This document shows, piece after piece, positions 1 through 64,000 of a DNA stretch of 64,000 nt. The position numbers and the translations under genes are program-made. A model generated the notes under the pieces. That model saw nothing but the letters and a program-made list of their open reading frames with translations, made no database searches and had not been told where the DNA came from. The stretch comes from Geobacteraceae bacterium (lineage in GTDB: Bacteria; Desulfobacterota; Desulfuromonadia; Geobacterales; Pseudopelobacteraceae), in the NCBI GenBank assembly GCA_013336525.1, contig JAAXTM010000004.1, positions 1-64,000 of the forward strand, read 5' to 3'. Position 1 is the stretch's first letter; each line of letters opens with the position of its first letter.

Positions 1-28
1 GGAACTGATCGACGAACTTCATCTTTAG
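1..28 (+). CDS. 3' end of an unidentified upstream gene
   Basis: The first bases read as a short open frame ending in TAG at 26-28, with last residues ELIDELHL. The stop sits just before the strong ribosome binding site of the ActP-like gene, so it may be the end of a cotranscribed gene. In many bacteria an actP homologue follows a small DUF485 membrane protein, which would fit, but eight codons cannot identify it. The frame assignment itself is an inference. Confidence 0.3.
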
Positions 29-44
29 AAAAGGAGGATACGAC

Positions 45-2036
45 ATGACTTTTAAAAATATTATCATCGCCGCAACATTAACCCTCTCAATTGCCGCAGC
101 CGCCTTTGCTGAAGAGCCGAAGAAAGCGCCGGCAGCTCCTGGTGCAACTCCCGCTGTAACCGCTCCGGCAGCTACTGCCCCGGCCGCACCTGGTGCTCCT
201 GTCATCGCTGCACCTGGCGCCGCTACTCCGGCACCTGCTGCTGCACCGCCACTGACCAAGAAAAGAGAGCTGAAAGCCAATAAATTCATCACCCTCTCCA
301 TGTTCGCCGTCATCATCGGCATCACCCTCGGCGTTGTTATCTGGGCTGCCAGTCAGACCAAGACCGCTGCCGACTTCTACGCTGCCGGTGGTGGTATCAC
401 CGGAACTCAGAACGGTTGGGCAATCGCCGGTGACTATATGTCGGCTGCGTCGTTTCTGGGTATTTCCGGCCTTATCTCATTGTACGGCTATGATGGTTTC
501 ATGTACTCCGTCGGCTGGCTGGTTGCGTACATCACCGTTCTCCTGATTGTAGCCGAGCCGTGCCGTAACGCCGGTAAGTACACCCTGGGGGATATTCTCT
601 CCTTCCGTACCGATCCTAAACCGGTTCGCGCCGTAGCCGCTATCTCGACCGTAGCTGTTTCCACCTTCTACCTGACCGCCCAGATGGTCGGTGCAGGCAA
701 GCTGATGGCTCTCCTCGTTGGTGTACCTTACAAAACCGCCATCATCGGCGTTGGTATCCTGATGGTAGGTTACGTCGTCTTTGGCGGCATGACCGCCACA
801 ACCTGGGTACAGATCATCAAGGCCGGCCTCCTTATGTCAGGCGCCGCACTGCTTTCGATCCTGGTTCTGGCCAAAGCCGGCTTCAACCCGATCTACTTCT
901 TTGAAACCATTGTCAACAACCCTGACATTCAGGACCATGTGTCCAAGCTTGTTTTGAAAGACGGGATCGTACTTAACGGTATTGATGCCGGTCAGCGTTT
1001 CCTTGAGCCTGGCCTGTTCCTGAAATCGCCACTCGACCAGATCTCCCTCGGTATGGCTCTTGTTCTGGGTACTGCCGGTATGCCGCACATCCTGATGCGT
1101 TTCTTCACTGTTCCTACCGCACAGGCTGCACGTAAATCAGTTATCATCGCCATGTTCATCATCGGCGGTTTCTACGTCCTGACAACCCTGCTCGGTTTCG
1201 GCGCTGCCGTTAACCTGACACCACAGGGGATCATCTCGGTTGACCCGGGCGGCAACATGGCTACCCTGATGCTGGCTCAGCAGCTGGGTGCTGATATCGC
1301 ACCGATCATGGGTGATATTTTCCTGGCGTTCCTCTGTTCAGTTGCTTTTGCTACCATTCTGGCCGTTGTTTCCGGTCTGGTTCTGGCTGCATCCGCCGCT
1401 ATCGCTCACGATATCTGGGTTAACGTCGTCAAGGACGGCCATGCCGACCAGCATGAGCAGGTTATGGCTGCCCGTATCACTTCACTGGTAGTCGGTGTTG
1501 TCGGTATTATCATCGGCCTGATGGCTGAAAAAGCCAACGTTGCCCATCTGGTTGCTCTGGCCTTCGCCGTTGCTTCTTCCGGCAACCTGCCGGTTGTTGT
1601 GTTGTCACTGTTCTGGCGCAAGTTCAACACCGCCGGTGTTATCTCCGGTCTGGTTGTTGGTACAATTGCTTCTATCGGCCTGGTTATGGTTTCCCCTAAC
1701 ATGACTTATCCGAAGATTGTTGCAAAGGGTGCCGAGAAGATCATCGTCGCTATGGAGAAGAAGCAGGCCTCTGGTCAGGTACTGACAGAGAAAGATATCA
1801 AAGCTGTTGAGAAAGCACAGAAAGATGTACTTGGCAAAGACGGCAAATCCATGATGGGTCTGAGTGAGCCGCTCTTCAAACTCAAAAACCCGGGCATCCT
1901 TTCTATTCCGATCGGCTTCATTGCCGCGATACTGGGCACACTCCTGTTCCCCAACCGTCGTGCTGAAGAGATGTTTGACGAGGTTTATGTCCGTCAGAAT
2001 ACCGGTCTCGGCATGGCCAAGGCTATCGATCATTAA
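45..2036 (+). CDS. actP: ActP-like sodium:solute symporter, probable acetate permease
   Basis: 663 aa membrane transporter of the sodium:solute symporter (SSF) family, closest in appearance to acetate/monocarboxylate permease ActP. Acetate is the main electron donor of Geobacter-type organisms, so import of acetate across the inner membrane is the likely role. Residues 1-22 look like a cleavable signal peptide. Residues about 25-70 are an Ala/Pro-rich linker, and the first transporter helix starts near 82. The stretch with DFYAAGGGI and NGWAIAGDYMSAASFLG (about 110-140) is typical of ActP. A soluble Lys-rich segment sits at about 565-615 before the last helix. The start is fixed by AAGGAGG at 31-37, 7 nt before the ATG. 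The Ala/Pro linker between signal and core is unusual for ActP. Substrate is inferred from family; other monocarboxylates are possible. Confidence 0.9.
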   Translation: MTFKNIIIAATLTLSIAAAAFAEEPKKAPAAPGATPAVTAPAATAPAAPGAPVIAAPGAATPAPAAAPPLTKKRELKANKFITLSMFAVIIGITLGVVIWAASQTKTAADFYAAGGGITGTQNGWAIAGDYMSAASFLGISGLISLYGYDGFMYSVGWLVAYITVLLIVAEPCRNAGKYTLGDILSFRTDPKPVRAVAAISTVAVSTFYLTAQMVGAGKLMALLVGVPYKTAIIGVGILMVGYVVFGGMTATTWVQIIKAGLLMSGAALLSILVLAKAGFNPIYFFETIVNNPDIQDHVSKLVLKDGIVLNGIDAGQRFLEPGLFLKSPLDQISLGMALVLGTAGMPHILMRFFTVPTAQAARKSVIIAMFIIGGFYVLTTLLGFGAAVNLTPQGIISVDPGGNMATLMLAQQLGADIAPIMGDIFLAFLCSVAFATILAVVSGLVLAASAAIAHDIWVNVVKDGHADQHEQVMAARITSLVVGVVGIIIGLMAEKANVAHLVALAFAVASSGNLPVVVLSLFWRKFNTAGVISGLVVGTIASIGLVMVSPNMTYPKIVAKGAEKIIVAMEKKQASGQVLTEKDIKAVEKAQKDVLGKDGKSMMGLSEPLFKLKNPGILSIPIGFIAAILGTLLFPNRRAEEMFDEVYVRQNTGLGMAKAIDH

Positions 2037-2043
2037 TAAGTTA

Positions 2044-2079
2044 GAAACGGTTTTCTGCAAGAAGGCAGAAAACCGTTTC
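2044..2079 (+). repeat. Perfect 15-bp hairpin downstream of actP
   Basis: Bases 2044-2058 are the exact reverse complement of 2065-2079, with a 6-base loop. The hairpin begins 7 bp after the actP stop. No T-run follows, so it may stabilise the 3' end of the mRNA or help termination at the next hairpin (2141-2169) rather than terminate by itself. Confidence 0.6.
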
Positions 2080-2140
2080 GTTAACGCACTTATGCCGATT
2101 CTGGCATGATGCTTTAAATTTCTGTTGATTGTGTTACATT

Positions 2141-2169
2141 GGGGATGGCTTCGGCCATCCCCTTTTTTT
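2141..2169 (+). terminator. Rho-independent terminator
   Basis: A 9-bp perfect stem (2141-2149 with 2154-2162) closes a TTCG tetraloop and is followed directly by seven T residues. This is a textbook intrinsic terminator and separates actP from the DUF362 gene. Confidence 0.9.
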
Positions 2170-2210
2170 GTTCATTATGGACATAGACTTGAATTGAAAG
2201 AGGACCTTTC

Positions 2211-3356
2211 ATGGAAAAGGTTTCAATTGCCACTACTGATGGATATGAACTTATAAGCCTGAGAAAAGCTGTAATCAAGCTGCTTGAACCGATTGGCGGC
2301 ATATCGGCTTTTATCAGCAGCGGTGAGCGGGTTTTGCTTAAGCCGAACCTGTTATCCGCAAAAGAGCCGGACAAAGCGGTTACAACACATCCGGCCATAG
2401 TGCGGGTAGTAGCAGAGCTTGTAAGTGAAGCGGGAGGGATCGTACTGATAGGTGACAGCCCCGGCATAGGTGGTTTTTCGCGTGTTGCCGAGAAAAGCGG
2501 CATTTATGATGCGGCTCGTGACAGTGGTGCATCACTGATTGAATTCAAAGAGGGCGTAGATTTGCAAGGGAATGGTACATTCCGCTCCATCCGACTTGCC
2601 AGGGCATATTATGAGGCAGATAAGATAATCAACCTTCCCAAGCTGAAAACACATGAAATGATGACGATGACCTGTGCAGTCAAAAACCTGTTCGGGGCTG
2701 TGGTCGGAACAGAGAAAGCTGGGTGGCATCTTAAGGCCGGCCGTTCACAGCAACTGTTTGCCAGGCTGCTGCTTGAAATATATCTGCTTAAAAAACCGGT
2801 TTTGAATATTGTTGATGCAATCACAGCAATGGAGGGAAACGGCCCTGGGAGTGGAGATCCGATTAAGCTGGGACTTTTGATCGCAGGAGCAAATCCGGTA
2901 GCGGTTGACGTGACCGCAGGGAGGCTGGCAGGAATACCTGCCGAACTGTTACATATTGAGCTTGAAGCGATCAGCATGGGACTTCCGGGTGCAATAATGG
3001 GAGACATTATACTCTGTGGTACACCGATTGAATCTATTCCTAAAATCCGTTTTAAACTACCTGCCGGCCTGGATGTTCAATTCGGGCTGCCATCATTCCT
3101 TACAAAAGCGCTTAAAAGTCATCTAACCTCTTATCCGGCAGCAGATCATGAAGCCTGTGTCCTATGCGGTATTTGCCGGGATGCCTGCCCGCCGGGAGCG
3201 ATCACTATACAAAACAGCGCGCTGTCGGTTGACAATGCGCGCTGTATTCGTTGCTGGTGCTGTCGTGAACTCTGCCCACTTGACGCTATGCAGGTCAGGA
3301 GGGGGCTGTTACTCAGAACCCTTTTGCTGTTATCCAGAAATAAAAATGGTCTATGA
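2211..3356 (+). CDS. DUF362 family protein with C-terminal 2[4Fe-4S] ferredoxin domain
   Basis: 381 aa iron-sulfur protein. Residues about 1-290 match the DUF362 fold (KPNLL and GDSPGIGGFSR motifs near the N-terminus, NLPKLKTH and MTCAVKNLFG in the middle). Residues about 310-360 carry two ferredoxin motifs, CVLCGICRDACP and CIRCWCCRELCP, each able to bind a [4Fe-4S] cluster; the second has an extra cysteine. DUF362 proteins with ferredoxin tails are common in anaerobes; their reaction is not established, so I assign no function. There is no signal peptide, which suggests a cytoplasmic location. The reading frame ends by overlapping the stop of the convergent DksA-like gene (3351-3356). Confidence 0.85.
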   Translation: MEKVSIATTDGYELISLRKAVIKLLEPIGGISAFISSGERVLLKPNLLSAKEPDKAVTTHPAIVRVVAELVSEAGGIVLIGDSPGIGGFSRVAEKSGIYDAARDSGASLIEFKEGVDLQGNGTFRSIRLARAYYEADKIINLPKLKTHEMMTMTCAVKNLFGAVVGTEKAGWHLKAGRSQQLFARLLLEIYLLKKPVLNIVDAITAMEGNGPGSGDPIKLGLLIAGANPVAVDVTAGRLAGIPAELLHIELEAISMGLPGAIMGDIILCGTPIESIPKIRFKLPAGLDVQFGLPSFLTKALKSHLTSYPAADHEACVLCGICRDACPPGAITIQNSALSVDNARCIRCWCCRELCPLDAMQVRRGLLLRTLLLLSRNKNGL

Positions 3357-4076
3357 CTCTTCCTCTTCGCCGAGAGGGATTTCACGGTAGGCACGTTCCT
3401 CTTCAACACGTTTGGTTTGAGCCTGGAGCTTTTCAAGATCAGACTTGCATTTTACGCAATGGCGGGTGAAAGGCATAGCTTTAAGTCTGCCAAGAGGGAT
3501 GTCTTCATCACACTCTTCACAAATACCATATTCACCTTCATCAATACGTAGCAGTGATTCATCGATACTGTGTATCTTTTCACGTTCTCTGTCACCAAGT
3601 ATCAGGCCCAATTCCCGGTCGCGCTCAGAAGATGCCTGATCATATATATCACCACCCGGTTCGATTGCTGCGACCGCTTCAGTACCATTCTTGACAGATT
3701 TCCTGATCTCACGGAGAGTCTCTTCCTTCAACTTCTCAAGAATCAGCCTGATTTCCTGCCACTTTTGATCTTGAGGCTTGTCCGGCACCGATTGTGTAAC
3801 GGCATGCTTAACAACAGGTTCAACTGCAGCGTCTAGTTTTGGGGCAGTACTCTTTGCTACTTTTGGTGCAACATCCGTTTTAGGCTCTGGAATAGTCGGA
3901 GATTGCGGCTTTACTTTTGAATCAGCCTTCGCTGGTTTTAAATCTTTTGATGTCGATAGATCCTGCTGTGCGACGGTCGCACTCTTTGACTTGGCAACAC
4001 TCTTTTTCTCTGGTGCCGCTTCGGGTGATTTCACTTTCGGCGCGGACTCTTTTGTTACATTGTGTGTTTTCGCCAT
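3351..4076 (-). CDS. DksA/TraR-family regulator with long basic N-terminal tail
   Basis: About 241 aa from the ATG at 4076, preceded by a GGAG. The open frame extends 29 codons further upstream, but MAKTHNV has the better start context. Residues about 1-125 are a low-complexity Lys/Ala/Pro/Ser-rich tail. The last 115 residues are a DksA domain: a coiled coil (WQEIRLILEKLKEETL), a DIYDQA stretch matching the DxxDxA coiled-coil tip motif, and a four-cysteine zinc finger (CEEC and CVKC). DksA binds the RNA polymerase secondary channel and works with ppGpp. The tip acidic residues and zinc ligands are intact, so activity on polymerase is plausible. The tail roughly doubles the usual length of about 120-150 aa. 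Whether this is the main DksA or a paralogue cannot be told here. Confidence 0.88.
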   Translation of the reverse strand: MAKTHNVTKESAPKVKSPEAAPEKKSVAKSKSATVAQQDLSTSKDLKPAKADSKVKPQSPTIPEPKTDVAPKVAKSTAPKLDAAVEPVVKHAVTQSVPDKPQDQKWQEIRLILEKLKEETLREIRKSVKNGTEAVAAIEPGGDIYDQASSERDRELGLILGDREREKIHSIDESLLRIDEGEYGICEECDEDIPLGRLKAMPFTRHCVKCKSDLEKLQAQTKRVEEERAYREIPLGEEEES

Positions 4077-4269
4077 AATTTTATTATCTCCGCGTGCTGG
4101 ATAGTAGTTGTGTGACCTTAAAAAACGGCGGCAAAATATCACAGAAAACGAACTATTTGTCAAGCACTCTATTCCGGCTCTTTCTTACATAAATCATATA
4201 TACACAATGTAGATATTTCCGGGTAAGTATAACAAGATGGTTTATTCCACCAAGGGTTGAGGGTAAAAT

Positions 4270-4305
4270 ATAAAAAGACCACACCAGAAGGCCTCTGGTG
4301 TGGTC
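4270..4305 (-). terminator. Terminator of pal
   Basis: A perfect 12-bp stem (4277-4288 with 4294-4305) with a 5-base loop is followed, in the minus-strand direction, by a run of five T and then TATTTTA. It lies 24 bp past the pal stop codon. Confidence 0.85.
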
Positions 4306-4329
4306 AGATGTTTTGATATAAGTCCGTTA

Positions 4330-4914
4330 TTATTTAACTACAACAAACTCGGCACGCCTGTTTTTAGCCCAGGCCGCTTCATCATTACCATTGACTGCCG
4401 GCTTTTCTTTGCCATAGCTGATAATGGAGAGGTTTTCGGCCTTAACGCCAAGAGTTGTCAAATACTTCTGAACTGATTTGGCGCGATGCTCGCCCAGTGC
4501 CAGGTTGTATTCAGCGGAACCACGCTCGTCACAGTGACCTGCAATCTGGATTTTGGCGCCTGGCATAGACTTGAGAATTAGTTCAGCGTTTTTGGAGAGA
4601 ACATCACGAGCATCCTGACGGAGATCTGATTTGTCAAAATCAAAATAAACGGTTTCGAACCTGCTTACTGATTCGGCTGGCTGCTGGGCTACCGGAGTCG
4701 CCATCGGCACAGCAACCTCCTGTACCGGCTTTACCTCTTCAACCGGCTTGGCCTGCTCAATCGGTTTTGCCTGTTCAACCGGCTTGGCCTGTTCAACCGC
4801 AGCAACTGGAACAATGGCCTCTTCCTTTTTCACAGCTTCTTTGTTAGCACAACCACCGGCAAGTAAGGCAGCTATACTGATTCCTGTCAAAAATGCTACC
4901 ATGCTCTTCTTCAT
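4330..4914 (-). CDS. pal: Peptidoglycan-associated lipoprotein Pal
   Basis: 194 aa outer-membrane lipoprotein of the Tol-Pal system, which links outer membrane to peptidoglycan and aids constriction during division. A lipoprotein signal ends in ALLAGGC with the lipidated Cys at 22. Residues about 38-68 are a repeated VEQAKP-type spacer. The OmpA-like domain (about 85-194) contains the peptidoglycan-binding stretch GHCDERGSAEYNLALGEHRA and ends in NRRAEFVVVK, as in Pal. The gene follows tolB after 132 bp and has its own promoter-like sequence and terminator, so it can be expressed apart from tolQRAB. No cpoB/ybgF is visible next to it. Confidence 0.95.
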   Translation of the reverse strand: MKKSMVAFLTGISIAALLAGGCANKEAVKKEEAIVPVAAVEQAKPVEQAKPIEQAKPVEEVKPVQEVAVPMATPVAQQPAESVSRFETVYFDFDKSDLRQDARDVLSKNAELILKSMPGAKIQIAGHCDERGSAEYNLALGEHRAKSVQKYLTTLGVKAENLSIISYGKEKPAVNGNDEAAWAKNRRAEFVVVK

Positions 4915-4975
4915 ACTAAGCTCCTGTCCAGCATAAAATGAGGCAAAATGCCTTGAAAAATCGTTTCAATTAGTA

Positions 4976-5003
4976 ATTATACATAACGGTTTTGGCATTG
5001 CAA
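4976..5003 (-). promoter_or_regulatory. Sigma-70 type promoter of pal
   Basis: On the minus strand, TTGCAA (5003-4998) and a perfect TATAAT (4981-4976) are separated by 16 bp, about 60 bp upstream of the pal start codon. Confidence 0.65.
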
Positions 5004-5046
5004 CAGGTAATGAGAATATTCTGCGGCATAATTATTTACATCAAGA

Positions 5047-6327
5047 TCAATGTGCTGACCAGACTGGTTGGAAGTAACTCATTTTCCCTTGAGTAACCCT
5101 TGTCTGCCCGGACCCATCAGCTCGCATGACATATAAACCGTTTCCACTGTTCCGTTTCGAGCTGAAACATATAAATCGAGCATCTGCAGACCAGGATGGA
5201 TTTTCATTATTGCCATCATAAGTGAGTTGAGTATCAGAAGAGCCATCGGCAGCGACGGTGAAAATATTGAAGCCCCCATCGGTCATGCGCGAATAAGCGA
5301 TTTTATCACCCTTTGGTGACCAGCGCGGGTTGACATTATAGTTACCGTTGGTTGTCAGGCGCCTGACGTTGCTTCCATCAACATTCATAACAAATATTTG
5401 CGGTTTACCAAGACGATCTGATACAAAAGCAATTTGTTTGCCATTGGGCGACCAGGCGGGATAGAGATCAAGAGCCGGATTAATGGTCAAGCGGGTCGGG
5501 TGACTGCCGTCTTTGTCAAGAGTATAAATCTCTGCATCGCCATCCTTGCTGAGTGATAGAGCAATTTTGCTGCCGTCAGGTGACCAGATGCCGGTAATAT
5601 TAAGTCCTTTGCGATTAGAGAGGGCGACTTCTGCCGGATTGGACAGTGAGCGCCGATATAAATCCGGGTTACCGCGCTTGTATGACGTAAATATAATTTC
5701 GCGACCATCTGGAGAAAAATCCGGATTCAGGTTGATAGAGCCATTTTTAGTCAAGGGAAGCGGATTATTGCCATCCCAATCCATAACATATATTTCCTTA
5801 TTGCCGGTTTGCGCCGACACATAAGCGATTCTGGTAGTAAAAGCACCCTTTTCCCCGGTAATCACACGTAGAATTTCATCAGCAAACGAATGACTGAAAC
5901 GACGCATATCCTTGGCTGCTCCGAGATAACGCTTTGCGGTAAGCATCTTGCGATTGATGACATCGAAAAGGCGAAACTCGACCGTCAGCCGTTCGCCTTT
6001 AAGGCTATATTCACTCCGGACCAGCAAATCAAACCCGTCACTCAACCATGGTACAAAATCTACATCAACAAGTGATAAATTCCCCGTGACTGATTGTCGC
6101 GAACGACCTTCTGCCTTGACTACACCGGACATATTCATGTCAAAAGCAATTATGTCTGAAACCAGTTTGGCTGTTTCCAGATTAGCAGGTAAATCAAGCG
6201 GACGAGGGGAGTCTATAGCCAACCTCAGCTGACGATTACCTGGAGCCGTGACTTCAATATAATCTGGCTGGGCGCACAGAACGGCTGGCAACAAAATGAG
6301 GAGAAGAACAAACAACAGTATTTTCAT
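5047..6327 (-). CDS. tolB: Tol-Pal system beta-propeller protein TolB
   Basis: 426 aa from the ATG at 6327, matching the usual TolB length. The open frame extends 52 codons upstream, but that part runs into tolA, and only the start at 6327 gives a proper signal peptide (MKILLFVLLLILLPAVLCA, cleavage before QPDYIEV). Residues about 20-150 form the TolB N-terminal domain; about 160-426 carry the repeated propeller signature (NPDFSPDGREIIFTS, IWSPDGSKIALS, AWSPNGKQIAFVS, RWSPKGDKIAYS, SWSADARFICFSS). TolB is periplasmic and binds Pal and TolA. It begins 16 bp after tolA, consistent with cotranscription. Confidence 0.95.
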   Translation of the reverse strand: MKILLFVLLLILLPAVLCAQPDYIEVTAPGNRQLRLAIDSPRPLDLPANLETAKLVSDIIAFDMNMSGVVKAEGRSRQSVTGNLSLVDVDFVPWLSDGFDLLVRSEYSLKGERLTVEFRLFDVINRKMLTAKRYLGAAKDMRRFSHSFADEILRVITGEKGAFTTRIAYVSAQTGNKEIYVMDWDGNNPLPLTKNGSINLNPDFSPDGREIIFTSYKRGNPDLYRRSLSNPAEVALSNRKGLNITGIWSPDGSKIALSLSKDGDAEIYTLDKDGSHPTRLTINPALDLYPAWSPNGKQIAFVSDRLGKPQIFVMNVDGSNVRRLTTNGNYNVNPRWSPKGDKIAYSRMTDGGFNIFTVAADGSSDTQLTYDGNNENPSWSADARFICFSSKRNSGNGLYVMRADGSGQTRVTQGKMSYFQPVWSAH

Positions 6328-6343
6328 GGCACTACCATCTATT

Positions 6344-7114
6344 TTATCGTGACACACCGTTAGAGATCCCCTTCGGTTTGAAAAGAAAACCATTTTCAAA
6401 AACTGCATGATTCGGTGGTGCAGTAAACTTGTCGCTTGCCAGGTCGATCGCCCTCCGCACAGCCAGTTCAAAAGCCGCATCACCGCTGCTACGTTCGATC
6501 TTCATCCTCAGAAGTTTGCCGTCACCCGAAATAGTAAGCCGCACTGCCACTTCCGGGTTTCTGGTTGTGGAGTAGCTCGTCACTTTCAGAGCATCTTCAA
6601 GTCGTGACTTGACGAAATCCCCATAGCGACTGCCAGACTCGGTGCCGTCAGCTCCGGGCGCACCTGTTTTCGGGCTTCCGCCGGCTTTCACCTTGCTTCG
6701 CAGCTTTTCAAGAACGGCTTCTTCACGCCGGTTCTCGCTGTTCCTCTCGATTTTTGCCATCCTTTCGGCAAATGCGGATTCACTCTCTGCCGATTCTTGT
6801 GGAGCCGCTGGCTTTATGAACTTGGTGCCGACCTTTGGGGCGGGCCTTGACGGGGAAGGTTCCACCATTGGAGGGGCTTGTGCAGGAGTAGGTGCTGATT
6901 CGGCATCACCCGGCTTTTGTGCGGAACTGCCGGAAAGGGGATCAACAACAGGAAGGTTAACCACATCAACATAATATGTTTCCTGAATTGCCATTTGTGG
7001 CGAATATAGCTGGCCCCACCATACCCACAACAAAAAAACCGCCAGATGAATGACGGCCGAAGCTATGAAACTGACACCTATGCCGGTGTCAATTCTCGAC
7101 GGTTTGGAGTTCAT
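6344..7114 (-). CDS. tolA: TolA/TonB-type energy-transducing protein
   Basis: 256 aa inner-membrane protein spanning the periplasm. One N-terminal transmembrane helix (about 12-34) is followed by a Pro/Ala/Ser-rich and charged linker (about 55-150) and a C-terminal TonB_C/TolA domain (about 160-250; VAVRLTISGDGKLLRMKIERSSGD is typical of TonB-type C-termini). It couples TolQR proton-motive-force use to the outer membrane. It is shorter than E. coli TolA because the helical linker is reduced. Its start overlaps the tolR stop by one base (TAATG), so translation is likely coupled. Family placement between TolA and TonB is ambiguous by sequence; operon position decides for TolA. Confidence 0.9.
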   Translation of the reverse strand: MNSKPSRIDTGIGVSFIASAVIHLAVFLLWVWWGQLYSPQMAIQETYYVDVVNLPVVDPLSGSSAQKPGDAESAPTPAQAPPMVEPSPSRPAPKVGTKFIKPAAPQESAESESAFAERMAKIERNSENRREEAVLEKLRSKVKAGGSPKTGAPGADGTESGSRYGDFVKSRLEDALKVTSYSTTRNPEVAVRLTISGDGKLLRMKIERSSGDAAFELAVRRAIDLASDKFTAPPNHAVFENGFLFKPKGISNGVSR

Positions 7115-7527
7115 TACTTTGCAGCCGGTTCCGTCACCATGCCGAGGCGCTCTATGCCGGCCCCTTTGATGTCAGCCATGGTTCGTACAACCTCACCGTA
7201 CGGTACACCGGCGTCAGCCTTCAAAAACACCTCTTTTTTTGCCCTGGTAGAAACCATTGTTGAGAGACGCGTACGAAGTTCTCCAGCCGGAACTTCATCT
7301 TTGTCGATAAAAACCTTGTTGTTCTTGTCAACTGAGACAACGATTGATTCTTCGGCAGGAGTCATGGCCTTTGTCTCTGCTTTTGGAAGGTTGACCTGCA
7401 CCCCCTGCTGCATCATCGGGGCGGTCACCATAAAGATAACCAGCAGCACCAACATGACATCTACCAGCGGAGTGACGTTGATCTCAGCCATCACAGCACG
7501 ATTGTTGTTATGTCCTCCCATAGCCAT
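7114..7527 (-). CDS. tolR: TolR/ExbD family biopolymer transport protein
   Basis: 137 aa with a single N-terminal transmembrane helix (about 22-44). The stretch AEINVTPLVDVMLVLLVIFMV contains the conserved membrane Asp that takes part in proton-driven rotation with TolQ. The periplasmic part (about 45-137) has the ExbD/TolR fold. It lies between tolQ and tolA with 3-bp and overlapping junctions, so it is TolR rather than ExbD. Alternative starts (MAMGGH or MGGH) differ by two residues. Confidence 0.93.
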   Translation of the reverse strand: MAMGGHNNNRAVMAEINVTPLVDVMLVLLVIFMVTAPMMQQGVQVNLPKAETKAMTPAEESIVVSVDKNNKVFIDKDEVPAGELRTRLSTMVSTRAKKEVFLKADAGVPYGEVVRTMADIKGAGIERLGMVTEPAAK

Positions 7528-7530
7528 GGC

Positions 7531-8202
7531 CTATTTCCCCGCTATATTTCGCTGTACGATATTGAGAAATTCAGTGGTGAAGCTGTCCATTTCGTTAATT
7601 AGTACGCGAATTTTATGTTGGAAGTGGTTGTAAGCCATGACAGCCGGAATGGCAGCAACCAGGCCGATAGCAGTGGCGATAAGCGCCTCTGCAATGCCAG
7701 GAGCAACAACGGCCAGTGAAGCTGAACCGGTTTTGCCAATACCCTCAAAGGCGGTCATAATGCCCCATACGGTGCCGAACAGGCCAATAAAGGGTGATGT
7801 GGATCCGGTTGTAGCGAGGAATGTCAGATATTTTTCAAGCCGTGTTATCTCTGAGTTAGTTGCACGTCTCAAGGCACGTGAGACATTTTCGACTCCCCCC
7901 AAATCAGTACTGAGGGCGCTGCCGTCGCTTTTGCTGTCGGTCTCGACAACTTTTTTCAACTCGTTGTACCCCTCGTTAAATAAAACAGTCAGAGGAGAGT
8001 TGGCAAAACGGTCAACCTGAGATGCAATTGCATCAAACCGCTTTGATTTCCAGAAAAAATCCATAAAGCGTTCAGATTCGTTCTTTGCACGTTGGACCTG
8101 AAAAAATTTAAACAGGATGATGCCCCAGGAAACTACCGAGAATGAGAGCAGGAGCAACATGACAAGTTTAACAATAATACCGGCGCCGAGGATTATGGCC
8201 AC
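7531..8202 (-). CDS. tolQ: TolQ/ExbB family proton channel protein
   Basis: About 223 aa inner-membrane protein with three transmembrane helices (about 8-35, 128-150 and 160-190 in this numbering). The region GLFGTVWGIMTAFEGIG followed by PGIAEALIATAIGLVAAIPAVMAYN is the TolQ/ExbB signature. With TolR it forms the motor that drives TolA. I place the start at the GTG at 8202 because GGAGG lies 8-9 bases before it. A longer reading from the TTG at 8217 would contain that Shine-Dalgarno sequence inside the gene. It is the first gene of tolQRAB. Confidence 0.93.
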   Translation of the reverse strand: MAIILGAGIIVKLVMLLLLSFSVVSWGIILFKFFQVQRAKNESERFMDFFWKSKRFDAIASQVDRFANSPLTVLFNEGYNELKKVVETDSKSDGSALSTDLGGVENVSRALRRATNSEITRLEKYLTFLATTGSTSPFIGLFGTVWGIMTAFEGIGKTGSASLAVVAPGIAEALIATAIGLVAAIPAVMAYNHFQHKIRVLINEMDSFTTEFLNIVQRNIAGK

Positions 8203-8294
8203 GGAGAATACCTCCAAATGGGTTAGAAACCAGAAAAACGTAGTACTTTCAAACAGTCAAGTCAAGACAAAACAGATTCAACGGCTTCGGCTCT

Positions 8295-9503
8295 TCAGTG
8301 CTGCGCCAGTCTTGCGACAACATGGTCAAGAATTGATCCGGCCAACTGGTCCTTTGACATCAACCCACACGGAGTACTGCTGCCATCCTTGAAAAACAGC
8401 AGTGCCCGGTTTGTATCAACATTGAAGCCGGCATCAGCCTGGCTGACGTCATTGGCAACGATCATATCCAGATTTTTTTCCTTCAATTTCTTTGTCGCAT
8501 TTTCAGCCAGAGCATCAGTCTCAGCGGCAAATCCGACCAGAAACGGGCGCGGCTTTAAGCCGTTATCCAGAGCACCCAGTCCAGCCAGAATATCAGGGTT
8601 TTTAATCATCTCTATCGTTGCTGAATCAGCACTCTTCTTGATTTTTGTAAGGTTTCTAGTCAGAGGCCGATAGTCTGCTACCGCAGCGGCCTTGATTACC
8701 ACATGGCATTCAGATACGTGTGCCATAACTGCATTCTGCATTTCAAGGGCGCTTGTTACCTCAATAATATCGACGCCACCCGGTTTGATCAGAGACGTAG
8801 GCCCGCTGATCAAAATCACCTTAGCGCCACGACAATGGGCAGTGCGTGCCAGAGCATATCCCATCTTTCCCGAGGAGTGGTTGCTTATATAACGAACCGG
8901 GTCTATCTCCTCACGTGTCGGCCCGGCAGTAATAAGAATCGTTCTGCCAGCCAGATCCTTTTCGGTCAGAGCAGCAAGAGCAGCCTCAAAGATAGTTTCC
9001 GGCGCAGCCAGTTTTCCTTCTCCTTGCCACCCACATGCCAGGCTGCCGCAGACCGGAGCCTCAAACAGATAACCCAGGCGGCGGAGTTTTTCCTCATTTT
9101 CCTGATAAATCGGGTTGGTGAACATATTGACGTTCATCGCAGGGGCGAATAAAACCGGGGCTTTGGTGGCCATGACCGTTGTGGTGAGCATGTCGTCTGC
9201 GATGCCGTTGGCTATTTTACCGATAATATTGGCCGTTGCTGGTGCAATGATGAATAGATCTGCCCGGTCAGCAAGTGAGATGTGCCCGATTTCCCGTTCA
9301 GCGATCAGGTTAAACAACTCCGTATGGACCGGGTTCGATGAAAGAGTTTGAAAGGTAAGCGGAGCGACGAATTCCTGGGCGGCACGGGTCATGATAACGT
9401 GGACATCTGCCCCCGATTTAGTCAAAAGCCTTAGCAGCTCAATTGCTTTGTAAGCGGCAATACCGCCACAAACACCCAGAATTATTTTTTTATTCCTTAG
9501 CAT
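8295..9503 (-). CDS. coaBC: Bifunctional phosphopantothenoylcysteine decarboxylase/synthetase CoaBC
   Basis: 402 aa coenzyme A biosynthesis enzyme. The N-terminal flavoprotein CoaC half (about 1-180) shows VCGGIAAYKAIELLR, the flavin and substrate motif PAMNVNMF, and SLACGWQGEGK. The C-terminal CoaB half (about 185-402) shows ITAGPTREEIDPVRYISNHSSGKMG. It joins cysteine to phosphopantothenate and then decarboxylates it. The ATG at 9503 gives the canonical MLRNKKIILGVCGG start. The frame is open 27 codons further, but those would overlap the upstream hydrolase gene. Confidence 0.95.
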   Translation of the reverse strand: MLRNKKIILGVCGGIAAYKAIELLRLLTKSGADVHVIMTRAAQEFVAPLTFQTLSSNPVHTELFNLIAEREIGHISLADRADLFIIAPATANIIGKIANGIADDMLTTTVMATKAPVLFAPAMNVNMFTNPIYQENEEKLRRLGYLFEAPVCGSLACGWQGEGKLAAPETIFEAALAALTEKDLAGRTILITAGPTREEIDPVRYISNHSSGKMGYALARTAHCRGAKVILISGPTSLIKPGGVDIIEVTSALEMQNAVMAHVSECHVVIKAAAVADYRPLTRNLTKIKKSADSATIEMIKNPDILAGLGALDNGLKPRPFLVGFAAETDALAENATKKLKEKNLDMIVANDVSQADAGFNVDTNRALLFFKDGSSTPCGLMSKDQLAGSILDHVVARLAQH

Positions 9504-9516
9504 ATGAAGTTCCGCC

Positions 9517-10140
9517 TCAGAAATATGGATTGCAGCGTTTTTCGTGTCCGATGGTTGTCTGCGGTCCATGCCCTGGATAGGCAATCACATCGTCCGGTAA
9601 GACAAAGAGCTTGGTACGTATTGACTCCAAAAGCTGCTCATGTGACCCACCAGGCAGGTCGGTTCGTCCGATTGAATCGGCAAAGAGTGTGTCACCGGTG
9701 ATGACTTTGCGCTCGTCCTCAAAATAGAGACTGCACCCCCCCAGAGTGTGGCCTGGAGTATGGAGAACTTTTAGACGACAAGTGCCAAAGAAAACATCCA
9801 TCCCGTCAACCAGATAGGCATCTGCTTCCGGCGAGTTTTCTCCCTGCAGGCCGTATTTACTGGCAACCTCGGCAGACCTGCTCAACATGGGTGCATCCGC
9901 CTGATGGATCAGAAGACGTGCGCCAAAGGCTGCCAAAGCTTGACGGTTCCCTCCAAGGTGGTCAAAATGACCGTGCGTGTTTATTATCGTGTGGATCTTC
10001 AGCCCGTACTGTTCCACAAAGCGGATAATCTGCTCTACATCGCCGCCAGGATCGACAACAATACCTTCATGGCTCTGCTCGCAAGCAACAATATAACAGT
10101 TTACAGACAGCGGACCTACGGCAATTGATTCAAATATCAT
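9517..10140 (-). CDS. MBL-fold metallo-hydrolase (YcbL/glyoxalase II-like)
   Basis: 207 aa metallo-beta-lactamase-fold hydrolase. The metal-binding motif THGHFDH is at about 58-64, followed by HTPGHTLGG and GDTLFADSIGRTDLPGG, then YPGHGP near the C-terminus, which is the pattern of glyoxalase II-like thioesterases. Substrate is unknown. The ATG at 10140 is preceded by AAGAGAG at 5-base spacing; a GTG two codons upstream would be too close to it. It ends 13 bp before coaBC and is probably cotranscribed with it. Confidence 0.88.
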   Translation of the reverse strand: MIFESIAVGPLSVNCYIVACEQSHEGIVVDPGGDVEQIIRFVEQYGLKIHTIINTHGHFDHLGGNRQALAAFGARLLIHQADAPMLSRSAEVASKYGLQGENSPEADAYLVDGMDVFFGTCRLKVLHTPGHTLGGCSLYFEDERKVITGDTLFADSIGRTDLPGGSHEQLLESIRTKLFVLPDDVIAYPGHGPQTTIGHEKRCNPYF

Positions 10141-10210
10141 AATCACTCTCTTGTTATATGCGATTCCGGGATAAACTCAGCCGGATAAATCTAAATCGAC
10201 TCACTGTTTA

Positions 10211-10238
10211 TTGACAACCACCGCTAACATGTTACACT
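10211..10238 (+). promoter_or_regulatory. Sigma-70 type promoter of ferredoxin-rubredoxin unit
   Basis: TTGACA at 10211-10216 and TACACT at 10233-10238 with 16-bp spacing, about 40 bp before the ferredoxin start. The -35 is perfect, the -10 matches four of six positions. Confidence 0.5.
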
Positions 10239-10280
10239 GTCACTCGCCTCACCCAGCAACGTTTGCCGGAGAATAAACAA

Positions 10281-10466
10281 ATGAAAATAGTCGTTGTAGA
10301 AACAGAAAACTGTATAAGCTGCGGCCTGTGCATTTCAACCTGTCCCTCTGTATTCAGATTTGATAACAGTGGCAAGTCCGAGTGTTTTGATCCTGCCGGA
10401 GCTACCGAAGTCGAGATCCAGAGTGCTATTGATGGCTGTCCAGTCCAGTGCATACGCTGGACATAA
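10281..10466 (+). CDS. Small [4Fe-4S] ferredoxin
   Basis: 61 aa. One complete cluster motif, CISCGLCISTCP, with the distant fourth ligand in CPVQC near the C-terminus, resembles single-cluster ferredoxins of the Fer4_13/Thermotoga type. It is a cytoplasmic electron carrier. The ATG at 10281 is chosen because GGAG lies 9 bases before it; an in-frame TTG at 10263 precedes that site. The rubredoxin gene follows after 24 bp, so the two redox carriers probably form one transcript. Confidence 0.9.
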   Translation: MKIVVVETENCISCGLCISTCPSVFRFDNSGKSECFDPAGATEVEIQSAIDGCPVQCIRWT

Positions 10467-10490
10467 ATAAAATATAAGGAGCTATAAACT

Positions 10491-10649
10491 ATGGAACGTT
10501 GGATCTGTACAATCTGTCAGTATGTCTACGACCCCGCCGTTGGCGATCCAGATCGCGACATTGCACCAGGGACATCATTTGAGGATCTGCCTGAAGACTG
10601 GTGCTGCCCACTCTGTGGTGCAGGCAAGGATGTCTTCGAAAAAGAATAA
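10491..10649 (+). CDS. Rubredoxin
   Basis: 52 aa, the standard rubredoxin length. The two metal-binding loops are [15 protein letters not shown] near the N-terminus and [12 protein letters not shown] near the C-terminus, giving the four-cysteine iron site. Between them lies the conserved [14 protein letters not shown] region. It is a one-electron carrier, often serving oxygen or peroxide detoxification in anaerobes. AAGGAG lies 8 bases before the ATG. The partner reductase is not in this window. Confidence 0.95.
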
Positions 10650-10657
10650 AAGAAACG

Positions 10658-10681
10658 GGGGCGGGCTTTCGGGCCCGCCCC
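10658..10681 (+). terminator. GC-rich hairpin between convergent genes
   Basis: A 9-bp all-GC stem (10658-10666 with 10673-10681) with loop TTTCGG lies between the rubredoxin and the convergent zinc-ribbon gene. No T-run touches it on either side, so it is a probable but not textbook terminator, perhaps for both directions. Confidence 0.55.
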
Positions 10682-10696
10682 ACTGATTCCGTTGTA

Positions 10697-10873
10697 TTAT
10701 TTTTTATCTACGTTCTTAATAATATCCACCACCGTTTCACCTGCCACTATTTTTACCCGCCATACCAGGCCGCACGCCCCGCACTCTTTAACCGGCGAAT
10801 GTTCAGCCGAAAAGCCGTCTGAATGCATATCGATATCAACTTCCGTCCGACTACCGCAATTCGGGCATTTCAT
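10697..10873 (-). CDS. Small zinc-ribbon protein, function unknown
   Basis: 58 aa with two CxxC pairs (CPNC at 3-6 and CGAC in the middle) that would form a zinc ribbon. The start at 10873 is supported by GGAGGT at 7-base spacing. It follows the aminotransferase gene by about 30 bp. I recognise no family beyond the zinc-ribbon pattern. Confidence 0.75.
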   Translation of the reverse strand: MKCPNCGSRTEVDIDMHSDGFSAEHSPVKECGACGLVWRVKIVAGETVVDIIKNVDKK

Positions 10874-10904
10874 GGTGTTACCTCCGTAATATCTAATAAT
10901 CTGA

Positions 10905-11978
10905 CTATGCCAACTCCGGCAAAATAGTTGTAATCGCGCAGAAAAGCTCATCCAGATCGACACGAGTCATGTCACCCATGTGGGCGATACGGAACGTTTC
11001 CCCTTTAATCTTGCCGTAGCCATCATCAAATGCAAAGCCTGCTTCACCCAGATTCTTTTTCAGGGAGGCGAGATCAATCGCGCGGCTGTTGCGGCTGCAG
11101 GTTAATGTTTGTGAACGGTAAGGTGCGGCTGGAAATGATTCGAAGCCTCGATCCAGCAACCAACCGCGTACATAGCCGGCAAGATCATTGTGCCGTGCCC
11201 AACGGTTCTCAAGTCCTTCAGAAAACATGCGCTGCAGTTGACAGTCAAGCGCATAGATCAGAGAAATACAGGGGGTTGAAGGAGTGTTGTTCTTGGCATC
11301 ATTGGCGGCAAACTCTATGTAATCGAAATAATAGCCGCGTCCTTCCATGCCGGCCGCCCGCTGAAGTGCCTTTTCGCTGGCCGTGAAGACGGCCAAGCCT
11401 GGCGGGAGGGCCAAAGCTTTTTGCACTCCAAAGATACAGCTGTCGATACCGAGCTCATCAACCGGGATCTTGAGGGCGCTCATAGACGAAACCGTATCTA
11501 CAATAAACATAACTTCAGGGAATTTGCGCATGACTTCAGAAATCTCGGGCAGAGGGGACATGACACCTGTGGAGGTCTCATTATGGATCATGGTCATACT
11601 ATCGTATTTTCCAGTAGCAAGAGTTTTTTCAACAACCTCGGCTGTGACCGGAGTACCCCAGTCAAAGCGGATGGCGTCAGCCTCCTTGCCGCAGCGTAAT
11701 GTTACATCGTGCCACTTGTCTGAAAAAGCACCATTGCAGAAATTGGCGCAGCGTTTTCCGACCAGATTTCGGACTGCCCCCTCCATAACACCGAATGCGC
11801 TCGAAGTAGCCAGAAAGACTTTATCTGTAGTAAACAACATTTTTTTCAAACCGGAGGTGACTCGGCCGTGCAACTCACCATACTCTTTCATGCGATGGCC
11901 TATCATTGGCGCAGACATCGCTTTCAGAATATCGGGGTGGACCTCAACCGGTCCAGGAATAAACAGTTTTTTGTGCAT
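10905..11978 (-). CDS. Class V pyridoxal-phosphate aminotransferase (serine/alanine-glyoxylate type)
   Basis: 357 aa fold-type I PLP enzyme. The N-terminal FIPGPVEVHPDILKAMSAPMIGHR, the HNETSTGV segment, the VDTVSSM segment (Asp contacts the PLP ring nitrogen) and the Schiff-base lysine in FGVQKALALPPG all match class V enzymes of the serine-pyruvate/alanine-glyoxylate group. The probable role is amino-group transfer in serine/glycine metabolism; the exact substrate pair is not deducible. The start is the ATG at 11978, with GGAG 9 bases upstream; an in-frame GTG lies six codons earlier. No serA is next to it here. Confidence 0.88.
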   Translation of the reverse strand: MHKKLFIPGPVEVHPDILKAMSAPMIGHRMKEYGELHGRVTSGLKKMLFTTDKVFLATSSAFGVMEGAVRNLVGKRCANFCNGAFSDKWHDVTLRCGKEADAIRFDWGTPVTAEVVEKTLATGKYDSMTMIHNETSTGVMSPLPEISEVMRKFPEVMFIVDTVSSMSALKIPVDELGIDSCIFGVQKALALPPGLAVFTASEKALQRAAGMEGRGYYFDYIEFAANDAKNNTPSTPCISLIYALDCQLQRMFSEGLENRWARHNDLAGYVRGWLLDRGFESFPAAPYRSQTLTCSRNSRAIDLASLKKNLGEAGFAFDDGYGKIKGETFRIAHMGDMTRVDLDELFCAITTILPELA

Positions 11979-12147
11979 GGTTCTAAGCTCCGGCACTTGG
12001 AAATAGTGGTTACTTTGTCAAGAGATGAAGCTAACAAATGGATGGAATAAAGTCAAGATTCAGCAAGATGTGTTGAAAATGAGCAATCCGGACAACTTAT
12101 GTAAAACTATTTTGGGGGTTATGTATTCAATTATCTGTAATAATCTG

Positions 12148-12176
12148 TTGACAATATCTCTTATCGCTCTTAAAAG
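12148..12176 (+). promoter_or_regulatory. Sigma-70 type promoter of the dodecaheme cytochrome gene
   Basis: TTGACA (12148-12153), 17-bp spacer, TAAAAG (12171-12176, four of six matches), about 40 bp upstream of the start codon. Confidence 0.5.
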
Positions 12177-12217
12177 TAAGGGTCTTTAAATTTAATCAGT
12201 TTCAAGGGGGAATTTCG

Positions 12218-13225
12218 ATGAATGGGCGGATTATAACCTTATTTGCAGCGGCTATTGTCATGCTGATGACAATCCCAGTGCAGGCCAAGGACTTCAGGTT
12301 CAACTTCAAAAACGCTCCAAGCGTTATCTTCAGCCACGATGCGCACCTTAGCAAAAACAAGGGGTGCAAGGCTTGCCACAGTGCAATTTTCGATCTTTCC
12401 AAGAAGCGTTCCTTTTCAATGGCTGAAATGGAGCGCGGTCTTTCCTGCGGCGCCTGCCACAACGGCAAAAAGGCTTTTAGCGTTGCTACGGAAAAAGACT
12501 GTAACAAGTGCCATCGCGGCACTCCCAGTGCTATTACCTATCGCATCCCAGCCGGTAATGCCATGTTCAGCCATGATTCTCATGTCAACGGCAGAGGATT
12601 TGGCTGCAAGAGCTGCCACAGTTCTGGACCAATGCGACGTGGTGTCACCATGGCTGACATGGAAAAAGGCAAGTCCTGCGGCGCCTGCCATAACGGTAAA
12701 AAAGCTTTTACTGCAGCAGCAAATTGTGGCTCCTGTCACAGCAGCTTGACCACCAAGACTCTGAAGTACAAGTCAAAACCTGTAAATGATGCTGTCTTCA
12801 GTCATGATTTTCATACACAGGCATATAAGTGTGGCGAATGTCATACCAAAAAATTTGACTACCGCCAAGGTTCACGCAAAACGACCATGGCAGCTATGGA
12901 AAAGGGAAAATCATGTGGCATATGCCATGACGGCAAGACCGCTTTTGCCGCTTCCGGTGACTGCAATAAATGCCACACCGGCTATAAGCCTGCCAACCTG
13001 ATCTTTAAGAACAGCGGCGGGACGGTTGTCGGTTACTTCAGCCATGACTTTCACACATCTGTCTACAAATGCAACGACTGTCACACCAAAAACTTCCCAT
13101 ACGGTGGCGGCAAGCGGATGACCATGGCTGACATGGGCCAGGGTAAGTCCTGTGGTGCCTGCCATGACGGCAATACGGCCTTCTCCGTAAAGTCAAATTG
13201 CGCGAAGTGTCACAAGAAGCCGTAA
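12218..13225 (+). CDS. Periplasmic dodecaheme c7-type cytochrome (four triheme modules)
   Basis: 335 aa. A signal peptide (about 1-23) precedes four tandem modules of about 75-80 residues. Each starts with a FSHDxH-type element (one carries DAH, one DSH, two DFH) that supplies axial histidines and contains three CxxCH haem sites, twelve in all. Repeats share the TMADMEKGKSCGACHNGKKAF block. This is the organisation of the polymeric c7 (nanowire triheme) cytochromes such as GSU1996 of Geobacter sulfurreducens, thought to act as an extended periplasmic electron wire. GGGGG lies before the ATG. The gene is monocistronic, between a sigma-70-like promoter and a hairpin. Confidence 0.92.
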   Translation: MNGRIITLFAAAIVMLMTIPVQAKDFRFNFKNAPSVIFSHDAHLSKNKGCKACHSAIFDLSKKRSFSMAEMERGLSCGACHNGKKAFSVATEKDCNKCHRGTPSAITYRIPAGNAMFSHDSHVNGRGFGCKSCHSSGPMRRGVTMADMEKGKSCGACHNGKKAFTAAANCGSCHSSLTTKTLKYKSKPVNDAVFSHDFHTQAYKCGECHTKKFDYRQGSRKTTMAAMEKGKSCGICHDGKTAFAASGDCNKCHTGYKPANLIFKNSGGTVVGYFSHDFHTSVYKCNDCHTKNFPYGGGKRMTMADMGQGKSCGACHDGNTAFSVKSNCAKCHKKP

Positions 13226-13247
13226 TACAGGTTTGCGTATAAACTAA

Positions 13248-13286
13248 CAGAAAAGGCGCTGTCTATAACGGGCAGCGCCTTTTCTG
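13248..13286 (+). terminator. Terminator-like hairpin after the dodecaheme cytochrome
   Basis: A perfect 14-bp stem (13248-13261 with 13273-13286) with an 11-base loop lies 23 bp after the stop codon. The 3' arm contains TTTT but no separate T-run follows. Confidence 0.65.
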
Positions 13287-13580
13287 TATATGTATGCTGT
13301 GGAGGCTTGTTGCCTGGTTAAAACAGTATTTTCAACACTGGCCATTTCAACATTAATATTTCACCCTTGAGAGCTTTACCCCCCCTAACAAGCTGCAGCA
13401 ATTAACTCCAGTACGAGATTCTTCCTTCTACCTGAAAACCTCATCCAGTAAGCGCTATTCACTTCAACCAAGTAGTATAATCACAGAATATATTTAACCG
13501 GATTCAATGCTGTGCAGTATGACCCTAATTAAAGGCGCGCTCAAGAACGACTATCCTCAAGCCTGTTGTATTTGTTTTAT

Positions 13581-13610
13581 TTGTGTTGCACCAGTGGTAA
13601 TGCAACACAA
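13581..13610. promoter_or_regulatory. Perfect inverted repeat, candidate enhancer-binding site
   Basis: TTGTGTTGCA is followed after exactly 10 bp by its perfect reverse complement TGCAACACAA. The site lies about 162-190 bp upstream of the -24 element at 13771, a usual distance for a sigma-54 activator site. The GTTGCA half-site recurs at 13659, 17376 and 21031-21156. Confidence 0.6.
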
Positions 13611-13658
13611 AATAACCCGTAAATCCAAAAGCTTACAGAGTCGGTGTTTTGCTGGACC

Positions 13659-13668
13659 GTTGTGTTGC
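13659..13668 (+). promoter_or_regulatory. Single copy of the same half-site
   Basis: TTGTGTTGCA, identical to the left arm of the palindrome at 13581, about 104 bp upstream of the -24 element. No inverted partner follows. Confidence 0.5.
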
Positions 13669-13770
13669 ATTTGAAACAGGCGCTATATCCAACACAGACA
13701 TAAAATACCTGTCTGAGCACAACATGCTGTTTTTACACGGTTTAAAGTTATTTTAAGCGTCCGGTTAAAA

Positions 13771-13787
13771 CTGGCACGCTTGTTGGA
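13771..13787 (+). promoter_or_regulatory. Sigma-54 type promoter (-24/-12)
   Basis: CTGGCACGCTTGTTGGA matches the RpoN consensus TGGCAC-N5-TTGCW with exact spacing of 10 bp between the GG and the second G. The only departure is TTGG for TTGC in the -12 element. It lies about 40 bp before the ATG at 13827. Confidence 0.75.
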
Positions 13788-13826
13788 ATGTAAAACGATA
13801 GAAACGATGCACAGCGGAGGATTAAA

Positions 13827-14138
13827 ATGGGTTCCGGGAAAGTTGCAATACCATATTATGGGAGTCTATACCGCGCTAGAGTAGGTTATGAACGGGTCTA
13901 CTTTATTGTAAAGAATGGGCATGCAAAAGATAAAGATTTAGATGTAAGCATCTGTGTATGGGACAACAAATCTGAGCCGACATTAACCGCATGGCTCGAA
14001 CATAATGGCATAGAAAATCTTGTTTGCAGAGAAGAACCGGGGAAAAGCATTAAGGATGCAATAACCGGTTTAGGCATCAATGTAATTAATGGGTCTGACA
14101 ATCATGCTTCCAGATTAATGAACAGCTTGCTCGTGTAA
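13827..14138 (+). CDS. NifX/NifB-type dinitrogenase Fe-Mo cofactor family small protein
   Basis: 103 aa. The N-terminus (GKVAIPYYGSLYRARVGYE) and the late GINVI segment fit the dinitrogenase iron-molybdenum cofactor biosynthesis domain (NifX, NifY, NifB C-terminus), a ribonuclease H-like fold that can carry metal clusters. No other nif genes are near, so nitrogen fixation is not implied; related orphan proteins are common in anaerobes. CGGAGG lies 6 bases before the ATG. It is first in a probable operon with the two MKAK peptides, under a sigma-54 type promoter, ending at the terminator at 14530. Its role here is unknown. Confidence 0.75.
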   Translation: MGSGKVAIPYYGSLYRARVGYERVYFIVKNGHAKDKDLDVSICVWDNKSEPTLTAWLEHNGIENLVCREEPGKSIKDAITGLGINVINGSDNHASRLMNSLLV

Positions 14139-14180
14139 CTAAATTATTGCAGTCAAAAACAACTAAAAAGGAGACGTATC

Positions 14181-14333
14181 ATGAAAGCAAAAAGCAATTA
14201 CTCAAGTCTGGTAGAAGAAACAGTAGCAAAGGGATCAATTGCTGGAATCGCAGTAGTAACTGTTTTTGTCGGGTCTTTTTTCATCTGGTCAGCCACCTGC
14301 CTGGGTGGTGCAGTTGTAAGTCTGTTGAACTAA
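14181..14333 (+). CDS. Small membrane peptide A, MKAKxSYS family
   Basis: 50 aa. The N-terminus is MKAKSNYS, followed by a short polar part, AKGSI at 16-20, and one hydrophobic helix (about 20-48) containing WSA at 36-38. Without gaps it is identical at 24 of the first 50 positions to peptide C at 20729-20887, and it shares the N-terminus and Trp36 with peptide B just downstream. This conservation between distinct loci, together with an AAGGAG 8 bases before the ATG, shows it is a real gene. It is probably a single-span inner-membrane protein. I do not recognise the family; small subunits of respiratory complexes or modified secreted peptides are both possible. Confidence 0.8.
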   Translation: MKAKSNYSSLVEETVAKGSIAGIAVVTVFVGSFFIWSATCLGGAVVSLLN

Positions 14334-14371
14334 TTCTATTTTTATAAACACAACTATAAGGGGGTATCACA

Positions 14372-14518
14372 ATGAAAGCAAAAAGTAGCTATTCCGATTT
14401 AGACGACAGGGCATATGTTGGCAAAGTTCTTACTGTAGCAGGTTTTTTTGCCGTAGCAGCAAGTCTTTCAGTCGCATGGCCTGCATTAAGCCACATTGGT
14501 CTCAAATTCGTAAGTTAG
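14372..14518 (+). CDS. Small membrane peptide B, MKAKxSYS family
   Basis: 48 aa. It begins MKAKSSYSDL, then an acidic/basic part (DDRAY), and one hydrophobic segment (about 19-40) with Trp at 36, the same position as in peptides A and C. It starts 38 bp after peptide A with AAGGGGG 8-14 bases before the ATG and is followed by a strong terminator. Outside the N-terminus and Trp36/Ala38 it differs clearly from A and C, so it is a divergent paralogue. Function unknown. Confidence 0.78.
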   Translation: MKAKSSYSDLDDRAYVGKVLTVAGFFAVAASLSVAWPALSHIGLKFVS

Positions 14519-14529
14519 TTGTTCTGTGA

Positions 14530-14563
14530 GACAGGGGGAAGTTTTTTCTCCCTGTCTTTTTTT
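14530..14563 (+). terminator. Strong rho-independent terminator
   Basis: An 11-bp stem (14530-14540 with 14546-14556, one G-U pair) is followed by seven T residues. It closes the NifX-like/peptide A/peptide B operon and separates it from the next gene. Confidence 0.9.
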
Positions 14564-14612
14564 GCCTTTTTACATGACACACCAGATAAACGGACCAAAC
14601 TGAGATAAGAGC

Positions 14613-15374
14613 ATGGTTATACAAGAAATAATTTGCCCTGCGTGCGGAAGTTTACAGCATTACACGCTTAAAGACAATCGCCTGCAATGTGCAAACTGTC
14701 GCAAAAAATATACTTTGTCGAGCCATAGAAGCAAGCTGTCACAGCAAATACTGGAACGCATTGCGCTAAGTTTTTGCCAGATGATACCCGCAACAACAGC
14801 AGCAACCGAAATGGGAGTAAATAGCAAAACAATCCAGAAATATTACGATCTTTTACGCAGAACCGTTTCCGAAGCAAATGAAAAACAAGCTATCAATAAG
14901 TTTGGCTCAGCGACGATAGATCCAGCTCTTTTTTATAATTACACCGCCGGTAAAGGACTTGGTCCGGGTATAAAGCCTCTTTTGTGCCTTGCTAAAAAAC
15001 TGGATGAGATCTCTCTTCTTTTTGTCCAGGCTGAACCATCCGGTGAGACAGCTACCGTTGCTGATACAGATGTCATTGGGTGGGTATACGCCAGGGAACA
15101 GAAATCATTTGACTCTCTGGATCTGGATCGAATCCATTTTTTATTAACTGTCGAAGATAGTACTGCTGGTGCCGCCATCCCATTTTGGGTATTTGCCAAA
15201 AAAGGGTTGGTCAAGTACCACGGCGGATTTAGAAAAAATTTTTACCTGTTTATGCGAGAAATGGAATTTCGATTTAACAATCATAACAAAGGCTCAACAC
15301 AGGCGTACTTAACCAATATATTGCAGGGTGATCTAAACAATACAGAAACAGGAGATGACAATGTACAGGTTTAA
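14613..15374 (+). CDS. IS1595-like transposase-derived zinc-ribbon/HTH protein
   Basis: 253 aa. Residues about 9-35 form a zinc ribbon (CPAC and CANC) and about 45-85 look like a helix-turn-helix (TTAATEMGVNSKTIQKYYDLLR). The C-terminal KNFYLFMREMEFRFNNHNKG strongly resembles the end of IS1595/ISXO2 transposases. The central part is not a clear DDE nuclease: the usual long catalytic region is shortened. No terminal inverted repeats are visible around it. It overlaps the start of the CbcL-like gene by 14 bp, so the two are cotranscribed. I infer a domesticated DNA-binding protein rather than an active transposase; a degraded transposase is the alternative. Confidence 0.65.
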   Translation: MVIQEIICPACGSLQHYTLKDNRLQCANCRKKYTLSSHRSKLSQQILERIALSFCQMIPATTAATEMGVNSKTIQKYYDLLRRTVSEANEKQAINKFGSATIDPALFYNYTAGKGLGPGIKPLLCLAKKLDEISLLFVQAEPSGETATVADTDVIGWVYAREQKSFDSLDLDRIHFLLTVEDSTAGAAIPFWVFAKKGLVKYHGGFRKNFYLFMREMEFRFNNHNKGSTQAYLTNILQGDLNNTETGDDNVQV

Positions 15375-17202
15375 TCTAGGATTCATACTTTTAGTGTTTG
15401 TTTTTATGCTTAGCCCGATTACAAGCTTCGCGGAAAAAGGGCTGGCTGCAGATCCAATGGATTGCCTCGGCTGCCATGGCGATAAAATCTCAGCAGCTAG
15501 TTTTGGTGCTTCACCTCATGGGAAAAATGGTTGCACAAGCTGCCATCTGGAGGGGACCAATCTTCTCCAGCATATGACCAGAAGCGTAAAGCTTGAAAAG
15601 GTTGACTGCTCTCGTTGCCACAAGAAGGAGTTCACCGAACATGCCGGCAGTGTTCATATGGAAAAAGGGGTTTCCTGTACCAGTTGTCATTCTTCCATTC
15701 ATACAATTACCAGCTGGAAAAAAGATAAGAAAATGGTGATTCAAAAATGTATTGAATGCCACCAAAAGGAAAAGGGTTTTATAACTTCAGTTCACGGAAA
15801 GGCTGCTCTTGCCGGTAACAAGGATGCTGCGGACTGCAGCGACTGCCACGGACTGCATCAGATTAAAAAAGTCCAGGGGCCGGGAACTAATGAAGGTCGC
15901 ATGTTTCATACTTCCGTATGCATAAAATGCCATGCGGATGAAAAGATGATGGAAAGGAACCACGTTAATCATACTGCCGTAGAAACATATCTTGAAAGCT
16001 ACCACGGCAAGGGCTACCGGCTTGGCTTCCCAGAGCGTGCAGCGGGATGCACAGATTGCCATACTTCACATAACATATTATCAAAAGAAGATGCTGCTTC
16101 ATCGGTCAACAGCAATAATCTCGTAAATACCTGCGCAGACTGCCACAAAAAGGCCACTGCTCTTTTTACCAAATACTATTCCCACGGCAGCCATTCGGAT
16201 CGTGAAAATTACCCGATTCTATATTATACGTTCATTGCAATGACCGGGCTTCTAGTGGGAACTTTTGCCGTTTTCTGGGTGCATACTCTGCTCTGGATGT
16301 TCCGTGGTTTTGTTGAAAACAGGGAAAAACAAACCGCACTTATGGAAGGTCGAGTTCACCATATACCTGACGGCAATAAACTCTATTACCGCTTCCAGAA
16401 ACGGCATATATTCCTTCACTTGTCTGTTATCATTAGCTTTTTAGGTTTGTCGCTGACTGGGCTGCCATTAAAATTCAGCGATCAGCTTTGGGCGAAGACC
16501 TTTATGTCCTTTTACGGCGGGGTCCATTATGCAGGCTTGATTCACCGCGGCTGTGCCATTCTCACCTTTTATTACTTCCTTGGCGCGCTATTTATGAGCA
16601 TCGACTTCCTGTTCCTGCGCAAGGATATTAAGGGTAATTTCCTGCAAAGAATGTTCGGGCCAGATTCTCTTATGCCTAATTTCAGAGATATATTCGATGT
16701 TATTGGTATGGTCAAATGGTTCTTATTCAAAGGTGAGAAGCCGACCTTCGAGCGTTGGACGTACTGGGAAAAATTCGATTTTATCGCGGTTTTCTGGGGT
16801 ATGTTTGCCATCGGCGGTTCCGGCTTGATGCTTTGGTTCCCCGAGTTCTTCGGCATGTTTTTGCCGGGCTGGGCACTGAATATTGCGACGATAATCCATT
16901 CTGACGAAGCACTTTTAGCAACCGGCTTTATTTTCACAGTCCACTTCTTCAACACACATGGCAGACCGGAAAAGTTCCCAATGGACTTTGTAATATTCAA
17001 CGGTCAGATGTCAAAAGAAGAGTTCATCGAGGAACGAGGTGACCAGTGGAAAAGGCTAGAAGAGCTTGGCGTCACTGAACAGTTTGCTGTGGAAAAACCG
17101 AGCGGAGTTTTATATGACTTTTTCTTCAAAGGATTCGGTTTTGCAGCGGTCTTTACAGGATTATCGTTAGTTTTCTTCATGCTGTATGCATTTCTGTCGT
17201 AA
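15361..17202 (+). CDS. cbcL: CbcL-like inner-membrane nine-haem cytochrome c / cytochrome b protein
   Basis: 613 aa. A signal peptide (about 1-24) is followed by a periplasmic domain with nine CxxCH motifs (about 32-260) and then a membrane domain with several helices and conserved histidines (about 280-610) resembling HydC/FdnI-type dihaem cytochrome b. That combination is the architecture of CbcL (GSU0274), a menaquinol oxidase passing electrons to periplasmic cytochromes during reduction of low-potential Fe(III) and electrodes. Orthology was not tested, so the symbol rests on architecture. AGGAG at 15350-15354 is 6 bases before the ATG at 15361, favouring it over the ATG two codons upstream. 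The gene overlaps the transposase-derived gene and ends at a terminator. Confidence 0.85.
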   Translation: MYRFNLGFILLVFVFMLSPITSFAEKGLAADPMDCLGCHGDKISAASFGASPHGKNGCTSCHLEGTNLLQHMTRSVKLEKVDCSRCHKKEFTEHAGSVHMEKGVSCTSCHSSIHTITSWKKDKKMVIQKCIECHQKEKGFITSVHGKAALAGNKDAADCSDCHGLHQIKKVQGPGTNEGRMFHTSVCIKCHADEKMMERNHVNHTAVETYLESYHGKGYRLGFPERAAGCTDCHTSHNILSKEDAASSVNSNNLVNTCADCHKKATALFTKYYSHGSHSDRENYPILYYTFIAMTGLLVGTFAVFWVHTLLWMFRGFVENREKQTALMEGRVHHIPDGNKLYYRFQKRHIFLHLSVIISFLGLSLTGLPLKFSDQLWAKTFMSFYGGVHYAGLIHRGCAILTFYYFLGALFMSIDFLFLRKDIKGNFLQRMFGPDSLMPNFRDIFDVIGMVKWFLFKGEKPTFERWTYWEKFDFIAVFWGMFAIGGSGLMLWFPEFFGMFLPGWALNIATIIHSDEALLATGFIFTVHFFNTHGRPEKFPMDFVIFNGQMSKEEFIEERGDQWKRLEELGVTEQFAVEKPSGVLYDFFFKGFGFAAVFTGLSLVFFMLYAFLS

Positions 17203-17244
17203 CGGATAGATATATTAACACATTTAATCATTAGTTTATTTGCG

Positions 17245-17286
17245 GGGGTGCCGGGCATTAATACCGGCGCCCCTGATTTTATTATT
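17245..17286 (+). terminator. Terminator of the CbcL-like unit
   Basis: A 10-bp GC-rich stem (17245-17254 with 17264-17273, one G-T pair) is followed by a T-rich tract, TGATTTTATTATT. Confidence 0.75.
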
Positions 17287-17373
17287 AGCTAAAACGGCTG
17301 GTTTGACTTTGTGATTAAAGAAATTCACCCATAAATATGAAAAACATATAAATGAATGTTTGATGGTGCTATC

Positions 17374-17397
17374 ATGTTGCAAATATCTTATGCAACG
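17374..17397. promoter_or_regulatory. GTTGCA inverted repeat upstream of the 2-TM gene
   Basis: ATGTTGCA, 9 bp, TGCAACG. Same half-site as at 13581 and 21031. It ends about 57 bp before the ATG at 17454. No sigma-54 element lies between, so here it could act on a sigma-70 promoter or as an operator. Confidence 0.5.
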
Positions 17398-17453
17398 CCA
17401 TTAAATAAATTATCCACAAAGTATGATTAATTTATTTTTAAGGGGTTTATTGT

Positions 17454-17723
17454 ATGGTTCAGAAATCACCTGATTTTTTCCTTTCTATAACAGCTTTCGT
17501 GCTGTACATCGCCGGCGGCATCGGTATTTTCGGCGGCATCGCTCTTGTTGCTCTGATAGGGGGGCAAGACCTGTTCGGCTGGGGAAGTGCCAAGACTATT
17601 GGCTACCTGCTGATATGTACTGGTGTTTGTTTTTCCATCATTGGAGTTCTTTTTCTCAGACTTGTCAGAAACAGGACTAATACTTTACTAAGCCAAAGAT
17701 CAGCTTCAAAAGAAAATCCATGA
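17454..17723 (+). CDS. Small two-helix membrane protein, function unknown
   Basis: 89 aa with two hydrophobic segments (about 9-36 and 47-72) and a basic C-terminus, so both ends are probably cytoplasmic. AAGGGG lies 8 bases before the ATG. It stands between the CbcL-like gene and the sigma-54 activator gene (42 bp to the latter's start), suggesting cotranscription with the regulator. I recognise no family. Confidence 0.7.
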   Translation: MVQKSPDFFLSITAFVLYIAGGIGIFGGIALVALIGGQDLFGWGSAKTIGYLLICTGVCFSIIGVLFLRLVRNRTNTLLSQRSASKENP

Positions 17724-17765
17724 TACTGCTTAATACGGAAAATCTAGCCAACCGGACTATTGAAT

Positions 17766-19451
17766 ATGCTTAAGTTTAATAAGGAAGAGGCTGACTACCT
17801 GATGAGCTGCCGCAACATTATGGACTCGGTTGCTGACGGCGTCTTCACTGTAGATAAAAATATGCTTATAACGACCTACAACCGGGCGGCTGAAGAGATG
17901 ACCGGTTATTCACACGAAGAGGCTATTGGCAAACCTTGCCATGAGATTTTTCGTACCGAAGTCTGCCAAAGTGACTGCCCTCTTAAAGAAGCGTTGAAGG
18001 AAGGTAAACCGGTTGTGAGCCGTGAAGTATATATTCTTGACAAGAATGGCACGAGGGTTCCCATTTCTGTCTGTGCTTCTGTGCTGCAAGATTCGGAAGG
18101 CAATACGATCGGTGGTGTCGAAACAATCCGCAATCTGAAGGATTTTTCAACTATTTTGGACAGTGTAGCAGATGGCGTTTTTACAGTTGATGATCAAATG
18201 GTAATATTGTCATTCAACCGGGCTGCTGAGGAGATAACCGGTTATTCCCATGATGAGGCTATTGGTAAACATTGTTACGAAATTTTCCGTTCAGAAGCCT
18301 GTACTATTGCTTGCCCTGTAAAGGAAGCCATGGCAACCGGTGTGTCCGTTCTTAACCGGGAAGTGGAAATTGTTGACAAGTCCAACAATAAAAAACCTAT
18401 TTCTGTCAGTGCTTCAGTTTTAGTGGACAGTGCAGGTAAGGCGCGTGGTGGCGTTGAAACTATCCGTGACCTGTCTTTCATCCACACACTCAAGAATGAA
18501 TTGCACGATAAATTCACTTTTCAAAATCTTATCAGCCGTAACCCGTCGATGAGACGTCTTTTCGATGTTATGGCCGATATCGCTTCAAGTGAGGCGACCG
18601 TATTTCTTCATGGTGAAAGCGGTACCGGTAAGGAACTTTTCGCCAGGGCAATACATGACTTAAGTCCGCGAAGAAAAGGTCCGCTGGTGATCGTTAACTG
18701 CGGTGCATTGCCGGAAACTCTTCTTGAAGCCGAAATATTCGGGGTAAGAAAGGGAGCTTATACTGGAGCCGTTGAAAACCGCCCTGGACGGCTTGAGTTA
18801 TGTAATGGAGGTACCTTTTTCCTCGATGAAATTGGTGATCTGCCTCTTCAGCTACAGGTGAAACTGCTGAGGGTTTTGGAGAATAAAGAGTATCAGCCTT
18901 TGGGTGCAAAGAACCCGTTGAAGGCTGATGTCCGCTTTATTACTGCTACCCACAGGAATCTGGCGGAAATGGTGGAAGAGGGTACTTTCCGCCGAGATCT
19001 TTATTTTAGAATAAATATTGTCGAGTTAAATATTCCTCCACTTCGCGAGCGGAAAGAGGATATTCCTCTGTTGCTGGAGATCGCACTAAAAAAATTCAAC
19101 ACGGCATACGGGAAAAAAGTCCTGAGGGCTTCACCTGAAGTGCTTAAGATATTGTTGACCCATGATTTCCCAGGAAATGTTCGGGAATTATTGAATTTAA
19201 TCGAGCAAGCAGTTATTCTCTGCAAAGGAAGTGAAATTGGGCTGGACCTTATGCCTAAGGCATTTCTGCTCGAAAGCAATGGTAAAGAGAAAGTCTCCAG
19301 GCGCCGTTCCAGTAAATCTCCTGAAGTGGAGGTATTGTGCGACGTGATTTCCAGGCACAAGGGAAACAGGACAGGAGCTGCTCAAGAGCTTGGTGTTGAT
19401 CGTTCTACCTTGTGGCGTTGGGTTAAAAGTGCCGGCATTGAAGACTTTTAG
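17766..19451 (+). CDS. Double-PAS sigma-54 dependent transcriptional activator
   Basis: About 561 aa enhancer-binding protein. Two near-duplicate PAS domains (about 18-120 and 130-232) are offset by exactly 112 residues; each keeps three cysteines in the same places (58, 67, 71 and 170, 179, 183). The AAA+ domain (about 250-490) has Walker A GESGTGKE, the sigma-54 contact loop as GAYTGA, and Walker B GGTFFLDEIGDLP. A Fis-type HTH ends the protein (TGAAQELGVDRSTLWRWVK). There is no receiver domain, so it senses a ligand or redox state directly. It is the obvious candidate to act at the sigma-54 type promoters at 13771 and 20950. The ATG at 17766 is chosen; a TTG two codons upstream is possible and neither has a clear ribosome binding site. 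Confidence 0.9.
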   Translation: MLKFNKEEADYLMSCRNIMDSVADGVFTVDKNMLITTYNRAAEEMTGYSHEEAIGKPCHEIFRTEVCQSDCPLKEALKEGKPVVSREVYILDKNGTRVPISVCASVLQDSEGNTIGGVETIRNLKDFSTILDSVADGVFTVDDQMVILSFNRAAEEITGYSHDEAIGKHCYEIFRSEACTIACPVKEAMATGVSVLNREVEIVDKSNNKKPISVSASVLVDSAGKARGGVETIRDLSFIHTLKNELHDKFTFQNLISRNPSMRRLFDVMADIASSEATVFLHGESGTGKELFARAIHDLSPRRKGPLVIVNCGALPETLLEAEIFGVRKGAYTGAVENRPGRLELCNGGTFFLDEIGDLPLQLQVKLLRVLENKEYQPLGAKNPLKADVRFITATHRNLAEMVEEGTFRRDLYFRINIVELNIPPLRERKEDIPLLLEIALKKFNTAYGKKVLRASPEVLKILLTHDFPGNVRELLNLIEQAVILCKGSEIGLDLMPKAFLLESNGKEKVSRRRSSKSPEVEVLCDVISRHKGNRTGAAQELGVDRSTLWRWVKSAGIEDF

Positions 19452-19532
19452 TAAGCAGCCTATTCCTAACGGTTTTTGCAGAAATGATCAAGCAAACATA
19501 CATAAAGTTGGGGTGATACAAAGGAGACTAAA

Positions 19533-20312
19533 TTGGGCGTTTCTCGTGATGAATTACGCAAGTTGAGTTCACAAATTGATTATCTCTTTGATCTGGGGAA
19601 AAATGAAGAGGCTACAACATTATTAAAACAGGCACTTAACGATTCTGCAGATGATAGGGCCTACAACCTGTTCTTCCTCGGCGAAGCGGCCGGTTATCTG
19701 GAGGGGGACAGCAAAAAACAAAAGAATTATTTACTGCAAGCCTACCAGTTAGAGGAAAATGACCCTTATCTGGTAAAGAATCTGGGTGTTTACTTTCTTA
19801 TTAATGATTCTGAGCGAAAGGCAATCAAGCTATTCGATAAAGCGATAGAACTGGACCCGGACGATTTTGAATCATTCAGAAACAAGGGTTTAGCTCTTTC
19901 AAACATCGGCAGAGAGAAGAAGGCTATGGAATGGTTTGCAAGAGCCATCTCCAAAAATCCTTTGGACTATGATGCAATGAGACAAACTGGTGTTTCACTT
20001 TCAAAATTGGGGAAAGACTTAGAAGCGATTGAATGGTTCAGGAAGGCCCTGCTTGTAAATGAAAACGATTATGACTCCATGAGGCAACTGGGAATATCTC
20101 TTGCCATGCTTGGTAAATATGAAACTTCAATCGATTTACTCAAGTTGGCACTATCTGTGAACCCTAACGATTTAGAGAGCAAAAGAAATCTTCGGCTTGT
20201 AATAAGAAAAATGACCGGTGAAGGAGAAACTTTCCTTTCCAAAGCACTTAATTACCTCGGCAGAAAGCTCGCTTCAGCCTGGAGACGGCTGGTTAATCAG
20301 ATATTTGGCTAA
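19533..20312 (+). CDS. TPR repeat protein
   Basis: 259 aa. Residues about 40-215 are tetratricopeptide repeats, with near-identical units such as KNPLDYDAMRQTGVSLSKLGKDLEAIEWF and the next copy. The C-terminus is basic and Trp-containing without a clear membrane span. The start is a TTG at 19533, supported by AAGGAG 6 bases before it. It follows the activator gene by 81 bp and converges on the gene at 20322. It is probably a protein-protein scaffold; partner unknown. Confidence 0.8.
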   Translation: MGVSRDELRKLSSQIDYLFDLGKNEEATTLLKQALNDSADDRAYNLFFLGEAAGYLEGDSKKQKNYLLQAYQLEENDPYLVKNLGVYFLINDSERKAIKLFDKAIELDPDDFESFRNKGLALSNIGREKKAMEWFARAISKNPLDYDAMRQTGVSLSKLGKDLEAIEWFRKALLVNENDYDSMRQLGISLAMLGKYETSIDLLKLALSVNPNDLESKRNLRLVIRKMTGEGETFLSKALNYLGRKLASAWRRLVNQIFG

Positions 20313-20321
20313 TCTCCAAGT

Positions 20322-20609
20322 TTAATGCCCTAAGTTTAGCTCCAACGAAGCGGTGTCAACAAGCTCGTTGAAATTGTTGTGATCCTTTTTTCTTCCCTCT
20401 TCGGCCAGAATCTTGTCGAGATTCTGGCTTATATCAGCTAAAGCGCTTCTCAATTGTTTTCTCGCCTCTTCAGGGTCCCCTGAATCAAAAAGGTCATTAA
20501 TAATGCCCATTGTTGCATTATTTCCAGGTAATTTGAACAGGTCTGAACTTTTAGTTGAAAAAGAGAGAGAGACGCTTTCCAACCCAGTGTAACTACTTTT
20601 AGCTTTCAT
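20322..20609 (-). CDS. Soluble 95-aa protein with the MKAKxSY N-terminus
   Basis: 95 aa from the ATG at 20609, with AGGGG 5-9 bases upstream. The frame is open eight codons further, but only this start gives MKAKSSYTGLE, matching the N-termini of the three membrane peptides. Unlike them it has no hydrophobic helix: a Ser-rich stretch is followed by amphipathic helices (DLFDSGDPEEARKQLRSALADISQNLDKIL). It lies 119 bp downstream of peptide C on the same strand with no promoter or terminator I can see between, so the two may be cotranscribed. No family recognised. The common N-terminus suggests a shared tag or leader. Confidence 0.7.
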   Translation of the reverse strand: MKAKSSYTGLESVSLSFSTKSSDLFKLPGNNATMGIINDLFDSGDPEEARKQLRSALADISQNLDKILAEEGRKKDHNNFNELVDTASLELNLGH

Positions 20610-20728
20610 AAAAACCCCTGCTGTCCGAAGCAATATCCCAGACAGAGCTCATATTGTACCGGCATAAACATATTAACGATGACAAACGGCACAAAAACAC
20701 AATATTTTTAAAATAAATAGAATAAAGC

Positions 20729-20887
20729 TTACAGACTCCTGACAAACTGAACTATGGCATTACCAAAACCTGCCGCTGACCAAGCAACAAAGCCACCAAT
20801 AAAAACAACTATCCCAGCGAAAATAACGATGCTTCCCTTTGCAGTCGTACTGGCAACTATTCCCGAATAAGATTCTTTTGCTTTCAT
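20729..20887 (-). CDS. Small membrane peptide C, MKAKxSYS family
   Basis: 52 aa. MKAKESYS, then AKGSI at 16-20, one hydrophobic helix (about 20-48) with WSA at 36-38, and a basic RSL end. It is the close relative of peptide A. The ATG at 20887 follows GGGAGAACGCC, a good ribosome binding site. A sigma-54 type promoter (20950-20934) lies about 47 bp upstream, with GTTGCA repeats beyond it. It is divergent from the NrfD/NrfC/c7 operon. Function unknown. Confidence 0.8.
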   Translation of the reverse strand: MKAKESYSGIVASTTAKGSIVIFAGIVVFIGGFVAWSAAGFGNAIVQFVRSL

Positions 20888-20933
20888 GGCGTTCTCCCTT
20901 TGTTGATATTTTTGATGACGATGTCTAATCTAT

Positions 20934-20950
20934 ATCAAGAAGAGTGCCAA
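20934..20950 (-). promoter_or_regulatory. Sigma-54 type promoter of peptide C
   Basis: On the minus strand TTGGCACTCTTCTTGAT has a perfect TGGCAC -24 element, a 5-bp gap and TTGAT at -12 (consensus TTGCW), with the correct 10-bp GG-to-G spacing. It resembles the promoter at 13771, which also departs only at the last base of the -12 GC. Confidence 0.7.
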
Positions 20951-21028
20951 TTATATTAATTGCCAGCCAGGAAATAAACTGATGCAATTATAGATAGTTG
21001 CGGTTTATGCAATAAAGCAGATGAATGC

Positions 21029-21065
21029 ATGTTGCATCTAATATGGATAGTGCAACATGCAACAC
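21029..21065. promoter_or_regulatory. GTTGCA/TGCAAC repeat group, proximal
   Basis: ATGTTGCA (21029-21036), then after 14 bp TGCAACAT directly followed by an overlapping TGCAACAC (21051-21065). It is about 80-116 bp upstream of the sigma-54 element of peptide C. Confidence 0.5.
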
Positions 21066-21126
21066 TAACACTAGCAAATGGTGATAATCCATGCATATCA
21101 GCCAGTTACGCGTTGCCAATGCTATC

Positions 21127-21157
21127 TGCAACATTTCGTGTTGCCTTTTGCAACACA
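21127..21157. promoter_or_regulatory. GTTGCA/TGCAAC repeat group, distal
   Basis: Three half-sites in 30 bp: TGCAACA, GTGTTGC and GCAACACA, forming two overlapping inverted repeats (the second is GTGTTGC-ctttt-GCAACAC). It is about 180-207 bp upstream of the peptide C promoter and about 80 bp before the NrfD-like gene, so it could serve either direction. Confidence 0.5.
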
Positions 21158-21236
21158 ACATGTTAGGTACAACCCGCGTTAATGCGGCATCATACTGAGT
21201 CTTTACACTACTCCACATAAAGGGGATAACAGCGGT

Positions 21237-22442
21237 ATGGCACAACAGTTTACACTAAACGAGTTGGTCTCTGGCGTGGTCAACCGGCTGAAGTCGGCCG
21301 GCATGGGTTACTACCTAATGGTCCTTATCTCAGGGCTGCTGGTATTGGCCGCCACTGGGGCAGGTCTGCATGCCATGATTATGGGGCATGAGAATTTCTA
21401 CAACGTTACCCGCGAGATGCCATGGGGCATTTTGATTGCCGCGTATGTGTTCTTCGTGGTGACCTCAACCGGGCTCTGCCTGGTCTCTTCTATCGGACAC
21501 GTCTTTGGCATTCAGGATTTCATGCCTATCGCCAAGCGTTCAGTTTTTCTCTCCATAGCGACGATCCTCTCAGGTTTTTTCGTTATTGCTTTTGAGATCA
21601 AGCTCCCATGGAGAATGGCTATCTACAATGTCATCTCCCCTAACCTAACCTCCAACATCTGGTGGATGGGCACACTGTACGGTATTTACCTCATGTTCAT
21701 GTTTATGGAATATGTCTTCCTGAATATGAACAAACATAACCCTGCTGTGGTCTGTGGTTTTAGTGGTTCTGTTGCCGGTATCCTGGCCCACTCCAACCTG
21801 GGTGCCGTTTTCGGACTCCTTATGGGGCGCGAATTCTGGCACGGACCATATATGCCGATCTACTTCATTGCCTCTGCAATGATGACCGGTTGTGCCGTTA
21901 TCATTATGTTTCATATCCTCGGCTACAAGGTCAATAATGAAAAGATGGGACCGGACATGGAGCGCTCCCTTGAGGTAACCACAAAAGTGGGTATTCTCCT
22001 GATCTGCGTAATTCTCTTCTTTACAACATGGAAGATGATCTCCGGCATAGCCGGCGAGCCTGGCGGCAAATACGAGGCGATCATGGCACTGATCAACGGT
22101 AAGTTTGCCTTTAGCTTCTGGGTATTTGAGATACTGGCCGCCATGGTGGCTCCACTGATTTTGTTTATGCTCTCGCGCGGCAAGAACTTGAAATTTATGT
22201 TACTTGCCTCGATTTCCATGATCATTGGCATCTTCGTGATGCGTTTCAATCTGGTTATGGTTGGCCAGTCGGTACCGGTCTACCTCGAGTTAGGGGTCAA
22301 TGAGTACAAGCACCTCATGGATTATGTACCGTCACTCTACGAGATGATCATCACCGCTGGCGGTTTTGGCATGACAGCTCTGCTTTTCCTTCTTGGAGAA
22401 AAGATCTTTGACGGCCACAAGGTAGATGCTGACCACCACTGA
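21237..22442 (+). CDS. NrfD/PsrC-family membrane subunit of a quinone oxidoreductase
   Basis: 401 aa polytopic membrane protein with about 9-10 hydrophobic segments. Features fit the NrfD/PsrC/DmsC-like family, which binds (mena)quinone in the inner membrane: repeated conserved WG/GI helix starts, a charged loop KVNNEKMGPDMERS, and the stretch SVPVYLELGVNEYKHLMDYVPS near the end. With the next two genes it would form a complex exchanging electrons between the menaquinone pool and a periplasmic triheme cytochrome. The ATG at 21237 follows AAGGGG at a long spacing. Confidence 0.85.
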   Translation: MAQQFTLNELVSGVVNRLKSAGMGYYLMVLISGLLVLAATGAGLHAMIMGHENFYNVTREMPWGILIAAYVFFVVTSTGLCLVSSIGHVFGIQDFMPIAKRSVFLSIATILSGFFVIAFEIKLPWRMAIYNVISPNLTSNIWWMGTLYGIYLMFMFMEYVFLNMNKHNPAVVCGFSGSVAGILAHSNLGAVFGLLMGREFWHGPYMPIYFIASAMMTGCAVIIMFHILGYKVNNEKMGPDMERSLEVTTKVGILLICVILFFTTWKMISGIAGEPGGKYEAIMALINGKFAFSFWVFEILAAMVAPLILFMLSRGKNLKFMLLASISMIIGIFVMRFNLVMVGQSVPVYLELGVNEYKHLMDYVPSLYEMIITAGGFGMTALLFLLGEKIFDGHKVDADHH

Positions 22443-22481
22443 GCGCACGGCGCAAACACCACCTGATACGAGGATAAAACC

Positions 22482-23234
22482 ATGGATAACAAGATGGATT
22501 TAGATAAACACCAGAATGAAGGGATTGAGAATATTCCTATGCAGCAACGCCGGGACTTTCTCAAGATGGGGCTTGCCATAACCGGCATCTTTGCCGGTGG
22601 TTCCATGCTCTCTGTTGCCTCAACCTTTAACCGTGCACATGCTTCAGATTTTGCAAAAAAATATCCCTACAAGCCACATTACAGCATGGTTATGCGACAG
22701 GATCGCTGCATTGACTGTGAGCGCTGCATGGAAGCCTGCGTCAAGACAAATCATGTCCCGAATGTGCACGGTGCCTACCGAACCACTATCCTTGAAAAAG
22801 AGACCCCGGATGCAATTGGTGGTAAACGCGAATTCATCCCTGTTCTCTGTAATCAGTGCAACCTGCCGCAGTGCGTCAGAGTCTGCCCGACAAAGGCCAC
22901 ATATAAGGACAAGACGAACGGCATTGTAATGATGAAAATCCAGAACTGCATCGGCTGCCTGACCTGTCAGGAAGGCTGTCCTTATAATGCCCGCTACTTC
23001 AGCGAAGAGAAAAAGGCGGTCGATAAATGCAATTTCTGTATCGACACCCGCTTGGCTCACGGTGAAAAGCTGACTGCATGTGCTTTCGCCTGCCCTGCAG
23101 AAGTTAGGGTTTTTGGTGATCTTTCCAATCAGGAGGACCAAGTCTTCAAGCTGGTTCACCAGATCGAAAAGCAGGTATGGGTGTTGAGACCCGAAGCAGG
23201 CACGCGTCCCAACGTATTTTATACCAAGGGCTGA
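22482..23234 (+). CDS. Tat-exported four-cluster ferredoxin subunit (NrfC/DmsB-like)
   Basis: 250 aa. A twin-arginine signal (QQRRDFLKMGLAITGIFAGG, about 20-42) shows export with bound cofactors. Four cysteine groups follow, CIDCERCMEAC, CNQCNLPQCVRVCP, CIGCLTCQEGCP and CNFCIDTRLAHGEKLTACAFACP, typical of the four [4Fe-4S] clusters of NrfC/PsrB/HybA proteins. It would pass electrons between the NrfD-like subunit and the cytochrome encoded next. GAGG precedes the ATG, 39 bp after the NrfD-like gene. Confidence 0.9.
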   Translation: MDNKMDLDKHQNEGIENIPMQQRRDFLKMGLAITGIFAGGSMLSVASTFNRAHASDFAKKYPYKPHYSMVMRQDRCIDCERCMEACVKTNHVPNVHGAYRTTILEKETPDAIGGKREFIPVLCNQCNLPQCVRVCPTKATYKDKTNGIVMMKIQNCIGCLTCQEGCPYNARYFSEEKKAVDKCNFCIDTRLAHGEKLTACAFACPAEVRVFGDLSNQEDQVFKLVHQIEKQVWVLRPEAGTRPNVFYTKG

Positions 23235-23264
23235 TCAACTACACTACACACGAGGTATTTACCT

Positions 23265-23639
23265 ATGACACTACGCACACTCGTTACATTCGCCACAGCC
23301 ATTATTATGACTGCCGGTGCGGCTTTAGCAGCCACCCACGGCGGCGATATTGTTTATGAAAAGCCGGTCAAGGGGGTCATCTTCTCCCATAAGACTCACG
23401 TTGAAGACAAGGGCCTATCCTGCGATATGTGCCACAATCGTCTCTTTGAGATGGGTAAGGTAGCTCAGGAAAAAGCTGATTTTGTAATGGAATCACTTTA
23501 TCAGGGGAAATATTGTGGCGCTTGCCATAACGGCTCCATGGCGTTTGCCTCAAACACCCGTTGCGCCACCTGCCATATTGGAGTCAAAGGTCAAAAGCGG
23601 CTCTCCGGCGGAGATAAACACGATAAAAAAGGGCACTAA
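23265..23639 (+). CDS. Single-module triheme c7-type cytochrome
   Basis: 124 aa. Signal peptide (about 1-22), then a FSHKTH element and three haem motifs CDMCH, CGACH and CATCH, the same module that is repeated four times at 12218-13225. The C-terminus is Lys/His-rich. It is the likely periplasmic electron partner of the preceding NrfC/NrfD-like subunits. GAGGT lies 8 bases before the ATG, and a terminator closes the operon. Confidence 0.9.
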   Translation: MTLRTLVTFATAIIMTAGAALAATHGGDIVYEKPVKGVIFSHKTHVEDKGLSCDMCHNRLFEMGKVAQEKADFVMESLYQGKYCGACHNGSMAFASNTRCATCHIGVKGQKRLSGGDKHDKKGH

Positions 23640-23677
23640 CACCGTCCTCTTAGACCAATAGTCTAGTACAGTAATGT

Positions 23678-23713
23678 AAAAAGCGCCTCCTGGATTCAGG
23701 GGGCGCTTTTTTT
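23678..23713 (+). terminator. Terminator of the NrfD-NrfC-c7 operon
   Basis: A 14-bp stem (23679-23692 with 23697-23710, one G-T pair), loop GATT, and seven T residues at the end. Confidence 0.9.
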
Positions 23714-23753
23714 AAAAGAGATAAGTATGGCTCAATTTATCATCACGGACGCT

Positions 23754-23933
23754 TTATAGTTCTTCAAATGGTTCTTCATAGGCATTCTCAGGAGATTGCT
23801 CTTCAGCCTCAAGTCCTTCAGAAATCGGCTCCTGTTTCAGGTTTTCCAAAAAGAGCCGGTTCTCAAGAATAGTACGTTTAACGTCTAACAGAAGTTTATC
23901 CAGCTCTTCATTATCAGTCGGGACTATGGTCAT
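23754..23933 (-). CDS. Small acidic protein downstream of trxB
   Basis: 59 aa, strongly acidic C-terminal half (EGLEAEEQSPENAYEEPFEEL) after an amphipathic helix. Its ATG lies 4 bp after the trxB stop, so it is probably translated from the trxB transcript, though no clear ribosome binding site is seen. No family recognised; it may be a short family-specific protein or a chance open frame. Confidence 0.5.
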   Translation of the reverse strand: MTIVPTDNEELDKLLLDVKRTILENRLFLENLKQEPISEGLEAEEQSPENAYEEPFEEL

Positions 23934-23937
23934 AATT

Positions 23938-26219
<2,282 letters not shown>

Positions 26220-26231
26220 CTATGGAGTTTT

Positions 26232-27593
26232 ATGGACGCCCGTAGTAATCAATTACATAAATTGTTTAAGGAAGGCTCTGATTTATTACAAACCGGGGAA
26301 GCTGCAGAGGCGTTATTACGCTTTCAGGATGCCCGGAAGATTGCCCCGTCAAACGCGACCCTAAACCTTTATACAGGGGCGGCATTACATGATCTGGGAG
26401 ATTATGAGGGTGCAATTGCAAGCTATCGGCTCGCTCTCGAAAGTGCGCCGGAAGTTGGTGAAGTCCATAATAATCTCGGTAATTCCCTTATGGCACTTGG
26501 CCGTTTTGCAGAGGCGGCTGACTGTTTTTTGAGAGCATCTGAAATTATGCCAACTTCTCCTGTCCCCAGAGCGGCTCGGGCTTCTGCCCTGCAAGCAATG
26601 GGAAATGTAGATGAAGCTGAAGCCGATTGCCGGATGGCGGTAGCGATTGACCCATTCTTTGCCGCTGCCCACTGGAATCTTGCCCTGAATCTTCTGCTGC
26701 AGGGGCAGTATGCCGAAGGGTGGCGGGAGTACGAATGGCGCTGGCAAAAACCTGATTTCACATCGCCGGTCCGGTACTCCGATGTCCCTTTGTGGGATGG
26801 CTCGCCGCTCAATGGGCGCACAATCCTGCTGCATGCCGAGCAGGGGTTCGGCGACGCCATCCAGTTTGTACGCTATGCCCCGCTGGTAGCACTGCGGGGA
26901 GGAAATGTCGTGCTAGAATGCCACCCCCAGCTTGTTTCACTTTTTCAGGGGGCTGGGGGTATTCAGGCAGTAGTCCCTTTCGGATCACCTCTTCCAACGT
27001 TCAGTTTCCAGGTCCCGCTGCTTTCACTGCCACGTATATTTGAGACATCACTTCAAAATATTCCCTCTGATTGCCCATATTTGTCTGTAGCTGAGGAGCG
27101 TAGAAAAAGGTGGTCAGTGCTTGTCTCTGCATATCCATTGGGACTGAGGGTAGGGCTTGTCTGGGCAGGCAAAAATTATCCCGACCCACTCCGCTCCAGC
27201 TGCCTGGCTGAACTGGCTCCTCTTGCTTCAGGCAGCATTACTTTCTTTTCTCTTCAGCTTGGAAACGGGGCTGAAGAAGCAAAGACATCTCCAGCCGGGA
27301 TGAAACTGGTCGACTTAACAGACCAGATACATGACTTCGCAGACACAGCTGCCTTGATTGAACAGCTGGATCTTGTCATAAGTATTGATACGGCAGTCGC
27401 CCATTTGGCCGGTGCACTGGGCAAAGCAACTTGGTTACTACTACCGTATGCGCCCGACTGGCGATGGCTACTTGAACGGAGCGACTCTCCATGGTATCCA
27501 ACTATGCAAATTTTCAGACAAGAAAAGCCAGGGGATTGGGGTGGTGTGATAGATCTGGTAAGTATGCACTTGATAAACTTCAGAAATAAATAA
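26232..27593 (+). CDS. TPR protein with GT9-like (heptosyltransferase-type) domain
   Basis: 453 aa. TPR repeats fill about 1-155. The rest is one complete module with the landmarks EGWREYEWRW, LWDGSPLNGRTILLHAEQGFGD, GLRVGLVWAG and ISIDTAVAHLAGALGK, the last typical of GT9/ADP-heptose transferase-like folds. It is the single-module relative of the large protein at 30054-35636. It starts 12 bp after ilvA, yet faces the flagellar genes, so its role probably belongs to the glycosylation island. Cytoplasmic; substrate unknown. Confidence 0.85.
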   Translation: MDARSNQLHKLFKEGSDLLQTGEAAEALLRFQDARKIAPSNATLNLYTGAALHDLGDYEGAIASYRLALESAPEVGEVHNNLGNSLMALGRFAEAADCFLRASEIMPTSPVPRAARASALQAMGNVDEAEADCRMAVAIDPFFAAAHWNLALNLLLQGQYAEGWREYEWRWQKPDFTSPVRYSDVPLWDGSPLNGRTILLHAEQGFGDAIQFVRYAPLVALRGGNVVLECHPQLVSLFQGAGGIQAVVPFGSPLPTFSFQVPLLSLPRIFETSLQNIPSDCPYLSVAEERRKRWSVLVSAYPLGLRVGLVWAGKNYPDPLRSSCLAELAPLASGSITFFSLQLGNGAEEAKTSPAGMKLVDLTDQIHDFADTAALIEQLDLVISIDTAVAHLAGALGKATWLLLPYAPDWRWLLERSDSPWYPTMQIFRQEKPGDWGGVIDLVSMHLINFRNK

Positions 27594-27661
27594 AAATCCC
27601 TCAAGGTGGCCTCAAAGGATTAGTTCAAAAAGAATGTTCAAAAAACTTTGGTATTATTTTA

Positions 27662-28042
27662 TTACTGGCCCGTATTTGTCCTCAAACCTGCGGCAATATT
27701 GAAATCAATATCGATTACGATGGTAAGCTTTTCAGGGTCAGGGAAAGCCAGTACTTCGAACAAGCGTTTGTCTATAAAAAGACTGAGATTGAGGATGTCT
27801 TCACGCAGATTTTTAGGAAGGGGGTTTTCCGGGTCGGACAGTTCCGCCTGAAAGAAACTCCAAACTTTCTGATTAAACTTTACAGCCTCCAGCAGCTTCT
27901 GGTCACGGTCAGGAGCATCCCAGTTATCCTTAACACTCTTCAGCATGAGACCAGCCCTGGAAAGTACCGATGCCTCAAGTTCCCGCCCGCTCAAATTTTC
28001 CTTCTGAATTGTTGTATAGGCATTAACTGAGTGTTGTTGCAT
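27662..28042 (-). CDS. flaF: Flagellar biosynthesis regulator FlaF
   Basis: 126 aa matching the FlaF family (ASVLSRAGLMLKSVKDNWD, KFNQKVWSFFQAELSDPENPLPKNLREDILNLSLFIDKR). In Caulobacter FlaF is required for flagellin synthesis/secretion and acts against FlbT. The start at 28042 overlaps flbT by 20 bp, indicating coupled translation. No terminator was found downstream, where the gene converges on the TPR/GT9 gene. Confidence 0.88.
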   Translation of the reverse strand: MQQHSVNAYTTIQKENLSGRELEASVLSRAGLMLKSVKDNWDAPDRDQKLLEAVKFNQKVWSFFQAELSDPENPLPKNLREDILNLSLFIDKRLFEVLAFPDPEKLTIVIDIDFNIAAGLRTNTGQ

Positions 28043-28421
28043 GTTTAATTAGCTCCTCTTCGTAAGAAATCAGTTTTTTTGTGATTTTTAGAGCTGCGTA
28101 AAAATTGGAGTTAACAATATACTCGCTCATCTGGGAAATCAAGTCATTTGTACTCGGTGCAGCAGCAAGTACGTCACGGACAAGATCCCAGTATAAAGTA
28201 GCAAGCTCGGTTGTTAAACCGTCACCTATATACATTAACTGGACAACCAGATATATCTTTCGGCACGGAGAAGTAGCATCAGACTCAGCCATAATGTCTT
28301 TTTGCCTGAGAAGCGTTACTTTGTTTTCAATCTGTAGATGCGCAACAGCCGGACCATTCTTTATGACAGCCCCGCCCAGAATAACCCTTTCCCCTGGTTT
28401 TAATGTCAGAATTAGAGACAT
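28023..28421 (-). CDS. flbT: Flagellin regulator FlbT
   Basis: 132 aa of the FlbT family, with the characteristic LILTLKPGERVILGGAVIKNGP start and the later MAESDATSPCRKIYLVVQLMYIG. In Caulobacter FlbT binds the 5' leader of flagellin mRNA and destabilises it, matching flagellin output to hook completion. Its place beside flagellin and flaF supports the same role here. It begins 5 bp after the preceding gene. Confidence 0.88.
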   Translation of the reverse strand: MSLILTLKPGERVILGGAVIKNGPAVAHLQIENKVTLLRQKDIMAESDATSPCRKIYLVVQLMYIGDGLTTELATLYWDLVRDVLAAAPSTNDLISQMSEYIVNSNFYAALKITKKLISYEEELIKHATTLS

Positions 28422-28426
28422 GGCAC

Positions 28427-29059
28427 TTACGAGCCCATTATCGAACTGCTCATTGATTCTTGCACCAAGCCAATCTGGCCAGAAATAACATCTAATTGTT
28501 TAGCTGCGGCATTCACATGTGAATCCGGGGCATTCAATGGCAATGTTGGAGTCTGGACTGTACCGCCTGGTCCGCTAAAAAGATCATCCCACAGATGCTT
28601 CACACCTTCATAAGCCGGAGGAGGTGGTGCCGGCACCATCAGGCTCATTATCTGTTTCTTCAATGATGAATAACTCATCAACTGATCGATTCTTTCCTTG
28701 CTATCAAATGTATAGGGGGGATAATTCTTGATGATCTTGTCCAGCGATGTTTTCATATCTGCTACGATACTGGAAGTTGCTTTCAACCCTTCATTGGTTT
28801 GACGTAGGTTAATAGCGACTGAATTGAGAAAATCGGAAATGTTGCCTATTTTTTGAAGCGTATCGACGGTGTTCTTCGGGAGTTCTACATTGATGGAAAC
28901 CTTGTCCCCCGCAATTGTCTGGACAGAATTCTCGCTTTTTGCTTTCTGAGTATCAGACTGTTGTACTGTTTTAATTGTGAGAACCTGCTGAGCTCCAGTC
29001 TGTTGCATTTGGGTAGCCGTAGCTGCAGCCAGTCGCTGGTCATTACCTTCTATTCTCAT
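28427..29059 (-). CDS. Unknown flagellin-linked protein
   Basis: 210 aa from the ATG at 29059 (GAGGTG 6 bases before). No signal peptide. It is Gln/Thr/Ser-rich at the N-terminus, helical in the middle (TLQKIGNISDFLNSVAINLRQTNEG), with a PAPPPPAYEG proline patch at about 147-157, and ends in a Ser/Met-rich tail. It lies between flagellin and flbT. It could be an export chaperone, a minor filament or cap component, or a modification factor; I recognise no family. Confidence 0.7.
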   Translation of the reverse strand: MRIEGNDQRLAAATATQMQQTGAQQVLTIKTVQQSDTQKAKSENSVQTIAGDKVSINVELPKNTVDTLQKIGNISDFLNSVAINLRQTNEGLKATSSIVADMKTSLDKIIKNYPPYTFDSKERIDQLMSYSSLKKQIMSLMVPAPPPPAYEGVKHLWDDLFSGPGGTVQTPTLPLNAPDSHVNAAAKQLDVISGQIGLVQESMSSSIMGS

Positions 29060-29089
29060 AATCGTCACCTCACAAAGATGAATACGCAA

Positions 29090-29115
29090 GCGGGGAGAGG
29101 TTTCCCCCTCCCCGC
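29090..29115 (-). terminator. Hairpin between flagellin and the next gene
   Basis: GCGGGGAG (29090-29097) pairs with CTCCCCGC (29108-29115), and the stem extends inward. No T-run follows on the minus strand, so it may act as a partial terminator or mRNA stabiliser that raises flagellin relative to the downstream genes. Confidence 0.45.
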
Positions 29116-29147
29116 TCAGGTTTAATGATTCACTTTCTCAGTTACGA

Positions 29148-29963
29148 CTAGAAGAGTCTGAGAACTGACTGTGCTGCCTGAGAAGAGAGGCTCAGGGCTG
29201 TAGTGCCAAGAGACTGACGGGTCTGCAGCATCAGCATGTTGGCGCCTTCATTATTCATGTCGGCAAGAGTCAGGCCATCGGCACCCTGCTGGAGAGTATT
29301 GATGACGTTGTCAGTAAATTCCTGACGGGTGGTAATAACAGCCAGGTTACTTGCAAGAGTTGAAGACTTGGTGCGGAGTGTAGTCAAAGCACCGTCCATG
29401 TTGGCCAAAGCAGTACCAGCTGTTCCAGCTACAGCCCAGTTCGCTGCAGATGTAACGCCCAATGTGACAGAGTCAGATTTAAATCCAGCCACGGACAGCT
29501 TGGCATCGCCTGCCTTAGGAGCAAACTCGATTGCAAGAGTACCGTTGGTCAGCAGGTTGGTACCACGATATCCCGAATCACTAGCAAGAGTAGTAATCTG
29601 GCTGGTGATTTGCAAGAACTGGCTCTCGTAAGTAACCTGTGACAGAGTGTCACTGGTTGCGGAAGCCGAACTTGCAAGACCTTTAGCTGCCTGAATCAGG
29701 GATGTGATAGCTTTAATGCCGTTATCTGCGTTTTTGATGGTCTGTACTGCTTCACTCATACCGTCTTTGCGATCGTTCAAGTCGCTTGCGCGGTCCATGT
29801 GGGACGCAGCTGCAAAGAAGTTGGTCGGGTTGTCAAGTGCCGTATTAACCCGCTTCCCGCTGCTCAAACGGTCTTGTGTAGCTGTTAACTGCTTTGATGT
29901 CTGCTGGAGGGCAAGAAGGTTGTTTCTCATGCCTGCGGTCAGGGAGATGTCTGAAATTGCCAT
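29148..29963 (-). CDS. fliC: Flagellin
   Basis: 271 aa, short for a flagellin. The conserved coiled-coil N-terminus (about 1-100; SSGKRVNTALDNPTNFFAA) and C-terminus (about 215-271; QTRQSLGTTALSLSSQAAQSVLRLF) are complete, and the middle surface domain is small (about 140-200). The Ala/Ser/Thr-rich middle offers sites for O-glycosylation, which fits the modification genes upstream. AAGGAG lies 7 bases before the ATG. I could not identify its promoter in the 90 bp before it. The N-terminal helix resembles FlaF/FlbT-linked flagellins of Alphaproteobacteria. Confidence 0.93.
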   Translation of the reverse strand: MAISDISLTAGMRNNLLALQQTSKQLTATQDRLSSGKRVNTALDNPTNFFAAASHMDRASDLNDRKDGMSEAVQTIKNADNGIKAITSLIQAAKGLASSASATSDTLSQVTYESQFLQITSQITTLASDSGYRGTNLLTNGTLAIEFAPKAGDAKLSVAGFKSDSVTLGVTSAANWAVAGTAGTALANMDGALTTLRTKSSTLASNLAVITTRQEFTDNVINTLQQGADGLTLADMNNEGANMLMLQTRQSLGTTALSLSSQAAQSVLRLF

Positions 29964-30053
29964 GATAATGCTCCTTTTCTGGATTTTTCCGGCATTGTCA
30001 CCGGTTGCGCTTTCTGCGCTTACTAATTTGTATCGTCAGTTGGGAGAAACTCT

Positions 30054-33000
30054 TTAGAAAAAATGTGAATATATTTTTTCCTCAATCTGCTTATTCCAGG
30101 AATCCACCTTCTGATTGCCCGGCACAAGATACGGTATACCGATTGGCAGTGACTCAGGAGTCACAGAAAATAACCACGGAAGGCTAAGTAGCAGTACTTG
30201 TAAGTCACATATCGGTAGCGATTCACTGTGAGGAATAACCATGCTGACGCCTGGGACTGCTGCCACGAGTGTGGCCATAGCAGGTTGGCAACTGACAACA
30301 ACCCGGTAACCGACTTCGGCTAGCAGAGGCAGAAAGCGGGAGAACAGAATCGTATCACCATAGCCCTGTTCGCAGTGCACCAGAATAGATGTACCAACCG
30401 GGTGAGAACCAATAGTTTTCCTGTCCAGCATAGGCCAAGGCGGGAGTTGTTCCGTGTGCAGCCTCCTTAGTCTCCATTCAAGATTTTCCCATCCTTCTGA
30501 ATAGTTTCCGATTGCCAACAGCGAATATGCCAGGTTCAGGTGCCCGGTAACATGTTCCGGGTCAAGCTCCAGAACGTGGCGAAATGCGTCGACAGCCTCG
30601 ACATTTCTGCCCAGCAGCGCTAAGGCGGCACCGACATCCAGATGTGCATCGGGTGAAGTGCCATTACATCGCACCTCCTGTAGCTTTTTTTCCAGAAGCT
30701 GTTCCAACCTGCGGCGTTCGTCGGAAGCATAGATGCCCGTTCCAAGACGCCTTGATTGCAGTTTTTGCATGGGTTTGCCAGACCGTTTGGAAAGGCGTTC
30801 AGCCACTTTCCGAATGACTCCATCCCAGTCGTCAAAGTCCGGTTGCCGGAACAGTTTGACCCCGGGATACCAGAAGGGGCTATTGTCGCGGCCAGTTAAC
30901 CAACGCCAATCCGCTACGTGTGGCAGCAGTACCCAGGTTGGCCGACCGGTCGCCGCTGCCAGGTGTGCAACAGAGGTGTCGATTGAGAGGATCAGATCGA
31001 GATGTGCCATCAAAGCAGCAGTATCTTCAAAATCGCGTATTTGACCGGTAAGATCGATCATTTTTGTATCTAATCCTTCTGCAGAATCCAACTGCAGATT
31101 CACAATAGTGATCCCCTTCAGATCGAAAAGCGGCGCAAGAGACGAAAAAGGGCAGCTCCGCTTTCGATTGAGCGGGTTGTCCTGACGGCCAGACCAGGCC
31201 AGACCAACCCGTAGCTTGGGATAATCAGGCCTCAGTGCAATTTTGTTATCAACAACACCCTTAACACAGTCGTGCAAAGCACCGACAACATCGTCCATCA
31301 GTGCGGACCAGTTACCCGGTGAAGGCTGCCTGAAAAGCTTCATTGTCGGGTACCATGGACTATCCTCGCGCTGGCACAGCCAGCGCCACTCGGCAACGTA
31401 CGGAAGAATGAGCCACGTCCTGGCACCGAGAGCCCCAGCCAAGTGAGCAACAGCAGTATCAATGGTAATTACCAGATCAAGATTGGCTATGAGAGCGGCC
31501 GTGTCAGCAAAGTCCTTAATATCACGGGTCAGATCTGTAATTCCATGGTTGCCGGCAAAGCCCTCCAGCTGTTCCGAGCCTTCTCCTATTTGCAGAGTAT
31601 AGAATTCAACCCCCTGGACATCCCACATTGGAGAAAAAAACGTGAGCGGACAGGACCGTTTGCGGTTAAGCACCTGGCTCTGCTTTGCAAACCAAACCAG
31701 TCCGACCCTGAATGCGGTAACAGGTCCCAGACGCTGTTGCCAGATCTTAACATCGGCAGGTTCAGCAGCAAGGTAGGGGATGTGCGACGGTATTGTCTCC
31801 AGGGTTGTTCCGAACAGCAGCGGAAGCGACATCATCGGCAGGTGGCAATCGAAAGGGGGGAGGCGCTCGCCCGCGACCACGATCTCGGCGACACCCTCAA
31901 GGGAATGCAGCAGGCGTTTCAAGGCAGGCACCTGACATTCGAGGATTACCCGGTCGCCACGTAGAGCCATAAGTCGTATATAGCGGACAAACTGAATGGT
32001 ATCGCCAAAGCCCTGTTCGGAGTGCAGAAGAATAGTCCTGCCCAGCAAGGGGGAGCCGTCCCAGCGAGGCTGGGGAAAATCACGGCTTACGACAGGGTTT
32101 GTCTTCCTGAACCGCCACTCGTATTCCCGCCATCCTTCCGGATATTCTCCCACAGTTAGCAATGCAACTGACAGGTTCCAGTGCCCTTCTGCATATGTAT
32201 TATCAACCTGCAGGAGATGTCGGTAAATAGCAATTGCATCGTCAAGGCGCCCCTGTGCATTAAGCACAACTCCAAGATTGTTCAGAACAGTTTCACTGTC
32301 GGGTAAAAGATCCAACGCTTGACGATAACAGGCTTCCGCATCTTCCAGCTGTTCCAGGCTATGGAAAACTGTGCCCAGCATATTCCAGGCATTGCTCCTT
32401 CCGGCGTCCAGCGACAACACTTTTTTGTAGGCAACGATGGCCTGTTCGTATTTTTCCTGCGCCTGACTGATTTCCGCGATCCCTTGCCAAGCGTCGGCAC
32501 AATCAGGGTCAATTGACAAGGCACTTTCATAACACGCTAGCGCTTGATCGAACACCCGCTGTTGCTTTTCGATCTCACCCAAGCACAGGTAAGCCGCTAC
32601 AAAATCGGGTTTCAGTTCTACCGTCCGCAGATAACATTCACGAGCAGTATCCGGATTATTCAGGGACAAATAGGTATTCCCCATATTGTAAAGGGCTTGG
32701 ACAAAATCCGGATTAATTATCAACGCCTCCCGATAACTGGTAAGGGCTTCATCGTAACGCCCATCTGCATCCAGGGCGACCCCCCTATTGCAACGGGTCT
32801 CAGCTGAATCCGGATTAAGTTCGGCAGACCGGTAAAATGCCTGTTCGGCCTCTGCGGCAAATCCTGCTTTCAACAACTCGATTCCCTGTTGATTTTGGGA
32901 GTCTGCATCCTCAATCAGACTGACCAGTTTTTTTCGGATCCGCTCCATCAGCTCAAACCAATCACCCGGCGATGTTTGCCGAAAAAGCCTCATAGTCGGG

Positions 33001-35636
33001 TACCATGGGGAATCCTCACGCTCCATCAGCCAGCGCCATTCTGCAACATACGGAAGCATGAGCCAGACTTGTTTGCCAAGAGCACCCGCCAGATGGGCCA
33101 CAGCCGTATCCACACTGATGACCAGATCGAGGTTTGCCACTAGAGCGGCGGTATCGGAAAAATCCCGGATACGGCTGGTGAAGTCCGCAATTGAATCAGC
33201 ACTGGAACACTCCGCCAGCTGCTCGCTACCAGTGCCGATCTGCAGGCTGTAAAAAGCAACCCCTTTCAGATCAAACAGAGGCAGAAAATCATCCAAAGAA
33301 CAGGAACGGTTATGATCGTCGATATGACCAGGCGTTCCCTGCCAAGCCAAGCCAATGCGGAAGCGCCTCTCAGGGGCCAACAATTGCCGCCACTCTTCCT
33401 TTTTGAACTGGTCGGGCCAAAGATAGGGAGTGCGGCTGGGAATCGATTCCAGGGTTGTACCCAGCACAAGGGCAAGGCTCTGCACAGGTATGTGCACGTC
33501 AAAGGCTGGTAGCGGGCCATTGCGGTCCACCACCTGGCTGATCCCCTCGACGGTTGTCAAAAGCGTTAACAGTTCAGGCATCGCACAAACGACAACCTTT
33601 CCACCCATGCCCGAAGCCAGCGGCGCATAACGGATAAACTGGATCATGTCGCCACGCCCCTGCTCCATATGAATCAGCAGGGTTCTGCCTTCCAGGGGAG
33701 AACCATCCCAGAGAGGCCGGCCCAATTCAGGGATAACTGAGGTAAATCCCTGTGCCTTCCAGCGCCATTCATATTCCCTCCATCCTTTCAGGAAATCACC
33801 GGAACGCAGCAGTAGCATGCCGAGCAACCAGTGGGCATCGGCATGTGCCGGGTCTAGCTGAAGCGCTGCTTGAACTGAATCAGTGGCCTCCTGGTACGCC
33901 CCGCAATTCAATAGTGCATATGCAAGGTTGTAGTGCGCCTTTACAAAGCCTGGATCGAGGACTATGGCGTTTCGATATTGCTGGATCGCCTCCTGCAGCC
34001 GCCCCTGGAGCTGCAGCACAACCCCCAGGCTGTGCTGCGGATCAGGCAGTTCCGGATGCTGTTCAACAATTTGCCTGAAACAGCCTTCGGCGCCGACAAG
34101 ATCTCCTGCTTCCTTCAAACTGGTTCCATGATCGTAAATAATTTCGATTTCAGCAGGTCCGGAATTGTTGCACTTCCCAGCCAGGCATTCTCCCAACGCA
34201 GTTTTCACGCGGGTCATCACGCCAGCCCAATCGCCTTGGCGATGTTGCCAGAATAAACGCGCGGTTGGGTACCAAGGCGAATCATCCCTCCCAGCAAGCC
34301 AGCGCCAGTCATAGGCCTTCGGCAGGAGAATCCAGACCTTTTTCCCAAGAGAACCGGCCAAATGAGTTACTGCCGTATCAGCACCAATCACCAAATCAAG
34401 GTTTGCGATAAATGCCGCTGTTTCGGAAAAATCCCGAAGTTGATCTGTATGGTCAAACAACTTGATGCTGGCGTTCAAGTCGGCAATTTCATCTGCCCCT
34501 GCTCCAACTTGCAGACTAAAGAACTGGACGCCATGAAAGGCAGCCAGAGGCAAGAACTCTTCAAAAGGACACGAGCGAACCTGATCAAACGGATTACGAG
34601 GATTGCCTCGCCATACCAAACCAATCCGGTATGCCGGTCCATGTCTGGCCAGGCATTGCCGCCACTGCTCAACTTTTGACTGCTCCGTGAAAATATAAGG
34701 CACCTGATTTGGTACTGTTTCGAGGCTGGTACCAAAGAGGTACGGCAAGCTGAGCAACTGAACATACACATCGGTGAGTGGAGGTTCTTTTGACTTTGGG
34801 ACGATCCGGTCCACTCCGGGAAATGATTCAAACAAAGGAATCAACGGGGGATCCAGCTCAAAAACGACCTTGCCGCCCCTCTCTGCCACAAGAGGGATAT
34901 AGCGGGCGAACTGGATGACATCACCCATCCCCTGCTCTCCGTAGATCAAAATGCTCCTGCCGTTCAGCGGCGTGCCATCCCAGCGCGGCTGTCGATAGCG
35001 GCGTGGATCGATATTGAATTTTTCAATAGCCAGGCGCGCTTCGAAATTGGCAAAACCCGACAGATAATCGCCACTGCGGAGCTGAATAAACGACATATTG
35101 TAGATTGCTTCAATGCAGTCAGGTTTGATGGCAAGAATCTTTTGGCACGACTCAAATGCCTCTGCTGTTTTGCTCTGCGCTGACAGAGCGCTGCCGAGAC
35201 TCTGAAGAATTTCAACCGAATCCGGTTTCAGCCCGTGTGCCTTGCGCAGACAAAACTCTGCCTCAGGAAAAGCATTCTGCTTCAGCCGAATTTCACCGAG
35301 AGCGAACCAGATGGCCGGGCTATCGGAGTTAGCTAAAAGAGCCTGCCGATAGGCGTGTTCAGCCTCTGCCAACTGCCCCGCCATATCATACGCCCGTCCC
35401 AGATTGAACCAGACAGCCGGGTCATCCGACTGCTGTAGCAGGATATTGTGCAGTTCCGGGATCGCGGCGTTCGGATCGTTATTTTCGATAAACGTCAGCG
35501 CCTGCTGGAAAGACGTTTCCAGCGATTCGGCAGAGACCGTCTGTTTATGTTCTTGCGATGGCACCTGCTGCATTGCCCGGTTGTAGCGTGCCTTGGCATT
35601 ATCCGATTGAGGCATGTCAATTTCTTGTTTAGACAT
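30054..35636 (-). CDS. Giant multi-module TPR/GT9-like glycosyltransferase protein
   Basis: About 1860 aa from the ATG at 35636. TPR blocks alternate with GT9-like modules. Three complete modules carry both the N-half landmark (WDGxPLxGRxxLxxxEQGxGD; near 34.95, 33.7 and 32.05 kb) and the C-half landmark (DTAVxHLAGxLGxxxWxLLP). A fourth has only the C-half (from RVGLAWSGRQDNPLNRKRSC, near 31.2 kb). A fifth has only the N-half (ILVHCEQGYGD, near 30.35 kb) and the protein then stops. The family is shared with 26232-27593. Repeated catalytic folds suggest several sugar additions by one protein, probably on flagellin, encoded 91 bp downstream. The GGAGG upstream is 13 bases from the ATG, so the start is uncertain; MPQSDN seven codons later is an alternative. 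Confidence 0.85.
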   Translation of the reverse strand: MSKQEIDMPQSDNAKARYNRAMQQVPSQEHKQTVSAESLETSFQQALTFIENNDPNAAIPELHNILLQQSDDPAVWFNLGRAYDMAGQLAEAEHAYRQALLANSDSPAIWFALGEIRLKQNAFPEAEFCLRKAHGLKPDSVEILQSLGSALSAQSKTAEAFESCQKILAIKPDCIEAIYNMSFIQLRSGDYLSGFANFEARLAIEKFNIDPRRYRQPRWDGTPLNGRSILIYGEQGMGDVIQFARYIPLVAERGGKVVFELDPPLIPLFESFPGVDRIVPKSKEPPLTDVYVQLLSLPYLFGTSLETVPNQVPYIFTEQSKVEQWRQCLARHGPAYRIGLVWRGNPRNPFDQVRSCPFEEFLPLAAFHGVQFFSLQVGAGADEIADLNASIKLFDHTDQLRDFSETAAFIANLDLVIGADTAVTHLAGSLGKKVWILLPKAYDWRWLAGRDDSPWYPTARLFWQHRQGDWAGVMTRVKTALGECLAGKCNNSGPAEIEIIYDHGTSLKEAGDLVGAEGCFRQIVEQHPELPDPQHSLGVVLQLQGRLQEAIQQYRNAIVLDPGFVKAHYNLAYALLNCGAYQEATDSVQAALQLDPAHADAHWLLGMLLLRSGDFLKGWREYEWRWKAQGFTSVIPELGRPLWDGSPLEGRTLLIHMEQGRGDMIQFIRYAPLASGMGGKVVVCAMPELLTLLTTVEGISQVVDRNGPLPAFDVHIPVQSLALVLGTTLESIPSRTPYLWPDQFKKEEWRQLLAPERRFRIGLAWQGTPGHIDDHNRSCSLDDFLPLFDLKGVAFYSLQIGTGSEQLAECSSADSIADFTSRIRDFSDTAALVANLDLVISVDTAVAHLAGALGKQVWLMLPYVAEWRWLMEREDSPWYPTMRLFRQTSPGDWFELMERIRKKLVSLIEDADSQNQQGIELLKAGFAAEAEQAFYRSAELNPDSAETRCNRGVALDADGRYDEALTSYREALIINPDFVQALYNMGNTYLSLNNPDTARECYLRTVELKPDFVAAYLCLGEIEKQQRVFDQALACYESALSIDPDCADAWQGIAEISQAQEKYEQAIVAYKKVLSLDAGRSNAWNMLGTVFHSLEQLEDAEACYRQALDLLPDSETVLNNLGVVLNAQGRLDDAIAIYRHLLQVDNTYAEGHWNLSVALLTVGEYPEGWREYEWRFRKTNPVVSRDFPQPRWDGSPLLGRTILLHSEQGFGDTIQFVRYIRLMALRGDRVILECQVPALKRLLHSLEGVAEIVVAGERLPPFDCHLPMMSLPLLFGTTLETIPSHIPYLAAEPADVKIWQQRLGPVTAFRVGLVWFAKQSQVLNRKRSCPLTFFSPMWDVQGVEFYTLQIGEGSEQLEGFAGNHGITDLTRDIKDFADTAALIANLDLVITIDTAVAHLAGALGARTWLILPYVAEWRWLCQREDSPWYPTMKLFRQPSPGNWSALMDDVVGALHDCVKGVVDNKIALRPDYPKLRVGLAWSGRQDNPLNRKRSCPFSSLAPLFDLKGITIVNLQLDSAEGLDTKMIDLTGQIRDFEDTAALMAHLDLILSIDTSVAHLAAATGRPTWVLLPHVADWRWLTGRDNSPFWYPGVKLFRQPDFDDWDGVIRKVAERLSKRSGKPMQKLQSRRLGTGIYASDERRRLEQLLEKKLQEVRCNGTSPDAHLDVGAALALLGRNVEAVDAFRHVLELDPEHVTGHLNLAYSLLAIGNYSEGWENLEWRLRRLHTEQLPPWPMLDRKTIGSHPVGTSILVHCEQGYGDTILFSRFLPLLAEVGYRVVVSCQPAMATLVAAVPGVSMVIPHSESLPICDLQVLLLSLPWLFSVTPESLPIGIPYLVPGNQKVDSWNKQIEEKIYSHFF

Positions 35637-35641
35637 AATAA

Positions 35642-37159
35642 TCAAACAACCTCCAGACGCTTCAATAATGGCAGGTGGCAGGTATGAAATGATCTGATTT
35701 GCCGGCCAAGTTCTTCGAGGTTTTCGTCCCATGACTGGAGAACAGCACCATCTTTGATCAAGGCATGATTATGATCTCGCATCATACTCGATACAAAGGA
35801 TAACGGATCACCACTGTCAGTCAGCTCACACAACAGCAGCAATCGCTGGACCCAATCCAACTTAATGCCACCCCGCACAACTGGTGATGCAAGGTACTGT
35901 AGTTCCATATTGAGCGCCGTGCGTTCCAAAATCGTATAATTGAACAGTCTGGTGCTGGCAAGAGCCTGTGGTGACGGGTCAACAGCCGGCATTATGGATC
36001 CGACAGAGAGCAAAACCATAAGGGCCTGCCGCGCTTTTTCAGAGCCGAACCGGGCGACATCCTGCTTCAGCAGTAACTCATCCAGGGAGTTATGCTGTTC
36101 TTCCAAAGCAGACAAAACAGGCTTATACAACTCAGGATCTAAATGCGCCTCGCCACGGGGGAAATTCACCGTCAGTACTACTTCTTCCCTGGGAACGACC
36201 AACGCAAAACGGCATCGTGAAACGAGCTCCAAATGAGCAGATTGAGCCAGCCGTTTACCCCCATTGGTGAAAACATCTTTTCTGAATTGTTGATTCACTG
36301 CAAAATCTTTGATGGTCTCCTGCAGGATTGAATCATCAATACAGTTCAGCAACTGCTGTTCTTCAACTGAAAATCTCAGAAAATCAAGATTGTCGGCAAA
36401 ACTTGCCGAGCCGGCAAAGGTCAGATTTGCGGGTGCTAACTCTTTAACAACATCGGCATGATAGAACGGTACCCAGTGCTCATTGAAATATTCGTGAGCC
36501 AGGTAATTTCTGGAACGCTTGCTGAGTTCGTCGAAGAAAATGCCCGCAGAAGGGTTGTTGCTGAAATAGGGCAGATTCATTGACTTAAGACGCCCGACAA
36601 ACACTATCGATGCATCGATCTGTTCTTCCAGATTATCTGACGCCATATCGGCACAGGAGATCAGCAACTGCCTGATTGGCGCAACGGGAGACCAGCCCGG
36701 CAGACAATTATAGCTGACGTAAACAACTCCTCCCGATTTGAGCTTGCAGCGAATAAAATCAACAATGATTTTTCGATTTTCCGCGCTGACCCAGGAGTAA
36801 ACACCGTGCAGGGTGATGAAATCGAATTCCGGAAGGTCAAGCTTTGCAAGATCGTCAAAGGAGGCCTCCCAGAATGTAACATTCTCAAGCTTTGCCTGGC
36901 CCGCCAACCCGCGGGCACCCTGGATGTGCGCAGCGTTGAAATCTATGGAGTGGAACTGCCCTTCCGGGTGACAGGAAGCAAAAACATTCGTGGAGAGGCC
37001 CTGCCCGCACCCCAGATCACAGCAGGAAAAGCCGGATGCAAGCTGAAGCGGCTCTATTCCCTGCATGGCAAGTACGAAATTCAACCAGGCCGGGCCTAAC
37101 TCACGGCTAAAATGGTGAACATACTCCATGTCTGCTACATATCCGTCTAACCTGGCCAT
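35642..37159 (-). CDS. SAM-dependent methyltransferase with regulatory domain
   Basis: 505 aa. Residues about 40-190 are a class I methyltransferase (CDLGCGQGLSTNVFA is the SAM-binding loop). The segment at about 225-310 resembles the methyltransferase regulatory domain (PF10119 type), and a helical C-terminus follows. It starts 3 bp after the 1411-aa gene and ends 5 bp before the giant GT9 gene, so all three are likely one transcript. It probably methylates a sugar or glycoprotein of the island; the acceptor is unknown. Confidence 0.82.
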   Translation of the reverse strand: MARLDGYVADMEYVHHFSRELGPAWLNFVLAMQGIEPLQLASGFSCCDLGCGQGLSTNVFASCHPEGQFHSIDFNAAHIQGARGLAGQAKLENVTFWEASFDDLAKLDLPEFDFITLHGVYSWVSAENRKIIVDFIRCKLKSGGVVYVSYNCLPGWSPVAPIRQLLISCADMASDNLEEQIDASIVFVGRLKSMNLPYFSNNPSAGIFFDELSKRSRNYLAHEYFNEHWVPFYHADVVKELAPANLTFAGSASFADNLDFLRFSVEEQQLLNCIDDSILQETIKDFAVNQQFRKDVFTNGGKRLAQSAHLELVSRCRFALVVPREEVVLTVNFPRGEAHLDPELYKPVLSALEEQHNSLDELLLKQDVARFGSEKARQALMVLLSVGSIMPAVDPSPQALASTRLFNYTILERTALNMELQYLASPVVRGGIKLDWVQRLLLLCELTDSGDPLSFVSSMMRDHNHALIKDGAVLQSWDENLEELGRQIRSFHTCHLPLLKRLEVV

Positions 37160-37162
37160 CGG

Positions 37163-40100
37163 TCACCCACCAACTACTGTAGATTTTCTGCCTGAGACAT
37201 CCATCAGAAACATCTCCAGGCCCTTTATACATTCCCTGTCTTGGTAGATCCTGTACTTGTTGCGAAAAATCCGGGCAGAAATTTCATCCCGCCATTGTGG
37301 GTCTTGAGCCAATCTGATCGCAATGTCGATATATTCTTTCACGCTTGCGGCAATCGTTTCTTTGACCCCGATCATCTCTAGGATCGCATAAGCATGCCTG
37401 CCACGCATGAATCGCCCTGGCATTGTCACAATCGGCTTGCTGAATGGCAATGATTCAAAGATCGTATTGCACCCCGACCATTCAATACTGTCAAGAATGA
37501 TGTCTGCTCGGGCATTAAGCGCTAAAAATCCGGCTTCATCAAGCTGCGGTAACACTGTAACGTGATCGACTGCGTTCAGCCCACGACTCTGGAAAGCAAG
37601 CTCAAGCCTCTGGATAAACTTATCCGTCAGCTCAGCAACATAGCCGGCAATAAACACGAAACGGGCATTAGCGACCTGGCTGGCTATCGCCGGAAATACA
37701 AAATCATATTGGGGCAAGTATTTGAGAAGATTCTGACTGCAGAGGAACATGACATCGTCCTTTTCCAACCCTGGAATTGGAAGTGCCGAGACAACGTCCC
37801 GCTTAGACTCGGCAGGCTCATACCAGATCGACAGATTCGGCAGCCGAACCAGTTTTTCGGTGTAGTGTTCGTCGCCATCCGCTGGCTCCATCAGATCGCT
37901 GCTGATAAAATAGTCCACTGTCGGCATGCCGGTCGTAACCGGATGCCCCCAGGAAGTACATTGTACCGGCGCTAATCTCAAGGCTGCTAATTTAAGCGTA
38001 GTAGTTTCCATGCCGATCCCAGGATAAATCAATACATCAAAATCCTGTTCATGAATTGCTGCCGCGAGCGCTTCCGTATCACTGCACTGTAGAAAAGAGT
38101 CTGCCAGTGAACGAGCCGATTCAGTGGCCATGTCACTGACTTCACCGGTATGGAAGCAGTGGATTGAGAACAACTGCCGGTCAAGCTGCTCCAGCCATCC
38201 TCTGATCGGAATCTTCCAGTTTGAATGGTTGTAGAAATAATTCGATACAATGGCGATTTTTATTTTGCCGTTTGATGATCGCTGCGGCAGTGGATAGGTA
38301 AAATGCGGATACTTCGCAGCCATGGTGGAACAGATCCAGGAACCGTATTTCGTCTGCAAATTTTTCACGTTGCAGCCGAGGTAGGGAAGAAAAAAGGGTG
38401 CCAATGCGCCAATGCCATCAACGGCATTATCTATCTGTTCGGGCGTTTCAAGAGCAGTGTTACGCACAAGCTGATCCAGTTCGGCAACGTAGCTGTGCAA
38501 TATTGACTCTACTTCTGTTTCATCCATACAAACGGTGAATAAGGACATGCAGCACAATACCCGAGCATACATATGGGAAGGATCCAGCTCCACAGCACGC
38601 AACAGGTATGATCGCGACTCACGCCAGCGTCCGATCTCCCGCGCGGCATAGCCGGCAATGAAGTACCCAAGCGCAATATCGTCGACGAGGCGGATAAAGT
38701 GGCGGGCATGATGGAAACACTCTCCGTAGCATTTCATCAACAGCAGGACATGAGAAAGCCTGAGCAGGCATTCGGGGTTGTTCGGTTCCTGAGCCAGAGC
38801 AAGGCGGTAGGTGTCGGCGGCATCGCCGAGTCGGTTCATTGTAACCTGAGCTTCCGCATGTTCAATAAGCTGCTCGATAGCGCCTGATTTATCAGGGTCA
38901 ATTCCGTTGATATCGCCACAATCATTGATATCCGGCAACGAACGTTCCGCCTGATCTGCTGTCAGAGTTTGCTGCAGCTTGTTGTATTCGATGACTAGTC
39001 CAATATAAACCGCCGGATGGACACAGTCAATCATCCGGCCCTCCCGATCAGGCTCATAACCGCCATTTAAGAGGGCCTGATACAAACTATGACCCGGCTT
39101 AACATAAACAAATGTATTCTGCCGGTAGCAGGGTTCAATCCTGTCATCATTCCAGAAGATTGGACGGAAAAGGTCAAATAGTACGTATCCGCGCTCGAAA
39201 AACTTCCCGGCCCAGAAACTGTGAAGTCGGGTATTTATGTGGTTGACGCCCGGCTGCCCGATAAATGCTGCACCAAACAGCACCGCATCAGACAAACTGG
39301 AAAGTGATTCCACAAACGTATCGGAAGATTCAGGCTGCAGGTGCTCGGCAACCTCAAGAGAAATAGCCAAATCAAAAGGACCGGTTAACGTAAATCTCTT
39401 CTCAAGATTAACCGAGTGAAACTCAATATTGGAGTCAAGCATAGCTTCTTGAGAGTTCCAGTCTCCATCGACACCGACTACTCGCTTGACCCCGAAGTCA
39501 AGGCATGTAGCCAGCCAGGCGCCTCTTCCACAGCCGATGTCTGCGATACTTTCAGGAACTCCCCAGATTGAAAAGAGATGATAGAGATACACCTGGGCCG
39601 ACTGGAGACTGCCGAGGATCTGGCTATTGTAGAAATCTTGCCTGTACAAGCTGTCGCCCATGTTCATCACCCCTGTGTAAACACACCCTGAATTGGCCGC
39701 TGGACGAAATAAGGCAATGAGGTCGCAGTTAATATCTTGTCTGCAGAAATCGGCATAATAATCAGAAGGAATTTGAGTACCGTTACAATATATTTCCAAA
39801 CCATATGAATGGATCAGTTTCAACAAACCAACCGTCGAATATCCTGCCATTTGTGTCAATTTGGGATCAAACTCAAATTCTATGATTAGTTTTTCAAAGG
39901 GGCGACATGCGGCAATAAAATTTTTGGCACCTAAAAAAACCGCGGTTTCATAGCCCTGGACATCAATTTTTAATAGTTTGGCATCGCCAGGACTAAATTC
40001 TTTTCCATGTACCTCAGACCAATGGTCAATAGTCTCTGTAGGAACTTGAAATTTATATACTTCAGGACTTGATACATTTGCGTTCGCAACATCTTCTCCA

Positions 40101-41398
40101 AAAGATGAATTGTCCGCCCTTCCTTGAGGAACATAAATATTAGTTTCGCCAACCTGGGAGGAAACTGCGCACTCTATCAGGGTTACATTGTCAAAACGAT
40201 TCCGCACGATAGATTTTTTCATGGCTTCGTTATTGTCGGCAACAGGCTCGAACGCAACTACTCTTCGCTGTATTGATGCAACTGGGAAAGCCGACAGACC
40301 AAGGTTTGCGCCGACATCTATCATATAATCGTCTGCGGCGCTGCCCTTCATGTAGCCGCTGTATTTCTCGACATAGTCACCAATTTTGTGGACACCTTTG
40401 TCCAGGCTGTCCAGATGAACGTGAAGTCCCGGAATCAGGGCCAGATGATATGAGGGAGTTCCGGAGACCTCTATCCAATAAACGTCACCCTCTCCGGACG
40501 TTACACTGCTTGAGACTGGCTGCCGGACACTATCGGCATGCCCTTTCTGCCGGAAATCAGGATCGGCAAAATATACCTCGTCGGTGCATCCGCCAAAATA
40601 CCAGGCAACTTCAGAGTAGGTGGACATTGCTGTCAGAACCAATTGAGATGCTTTTGATAGAATCAGCAACTCAACTATGTCATCCAGCATTTCCTCACGA
40701 CTATTTTGTTGCCATGGCTTGGGAACTCTCCGGCCGGAACCTTTCATGGTAATCAGCTTTTTGTTCATTGCACGCGACAACCTATCTATAAAGTCAGGAT
40801 CATCGCAGGTTACAAATATTTCTTTATCCTGAAAGCGGGAACATACTGTAACAAAAGCATCAAAGTCGAACCATTTGAGCCTTCTTTCGGGTTCGTCAAA
40901 CCAGGTTCGCGCATGTACACCTACAAACTGATCAGGAAGTTCCCGAAGGCGCGCATTAACTCGATCCATTATTTCATTATTGAAGCGGATTTGTGAAAAT
41001 TGTTTTCTGAGTACCGCAATAATTGGTTGGGGGATATTCAAAAATTCAAAATCAATAGTTCTGGATTGGTTGTCACCTGGAAAAGCTATCTCCTTGTACC
41101 CTGTAGAGCAATTTGAAAAACCGGGAGGGATCAACTGTCTGAGGTCATCAGGCAAGAATAAGCGCCAAGTATTCAGGAAAATTGATTCTGCCGGTATAGT
41201 GTCAACTTCCCTGTAGGCATCGGCAAATATATCCGAATATCTCAGCCCGCAGAAAAACTCAGAAGGCCAGTAGACCTTATAGTCAGGGTCGGCTAGGCAT
41301 GCACTGACCAGGCACTTTAAGCGATTCGCAAAACCACTATTTGGGAAGGCATAGAGCGTTTCTTTAATTTTTTTATCAGAAACAGACACAGTTTTCAC
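37163..41398 (-). CDS. 1411-aa fusion: fucosyltransferase-like, two methyltransferases, TPR, GT41
   Basis: Domains in order: fucosyltransferase-like fold (about 10-275; PNSGFANRLKCL and FVGVHARTW, the HxR-type nucleotide-sugar site); FkbM methyltransferase (about 335-555; DVGANLGLSAFPVA, LKIDVQGYE); class I methyltransferase (about 595-760; DIGCGRGAWLA); TPR (about 835-970); and a SPINDLY/OGT-like GT41 domain (about 1050-1400; SWGHPVTTGMPTVDYFISSD, DIILDSIEWSGCNTIFESLPFSKPIVTMPG). One polypeptide could therefore add and methylate sugars on a protein substrate. The start is a GTG with no clear ribosome binding site, 25 bp from an IS remnant that may have replaced the original upstream region. 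Confidence 0.82.
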   Translation of the reverse strand: MKTVSVSDKKIKETLYAFPNSGFANRLKCLVSACLADPDYKVYWPSEFFCGLRYSDIFADAYREVDTIPAESIFLNTWRLFLPDDLRQLIPPGFSNCSTGYKEIAFPGDNQSRTIDFEFLNIPQPIIAVLRKQFSQIRFNNEIMDRVNARLRELPDQFVGVHARTWFDEPERRLKWFDFDAFVTVCSRFQDKEIFVTCDDPDFIDRLSRAMNKKLITMKGSGRRVPKPWQQNSREEMLDDIVELLILSKASQLVLTAMSTYSEVAWYFGGCTDEVYFADPDFRQKGHADSVRQPVSSSVTSGEGDVYWIEVSGTPSYHLALIPGLHVHLDSLDKGVHKIGDYVEKYSGYMKGSAADDYMIDVGANLGLSAFPVASIQRRVVAFEPVADNNEAMKKSIVRNRFDNVTLIECAVSSQVGETNIYVPQGRADNSSFGEDVANANVSSPEVYKFQVPTETIDHWSEVHGKEFSPGDAKLLKIDVQGYETAVFLGAKNFIAACRPFEKLIIEFEFDPKLTQMAGYSTVGLLKLIHSYGLEIYCNGTQIPSDYYADFCRQDINCDLIALFRPAANSGCVYTGVMNMGDSLYRQDFYNSQILGSLQSAQVYLYHLFSIWGVPESIADIGCGRGAWLATCLDFGVKRVVGVDGDWNSQEAMLDSNIEFHSVNLEKRFTLTGPFDLAISLEVAEHLQPESSDTFVESLSSLSDAVLFGAAFIGQPGVNHINTRLHSFWAGKFFERGYVLFDLFRPIFWNDDRIEPCYRQNTFVYVKPGHSLYQALLNGGYEPDREGRMIDCVHPAVYIGLVIEYNKLQQTLTADQAERSLPDINDCGDINGIDPDKSGAIEQLIEHAEAQVTMNRLGDAADTYRLALAQEPNNPECLLRLSHVLLLMKCYGECFHHARHFIRLVDDIALGYFIAGYAAREIGRWRESRSYLLRAVELDPSHMYARVLCCMSLFTVCMDETEVESILHSYVAELDQLVRNTALETPEQIDNAVDGIGALAPFFLPYLGCNVKNLQTKYGSWICSTMAAKYPHFTYPLPQRSSNGKIKIAIVSNYFYNHSNWKIPIRGWLEQLDRQLFSIHCFHTGEVSDMATESARSLADSFLQCSDTEALAAAIHEQDFDVLIYPGIGMETTTLKLAALRLAPVQCTSWGHPVTTGMPTVDYFISSDLMEPADGDEHYTEKLVRLPNLSIWYEPAESKRDVVSALPIPGLEKDDVMFLCSQNLLKYLPQYDFVFPAIASQVANARFVFIAGYVAELTDKFIQRLELAFQSRGLNAVDHVTVLPQLDEAGFLALNARADIILDSIEWSGCNTIFESLPFSKPIVTMPGRFMRGRHAYAILEMIGVKETIAASVKEYIDIAIRLAQDPQWRDEISARIFRNKYRIYQDRECIKGLEMFLMDVSGRKSTVVGG

Positions 41399-41422
41399 AC
41401 TTTTTGTACTTAACCTTTGAAG

Positions 41423-41671
41423 TGAAGTGGCGCCGATTATTGAGACAGGTGTATAAGCAATGAACCGACCTATTTTGATAGGAGAGGTTCAATGCCACAA
41501 CATCGTACACGTCACAACGCGGAATTTAAGGCCAAGGTCGCTTTAGCGGCTCTATCGAAGTCAAAGACTCTGGCGGAGTTTGCAACCGAATACCGAGTGC
41601 ATCCGACTCAGATTATCCGCTGGAAGCAGGAACTGACTGAAAACACCACCGAGCTTGTTAGAGTTGTTTAG
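41423..41671 (+). mobile_element. IS3-family insertion sequence remnant, left end
   Basis: TGAAGTGGCGCCGATTATTGA at 41423 looks like an IS3-type terminal repeat (typical ends TGAACTGxCCCCxATTxTTGxxACA). It is followed by a ribosome binding site (GGAGAGG) and the start of an OrfA reading frame. Sequence identity to the IS stops where the next gene begins; no OrfB or right end is present. Confidence 0.6.
41492..41671 (+). pseudogene. Truncated IS3-family transposase OrfA
   Basis: 59 codons: the HTH_Tnp_1-type start (HRTRHNAEFKAKVALAAL, then SKTLAEFATEYRVHPTQIIRWKQEL) is intact, but a full OrfA would be about 90-100 aa. The frame ends at TAG 41669-41671, on top of the stop codon of the opposing FkbM gene, so the element was cut at this junction. 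Confidence 0.75.
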
Positions 41672-42318
41672 CGCGCATAGATATCTCCCCAAAGATCCGG
41701 AGAAGGCGACAGCAATAAGGCCCTGACAAGCTCATAATACGGGACCCATTCCAGCCAATGGAAGTCGGGATTATCTCCTGCCGCTACATTAAATTGCCGG
41801 TATCCCAACCGAATCAGCATCTCGATCACCTCCATAGAGTGTTCGATATACTCTGCGGTAAACTCAAACGAAATAATCCCGATCTTGCAGGAAAGCCCCT
41901 TGATAACTTCACGCTCGTACCCTTCCACATCGATCTTGCAATAGCGGGGAGTGCCGAATTCGGCGACCAGATCATCCAGCGTGGTAACCGGTACTTCAAT
42001 GTGCCGGTCCCATGTGACATGTTTGAAGCGCCCTGCCTTCCAATGCTCGGCAAAGGTGCTTAAAATATCGGCCTCTGATGAGATGCTCATCTTCAAGCTG
42101 CCTCGCAGCGCTCCAAGCCCTTTTTCCACAACAGTTATCTGCGGGCGGTCCATAAATCTGTTACGAATCGACTGGGCAAGATTCGGCTGTGGTTCAACGC
42201 ATATTACACGTGCCCCGGCCATGGCAAGTTCTTCTGCCATGTTGCCTCTGTTGGCTCCAATGTCAAAAACCAGATCCCCTGGGGTAAATGATGCCAGTAT
42301 GGGGTGCGGTGTCGCCAT
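41668..42318 (-). CDS. FkbM family methyltransferase
   Basis: 216 aa from the ATG at 42318 (AAGGA 6 bases before). SAM-binding loop FDIGANRGNMAEEL, then CVEPQPNLAQSI, and the family motif YCKIDVEGYEREVIKG. FkbM proteins O-methylate sugars or polyketides. It is a free-standing copy beside large proteins that contain the same domain. Its last codons overlap the IS remnant end, yet the C-terminus (DLWGDIYAR) looks natural. The open frame extends 27 codons upstream without support. Confidence 0.82.
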   Translation of the reverse strand: MATPHPILASFTPGDLVFDIGANRGNMAEELAMAGARVICVEPQPNLAQSIRNRFMDRPQITVVEKGLGALRGSLKMSISSEADILSTFAEHWKAGRFKHVTWDRHIEVPVTTLDDLVAEFGTPRYCKIDVEGYEREVIKGLSCKIGIISFEFTAEYIEHSMEVIEMLIRLGYRQFNVAAGDNPDFHWLEWVPYYELVRALLLSPSPDLWGDIYAR

Positions 42319-42399
42319 AACGTTCCTTTCCGGTACTCTATTTATCCTAGCGGATGGAATCAGCGATTTTGCCCGCATGGTATTCATCCGAGACAGCAT

Positions 42400-42948
42400 C
42401 AGCCACTCCCGGTTTCAGTAACGGCAGTTTGAGGCGTTAATAAGTTCATCAAGGGGAGTTGTTGCGCCATTACCCATCTATGCCGCCTCGTTGCTCGCTC
42501 ATATTATGAATGTTCGCCTGAACCAAGCACTACAGGCCGGCTATCTCGTTCAAACGCAATTTATGGTGCTGAATTAGAAGTTGATTCACTGTGTCACGCT
42601 GCCGTATATAATCATGCATAAGCTCATCGAGAATCGCGTTGTAGCGTTCTAAATGCTTTCCATCACGCTCTCGGCTATATCCATCGAATATGCAAATGCC
42701 AGCAAATATCACCGCTCAACCGTTCATAAGGCACATCGCCGTACCAATTAGCCTCTCCAAATTCCAAAAATGATGGATTGGGCGGCAATAGCCGTGACTT
42801 TTTCAGCTCAGAAAAGATCTCATATTCCACTGCCGTGATTGCCATGCTTGCCTCTAAAATGCTATCCAGAAATGTCCGGTTGCCGGTTGGATGGTGGAGC
42901 AGCGCTCATTTTTTGAATTTTTTATCCATTTAATACGACCAGGATTCA
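42400..42948. other. Rearranged intergenic stretch
   Basis: About 550 bp without an intact gene. 42530-42845 is a broken methyltransferase gene (listed separately). In 42400-42529 and 42846-42948 I see no further coding or regulatory signal. Confidence 0.5.
42530..42845 (-). pseudogene. Frameshifted methyltransferase fragment
   Basis: From the ATG at 42845 a 56-codon frame reads MAITAVEYEIF, then PPNPSFLEFGEANWYGDVPYERL and stops at 42675. The LEFGEANWYGDV stretch resembles the SAM-binding start of methyltransferases found in such glycan clusters (LELGEANWYGD). A second frame overlapping it (to 42530) continues with RERDGKHLERYNAILDELMHDY. The pieces fit one gene broken by a frameshift near 42680-42710 and lacking most of the rest. 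Confidence 0.55.
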
Positions 42949-45900
42949 TCATTTGTTCATCTCAAATCCATCCCACATTCCCCATAAAGCTTGCTCAAGA
43001 TGCCGTGCAAAACGAGGCGCATCAAAAAGTGGTGACAAATGGAGGTGCCGCCTGAATATAGTTCTCAATCCGGCCAAATATTCCAGATTTGATGAAAAAT
43101 AAATTGCTTTAGCCGCATATTCCTCATCATCCTTGGCAATCCACTCGGAGAGAAGTCCCGTGTTCTGGGCTATCATTTCTCCTTGGTGCGAGATGAATCT
43201 GTCCCCGCGTTTCGTAACGAATGGGACTCCCATCCACAGGCCTTCAACGGTAGTTGTTCCACCTGGAAAAGGAAATGGATCGAGAACAATATCCACACTG
43301 TTGTACGCTCTCAAATATTCCAAACGCGGAGAGCGGCCTTCCAGAAGGAGGCGGTCTTCAGATACTCCGTACGCGGCGAAGCGATTAATGATCTCCGTAC
43401 GAGCTGAAGATTCTCCCAGCTGTTTGTTTTTAAGGAACAGGCGAGAAGTCGGCAGGGCTTTCAATATATTTGCCCACACAGACAGCACCCCATCGTTTAA
43501 CTTTGCAAGATTGTTGAAACAGCCAAAAGTAATAAAACCGTTTGACAACGCTGGTAACGGGGCCACATCAAGATTGAGGTCAGGAAATGAAAAACAGAGA
43601 GAGGTTTCGGGTAACTGCCAAATGGTTTCGGTAAAGTGATGTGATTCTTTTGTGGGCGTGCTATACGGATTTCCTAAAATATAGTCGATTTCCGAAACTC
43701 CGGTGGTTGAACTATACCCCAACCAACTAACCTGAACAGGCGCCGGTTTCCAGGCAAATACCGGCAACCGGTTATAGGCGGTGTGACCAGCAAGGTCAAT
43801 CAGTACATGCACGCAATCTTTGTGTATCAGGTGTGCCGCAGATTCATCATCAAGTCCTTCAAGCTGTCTCCATTCGAAAAAGAATGGCATGATGCGGGCG
43901 GTAAGGTCATCGTGTTTTCGTTGAGTGCAGTAGGCTATCAGTTCGATGCGCGAAGTATCAACGTGCGCCAGAACATCTTCTAAGAAAAATCCAACCGGAT
44001 GATTATTAAAGTCCCCTGAAACAAGACCCACGCGAAGAGGTTTTGGTGGCTGTGGACAGTTCCAGGATGTGAACCTGGCCGCTACGTTCCTTCCGACCAT
44101 ACGCCCATAGCTGCGAGCTAATTCCAGATGGGAATCGATGTCATGACAGGCAGAATAGTTCTGCACAAACAGCAGGTTGCTATGGGCAACAAAATAGTTC
44201 GGCTTGAGTTTAAGTGCGTGTCGGAAGCTGGCCTCTGCCTCGTCCAATCGACCAAGGTCCATGAGGACGTTGCCAAGGTTGTTATGAACTCCTGATACGC
44301 CAGCGTTTAGTTTCAATGCCTGGCGCAAGCTCGCTTCTGCTTCTTTCAAGCGACCAAGCTTCCTTAGCGCGTTACCCAAATGATTATGCACCTCAATAAA
44401 GTCCGGTTTAATGGCCAATGCCTTTTGGTAGCATGACACCGCCTCTTCATTGCGATCAAGAAAATGCAAAACATTCCCGAGGTTGTAATGGGTACCGGCA
44501 TTGTCCGGTTCAAGTTCCAACGCCTGATGATAATATTCTGCGGCTTCATTATAGCGGTTCAGGGATGTTAATGTATTTCCAAGGCTGATGAAAGCACTGG
44601 GGTGTGACCTGTGTTTCTGGATTGTCTTACTGAGTAATTCCAAGGACTCATCCAGCCTTCCGGACTGGCAGGCCAGTACACCCAGTAAGTGGAGAGCGTC
44701 AAAATTGTCCGGTTCGGCAGCCAGGATATTACGATAGATTGGTTCGGCCTCTGCAAACTGCCCGGCCTGGTGGAAGCGGATGGCTGCATTAATATTACTT
44801 TCACATGGACTGGCGGTTATGGCCCCTGCGGAGGCACATGCCTCTGGGATACAACCTGAAGACCTATACGCTTCAAGCCACTTGTGGGCATTGTGCACCA
44901 CCGTATGCTTAGTCATCACATCATTATATGCAGCCTTGGCAATGCTCGTCCGGAGTTGCCGGTTCACTATCAATTCTTTTATGGCGGCATACCAATCAGC
45001 TTCATTGTTTTCTACGATCAGACCTGTTTTGCCATATTTCACAACATCTTTGTATTCTCCGACATTGCTGAAAATCCCTGCAATACCGCACACTGAATAC
45101 TCTAGCCATTTTATGGCAGATTTTGCATTGTTAAAAACAGTATCCTCCAAGGGAACAATGCCGATATCAGCTTTAAGATCAGCAAGATTTTGGGCATAGT
45201 GCGAATAATCATTGACATAGTTTTCAATGAACCTGACACTTTGATGAGTTAAAAATTCAGGGATCATGTTGCCCCAAACAAGCAGTTCAACCTCGTTAGG
45301 AAATTCCTCCAGAATTCGGTGAATGGCTCCGCGCAAAACGGCGAAATCCTCTACGTGTGACGGTGTGCCGCTGAAAAGGATTTTCAAAGGTAGTCGTGAT
45401 TTAGTTGACTCGCAGGGCGGTTCACACTTCCAGACCTTTGTGTCAATGCAGTTTGGCAACACGACCACATTATGGTTGTAGTGTGAATAAAGCTCTTTCA
45501 GATACGGAGTCGAGACCGTTATGAGATCAGCATGCCGGAAATACTCTTCAAACTCATGCTCCATGGATTGAAAGTGCTCATAAAGCGGGTTGGCTTTGGG
45601 AACCTGCATCACGGCATCATCGACTTCCAGAATGAGTTTCGTCCCTGTTTTTTCGAGAAGCGGCCCAAGCCCCTCATATGGCCAGAAGGCAATTTTTGAG
45701 CGTTGCAGGATCAATGCGCTCATGCCGACAAGCTCCTCTACGAAGGTTGCAGGCGCGTTCTCAAGTAGCCTTGCGACATCAACATACTCCAGTTCTCCCT
45801 CTTCATGCAGGCACGCAAGAGCAGATATCAGCCGAAGTTGCGGACAGGCGCACTGTAACGGCGCACTGGCAAACACACCTATTTTGGGTTTTGAATAATG

Positions 45901-48900
45901 GATTGTCACCGGCACATCAACAGTCCCACGGTCTGCGTTCTTATCAGCCTTAATGCTTTGCTTGTCATGCCACGCCCTAACAAAAGCTGAATCGAGATGA
46001 ACGGCACCTTCTCTCTGCGCATAGGATTCGACATTGCGAATATATCTGCCGGAAAGTACATTCAACCTCCTCGCATCGTCTTTCCAGGCACGGTATTCGG
46101 AATATGTTTCTTCTTCAATGCCATCGCGGGCAGTCAATGTATTGTCGATGATTGCCGCCCGCCCTGCAGGCAGGTGCAAGCCAATCTGTTCATCCTCCAT
46201 ATAGATGTTGAACAGTCCTGCCGTTCGTATTCGAGCGCCGTAGTCTGCATCCTCTTCTCCATAAAGGCCATAGTCTTCGCACCAGTAACCTAGGAGGTCA
46301 TGCGTCCGTTTTGGGATCAATATGCAAGCGCCACCCAGGTTACCGCTCGACTTCGGGCGGAACTGAACTCCATAGGCAGTAGTCGCCTCATAGCTGGTTG
46401 TTTCAAAATTGTACGCTACCGCGCCGGCCTCTGTTACCGCCTCGGCAACCCTAATCATCTCCAACAGCCACCCTGGTTTTTGGATGACGATATCGTTATC
46501 CAGCTTTAGATAATAGGCTGCTTCTGGCTCGAGACTCCAGGCCAGATTTGATGCCTTGGCCACTCCTACATTCTCGTTCAGCAGGACCAGATTTCTGATG
46601 ATTCCCAGACGTTTTTGTTCCTGTAAATACTCGCGGGTTCCATCTATACTGGCGTTGTCGATGATGGTTAAGGAATAATCATAACCAGCCGGAATATTGA
46701 CGAGGGCGGCAATTGCCTGACGCGAGAATTCCAGGCGATTTAAGGTAATCATACCAATGTTAACAAAGGCGCTTTTCCCCTGGTCATTTAATTTCACCAG
46801 TGCCCTCCGTGCCGAAAAACGCTGCCAGAACTCCCCGTTGAGAGCGTCATTGCAGTTTTCTGTTTTGCGATACACCAACGTGAAACCATTGCCGATCTTG
46901 TCGTCTCTTTCAAGAGAATCGACAAGTTGAAGGTGATTGCCAAAAACATTCTCCATAATTTTGCGCATGCTTTGAATATCAAAAACATGGTAGTGGCAGT
47001 GTCCGAAACGACCGGCCTCCGGATCCGAATTTTCATCTGCCTGATTATCAAAGTCTTCGAGAACATGGCTCCAAGATGTTATGTCTCTTCCTACATCCGA
47101 CTTTGCCGCATCACGATGGGGCACAATCATATAGATAATGCCACCAGTTCTAACAATTCTGTACCATTCCAGCAGAGTTGTTATAACATCAGGACAGTGC
47201 TCGATTACATGTGACGAAAGAACGAAGTCTTCAGATTCATCGGGCAGCGGGATACTGTCCGCTCGAGCCTCAATGTCCAGCAATATAACCGAACCGGTCA
47301 GGCGCAACTGCTCCTCTTCATAAATTTCATCACGGATGCCAACAAATCTGGTATTGAGGCCGAACGGGTTTTGTGCTGCAGGACCTATTTCAAGCCCTCG
47401 CAGCCCATCGAGCCAATGATGGGCATGTCTGCTTTCCGGCAGGATAAAGCGGACTGCCTCCTGCAACAATGTTGCAATCTGACGGTTTATTCGGTCCATA
47501 ACGTCTTTAATCTCATCCGGCATCTCAAACTTATCATGAAGAGATCCGGTTTCGATCAGATCGATCCACCCGGCTACGACCTTGGGCCATGAGTAGCTAT
47601 TCTCCCAATGCAGGCGCCCCAATCCTCCCAAAGACTGCCTCAAATGAAGATTTTTATGCAACACCGACAAGTATTTTTTGAAAGAGTTCAATTCACAGAT
47701 AATACCGCCTGCATTGTCATTCGCCGCGCCGCATTGTGGCGTGGCGAGCCACGGCTTACCTTGAGCCATCGCCTCAAGGATCGTATTTGGCGAGCCTTCC
47801 CCAAAAGAAGAGAGAACCACAACATCAGCAGCAACCATTGCCGCAGATACCCCTTCCCGGCTGAGACCCGGGATGTAGAGGACGTCCGGGCGCTCGGCAA
47901 GCTTATTCATTACCTCAAGAGCGTAGTCCGGCTCTCCTGAAGCGTTGCCAACCAGCACAAGCAGCCACAAATCAGGGAGATTCCGCATGGCATCGAGCAA
48001 GCCGACATGGTTTTTTACCCGGTACAAATTTGCTACGTGAAGTATTACAAACCGGTCCTCTGATATGGAGTATCTTTTTCTGAAATCTCCGTCAGGCGCC
48101 GGAACTGAGGAAGCATTAGGCAGGTATACAGGGGTGATCCCGTATCCTCGCATAAATTGGTTCTCTGTGCCCGATTTAGTCATTGCAACAGCAGCATCGG
48201 CACTGCTTAATATCGCGGCTAACCGTTTGTCAAACTCAGGATGTTCATTCCATTTGCTATAGCCATCCGGATTGATGATCGGCTGGATAATCAGCTTGGT
48301 GCCAAGTGGCCGGATTAAATTTTCAACGCTCCAAATAATATTTCCCAACGGATCCTGAATCAGAATACAGGTATCATACTCACCCGATGAGACTGCTTTT
48401 CTAACCAGATAAGGCCATGCCGGAAATCCGTCGATATTCGATGCCGGATCAACGCTGATTATTTTTACCCCGTTCCGAACATCTGAATTCCTTCCGGGAA
48501 AGCAGGGTGTAAGGATCGATACATCATAGCCATTCTTCGCCAGTTCTGCGCTAAACTGCCCGACCCTGTTCTCCAGACCACCGATTGAAGGCCAGAAATG
48601 ACTTATAGCGATCAATATTTTTTTGGCAGATTTCGGGTTCTCAGCTTGAGTAGTTGAAGTAACGGGAAAAGAGGTGCTTAGATTTTCATACGGTGCGACG
48701 ATTGAGGCAAAGCCGTCCTTGCGCAGTGAAGGCGTGTTGGCCCCGGGTTTTCCATATAATATATATTCCCAAATTTCCAGATGCTTCCGCGCATACTCGC
48801 GCCAAGTCCAGTCTGCTACGGCATCGGTCAGAATTTTACGCTTGTCCGTAATAGTCTTGAATATACCAACGAGCTCATCAAAAGTGGTAAAGGGATGGGT

Positions 48901-49614
48901 TATGCCGTTAGGCGCTGCAAGATGGTAGCCCTGAGGAGTAACAATGGTCGGGACTCCAGCTGCCAGGGCATCTATGAAGCCCATGGCCCCTTCATCTAGC
49001 CCCAGATAAAGGTAATAGTCGAAAGTGGGGACCAGACGTTTATTGAGCTCGTAGTCAAAAGCCTCATGATACTCAACGGTAAAACCTCTATTTTGCAAAT
49101 AGGCGACAATGTCGTGCCACCCCGCCCCCATGATTTTAAACATGAAGTCCTGAGGTGATATATGGTCGGCCAATTGAGCAAGCATAGTCTCGCGCTTTCG
49201 GCCATCACTATGAATCTTGCTGGTAATACCGATTGCATAAGGGCGGGGCCTCATAACCTGATCGTGAGCAGGAAACACATAACAGAGTCTTTCACGGGGA
49301 ATCCCGCATTGGACAAGCAGGTCAACTGTTTGGGCGGACATACAGATGCCCATCGGTGCAACTTTCAACTGTTCGCGGACCTGCTCAAGCTTCCAGTCGG
49401 CATCGATATGGGTGATCATTATCGTATCTGTCGTTGATGGCTTGCCATCATAATAGTAATAATGGATGTGATGATTAATGTCGGCAGTCAGGTCAGGGAC
49501 TTTGGCGATATCGCATTCAACACCCAATGCGCTTAGCTCTTTCTGCATCATTTTTGCAAATTTTCCGAGGATCCAGAGATCAAGATCTTCGTAACTTATG
49601 ATTCTAACTTTCAT
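42949..49614 (-). CDS. 2221-aa multi-enzyme glycosyltransferase/methyltransferase/OGT-like protein
   Basis: Largest gene of the window. Domains in order: a GT1/GT4-like region (about 1-300; DEGAMGFIDALAAGVPTIVTPQGYHL); GT4 (about 328-690; SIGGLENRVGQ, HVANLYRVKNH, SSFGEGSPNTILEAMAQGKPWLA); class I methyltransferase (about 745-910; LEIGPAAQNPFG, SSHVIEHCPDV); GT2 (about 935-1190; DNASIDGTREYL, KLDNDIVI); a second GT4 (about 1265-1580; LEVDDAVMQVP, FSGTPSHVEDF, KWLEYSVCGI); TPR (about 1605-1850, regularly spaced LxxxPDN/PDF units); and GT41 SPINDLY/OGT-like (about 1870-2215; DLAGHTAYNRLPVFAWKPAPVQVSWLGYSSTTG, DPFPFPGGTTTVEGLWMGVPFVT). The arrangement suggests building a branched, methylated oligosaccharide and attaching it to Ser/Thr. 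Cytoplasmic; no membrane spans. Acceptor is inferred to be flagellin. Confidence 0.85.
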   Translation of the reverse strand: MKVRIISYEDLDLWILGKFAKMMQKELSALGVECDIAKVPDLTADINHHIHYYYYDGKPSTTDTIMITHIDADWKLEQVREQLKVAPMGICMSAQTVDLLVQCGIPRERLCYVFPAHDQVMRPRPYAIGITSKIHSDGRKRETMLAQLADHISPQDFMFKIMGAGWHDIVAYLQNRGFTVEYHEAFDYELNKRLVPTFDYYLYLGLDEGAMGFIDALAAGVPTIVTPQGYHLAAPNGITHPFTTFDELVGIFKTITDKRKILTDAVADWTWREYARKHLEIWEYILYGKPGANTPSLRKDGFASIVAPYENLSTSFPVTSTTQAENPKSAKKILIAISHFWPSIGGLENRVGQFSAELAKNGYDVSILTPCFPGRNSDVRNGVKIISVDPASNIDGFPAWPYLVRKAVSSGEYDTCILIQDPLGNIIWSVENLIRPLGTKLIIQPIINPDGYSKWNEHPEFDKRLAAILSSADAAVAMTKSGTENQFMRGYGITPVYLPNASSVPAPDGDFRKRYSISEDRFVILHVANLYRVKNHVGLLDAMRNLPDLWLLVLVGNASGEPDYALEVMNKLAERPDVLYIPGLSREGVSAAMVAADVVVLSSFGEGSPNTILEAMAQGKPWLATPQCGAANDNAGGIICELNSFKKYLSVLHKNLHLRQSLGGLGRLHWENSYSWPKVVAGWIDLIETGSLHDKFEMPDEIKDVMDRINRQIATLLQEAVRFILPESRHAHHWLDGLRGLEIGPAAQNPFGLNTRFVGIRDEIYEEEQLRLTGSVILLDIEARADSIPLPDESEDFVLSSHVIEHCPDVITTLLEWYRIVRTGGIIYMIVPHRDAAKSDVGRDITSWSHVLEDFDNQADENSDPEAGRFGHCHYHVFDIQSMRKIMENVFGNHLQLVDSLERDDKIGNGFTLVYRKTENCNDALNGEFWQRFSARRALVKLNDQGKSAFVNIGMITLNRLEFSRQAIAALVNIPAGYDYSLTIIDNASIDGTREYLQEQKRLGIIRNLVLLNENVGVAKASNLAWSLEPEAAYYLKLDNDIVIQKPGWLLEMIRVAEAVTEAGAVAYNFETTSYEATTAYGVQFRPKSSGNLGGACILIPKRTHDLLGYWCEDYGLYGEEDADYGARIRTAGLFNIYMEDEQIGLHLPAGRAAIIDNTLTARDGIEEETYSEYRAWKDDARRLNVLSGRYIRNVESYAQREGAVHLDSAFVRAWHDKQSIKADKNADRGTVDVPVTIHYSKPKIGVFASAPLQCACPQLRLISALACLHEEGELEYVDVARLLENAPATFVEELVGMSALILQRSKIAFWPYEGLGPLLEKTGTKLILEVDDAVMQVPKANPLYEHFQSMEHEFEEYFRHADLITVSTPYLKELYSHYNHNVVVLPNCIDTKVWKCEPPCESTKSRLPLKILFSGTPSHVEDFAVLRGAIHRILEEFPNEVELLVWGNMIPEFLTHQSVRFIENYVNDYSHYAQNLADLKADIGIVPLEDTVFNNAKSAIKWLEYSVCGIAGIFSNVGEYKDVVKYGKTGLIVENNEADWYAAIKELIVNRQLRTSIAKAAYNDVMTKHTVVHNAHKWLEAYRSSGCIPEACASAGAITASPCESNINAAIRFHQAGQFAEAEPIYRNILAAEPDNFDALHLLGVLACQSGRLDESLELLSKTIQKHRSHPSAFISLGNTLTSLNRYNEAAEYYHQALELEPDNAGTHYNLGNVLHFLDRNEEAVSCYQKALAIKPDFIEVHNHLGNALRKLGRLKEAEASLRQALKLNAGVSGVHNNLGNVLMDLGRLDEAEASFRHALKLKPNYFVAHSNLLFVQNYSACHDIDSHLELARSYGRMVGRNVAARFTSWNCPQPPKPLRVGLVSGDFNNHPVGFFLEDVLAHVDTSRIELIAYCTQRKHDDLTARIMPFFFEWRQLEGLDDESAAHLIHKDCVHVLIDLAGHTAYNRLPVFAWKPAPVQVSWLGYSSTTGVSEIDYILGNPYSTPTKESHHFTETIWQLPETSLCFSFPDLNLDVAPLPALSNGFITFGCFNNLAKLNDGVLSVWANILKALPTSRLFLKNKQLGESSARTEIINRFAAYGVSEDRLLLEGRSPRLEYLRAYNSVDIVLDPFPFPGGTTTVEGLWMGVPFVTKRGDRFISHQGEMIAQNTGLLSEWIAKDDEEYAAKAIYFSSNLEYLAGLRTIFRRHLHLSPLFDAPRFARHLEQALWGMWDGFEMNK

Positions 49615-49684
49615 ATTGACGATCCTGGTGTTGGTCAGTTTATCGATTAAACCTTAATGCGATTGGGATTGAACGTCACAATAG

Positions 49685-52018
49685 TTATACCTGCTGCCAA
49701 GGGAGATGTTCAACAGCCTTGAGTCGCGTGGCACGGGCGTGCTGTGGATAAGGAAGCGCCAAGCATGATTCAGCGGTTACTTCCGGAAAGATATTTTGCG
49801 CGATGTCGTTGCGCAGGAAAAATGCGTTATAGCCAAGTCGGTTGCACCCAATCAGCCGATAACCCTTTACTTGTCCAAGCTTGACAAATGCAGGTAACGA
49901 GGCGCCAAAAAAATCCGCATGGTAATTATGCCGGTCAAAGTCCGGGCGGTACGGAACTGTCACGGATGAATCCGCCCCCCAGATGTTCATAAACTCCAGA
50001 ACAATGACGCGAGGGGAAATTGCCGTGAGGGCATTCCAGAGCCAGATATCAACACCATCGACGTCCAGACTCAACAGATCGACTTCTCCTGTAACGTTAT
50101 TTTCTTGAAGCAGTTGGTTGATATTCTCGGCGGTAATCCAAGCTTGAATGATTTTAGGAGGATACACTCTTGTATCACGCCGAGCCGCAAACCACTCTTG
50201 CGAACTTAGAGCACCGGCGCTATCCCCTTCAACCATAAAACCATTCCAGCCCCAATTACATATCAAGTTAGTAGTATTAGCTCCCAGAGGAGATTGATAT
50301 GCCATGTCAACGTAGAAGCGGTTTGTCATTCCAATCGCTGCAAATATCATCAGTAATATGCCATCTTCATCTGTTTGCGAATAAACGCTAAAGCCGGCTT
50401 CGGCAAAACTGGGAAGCTTGATGCCGGCAGCCAAAGATTGGCGATACTGCATATAGAGCAATCGCTGAGAAACCTGTGTTCCTGATGGATCATTAATATC
50501 GCCCATACTTTCTCCTTGAGATGAAGCGTCAGGTGAGAGCTGAACATCAGCTGACGTCATGGCAGAACTCGAGTCAATAGCGGTTACAGCTATTCCCAGT
50601 TGCTCGGCAATTAATTTTATTTCGTCGTTGCGCTCGACGGAATGCGACAAATTTTTCTTCAGTATTGAACTTATAGCGACTCTGTTTCCTGCTTCCGCAT
50701 ATAGAGCGACAAGCCAGGGTATCGCCCACTCACTATTGCATATGGAAGCTGCGGCTTTATGCAATAGCTGAGCTCCGCCATCTTTTTTTCCCGTCAACCG
50801 TTCACGAATCAAATCCATCGGTTCGCCAGCTATATTGAATGCTTTGGCAAGTACGGCTTCTGTTTTGACGCATTCATCGCGGATGACCAGGTCAATTTCT
50901 GCTAAATAATTTTCAAGATCAGCAATCGATTGAATCGCCTGCAATGGTTTACGGAAGAATTTTGCGACGAAGGAACGATATGTTTCGGGGAAAACCAGCT
51001 CCGGATCAGACCCTTCAGGCACGCCATGCCGCGAGATTTCATCAAGGTATAAACAGAAGGATGGGTGTTGCCTCAATATCAGATCGAGGTTGAGATAGGC
51101 CAAATAATAATAAACCCACATCTCTTCGGGATAGATCCCGCCTTCAGGTGGCGCCACATCCAGCCGATTGACAAGAGCACGAATGGCCTTAAAAAACTCA
51201 ATTTGAACTCTTTTTCTGTCCAGCAGCAGTTTGGCTGGGGAAAAGTCCCAGAAAACGCGCTTGCTAACGACATGGTAGTGAGCTTCGCTTACCATCCGGG
51301 CCCGCCAAAACTGGGGAGTGAATCGCGAGACCGGCACCAGATGGTGTCCGCAGACCTGTGGATCGTAGATAATAATTAATCCAAGCTTTTTGACAAGGTG
51401 GGCAAGTCCTGAATCCCCTGCGCCAATGTCAAGCCGATAAGAAGAAGCTCCTTGGCCTATAATGACAATATCGGGAGGATACCCGCCGGCTTTTTCATAC
51501 GCTTGGCGTGACACAGCATGCATTGCCCCAATCGCCCAGCTGGTTTCTTGCAAGCCATTAGCTAGGTATGGCTGGTTTCCGGGATAAAATAGCGACCAGC
51601 CGTTGTATGAAGCCTGGCAATCAAAAGACCATTCAGGAGGTTCTGCTTCAAAGCGAGGCAATACCTGGGCAGCAACCATTCCGCAGCTTGGATGGGTGTC
51701 GAAAATTTGCTGTATCCGGGCAAGCGACCCGGGCTCCACCAGGACATCATCATCCAGAAAGAGAATGATGTCGCCATGAGCATTGCGCGCGCCAGCGTTG
51801 CGAGCGGCGCAGGCGGCACGCCGGGGCTCATGGATGTAACGAATCAAGCCGGGATTCGCCTGTTGCAGGTTATTAATTACCGCGGCAGTTCCATCAGACG
51901 AGTTGTTGTCTACAACAACAATTTCAAAGTTAGCCTCATAAGAGATACCAAGCAACGTGTTTACAGTATCCAGCAACGCTGGCAGACGGTTGTGTGTTGG
52001 GATAACTATTGAAATCAT
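49685..52018 (-). CDS. GT2 glycosyltransferase fused to FkbM-like methyltransferase domain
   Basis: 777 aa. Residues 1-about 250 are a GT2 (GT-A) domain: ISIVIPTHNRLPALLDTV, VVDNNSSDGT, and the metal-binding LFLDDDVLVEPGS. About 260-520 is a helical region without a clear match. About 540-740 resembles the FkbM-type methyltransferase (YSQTDEDGILLMIFAAIG, DLLSLDVDGVDIWLWNAL), with DVDG in place of DVEG. Its start overlaps the upstream gene by 4 bp (ATGA), so they are translationally coupled. It likely adds a sugar and methylates it. Confidence 0.82.
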   Translation of the reverse strand: MISIVIPTHNRLPALLDTVNTLLGISYEANFEIVVVDNNSSDGTAAVINNLQQANPGLIRYIHEPRRAACAARNAGARNAHGDIILFLDDDVLVEPGSLARIQQIFDTHPSCGMVAAQVLPRFEAEPPEWSFDCQASYNGWSLFYPGNQPYLANGLQETSWAIGAMHAVSRQAYEKAGGYPPDIVIIGQGASSYRLDIGAGDSGLAHLVKKLGLIIIYDPQVCGHHLVPVSRFTPQFWRARMVSEAHYHVVSKRVFWDFSPAKLLLDRKRVQIEFFKAIRALVNRLDVAPPEGGIYPEEMWVYYYLAYLNLDLILRQHPSFCLYLDEISRHGVPEGSDPELVFPETYRSFVAKFFRKPLQAIQSIADLENYLAEIDLVIRDECVKTEAVLAKAFNIAGEPMDLIRERLTGKKDGGAQLLHKAAASICNSEWAIPWLVALYAEAGNRVAISSILKKNLSHSVERNDEIKLIAEQLGIAVTAIDSSSAMTSADVQLSPDASSQGESMGDINDPSGTQVSQRLLYMQYRQSLAAGIKLPSFAEAGFSVYSQTDEDGILLMIFAAIGMTNRFYVDMAYQSPLGANTTNLICNWGWNGFMVEGDSAGALSSQEWFAARRDTRVYPPKIIQAWITAENINQLLQENNVTGEVDLLSLDVDGVDIWLWNALTAISPRVIVLEFMNIWGADSSVTVPYRPDFDRHNYHADFFGASLPAFVKLGQVKGYRLIGCNRLGYNAFFLRNDIAQNIFPEVTAESCLALPYPQHARATRLKAVEHLPWQQV

Positions 52019-54249
52019 GGGTTATTGCGTTCAGATACGATTCTTTCTAACATATCGGCCTTATTTTTAAGTAGTAATTCATATTTGCTCAAAGCAGAAG
52101 TATTAAGTTTGCTATCAATGAGCTGCATTAAACCTATAACATCAGGGTTCCTATTATAAGAAAGTTCTTTCTCAATTGCTCTGCGTGCTTCGGAATAGCG
52201 GCCGAGTTTTGATAACGCCAATGATCTATAGAAATAAATATTAGTCGCATAGATTCCGGTATTATCTACCAGAGTTAAAAAATCAAGTGCTCGCTCAAAT
52301 TCTCCCTTGTTGCATAGTTCAAATCCGTAATCGTACAATTTAGTGACAAATGAAGGATAAAGATGATGTTCAGGATGAGGTTGATATTTCAGTGCTTCCA
52401 GAATTGCTTTTCTGGCTTCTTCCGGTGAATTTATTTCAAAGGCAAGATAGTGCCATGCAGCATGAATGTATTGACCGGCAAAAGTTTGTGATCTCATATT
52501 CTTCAGATAATCAGGAGTACCCGGCTCTTCAAAGAGACCAGAAATAAAATTAAGCCGAGCTTCTGTTAGTGCTGAAATATTTTTGACACCACTGGATAAA
52601 GAACCTGTATGGCGGGCATATTTTGACATTACGGATGGTATAGGTACTATTGAGTAGTGCAACCCCAACCTTGTCCATAATTCAAATTCACCAACACCAA
52701 ATTGCCAGTTTCTAGAATATAGTCCGATCTGCTCTAAACATGATCTCCGAAAAAAACTGGAGGAGAAATGGGGTGTTATTTCACCACTAATATATTTGTC
52801 TAAATTGAATGACACTGGCCCCTGATCAATACCAATTGTTACACCATTTTCGTCAGTTGTGCATATCCAGCCGAAAAGTGCTGCGGCATCAGGGTGCATT
52901 TTAAAGGCCTCGACAGCCACCGAAGCAGCATTTGGCATTATCTGTTCATCCGAAAAACAAGAACATATTATGTCACCTGTACAACGTTTAATCGCACGCC
53001 AAAAACCTTCTTCAGGACAACGGTCAGGCTCCGAAATTAGTTTAATGCGGGTGCCAAACAAAGGCGCATATTCTGAAATTATTTCAAGGGTACCGTCTGT
53101 AGATACCCCGTCTTGAATAATAAACTCAATATTTGGATAGTTTTTAGATAGTTCTAAAATGCTGTCAAAACAGCGCCGGATTGTTTTTCCGCCATTTTTA
53201 CATATTGTGAATATGGAGATGAGGGGGGTAGATTCTTGACTATTCATAGTATACATCGATTTGTTATTAATAGGTGGCCACAGTGATTCAATTTCAGAAA
53301 TAATTTTACCCCAAAAGGCTTTCCCGTCTCCTATTTTTCGTGCTTTCTCTCTCCCTCTTAAAGCAATTGCTTCTCTTTCAGCATCATTAGTCAAGTAATA
53401 TCTGGCTTTTTCAACCAAGTCGTTTTCATTTACAAAAGGGACATATTCTATCATTGGCTCAAACCACTTGGAAGTTTCAGAATTACATGATTCAAGTAGC
53501 ATCGATCCACAGAGTGTCGCTTCAAGAAGTCGACCTTTTAGAGTCAAATTTTGACCGGACAAACTAAAATTAAGAGAGATTTTTGAACGCATAAACATGC
53601 GAGCATAGTCTTCAGTAGATAGCGGACTTTCCATTTGTCCGCCTGTTTTTAACACATCAATCCCCGCTGCTCTCAAGGCATTCATACCGGCGATTCTGTC
53701 ACTTAAACCATTAATTCCTCCATTAAAACTAATGTTTATGTCTCTCAATATTTCTAGGTCATGAAACACCCTCACATCAGCCGGATGGAATAGATGGATA
53801 TATTTATCTTTGTACGGTGATTTTTCAAAATGACTAAGGGAATCGGCAATGATTGAAAAATCTACAAATGGGGTTACGGTATCAACCAAAGCAGGAACCC
53901 AGTCTGCCCATGTGTCATACCAAATAGCCACAATAGGTATGTTCAGAATATTTCGAATAATTCCGAGAGTGCTTAGCTGTGGATTGATATAATCGGGGGC
54001 GCTTGGCATCCAGGCCAGAACTAGTATATCGGGCTTATCGTTTCGGCATTTTTCTAGCAATGCCTCATCACAAGACATATTTGTAGCCAAATAATGTTCG
54101 TCAGAAAGAAAACAGTCGTAAGTACCAAGGCCAGTGGTTGAAAATGGACCCCAGAGAATTGACTCTGCATTTGATTCACCGTTCTCTGGCTTGCAGTCAT
54201 GCCACTTTGCGCTGAAAAATAATAAATGCGGTTTTTTTATTGTATTCAA
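52015..54249 (-). CDS. CgeB-like and GT2 bifunctional glycosyltransferase with TPR tail
   Basis: 744 aa. Residues about 1-330 resemble CgeB/GT1-type glycosyltransferases (NISFNGGINGLSDRIAGMNALRAAG, NFSLSGQNLTLKGRLLEATLCGSMLLE). About 345-570 is a GT2 domain (ISIFTICKNGGKTIRRCFDSIL, IIQDGVSTDGTLEII). The last 140 residues are TPR-like (ALDFLTLVDNTGIYATNIYFYRSLALSKLGRYSEARRAIEKEL). Base composition looks more AT-rich than the genes downstream, suggesting separate acquisition. Sugar specificities unknown. Confidence 0.8.
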   Translation of the reverse strand: MNTIKKPHLLFFSAKWHDCKPENGESNAESILWGPFSTTGLGTYDCFLSDEHYLATNMSCDEALLEKCRNDKPDILVLAWMPSAPDYINPQLSTLGIIRNILNIPIVAIWYDTWADWVPALVDTVTPFVDFSIIADSLSHFEKSPYKDKYIHLFHPADVRVFHDLEILRDINISFNGGINGLSDRIAGMNALRAAGIDVLKTGGQMESPLSTEDYARMFMRSKISLNFSLSGQNLTLKGRLLEATLCGSMLLESCNSETSKWFEPMIEYVPFVNENDLVEKARYYLTNDAEREAIALRGREKARKIGDGKAFWGKIISEIESLWPPINNKSMYTMNSQESTPLISIFTICKNGGKTIRRCFDSILELSKNYPNIEFIIQDGVSTDGTLEIISEYAPLFGTRIKLISEPDRCPEEGFWRAIKRCTGDIICSCFSDEQIMPNAASVAVEAFKMHPDAAALFGWICTTDENGVTIGIDQGPVSFNLDKYISGEITPHFSSSFFRRSCLEQIGLYSRNWQFGVGEFELWTRLGLHYSIVPIPSVMSKYARHTGSLSSGVKNISALTEARLNFISGLFEEPGTPDYLKNMRSQTFAGQYIHAAWHYLAFEINSPEEARKAILEALKYQPHPEHHLYPSFVTKLYDYGFELCNKGEFERALDFLTLVDNTGIYATNIYFYRSLALSKLGRYSEARRAIEKELSYNRNPDVIGLMQLIDSKLNTSALSKYELLLKNKADMLERIVSERNNP

Positions 54250-54292
54250 GTGGTATTACCTCATTCTTGCAAATCATATCCGATCCATATTT

Positions 54293-55339
54293 CTAATTTG
54301 TTTTTGCTACATCATCATAGTCCCATGTAAAGCGATGCTGATCGACGAAACGACCTATTTCAACATTTGCCATCCGGGGATTTTCTTCAACGCGCCGAGC
54401 AAGATCTAGCAGCGCACTTCTGGCATCATCAGGTGGAAAAGCAGCACAATTGCTAACAAATGTTTTTATCCGCTCGATTTCTTCACCTTGCGCCCAGCTT
54501 TTTAAAGCAACCTCCAAGGCAAAATCAAAATATCCCAACAACAGCGCACAAGCGAAAAGGGCATGATTCTGTCGCTCTGTAAGTTGACCTGTGAAAAAAC
54601 CACCCGGAAAGGGATCTTTAAAAAAAACGGCATCTGCCCAAAGAACTCGCTCTCTCCCGAGGGTATCACGTTTGTCGAGTTGCCTGCACGACCGATAACT
54701 CATTTTAGTAAACCCATAAAAGGAAAAACCATATGAACGGAGCAAAAGTTCCACTTCAGAAAAGAGCGGTTGACCGACATACATCTGGAAAAACTCAACC
54801 TCTGCAACAACGGCGACTGTCCGCTCAGACAGTGTGCGTTGCGCACCTTGCAGGATGTCGTGTTCCAAACCCTGGGTGTCAAGCTTGAGCAACTCCCCCC
54901 AATAATCTTCCCCACTCAATTTTTCAAACAAGTAACTGTCAAGGCTTGTAACAGGGATAATCTCTGTACCGCATTCTGTGAATGTCGTGATATTGTATCG
55001 GCCAGCAGCTGGCCTGTTGACATTAAGAAACGAATTATTGCTTGGTGTAGTGAAAAGGTTCATCCGCGCACTTCCATCTATCTTGCCAACCGCGTAAGGA
55101 GCAATATGTAGTTGGGCATAAGGCAGATTCTCGGAAGAGTTTTCGTTGATATTAGAACATTCGTTTTTATCGGGCTCAAACGCAAGCGCAGCGGTTACCC
55201 CTGCCAGTGGCGCAACATCATCAAGTACTCCCCCCCTGGCACCGATATCAATGAAGCCGAGTGGTTTATTTTTTAAAGAAAGACCCGGAACTGTTTCATG
55301 AAACAACGGATCATCAAAAAATTTGTTGATATAAGGCAT
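54293..55339 (-). CDS. FkbM family methyltransferase
   Basis: 348 aa. SAM-binding region FIDIGARGGVLDDVAPLAG, AFEPDKNEC, and the FkbM signature LLKLDTQGLEHDILQGAQRTL. The C-terminal 120 residues are helical and without a match. TTGGAGAAATCACT before the ATG gives a good ribosome binding site; the same leader and first codons recur as a stub at 57451-57513. Likely sugar O-methylation. Confidence 0.83.
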   Translation of the reverse strand: MPYINKFFDDPLFHETVPGLSLKNKPLGFIDIGARGGVLDDVAPLAGVTAALAFEPDKNECSNINENSSENLPYAQLHIAPYAVGKIDGSARMNLFTTPSNNSFLNVNRPAAGRYNITTFTECGTEIIPVTSLDSYLFEKLSGEDYWGELLKLDTQGLEHDILQGAQRTLSERTVAVVAEVEFFQMYVGQPLFSEVELLLRSYGFSFYGFTKMSYRSCRQLDKRDTLGRERVLWADAVFFKDPFPGGFFTGQLTERQNHALFACALLLGYFDFALEVALKSWAQGEEIERIKTFVSNCAAFPPDDARSALLDLARRVEENPRMANVEIGRFVDQHRFTWDYDDVAKTN

Positions 55340-55382
55340 AGTGATTTCTCCAATAGTTAATCGGCTTTAGTAAGGCTGATAA

Positions 55383-56180
55383 TCATTGACCTTTAACAAT
55401 GAATCCGCCAGGATTCGGAGACCAATCAAGCCGGCGAATCTTAACCTTGCCTTCAAAATATTCATCTACAGCCCTGCTTTCGCCCTCCCAAGGCCTAATC
55501 CCATACTCATCAAAAAGTACAACGCCACCAGGGACCACCAATGGCCAAAAATGTTCGAGCCCGGCTTTTGTTGGTTCATACATATCGCAGTCAAAATGAA
55601 GTAACGAGATGCGTAAACCAGGATGCTCTTCAACAAATTTTGGGACGGTTTCTTCGATGTTCCCTTTGACGAGTACAACACGCGGCTTATAGGGTATGAA
55701 TCTGTCCTTATCAAAGATTGAAATTGCATCTTCAAGTATTTCCTCAAATTCGCCGCTATCAAAGCCGCTGACGACTTTCCCTACGGTTTCATCACACTTG
55801 CCATCCTTATCAGAAACAGCGGTAAAACCGGCAAAATTGTCAAACCCAAAGACCTGCTTCTGACGGTCTCCCATGTTACGAATTTCCAGAAAATTTGCCC
55901 ACGACATGAGTGTTGTACCGCGATACACCCCAAGTTCGACAATATCGCCAGGTAAATCCACAATCATCCGGAAAAATTCATAATGTGCCAAAAACTTTTT
56001 CAGAAAAAGACGCCGGGAATAGATCTGAAAGTTTCTACAGATCTCATTATTTGAGATCCCGAATTTCTCGAAATGTGCTTCAAGGAGGCTTTCAATGTTA
56101 TCATCGGCGGCAAAGTTTGCACGACCATCAAACTTGCGTTCATCTTTCTCTGAAACGTCATCTTTCGCTGTTATTTCCAT
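55383..56180 (-). CDS. TylF/MycF-like macrocin O-methyltransferase family protein
   Basis: 265 aa. The SAM-binding DIVELGVYRGTTLMSWANFL and the metal/sugar-binding LLHFDCDMYEPTKAGLEHFWPLVVPGGVVLFDEYG match TylF-type enzymes, which methylate hydroxyls of deoxysugars in a metal-dependent way. It starts 3 bp after the radical SAM gene, so both are on one transcript. Confidence 0.87.
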   Translation of the reverse strand: MEITAKDDVSEKDERKFDGRANFAADDNIESLLEAHFEKFGISNNEICRNFQIYSRRLFLKKFLAHYEFFRMIVDLPGDIVELGVYRGTTLMSWANFLEIRNMGDRQKQVFGFDNFAGFTAVSDKDGKCDETVGKVVSGFDSGEFEEILEDAISIFDKDRFIPYKPRVVLVKGNIEETVPKFVEEHPGLRISLLHFDCDMYEPTKAGLEHFWPLVVPGGVVLFDEYGIRPWEGESRAVDEYFEGKVKIRRLDWSPNPGGFIVKGQ

Positions 56181-56183
56181 ATA

Positions 56184-57383
56184 TCATGCCTCCTTGGGAA
56201 TTATATCTATGTGATTTAAAGTATGAAAACGAGCGGCACTCAAAGCGCTGTCATCGGTATTGCATATAATTCCTGCGGCCTGAATTCTTTCCCCTGCTTC
56301 CCGTAAGCGACGTCGTTTTGTGTCCTCATCAACTTTTCCAGGCAACATTGAGGCAGGCGCACCAAACGTTTCCATAAAACCGCTTGCCAGCACATATTTG
56401 GGCCGATGACGTAAAACAAAGTTGAGGGTTTCTTCAAAGTCCACTTCACTCTCACCAGGAAATCCGATTATCAGGTGTGTTTCGAAACCCGCAAATTTAA
56501 TATCATTGAAAAGAGTGAAAATCCGGTCGATTTCTGCACGTGTGTAGGATCTCTTCATAAGCTTCAGGATATGCTCGGAGGCAGATTGAATAGGCAAACT
56601 TATATGTTTGATGACACCTTTAGCCAAAAAGCTCGCCATCTCGTCGAAAAATTTAATAAAATGGGCTGGATTCAGCCCATGAAGGGAAATTGTCACACCC
56701 GCATCTATCGCTTTGATCTTTTGCATGAGCAAGGGAAGGCTACTGTCAATGTCGTGACCGTAATCTCCTATAGAATCGCCCAACAGCATTATTTCCTTGT
56801 GTCCACTTTTTTCAATTGCGAGCTTGCAAGCTTCCACAAGTATGGATTCCGAAAAGCTTCGGTACGGCGGGAAAGCGAGAAGTTCCGAACAGTACGTACA
56901 TTCAAAGCGACAGCCTTCAGAAATGTGAAGTTTTATGAACTGATCGGCAAAAGAGGCCGGTTTGTCGGGGTGTTGCTTCCTATATTCAGCCACGTCGTCG
57001 CAGAGCTTGCTTTCGCTTACATTTCGTTCAATTTCACCTAGAGTTTTGTTGAAGGTTCTAAAAAACTCCTTAATTTTAGATTCGTCATCACGCCAGTTAA
57101 GAACACGCCCCTTGAAATGCTGATGAAGAAGTTCCTGGTCAATATCGGGAAGACAGCCGGCAACAATAACCTCAGCCTTATAATCTTTCAGATACCGTTC
57201 GATTTGAGCAAGACTGTTATCTCTGTAATCCCGCCGGAATGCGCATGTCCAAAGCAGTATAAGGTCGGATTCTGCCGGATCATCTACAATCGTATGGCCG
57301 TTAACCAAAAACAAATCTCGATACCTCTGAAGATCTGTCTGGCGCATCCAACAGCCATTTAAGCCTTTGATAAAAACGTTCAT
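56184..57383 (-). CDS. MiaB/RimO-like radical SAM methylthiotransferase homologue
   Basis: 399 aa from the ATG at 57383. The N-terminal UPF0004 domain has all three cluster cysteines (11 in LNGCWMRQTD, 47 in WTCAF, 77 in AGCLPD). The radical SAM motif is CRFECTYC (158, 162, 165), followed by GDSIGDYGHDI and the C-terminal part of the TIM barrel (LPIQSASEHILKLMKRSYT, IIGFPGESEVDFEETL). Those are the two [4Fe-4S] clusters of tRNA and ribosomal protein methylthiotransferases. The usual TRAM RNA-binding domain is not evident. Standing between a sugar O-methyltransferase and a TylF homologue, it may act on a sugar or protein of the island rather than tRNA. A longer frame to 57467 has no ribosome binding site. 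Confidence 0.85.
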   Translation of the reverse strand: MNVFIKGLNGCWMRQTDLQRYRDLFLVNGHTIVDDPAESDLILLWTCAFRRDYRDNSLAQIERYLKDYKAEVIVAGCLPDIDQELLHQHFKGRVLNWRDDESKIKEFFRTFNKTLGEIERNVSESKLCDDVAEYRKQHPDKPASFADQFIKLHISEGCRFECTYCSELLAFPPYRSFSESILVEACKLAIEKSGHKEIMLLGDSIGDYGHDIDSSLPLLMQKIKAIDAGVTISLHGLNPAHFIKFFDEMASFLAKGVIKHISLPIQSASEHILKLMKRSYTRAEIDRIFTLFNDIKFAGFETHLIIGFPGESEVDFEETLNFVLRHRPKYVLASGFMETFGAPASMLPGKVDEDTKRRRLREAGERIQAAGIICNTDDSALSAARFHTLNHIDIIPKEA

Positions 57384-57450
57384 TGATTTTTCCACTTTAG
57401 GTAGTCTTTTGGAGCATTTGAAGTGATTACGTTTAATGGCAAGAATTGGC

Positions 57451-57513
57451 TCAGGAGCGTTGCGCATTATTAATAAAATAACGGGTCTTCAAGAATTTGT
57501 TAATTATCGGCAT
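57451..57513 (-). pseudogene. 20-codon stub of an FkbM-type gene start
   Basis: MPIINKFLKTRYF with leader GGATTGGAGAAGGTACT closely copies the start and ribosome binding site of the FkbM gene at 54293-55339 (MPYINKFFDDPLF, ATTGGAGAAATCACT). It ends at a TGA after 20 codons. I read it as the remaining 5' end of a duplicated methyltransferase gene lost when the radical SAM gene came to lie here. A leader peptide is the alternative. Confidence 0.55.
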
Positions 57514-57544
57514 AGTACCTTCTCCAATCCTTTTAAATGAATAT

Positions 57545-58774
57545 TTATTGTAAATACTTTTGTAACTTTTCGCGAAGTGTTTCAAAGTGTTTGGCTTGTC
57601 TAAATCCTTTAGCATTCAGTACACTTGTGTATAAATCCAGGTATTCAATCCGCGGATTCAGGCGAATAGCATCCCACATCAAACGGTGCCAAGATCCGTC
57701 TATCTTCAATGCTGATGCAGCCTCAGTATACATAGAATGAGCCGCAATAGCCTGCAGATCATCATTGCGAAGTGTTTTGGGAATCCGCTGGATCAATATC
57801 TCTAAAACAACCTCAATATTTGGATAAATTGCACCGACATTGTCATCACCGTATAGGTTCCAATACTTCAATGTCCAGTTAGAATCCAATGCACTGGCAC
57901 AATAACACGTATCACTTGAATGATTATTTTGGTCAGCACGTCCAGGAATGCTCATACCGTCTGGGTGAGGTCCATACCTGTTTACGTTATAAAAATATTT
58001 CCCATTATTATCTTCTTGAAATAACTGCATATAACGATCAAATGCTGTCTGAGACATTTCTGACAAAGATTGAGTGTTGATCAGGAGATCAAAATCAAAG
58101 CCATTTATTGAATTAACAAATGCAGTTGGTATTAAAGCAAAATCATATTTTGAGTTAAGGAGTTTTAGATCTTCACTAGAATGTACAAGGATTATTTTTG
58201 CGTGTGGAAAATTTGCAGCAAGGTAAGTATACGATGCAATTAACATTTCTGGTAAATCAAGTATAACATATTTTATATCAGGATTAGCAAACTTGAAAAT
58301 ACGGGCAAGGCCACCATATCCACCGCCTAGTTCAAGCACAGTGTTTGGGGTTGGAATCAATTTCTGTATCCGCTGGCAACAGGCAAGATGCCAAAGGAAT
58401 CCAGAGGATATTCTACGACCATTTTCATATACTATCGCCTTTTCGCTCGTATACGGTGACTCCTGGATCAAATGACTTAACGTGTTAAAATCAATACCAT
58501 TAAGTAATGCCCAGTTTTTATAATTCTCAACTGCCTTTTCGAGCATTGGATCGTTGTTAAGGAGTGGAAAAGTACACCAATCATTTTCTGTGCAAGCTTT
58601 TATAACCGCCTGGTAACTATCTAGAGATCTGATACTTGGCATCACGACCGAGTTGAGAGTTGCACTCCACATAACACTTGGACGAACTTCTTGCGGAACT
58701 TCTATTTGAGAGACAGTATTATAAAAAGAAAGGGCCTTTTCAACGATCTTGTCCACATAGTCCTCCTTAAACAC
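57545..58774 (-). CDS. Putative sugar O-methyltransferase
   Basis: 409 aa. The SAM-binding VLELGGGYGGLARIFK at about 142-157 followed by YVILDLPEMLIASYTYL and NTQSLSEMSQTAFDRYM is the pattern of the putative sugar O-methyltransferase family found in polysaccharide clusters. AAGGAGG lies 6 bases before the ATG. The C-terminal 100 residues are helical. AT-rich compared with neighbouring housekeeping genes. Confidence 0.83.
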   Translation of the reverse strand: MFKEDYVDKIVEKALSFYNTVSQIEVPQEVRPSVMWSATLNSVVMPSIRSLDSYQAVIKACTENDWCTFPLLNNDPMLEKAVENYKNWALLNGIDFNTLSHLIQESPYTSEKAIVYENGRRISSGFLWHLACCQRIQKLIPTPNTVLELGGGYGGLARIFKFANPDIKYVILDLPEMLIASYTYLAANFPHAKIILVHSSEDLKLLNSKYDFALIPTAFVNSINGFDFDLLINTQSLSEMSQTAFDRYMQLFQEDNNGKYFYNVNRYGPHPDGMSIPGRADQNNHSSDTCYCASALDSNWTLKYWNLYGDDNVGAIYPNIEVVLEILIQRIPKTLRNDDLQAIAAHSMYTEAASALKIDGSWHRLMWDAIRLNPRIEYLDLYTSVLNAKGFRQAKHFETLREKLQKYLQ

Positions 58775-58830
58775 TGAATTTATATTTCTATCACTAAGTT
58801 ATAGTACGTGCATTCTCGTTGCTTGTATTA

Positions 58831-59679
58831 TTATATATGGTGAGGTGAATATTGATTCACAAAATATATGTCACCGCTATAACTGTTTGAAGGGCTGGGA
58901 TCTTCAAAAACGAGTGAAAACCCATGGTCTTTAAGATACTGAATCAAATCATCTTTTATTTGCATGCTATGGTATTCAGTCACGATTCGTTTGATTTGAG
59001 GCAACCTTGTGCAGGACTGGAGAATTTCTAGTTCCAAACCCTCGACATCCATCTTGAGAATATCGACTTTTTCAAGGTTATATTTTGTAAACAGGGAATC
59101 AAGTGTTACGGCAGGAACCTCCAGAATCTTCACGAACTCATCCTTAATCCATGGCCGCTCGGGAATTCTTATGTTCTGCCCACCGATCGCCCCGATTTCC
59201 GGGATGATTTCCATCTGCAAAGTGCCGGCGTGCGCGGCGACAGCCACATTGTCATGCATTACATTACTGATATTGTTAAGCTTCAAGTTCTCACATAACA
59301 CAGCATATTCAGCAGGGTTTGGCTCTATCGCGATCACTTTGCAATCCGGACAAGTTTCCTTGAGTTTCAAGGTATAGAACCCTTGATTCGCACCGATATC
59401 GAGTACCACTGCAATATTTTTATCGCAAAATCCATCCACCATAAAATGAGCGTTTTCCTTGAAAATTTCGTGATAAACTTCAATAGTTGAATGCGATGAA
59501 CTGGCATTAAACCTCAGCGCGTAGCGTTCAAGATTCAGTATGAAGCTGCTTGTATCTTCAACAAAACGGTTGTACTCCAAAGTATAGTCACGCCAGGCAA
59601 TGATCTTATCGATCCAGGCCCGGCTCTCATTGTCGGCACAGATATCTTTCAGCCACGCAATGTCAAGCGCTCTTGCCAT
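58831..59679 (-). CDS. FkbM family methyltransferase
   Basis: 282 aa. VVLDIGANQGFYTLKLKETCP binds SAM, AIEPNPAEYAVL follows, and VDILKMDVEGLELEILQSC is the FkbM signature. It starts 4 bp after the radical SAM gene at 59684, indicating cotranscription. It is the third free-standing FkbM gene of the island. Confidence 0.85.
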   Translation of the reverse strand: MARALDIAWLKDICADNESRAWIDKIIAWRDYTLEYNRFVEDTSSFILNLERYALRFNASSSHSTIEVYHEIFKENAHFMVDGFCDKNIAVVLDIGANQGFYTLKLKETCPDCKVIAIEPNPAEYAVLCENLKLNNISNVMHDNVAVAAHAGTLQMEIIPEIGAIGGQNIRIPERPWIKDEFVKILEVPAVTLDSLFTKYNLEKVDILKMDVEGLELEILQSCTRLPQIKRIVTEYHSMQIKDDLIQYLKDHGFSLVFEDPSPSNSYSGDIYFVNQYSPHHI

Positions 59680-59683
59680 AAGT

Positions 59684-61165
59684 TCAGTCTCCTAGTAGTT
59701 TTCTCTTCAGCTTGATACTGTTCATCTCTTCCACATGCTCTCGGGCCTCACGCCCAAACTTACGTTCAATCATCGTAAGATAACGCGGGTTCTTGAAATA
59801 GATTTCAAAAGCATAGTCCCGAAACCAAAGCACTTCGGCGGATGAAAGGGTTTCGGTTGGAAGAGGAAGAAAATCATATCCTTGCTGGGCAAAGCCGCTC
59901 CACTTTTCAGGAAGAGGGGTTCCATTCTGCAGCGCTTCATCATAAAGATCGGAGCCTGGAGGCGCCATGGTGCAGAAAAAACTGGGAAAGGCGCAGTTTA
60001 GCTCCATGGCAAAGTTCAGATTTTCCTGCATGCTGTCCCAGGTATCACCCGGCAGGCCGAATATGAAATTCGCACAAAAGTCTATGCCCGTATCATGACA
60101 TCTCTTGACCACACTACTGATTACTTCTCTGGTATAAACACCTTTTGTAATACCTCTAAGAACATCGCCGTTCACTGACTCAATCCCCAGTTTGAACCAG
60201 TTGAAACCAGCTTTTTTCAATAGTTGCAGCTCGTCATCAGGCATGGAATCAATGCGATCCACGCGTGCGAAAGCACAGATGTTCAAGCCGTAATTTCTTT
60301 CGATCAGCCCTCTGGCTATGGGAAGATAGTGATCCGGATTGAAAACGAAAAGCTCATCGATGAGATTGATATGCCTGACACCATACTGCTGTACGAGAAT
60401 ATCTATCTGGCGTAGCACCCATTCCGGCGACCAGTAGCGTATTTTGTGTTCTCCGTATGTTGCATGGATAGCACAAAATTTGCATTGGTAAGGGCAGCCT
60501 AGGCTTGTGTACATTGTTGCACAGCGGTTTCTTTCAGAAAAATCGTTGAGGCACATCCAGCTGAATGCCCGGTATTTTCCGCTCCCCATTGGTAACAGAT
60601 CCCAAGCAACATCGCTTAATTCAGAGGTAAGATCTTCAATATTTTTTGGCCGGGGATTATTGAAAATCTTTCCTTCCGATTTCCACCACAATCCAGGAAT
60701 TTCGCTAAGTTCCTTTTCCTGCAACAAGCCCAACAGAGTATAAAAACCTTCACCCTGCGCAATCATATCGCATTCTTCTTCTTCAAGGGTCCTCTGAGGT
60801 AGTGCTGACGGATGCCAGCCTGTCAGGAGAATCCTTATTTCAGGTTGCAGTTTTTTCAGTTCGCTGCACAACTGTCCCACGGCTATCATTAACGGAGAGC
60901 ATGTATTGGCCTGCTGACCATACACTACAATTGTTGTAAGCTTGGCGTTGGTTTTTATAATGGCATCGGCTGTTTCCTGCAAATCCAGATTCAAAAAGTT
61001 TGCATCAAGAATATCGACACTAAAGCCATGCTGTCTCACAAAACCGGCGGTGACAGCAGCCCAGAATGGTGGTTCGATAGCAGAAAACACCTTGCTTAGT
61101 TCTTGATACACACTTTTTTTAGTTCCACCTACATTTACCAGAAGCACATCAAGTTTGTTCGACAT
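59684..61165 (-). CDS. Cobalamin-binding-type radical SAM protein (class B methyltransferase-like)
   Basis: 493 aa. Residues about 1-150 form a Rossmann-like B12-binding domain; the DxHxxG base-on motif is not obvious, LTGWHPSALP occupying the later loop. The radical SAM motif is CPYQCKFC at about 220-227, then INLIDELFVFNPDHYL, LGIESVNGDVLRGI and FIFGLPGDTWDSM as in BchE/P-methylase-type enzymes. These methylate unactivated carbon or phosphorus, or rearrange. In this setting C-methylation of a sugar is a fair guess. The ATG at 61165 is chosen, with GGAG 7 bases before; the ATG two codons upstream is too close to it. Confidence 0.85.
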   Translation of the reverse strand: MSNKLDVLLVNVGGTKKSVYQELSKVFSAIEPPFWAAVTAGFVRQHGFSVDILDANFLNLDLQETADAIIKTNAKLTTIVVYGQQANTCSPLMIAVGQLCSELKKLQPEIRILLTGWHPSALPQRTLEEEECDMIAQGEGFYTLLGLLQEKELSEIPGLWWKSEGKIFNNPRPKNIEDLTSELSDVAWDLLPMGSGKYRAFSWMCLNDFSERNRCATMYTSLGCPYQCKFCAIHATYGEHKIRYWSPEWVLRQIDILVQQYGVRHINLIDELFVFNPDHYLPIARGLIERNYGLNICAFARVDRIDSMPDDELQLLKKAGFNWFKLGIESVNGDVLRGITKGVYTREVISSVVKRCHDTGIDFCANFIFGLPGDTWDSMQENLNFAMELNCAFPSFFCTMAPPGSDLYDEALQNGTPLPEKWSGFAQQGYDFLPLPTETLSSAEVLWFRDYAFEIYFKNPRYLTMIERKFGREAREHVEEMNSIKLKRKLLGD

Positions 61166-61189
61166 ACACATTCTCCGAATATTAGCGTT

Positions 61190-61702
61190 TTACTCCAACC
61201 CCCCATCACGTTGTGATATTAGCGGGTTTTTTACCGGCCACCAGATATTCAACTCAGGGTCATTCCACAACTTGGTAAACTGGCTGGACCTGTCATAATA
61301 GGACGATTGTTTGTAATGAAACATGGCTTGGTCGCTTAAAACAAGGTGAGCTACCCCAAAACCTGGAGGGACCAGAATTTGGTAATGGTTATCCGCTGAA
61401 ATGATGAATGACTCCCACTGCCTGAATTGCGGCGAAGATTCACGGCAATCGACGATAACCAGATATATTCGTCCCAATATGCATGAGATGAGTTTATACG
61501 TATGGCGGTCTCCGTGAATTCCCCTCAGGACATGTTTCGATGATATGGAGACATCGTCTTGAGCGAAGTGGACTCCTCCAAGAGCTTCCTTATATAGCTC
61601 TTCGTTGTATAGCTCTATGTAGAATCCCCGAAAATCTTCAAACACAGTTGGCGGAGTTATTTTCAGGACAGCTTCAAGCTTAGTTTTTTCTACAACGAGC
61701 AT
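61190..61702 (-). CDS. rfbC: dTDP-4-dehydrorhamnose 3,5-epimerase family protein
   Basis: 170 aa cupin of the RfbC family. FEDFRGFYIELYNEE, HFAQDDVSISSKHVLRGIHGD (the catalytic His region) and the later PPGFGVAHLVLSDQAMFHYKQSSYY follow the family pattern. RfbC epimerises the 4-keto sugar on the way to dTDP-rhamnose and related deoxysugars. RmlA, B and D are not in the window, so the substrate may be another NDP-4-keto sugar. Only 3 bp separate it from the upstream gene. Confidence 0.85.
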   Translation of the reverse strand: MLVVEKTKLEAVLKITPPTVFEDFRGFYIELYNEELYKEALGGVHFAQDDVSISSKHVLRGIHGDRHTYKLISCILGRIYLVIVDCRESSPQFRQWESFIISADNHYQILVPPGFGVAHLVLSDQAMFHYKQSSYYDRSSQFTKLWNDPELNIWWPVKNPLISQRDGGLE

Positions 61703-61705
61703 ATT

Positions 61706-63577
61706 TTACCCCTTTGGTCGCCATGCAATAATTGATGCCCCGTCATGATAGGGGTCGCCGAAATTGGTCCGGTGTGCTTCCAGAATTTCTACCTTTCCCT
61801 CAGCGGCAAGTTGCTGGAGAGCCGGCCAGTATCCTGATAAATAACCACGTCTTCTATGATAGGTAGCGGCAAGATGGTCTAGCAGCTTTGCAGTGTCATA
61901 GAACTCTTCGATAGGTTCATGATGCAGCACAATCCTGGGTTTGGCAGCTAATATGTAAGACAAAAATGGCTGATAATCTCCCCCCAACTGTTCCATGGAT
62001 GAAATCGTTAACACGGCACTATTCGGTTTTAGGGTGAAGCCTGATTCGGGATTCAGCATGTCGAATTTGTTGCCCTCAATTTTTATACCCTGCTGTCTCA
62101 TGAGACCCAGGATGTTTACAGAGGCATCCGTCCAGTCAAGGCCGACCAGGGATTTTTCCGGGAAAATCTTTGACAGCATGTATAGGTATCTTCCTGTGCC
62201 GCAACCGAACTCGTATATATTGTCGATTGAACCCAGATATTTTTCAAACGCATTAGTCAAGACTATGGAGAATAATTCGTCCACAAAATCAGGGGTTTCA
62301 GGAGCTATGAAATCCCCCATATAACTTGTGTATTGAAAAGGTTTTATATATTTTGGTTTCAAGCTTTCCCAGGAAACACCCTCGGACAGGCTACGTTCAT
62401 AGTTTTCGTGCCACCCGTTTTGAAAAACAGTCTGATTTTCAGCGGTAGGTCGTTTTTTTAGATCATCCAGTCTTTGGACAATTTGGAGAATGTGTAAATC
62501 TCTTTCTTGCTGGCTGATGTGCCTGAATTTGAGTTTTCTGTCGTTAAGCATGCGTATACAGGAGGCGGGAATATCCTTGACACTGCAACCCATCTGGTTG
62601 CAGAAGGCATCTTCATCCAGCAATAAAGAGTCCTGAATAACGGTAGATGCAACCTTACTGCCCTTCTGCCAGAGTTCTCTGCACTCCCTTGCTATCCCTT
62701 CCGCATCAAATCCCCACCGTTTTCTCAGTTCAGCCTGTTTTAGATTGCCGAGTGCAAACTTGTCAGGGGCCCCCAGTCGGGACAGTTTGCATTTGTTATT
62801 GCTGCGCACTTTCCAATCCGCAACAGCCGACCACAAACCACCAGTCGGAATATGTTCCTCAACAATAATCATCGAGTCAAATCTTTGTGACAATGAGTCA
62901 AGCGTTGCCGTGTCCAATGGTTTAACAGTATGCATCTGATATACGCACGGATTGATCCCTTCCGTTGCCAGGTCGGCATGAGCCTTCAGTATCTCGTTGG
63001 CTATTTCACCGGTGCCGATTATGACTATCTTCTCTCCTTCGCGCAGAAGTCTGGCCTTGCCAAGAACCGCTGGTTCAAGTGCCTCATAGGATGGCTCTCC
63101 AAATCTGCCGACCGTAAAATAGGAAGGGCCACCCAATGCAAACAGTTGCGGAAGAAGCTGCTCAATCTCGCCGGGATCGCCTGGAGCAACAACGGTCATG
63201 TTGGGAAGCGCGGTCATCAGGGCGAGATCATCGGCGGCGTGGTGGGATACACCGCTGGTGGAGTAGAGGTACCCCCGCCCCGCCCCGACCAGGATGACAG
63301 GCAGATTCGGGTAGGCCACGCAGTAGCGGATCTGCTCGAAGGGACGTGCGGTGGCAAATGATGCAATAGAATATGCAACCGTTTTCCAACCCTCACTGGC
63401 CATGCCGGCAGCTGTATAAATCATCTGTGCTTCCGCCACACCGGCATTGATATAACGGGGCCCAAAACGCTTCTCAAATTCATCAAAAACCTGAAAACCG
63501 AGATCTCCGGTAATAAAAGCGATGTGCGGGTCTTCAACTGCCAAGCGCGTCAACGTTTCAGAAAATGCCTTTCTCAT
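61706..63577 (-). CDS. Transketolase C-terminal subunit fused to a methyltransferase
   Basis: 623 aa. Residues about 1-310 are the second half of a split transketolase: pyrimidine-binding domain (FITGDLGFQVFDEF, INAGVAEAQMIYTAAGMA, HHAADDLALMT) and C-terminal domain (IIGTGEIANEILKA, VKPLDTATLDSL). Residues about 330-623 are a class I methyltransferase (YEFGCGTGRYLYMLSKIFPEKSLVGLDW). Split transketolases in sugar clusters can make branched or unusual ketoses. The fusion suggests that carbon-unit transfer and methylation act on the same nucleotide sugar. The start overlaps the upstream subunit gene by 4 bp. Confidence 0.85.
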   Translation of the reverse strand: MRKAFSETLTRLAVEDPHIAFITGDLGFQVFDEFEKRFGPRYINAGVAEAQMIYTAAGMASEGWKTVAYSIASFATARPFEQIRYCVAYPNLPVILVGAGRGYLYSTSGVSHHAADDLALMTALPNMTVVAPGDPGEIEQLLPQLFALGGPSYFTVGRFGEPSYEALEPAVLGKARLLREGEKIVIIGTGEIANEILKAHADLATEGINPCVYQMHTVKPLDTATLDSLSQRFDSMIIVEEHIPTGGLWSAVADWKVRSNNKCKLSRLGAPDKFALGNLKQAELRKRWGFDAEGIARECRELWQKGSKVASTVIQDSLLLDEDAFCNQMGCSVKDIPASCIRMLNDRKLKFRHISQQERDLHILQIVQRLDDLKKRPTAENQTVFQNGWHENYERSLSEGVSWESLKPKYIKPFQYTSYMGDFIAPETPDFVDELFSIVLTNAFEKYLGSIDNIYEFGCGTGRYLYMLSKIFPEKSLVGLDWTDASVNILGLMRQQGIKIEGNKFDMLNPESGFTLKPNSAVLTISSMEQLGGDYQPFLSYILAAKPRIVLHHEPIEEFYDTAKLLDHLAATYHRRRGYLSGYWPALQQLAAEGKVEILEAHRTNFGDPYHDGASIIAWRPKG

Positions 63578-64000
63578 TGCTGGCCCCTCCTGTGTAATGG
63601 CAATGTTCCAAGCTCTTCAAGCGCATTTTTCAGGTCATCGTCTGAAGGGACACGGTAATGCCATAACACCTGGTCTTCCATGAAACTAATCCCCTTGCCG
63701 GCAGTAGTCTTGGCAATGATTGCAGAGGGCTTTCCTTTTTCAAATGGAACTGCTTGTAGAGCCTGCTGGATTGCAGGAATGCTGTTGCCGTCTATTGTTT
63801 GAACCGCCCAGCCAAAAGCAGTGAACTTCTCCTCAAGGGAAGTGTGTCCCATGAGCTCATCTGCTCGGCCAACAGACTGCACCCCGTTATTGTCAACAAT
63901 AACAAGAACATTGTCGAGACTGTGCGCTTTTGCAAAGGTGGCCGACTCCCAAGTGCTGCCCTCATTACACTCGCCATCACTGATCAGAGCAACCACCTTG
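63574..64000 (-). CDS. Transketolase N-terminal subunit (partial, runs off the window)
   Basis: About 141 C-terminal residues are visible; the 5' part lies beyond the window edge. KVVALISDGECNEGSTWESATFAKAHSLDNVLVIVDNN contains the thiamine diphosphate-binding GDGxxxEGxxxEA-type motif, here SDGECNEGSTWESA. The end, KTTAGKGISFMEDQVLWHYRVP, matches transketolase N-subunits. It pairs with the next gene, which supplies the pyrimidine-binding half. Confidence 0.88.
   Translation of the reverse strand, partial: KVVALISDGECNEGSTWESATFAKAHSLDNVLVIVDNNGVQSVGRADELMGHTSLEEKFTAFGWAVQTIDGNSIPAIQQALQAVPFEKGKPSAIIAKTTAGKGISFMEDQVLWHYRVPSDDDLKNALEELGTLPLHRRGQQ

Follow-up and report, generated by a model that had tools for sequence, protein, structure and literature searches.

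What does a protein built like a methylthiotransferase do among genes for sugar biosynthesis? The question is raised by the window, i.e., the stretch of 64,000 nucleotides from a Geobacteraceae bacterium that was analyzed as a whole, in which an intact open reading frame on the minus strand (positions 56184 to 57383) encodes a protein of 399 amino acids. An alternative in-frame ATG lies upstream at position 57467, but the homologues begin at 57383. The only known substrates of methylthiotransferases are tRNA and ribosomal protein S12 (PMC10702137, 2023).

Domains, cysteines, and predicted fold

Pfam searches of the 399-residue protein detected the domains Radical_SAM (PF04055, 3e-20) and UPF0004 (PF00919, 1.8e-12; 47.6 bits versus a cut-off of 27). 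Its best named match was the NCBIfam model TIGR00089 of the MiaB/RimO subfamily (6.3e-62), the cut-off of which it misses with 209.8 bits versus 251. The original prediction had stated that all six cluster cysteines are kept, that a TRAM domain is not evident, and that the gene is coupled to a TylF homologue. Translation confirmed the cysteines C11, C47, and C77 and the motif C158xxxC162xxC165, and these six positions are invariant in 33 of 33 aligned family proteins. The Pfam search found no TRAM in the protein, while the same search detects TRAM or TRAM_2 in the MiaB, RimO, and MtaB proteins of the genome, with TRAM_2 in RimO, and in an archaeal homologue; in this control, the MtaB match reached 18.9 bits, which is under the 21-bit cut-off. 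The coupling is borne out by a gap of 3 bp and a true PF05711 match of the adjacent gene product (Table 1). The genome (G000) contains three other UPF0004 genes, scoring over the cut-off as MiaB, RimO, and MtaB. Since typed tRNA and S12 enzymes are present besides it, the gene at 56184 to 57383 is a fourth, additional UPF0004 gene and not the tRNA or S12 enzyme of the cell. Comparison with the copy in locus L071 indicates purifying selection (dN 0.21, dS saturated).

Three motifs in the alignment of 33 proteins set the close members apart from the canonical rows, namely, GLNxC versus GC, WTC versus NTC or a near variant, and the absence after CxxxCxxC of the RG seen in the canonical rows (KG in one row). 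With Trp replacing Asn in NTC and RG missing, the N-terminal and post-cluster motifs depart from the canonical ones, so that the chemistry may differ from that of the canonical enzymes.

The AlphaFold2 model of the protein (pLDDT 92, pTM 0.89) has its closest solved folds in MtaB, MiaB, and RimO, at 23 to 26% identity and with Foldseek TM values (query length) of 0.70 to 0.73; the end of the predicted model is devoid of a TRAM-like strand set. After the methylthiotransferases, the next solved folds are the MCR glutamine methylase MgmA (9ccb, 14%) and the sugar diol dehydratase AprD4 (11%). A sequence search of the Protein Data Bank gave RimO (4jc0) as the best match (5e-28), and MiaB was also matched.

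Phylogenetic position and distribution

Nine relatives were found, eight of them at 42 to 71% identity and one divergent. A search of 98 near genomes gave next-best matches of only about 30% identity; one orthologue (48% identical) came from 395 genomes of the phylum, and a scan of a genome collection yielded seven close members. The close relatives are encoded by a Geobacteraceae MAG (about 70%), a Candidatus Methanoperedens MAG (61%), Deltaproteobacteria SM23_61 (48%; apparently the same record as the phylum orthologue), three Magnetococcales MAGs and one Rhodospirillales MAG (43 to 49%), and a further genome of the same order as the latter (42%). The divergent member, L131, came from a search of the class around a Magnetococcales MAG. 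The host genomes of the bacterial members carry two to three further UPF0004 genes each. No family member was found in the viral contigs searched, and plasmid and phage collections gave canonical-level matches only, with 30.7% as the best identity among the matches listed. A defense role was considered and dropped, as the PADLOC match was only marginal (0.0054).

The tree comprised 54 proteins; its eight family members group as one clade (100/100), and a 99/97 branch parts this clade and the other TRAM-less proteins from MiaB, RimO, MtaB, and the archaeal protein. The AU test, which takes the groups as fixed in advance and is exposed to the same long-branch bias, if any, as the model (with 1.44, the branch leading to the family is long), rejected forcing the family together with RimO (p 0.0039), MtaB (p 0.0049), or MiaB (p 0.0030); joining to the archaeal tRNA enzyme gave the weaker result of p 0.034, with that clade represented by one sequence. 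Overall, the protein falls in none of the four known clades according to the tree and the AU tests. The original prediction had called for such a tree and had named clustering with MtaB or MiaB as counterevidence; since the family lies outside MiaB, RimO, MtaB, and the archaeal enzymes, this clustering is absent.

A UPF0004 protein is absent from 30 of 31 genomes of the genus Methanoperedens, and the exception, G485, carries the family gene in a sugar cassette and no other. In the Methanoperedens locus (L072), genes for an fsa-type aldolase, a GmhA-like protein, GmhB, a kinase, and a nucleotidyltransferase lie alongside, together with a putative polysaccharide ABC exporter read by eye. Because the Methanoperedens protein groups within the bacterial members of the tree, gene transfer between the domains of life is likely.

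Several other TRAM-less methylthiotransferase-like proteins were observed. One occurs in three genomes (L035, 9171 to 10415; L037, 9264 to 10463; L009, match at 1501 to 2463; domains were scanned in L006, the L035 copy), and its neighbors appear by eye to be arsenite-type methyltransferases, an aquaporin, a B12-radical-SAM enzyme, and molybdenum-cofactor genes. L036 encodes two (12333 to 13484 and 15006 to 16217) and L040 one (9250 to 10362), in clusters that contain several further radical SAM proteins and by eye resemble clusters for peptide natural products. Another, in L039 (5075 to 6313; L010), adjoins a polysaccharide flippase and is placed outside the glycan-linked family. A protein of 431 residues in L049 (916 to 2211) is without TRAM, yet passes TIGR00089 with 285.8 bits.

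Gene neighborhood

The genes surrounding the methylthiotransferase-like gene are listed in Table 1; past the window edge follow genes for an HddA-like kinase, an HddC-like nucleotidyltransferase, an SDR protein, and an aminotransferase.

Table 1. Genes of the window considered in this study
Feature	Position	Strand	Evidence and remarks
Flagellin gene	29148..29963		
FkbM-family methyltransferase	54293..55339	-	Pfam; 69% in L071; downstream end of the part conserved in L071
TylF-like O-methyltransferase	55383..56180	-	PF05711, 1e-18, 68 bits (cut-off 23); directly downstream of the methylthiotransferase-like gene
TRAM-less methylthiotransferase-like radical SAM protein, 399 aa	56184..57383	-	Pfam, tree, alignment, predicted model, fold search
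Putative sugar O-methyltransferase, NanM-type	57545..58774	-	TIGR04371, 92 bits (cut-off 44)
FkbM-family methyltransferase	58831..59679	-	Pfam; L071 orthologue 73%
B12-binding radical SAM enzyme	59684..61171	-	Pfam; orthologues in L071 (88%) and L073 (44%)
RmlC-like dTDP-sugar 3,5-epimerase family protein	61190..61702	-	Pfam; orthologues in L071 and L075
Transketolase C-half fused to methyltransferase-like region	61706..63577	-	Pfam; full-length L071 orthologue
Transketolase N-half	63574..64000	-	Truncated at the window edge; remainder in L041

Most of the cassette genes are kept in the same order in L071, where no orthologue of the NanM-type gene was found between the FkbM and the methylthiotransferase-like gene. 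TylF orthologues of 65 to 87% identity follow the methylthiotransferase-like gene on the same strand in L071 to L074. With tblastn, which also served to map the neighbors in the GC-rich loci L074 to L076, a TylF-like gene was located near all nine close members, window included; in five of them, it is the next gene downstream on the same strand. A split transketolase is present near eight of the nine (tblastn), being partial in L073, where the contig ends; for the ninth member, L074, a contig ends on one side at a distance of 1.3 kb. Eight of the nine close members have B12-radical-SAM enzymes, of at least three types, nearby, and an HddA-like kinase is found near five. B12-radical-SAM types other than that of the window occur in L072, L074, L076, L077, L131, and L139. 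The divergent L131 locus contains genes for a NeuB-type protein, a ThDP enzyme, a methyltransferase, and a B12-radical-SAM enzyme. L071, L072, and L077 supplied the cassette queries, and all six of the other, independent loci gave matches, whereas none of the 25 queries had a match around any of 12 canonical methylthiotransferases, of which three belong to this genome and nine to genomes of other members. By simple count, 6/6 versus 0/12 would arise by chance about once in 18,500 cases, which is only a guide because shared ancestry and transfer link the loci.

TylF orthologues with more than 60% identity occur in two of the 395 phylum genomes, the same two that carry the radical SAM gene. In G005, a genome of the same genus, a TylF relative with 51% identity stands beside a transketolase pair and a B12-radical-SAM enzyme, and the stretch read around it contains no methylthiotransferase-like gene. 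As the cassette thus occurs without it, the methylthiotransferase-like gene seems to add a tailoring step that is optional.

With respect to the sugar itself, the HddA-like kinase scored 138.6 bits versus a curated cut-off of 600 and the HddC-like nucleotidyltransferase 179.6 versus 300; because both values are far under the cut-offs, heptose is named only tentatively as the pathway sugar. In L072, GmhB exceeds the cut-off in two models and GmhA stays under it in each model. Neither GmhA nor GmhB was seen near the window gene.

Apart from the cassette, the region from 29148 to 54249 of the window begins with the flagellin gene and continues with very large multidomain proteins of up to 2221 residues, which have glycosyltransferase, methyltransferase, and repeat-like regions. 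A locus of the same genus (L132, 9313 to 19807) combines a TylF-like gene, a split transketolase, a B12-radical-SAM gene, and four further radical-SAM-looking genes, without a methylthiotransferase-like gene.

Proposed function and comparison with known systems

We propose, with a probability of roughly one half, that the protein is a methylthiotransferase-type radical SAM enzyme that helps to build an unusual surface sugar, probably derived from a heptose. A role in a sugar pathway is well supported. Decoration of a sugar is probable, since TRAM, an RNA-binding domain, has been lost and the gene lies among genes for an unusual surface sugar; in view of this neighborhood, the acceptor would be a nucleotide sugar or a nascent glycan rather than a protein. 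A reaction of the MiaB/RimO type is possible, since the ligands of both clusters and the fold are retained. MiaB and RimO use two SAM molecules, a methylated sulfide on the auxiliary cluster, and a 5'-deoxyadenosyl radical. By analogy, a first SAM would pass its methyl group to a sulfide of the auxiliary iron-sulfur cluster held by Cys11, Cys47, and Cys77, and a second would be cleaved at the Cys158/162/165 cluster to give the 5'-deoxyadenosyl radical, which would abstract a hydrogen from a sugar C-H; the sugar carbon radical would then accept the CH3S group (+46 Da). We infer methylthio transfer as such, together with the acceptor carbon, the product, and the order of this step relative to those of the transketolase, TylF-like, and B12-radical-SAM enzymes. 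The most far-reaching reading, for which the odds fall a little short of even, is that the family represents a new branch of methylthiotransferases that builds methylthio-sugars through radical sulfuration of a C-H bond in a nucleotide sugar or glycan, and that gene transfer has spread it between bacteria and an anaerobic methane-oxidizing archaeon.

The altered motifs around both clusters, and the position of AprD4 as the next solved fold class after the methylthiotransferases and MgmA, would also suit radical chemistry on a sugar without sulfur transfer (epimerization, dehydration, or oxidation), with the auxiliary cluster serving for structure or electron transfer only. We regard this as unlikely, given that the three auxiliary-cluster cysteines are all invariant and that AprD4 shares only 11% identity, compared with 23 to 26% for MtaB, MiaB, and RimO. 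The C-terminal Cys374, present in seven of nine aligned members, could donate a hydrogen in such a reaction; the idea of a conserved hydrogen donor of a radical epimerase was marked down because two members, L077 and L131, have Tyr at this position. Insertion of sulfur without the methyl group, i.e., as a thiol, followed by methylation of oxygen or sulfur by the adjacent TylF-like enzyme, would fit the TylF-like gene near every close member and its position next downstream on the same strand in five, but TylF relatives are O-methyltransferases and MiaB/RimO-type enzymes methylate sulfur themselves, which leaves this sequence of events improbable.

The original prediction had inferred a new substrate, such as a sugar or a flagellin residue that receives sulfur or a methylthio group. 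Of these, a sugar substrate distinct from tRNA and S12 is well supported by the separate clade, the absence of TRAM, and the sugar cassette. A protein target such as a flagellin side chain, modified as RimO modifies S12, would accord with the flagellin gene and the many glycosyltransferases within the window; nevertheless, it appears very unlikely, as no flagellin gene was recognized in the gene maps of the relatives' loci inspected by eye, one host is an archaeon, and the AU test rejects placing the family with RimO (p 0.0039). Just as doubtful is a divergent tRNA methylthiotransferase placed by chance in a glycan island: its fold and cysteines match those of MiaB and MtaB, but TRAM is absent, the clade is separate, canonical tRNA enzymes are encoded by the same genome, and the sugar neighborhood is conserved over two domains of life.

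If methylthio transfer to a surface sugar is correct, the TRAM-less, sugar-linked clade would extend radical sulfur chemistry to carbohydrates, a directly searchable glycan modification of +46 Da would be predicted, and such genes should not be annotated as MiaB-like tRNA enzymes. The literature retrieved on methylthiotransferase-type enzymes in glycan or natural-product clusters, covered mostly through titles and abstracts, dealt with tRNA, S12, or unrelated topics only. With the tRNA methylthiotransferases MiaB, MtaB, and archaeal e-MtaB, the protein has in common the UPF0004 and radical SAM domains, both cysteine triads, and the overall fold, whereas it is without TRAM, forms a separate clade, scores under the TIGR00089 cut-off, and is encoded among sugar genes. 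RimO shares the domains and cysteines and is the best Protein Data Bank sequence match, but carries the TRAM_2 domain that the protein does not have, and their grouping is rejected by the AU test. The other TRAM-less clades (L006/L008, L007/L034/L036, L010, and L049) likewise lie outside the canonical clades and have no TRAM in those scanned (all but L008), whereas they form separate long branches and have other neighbors (read for all but L049); their occurrence suggests that methylthiotransferases have taken on new substrates on more than one occasion.

GDP-heptose biosynthesis (PMC10680097) resembles the cassette in the HddA-like kinase and HddC-like nucleotidyltransferase of several loci and in the GmhA-like and GmhB proteins of the Methanoperedens locus; however, the cassette kinase and transferase are under the curated cut-offs, and the split transketolase and radical SAM enzymes are outside the four steps described there. 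Methylthioxylose of mycobacterial lipoarabinomannan is another known methylthio-sugar (PMC10675199). In the lincomycin thiooctose pathway, as in the scheme proposed here, a GDP-activated long-chain sugar acquires sulfur and, in lincomycin, an S-methyl group, but there the sulfur comes from ergothioneine via an S-glycosyltransferase and the cluster encodes a separate S-methyltransferase rather than a radical SAM enzyme for this purpose (PMC12945683).
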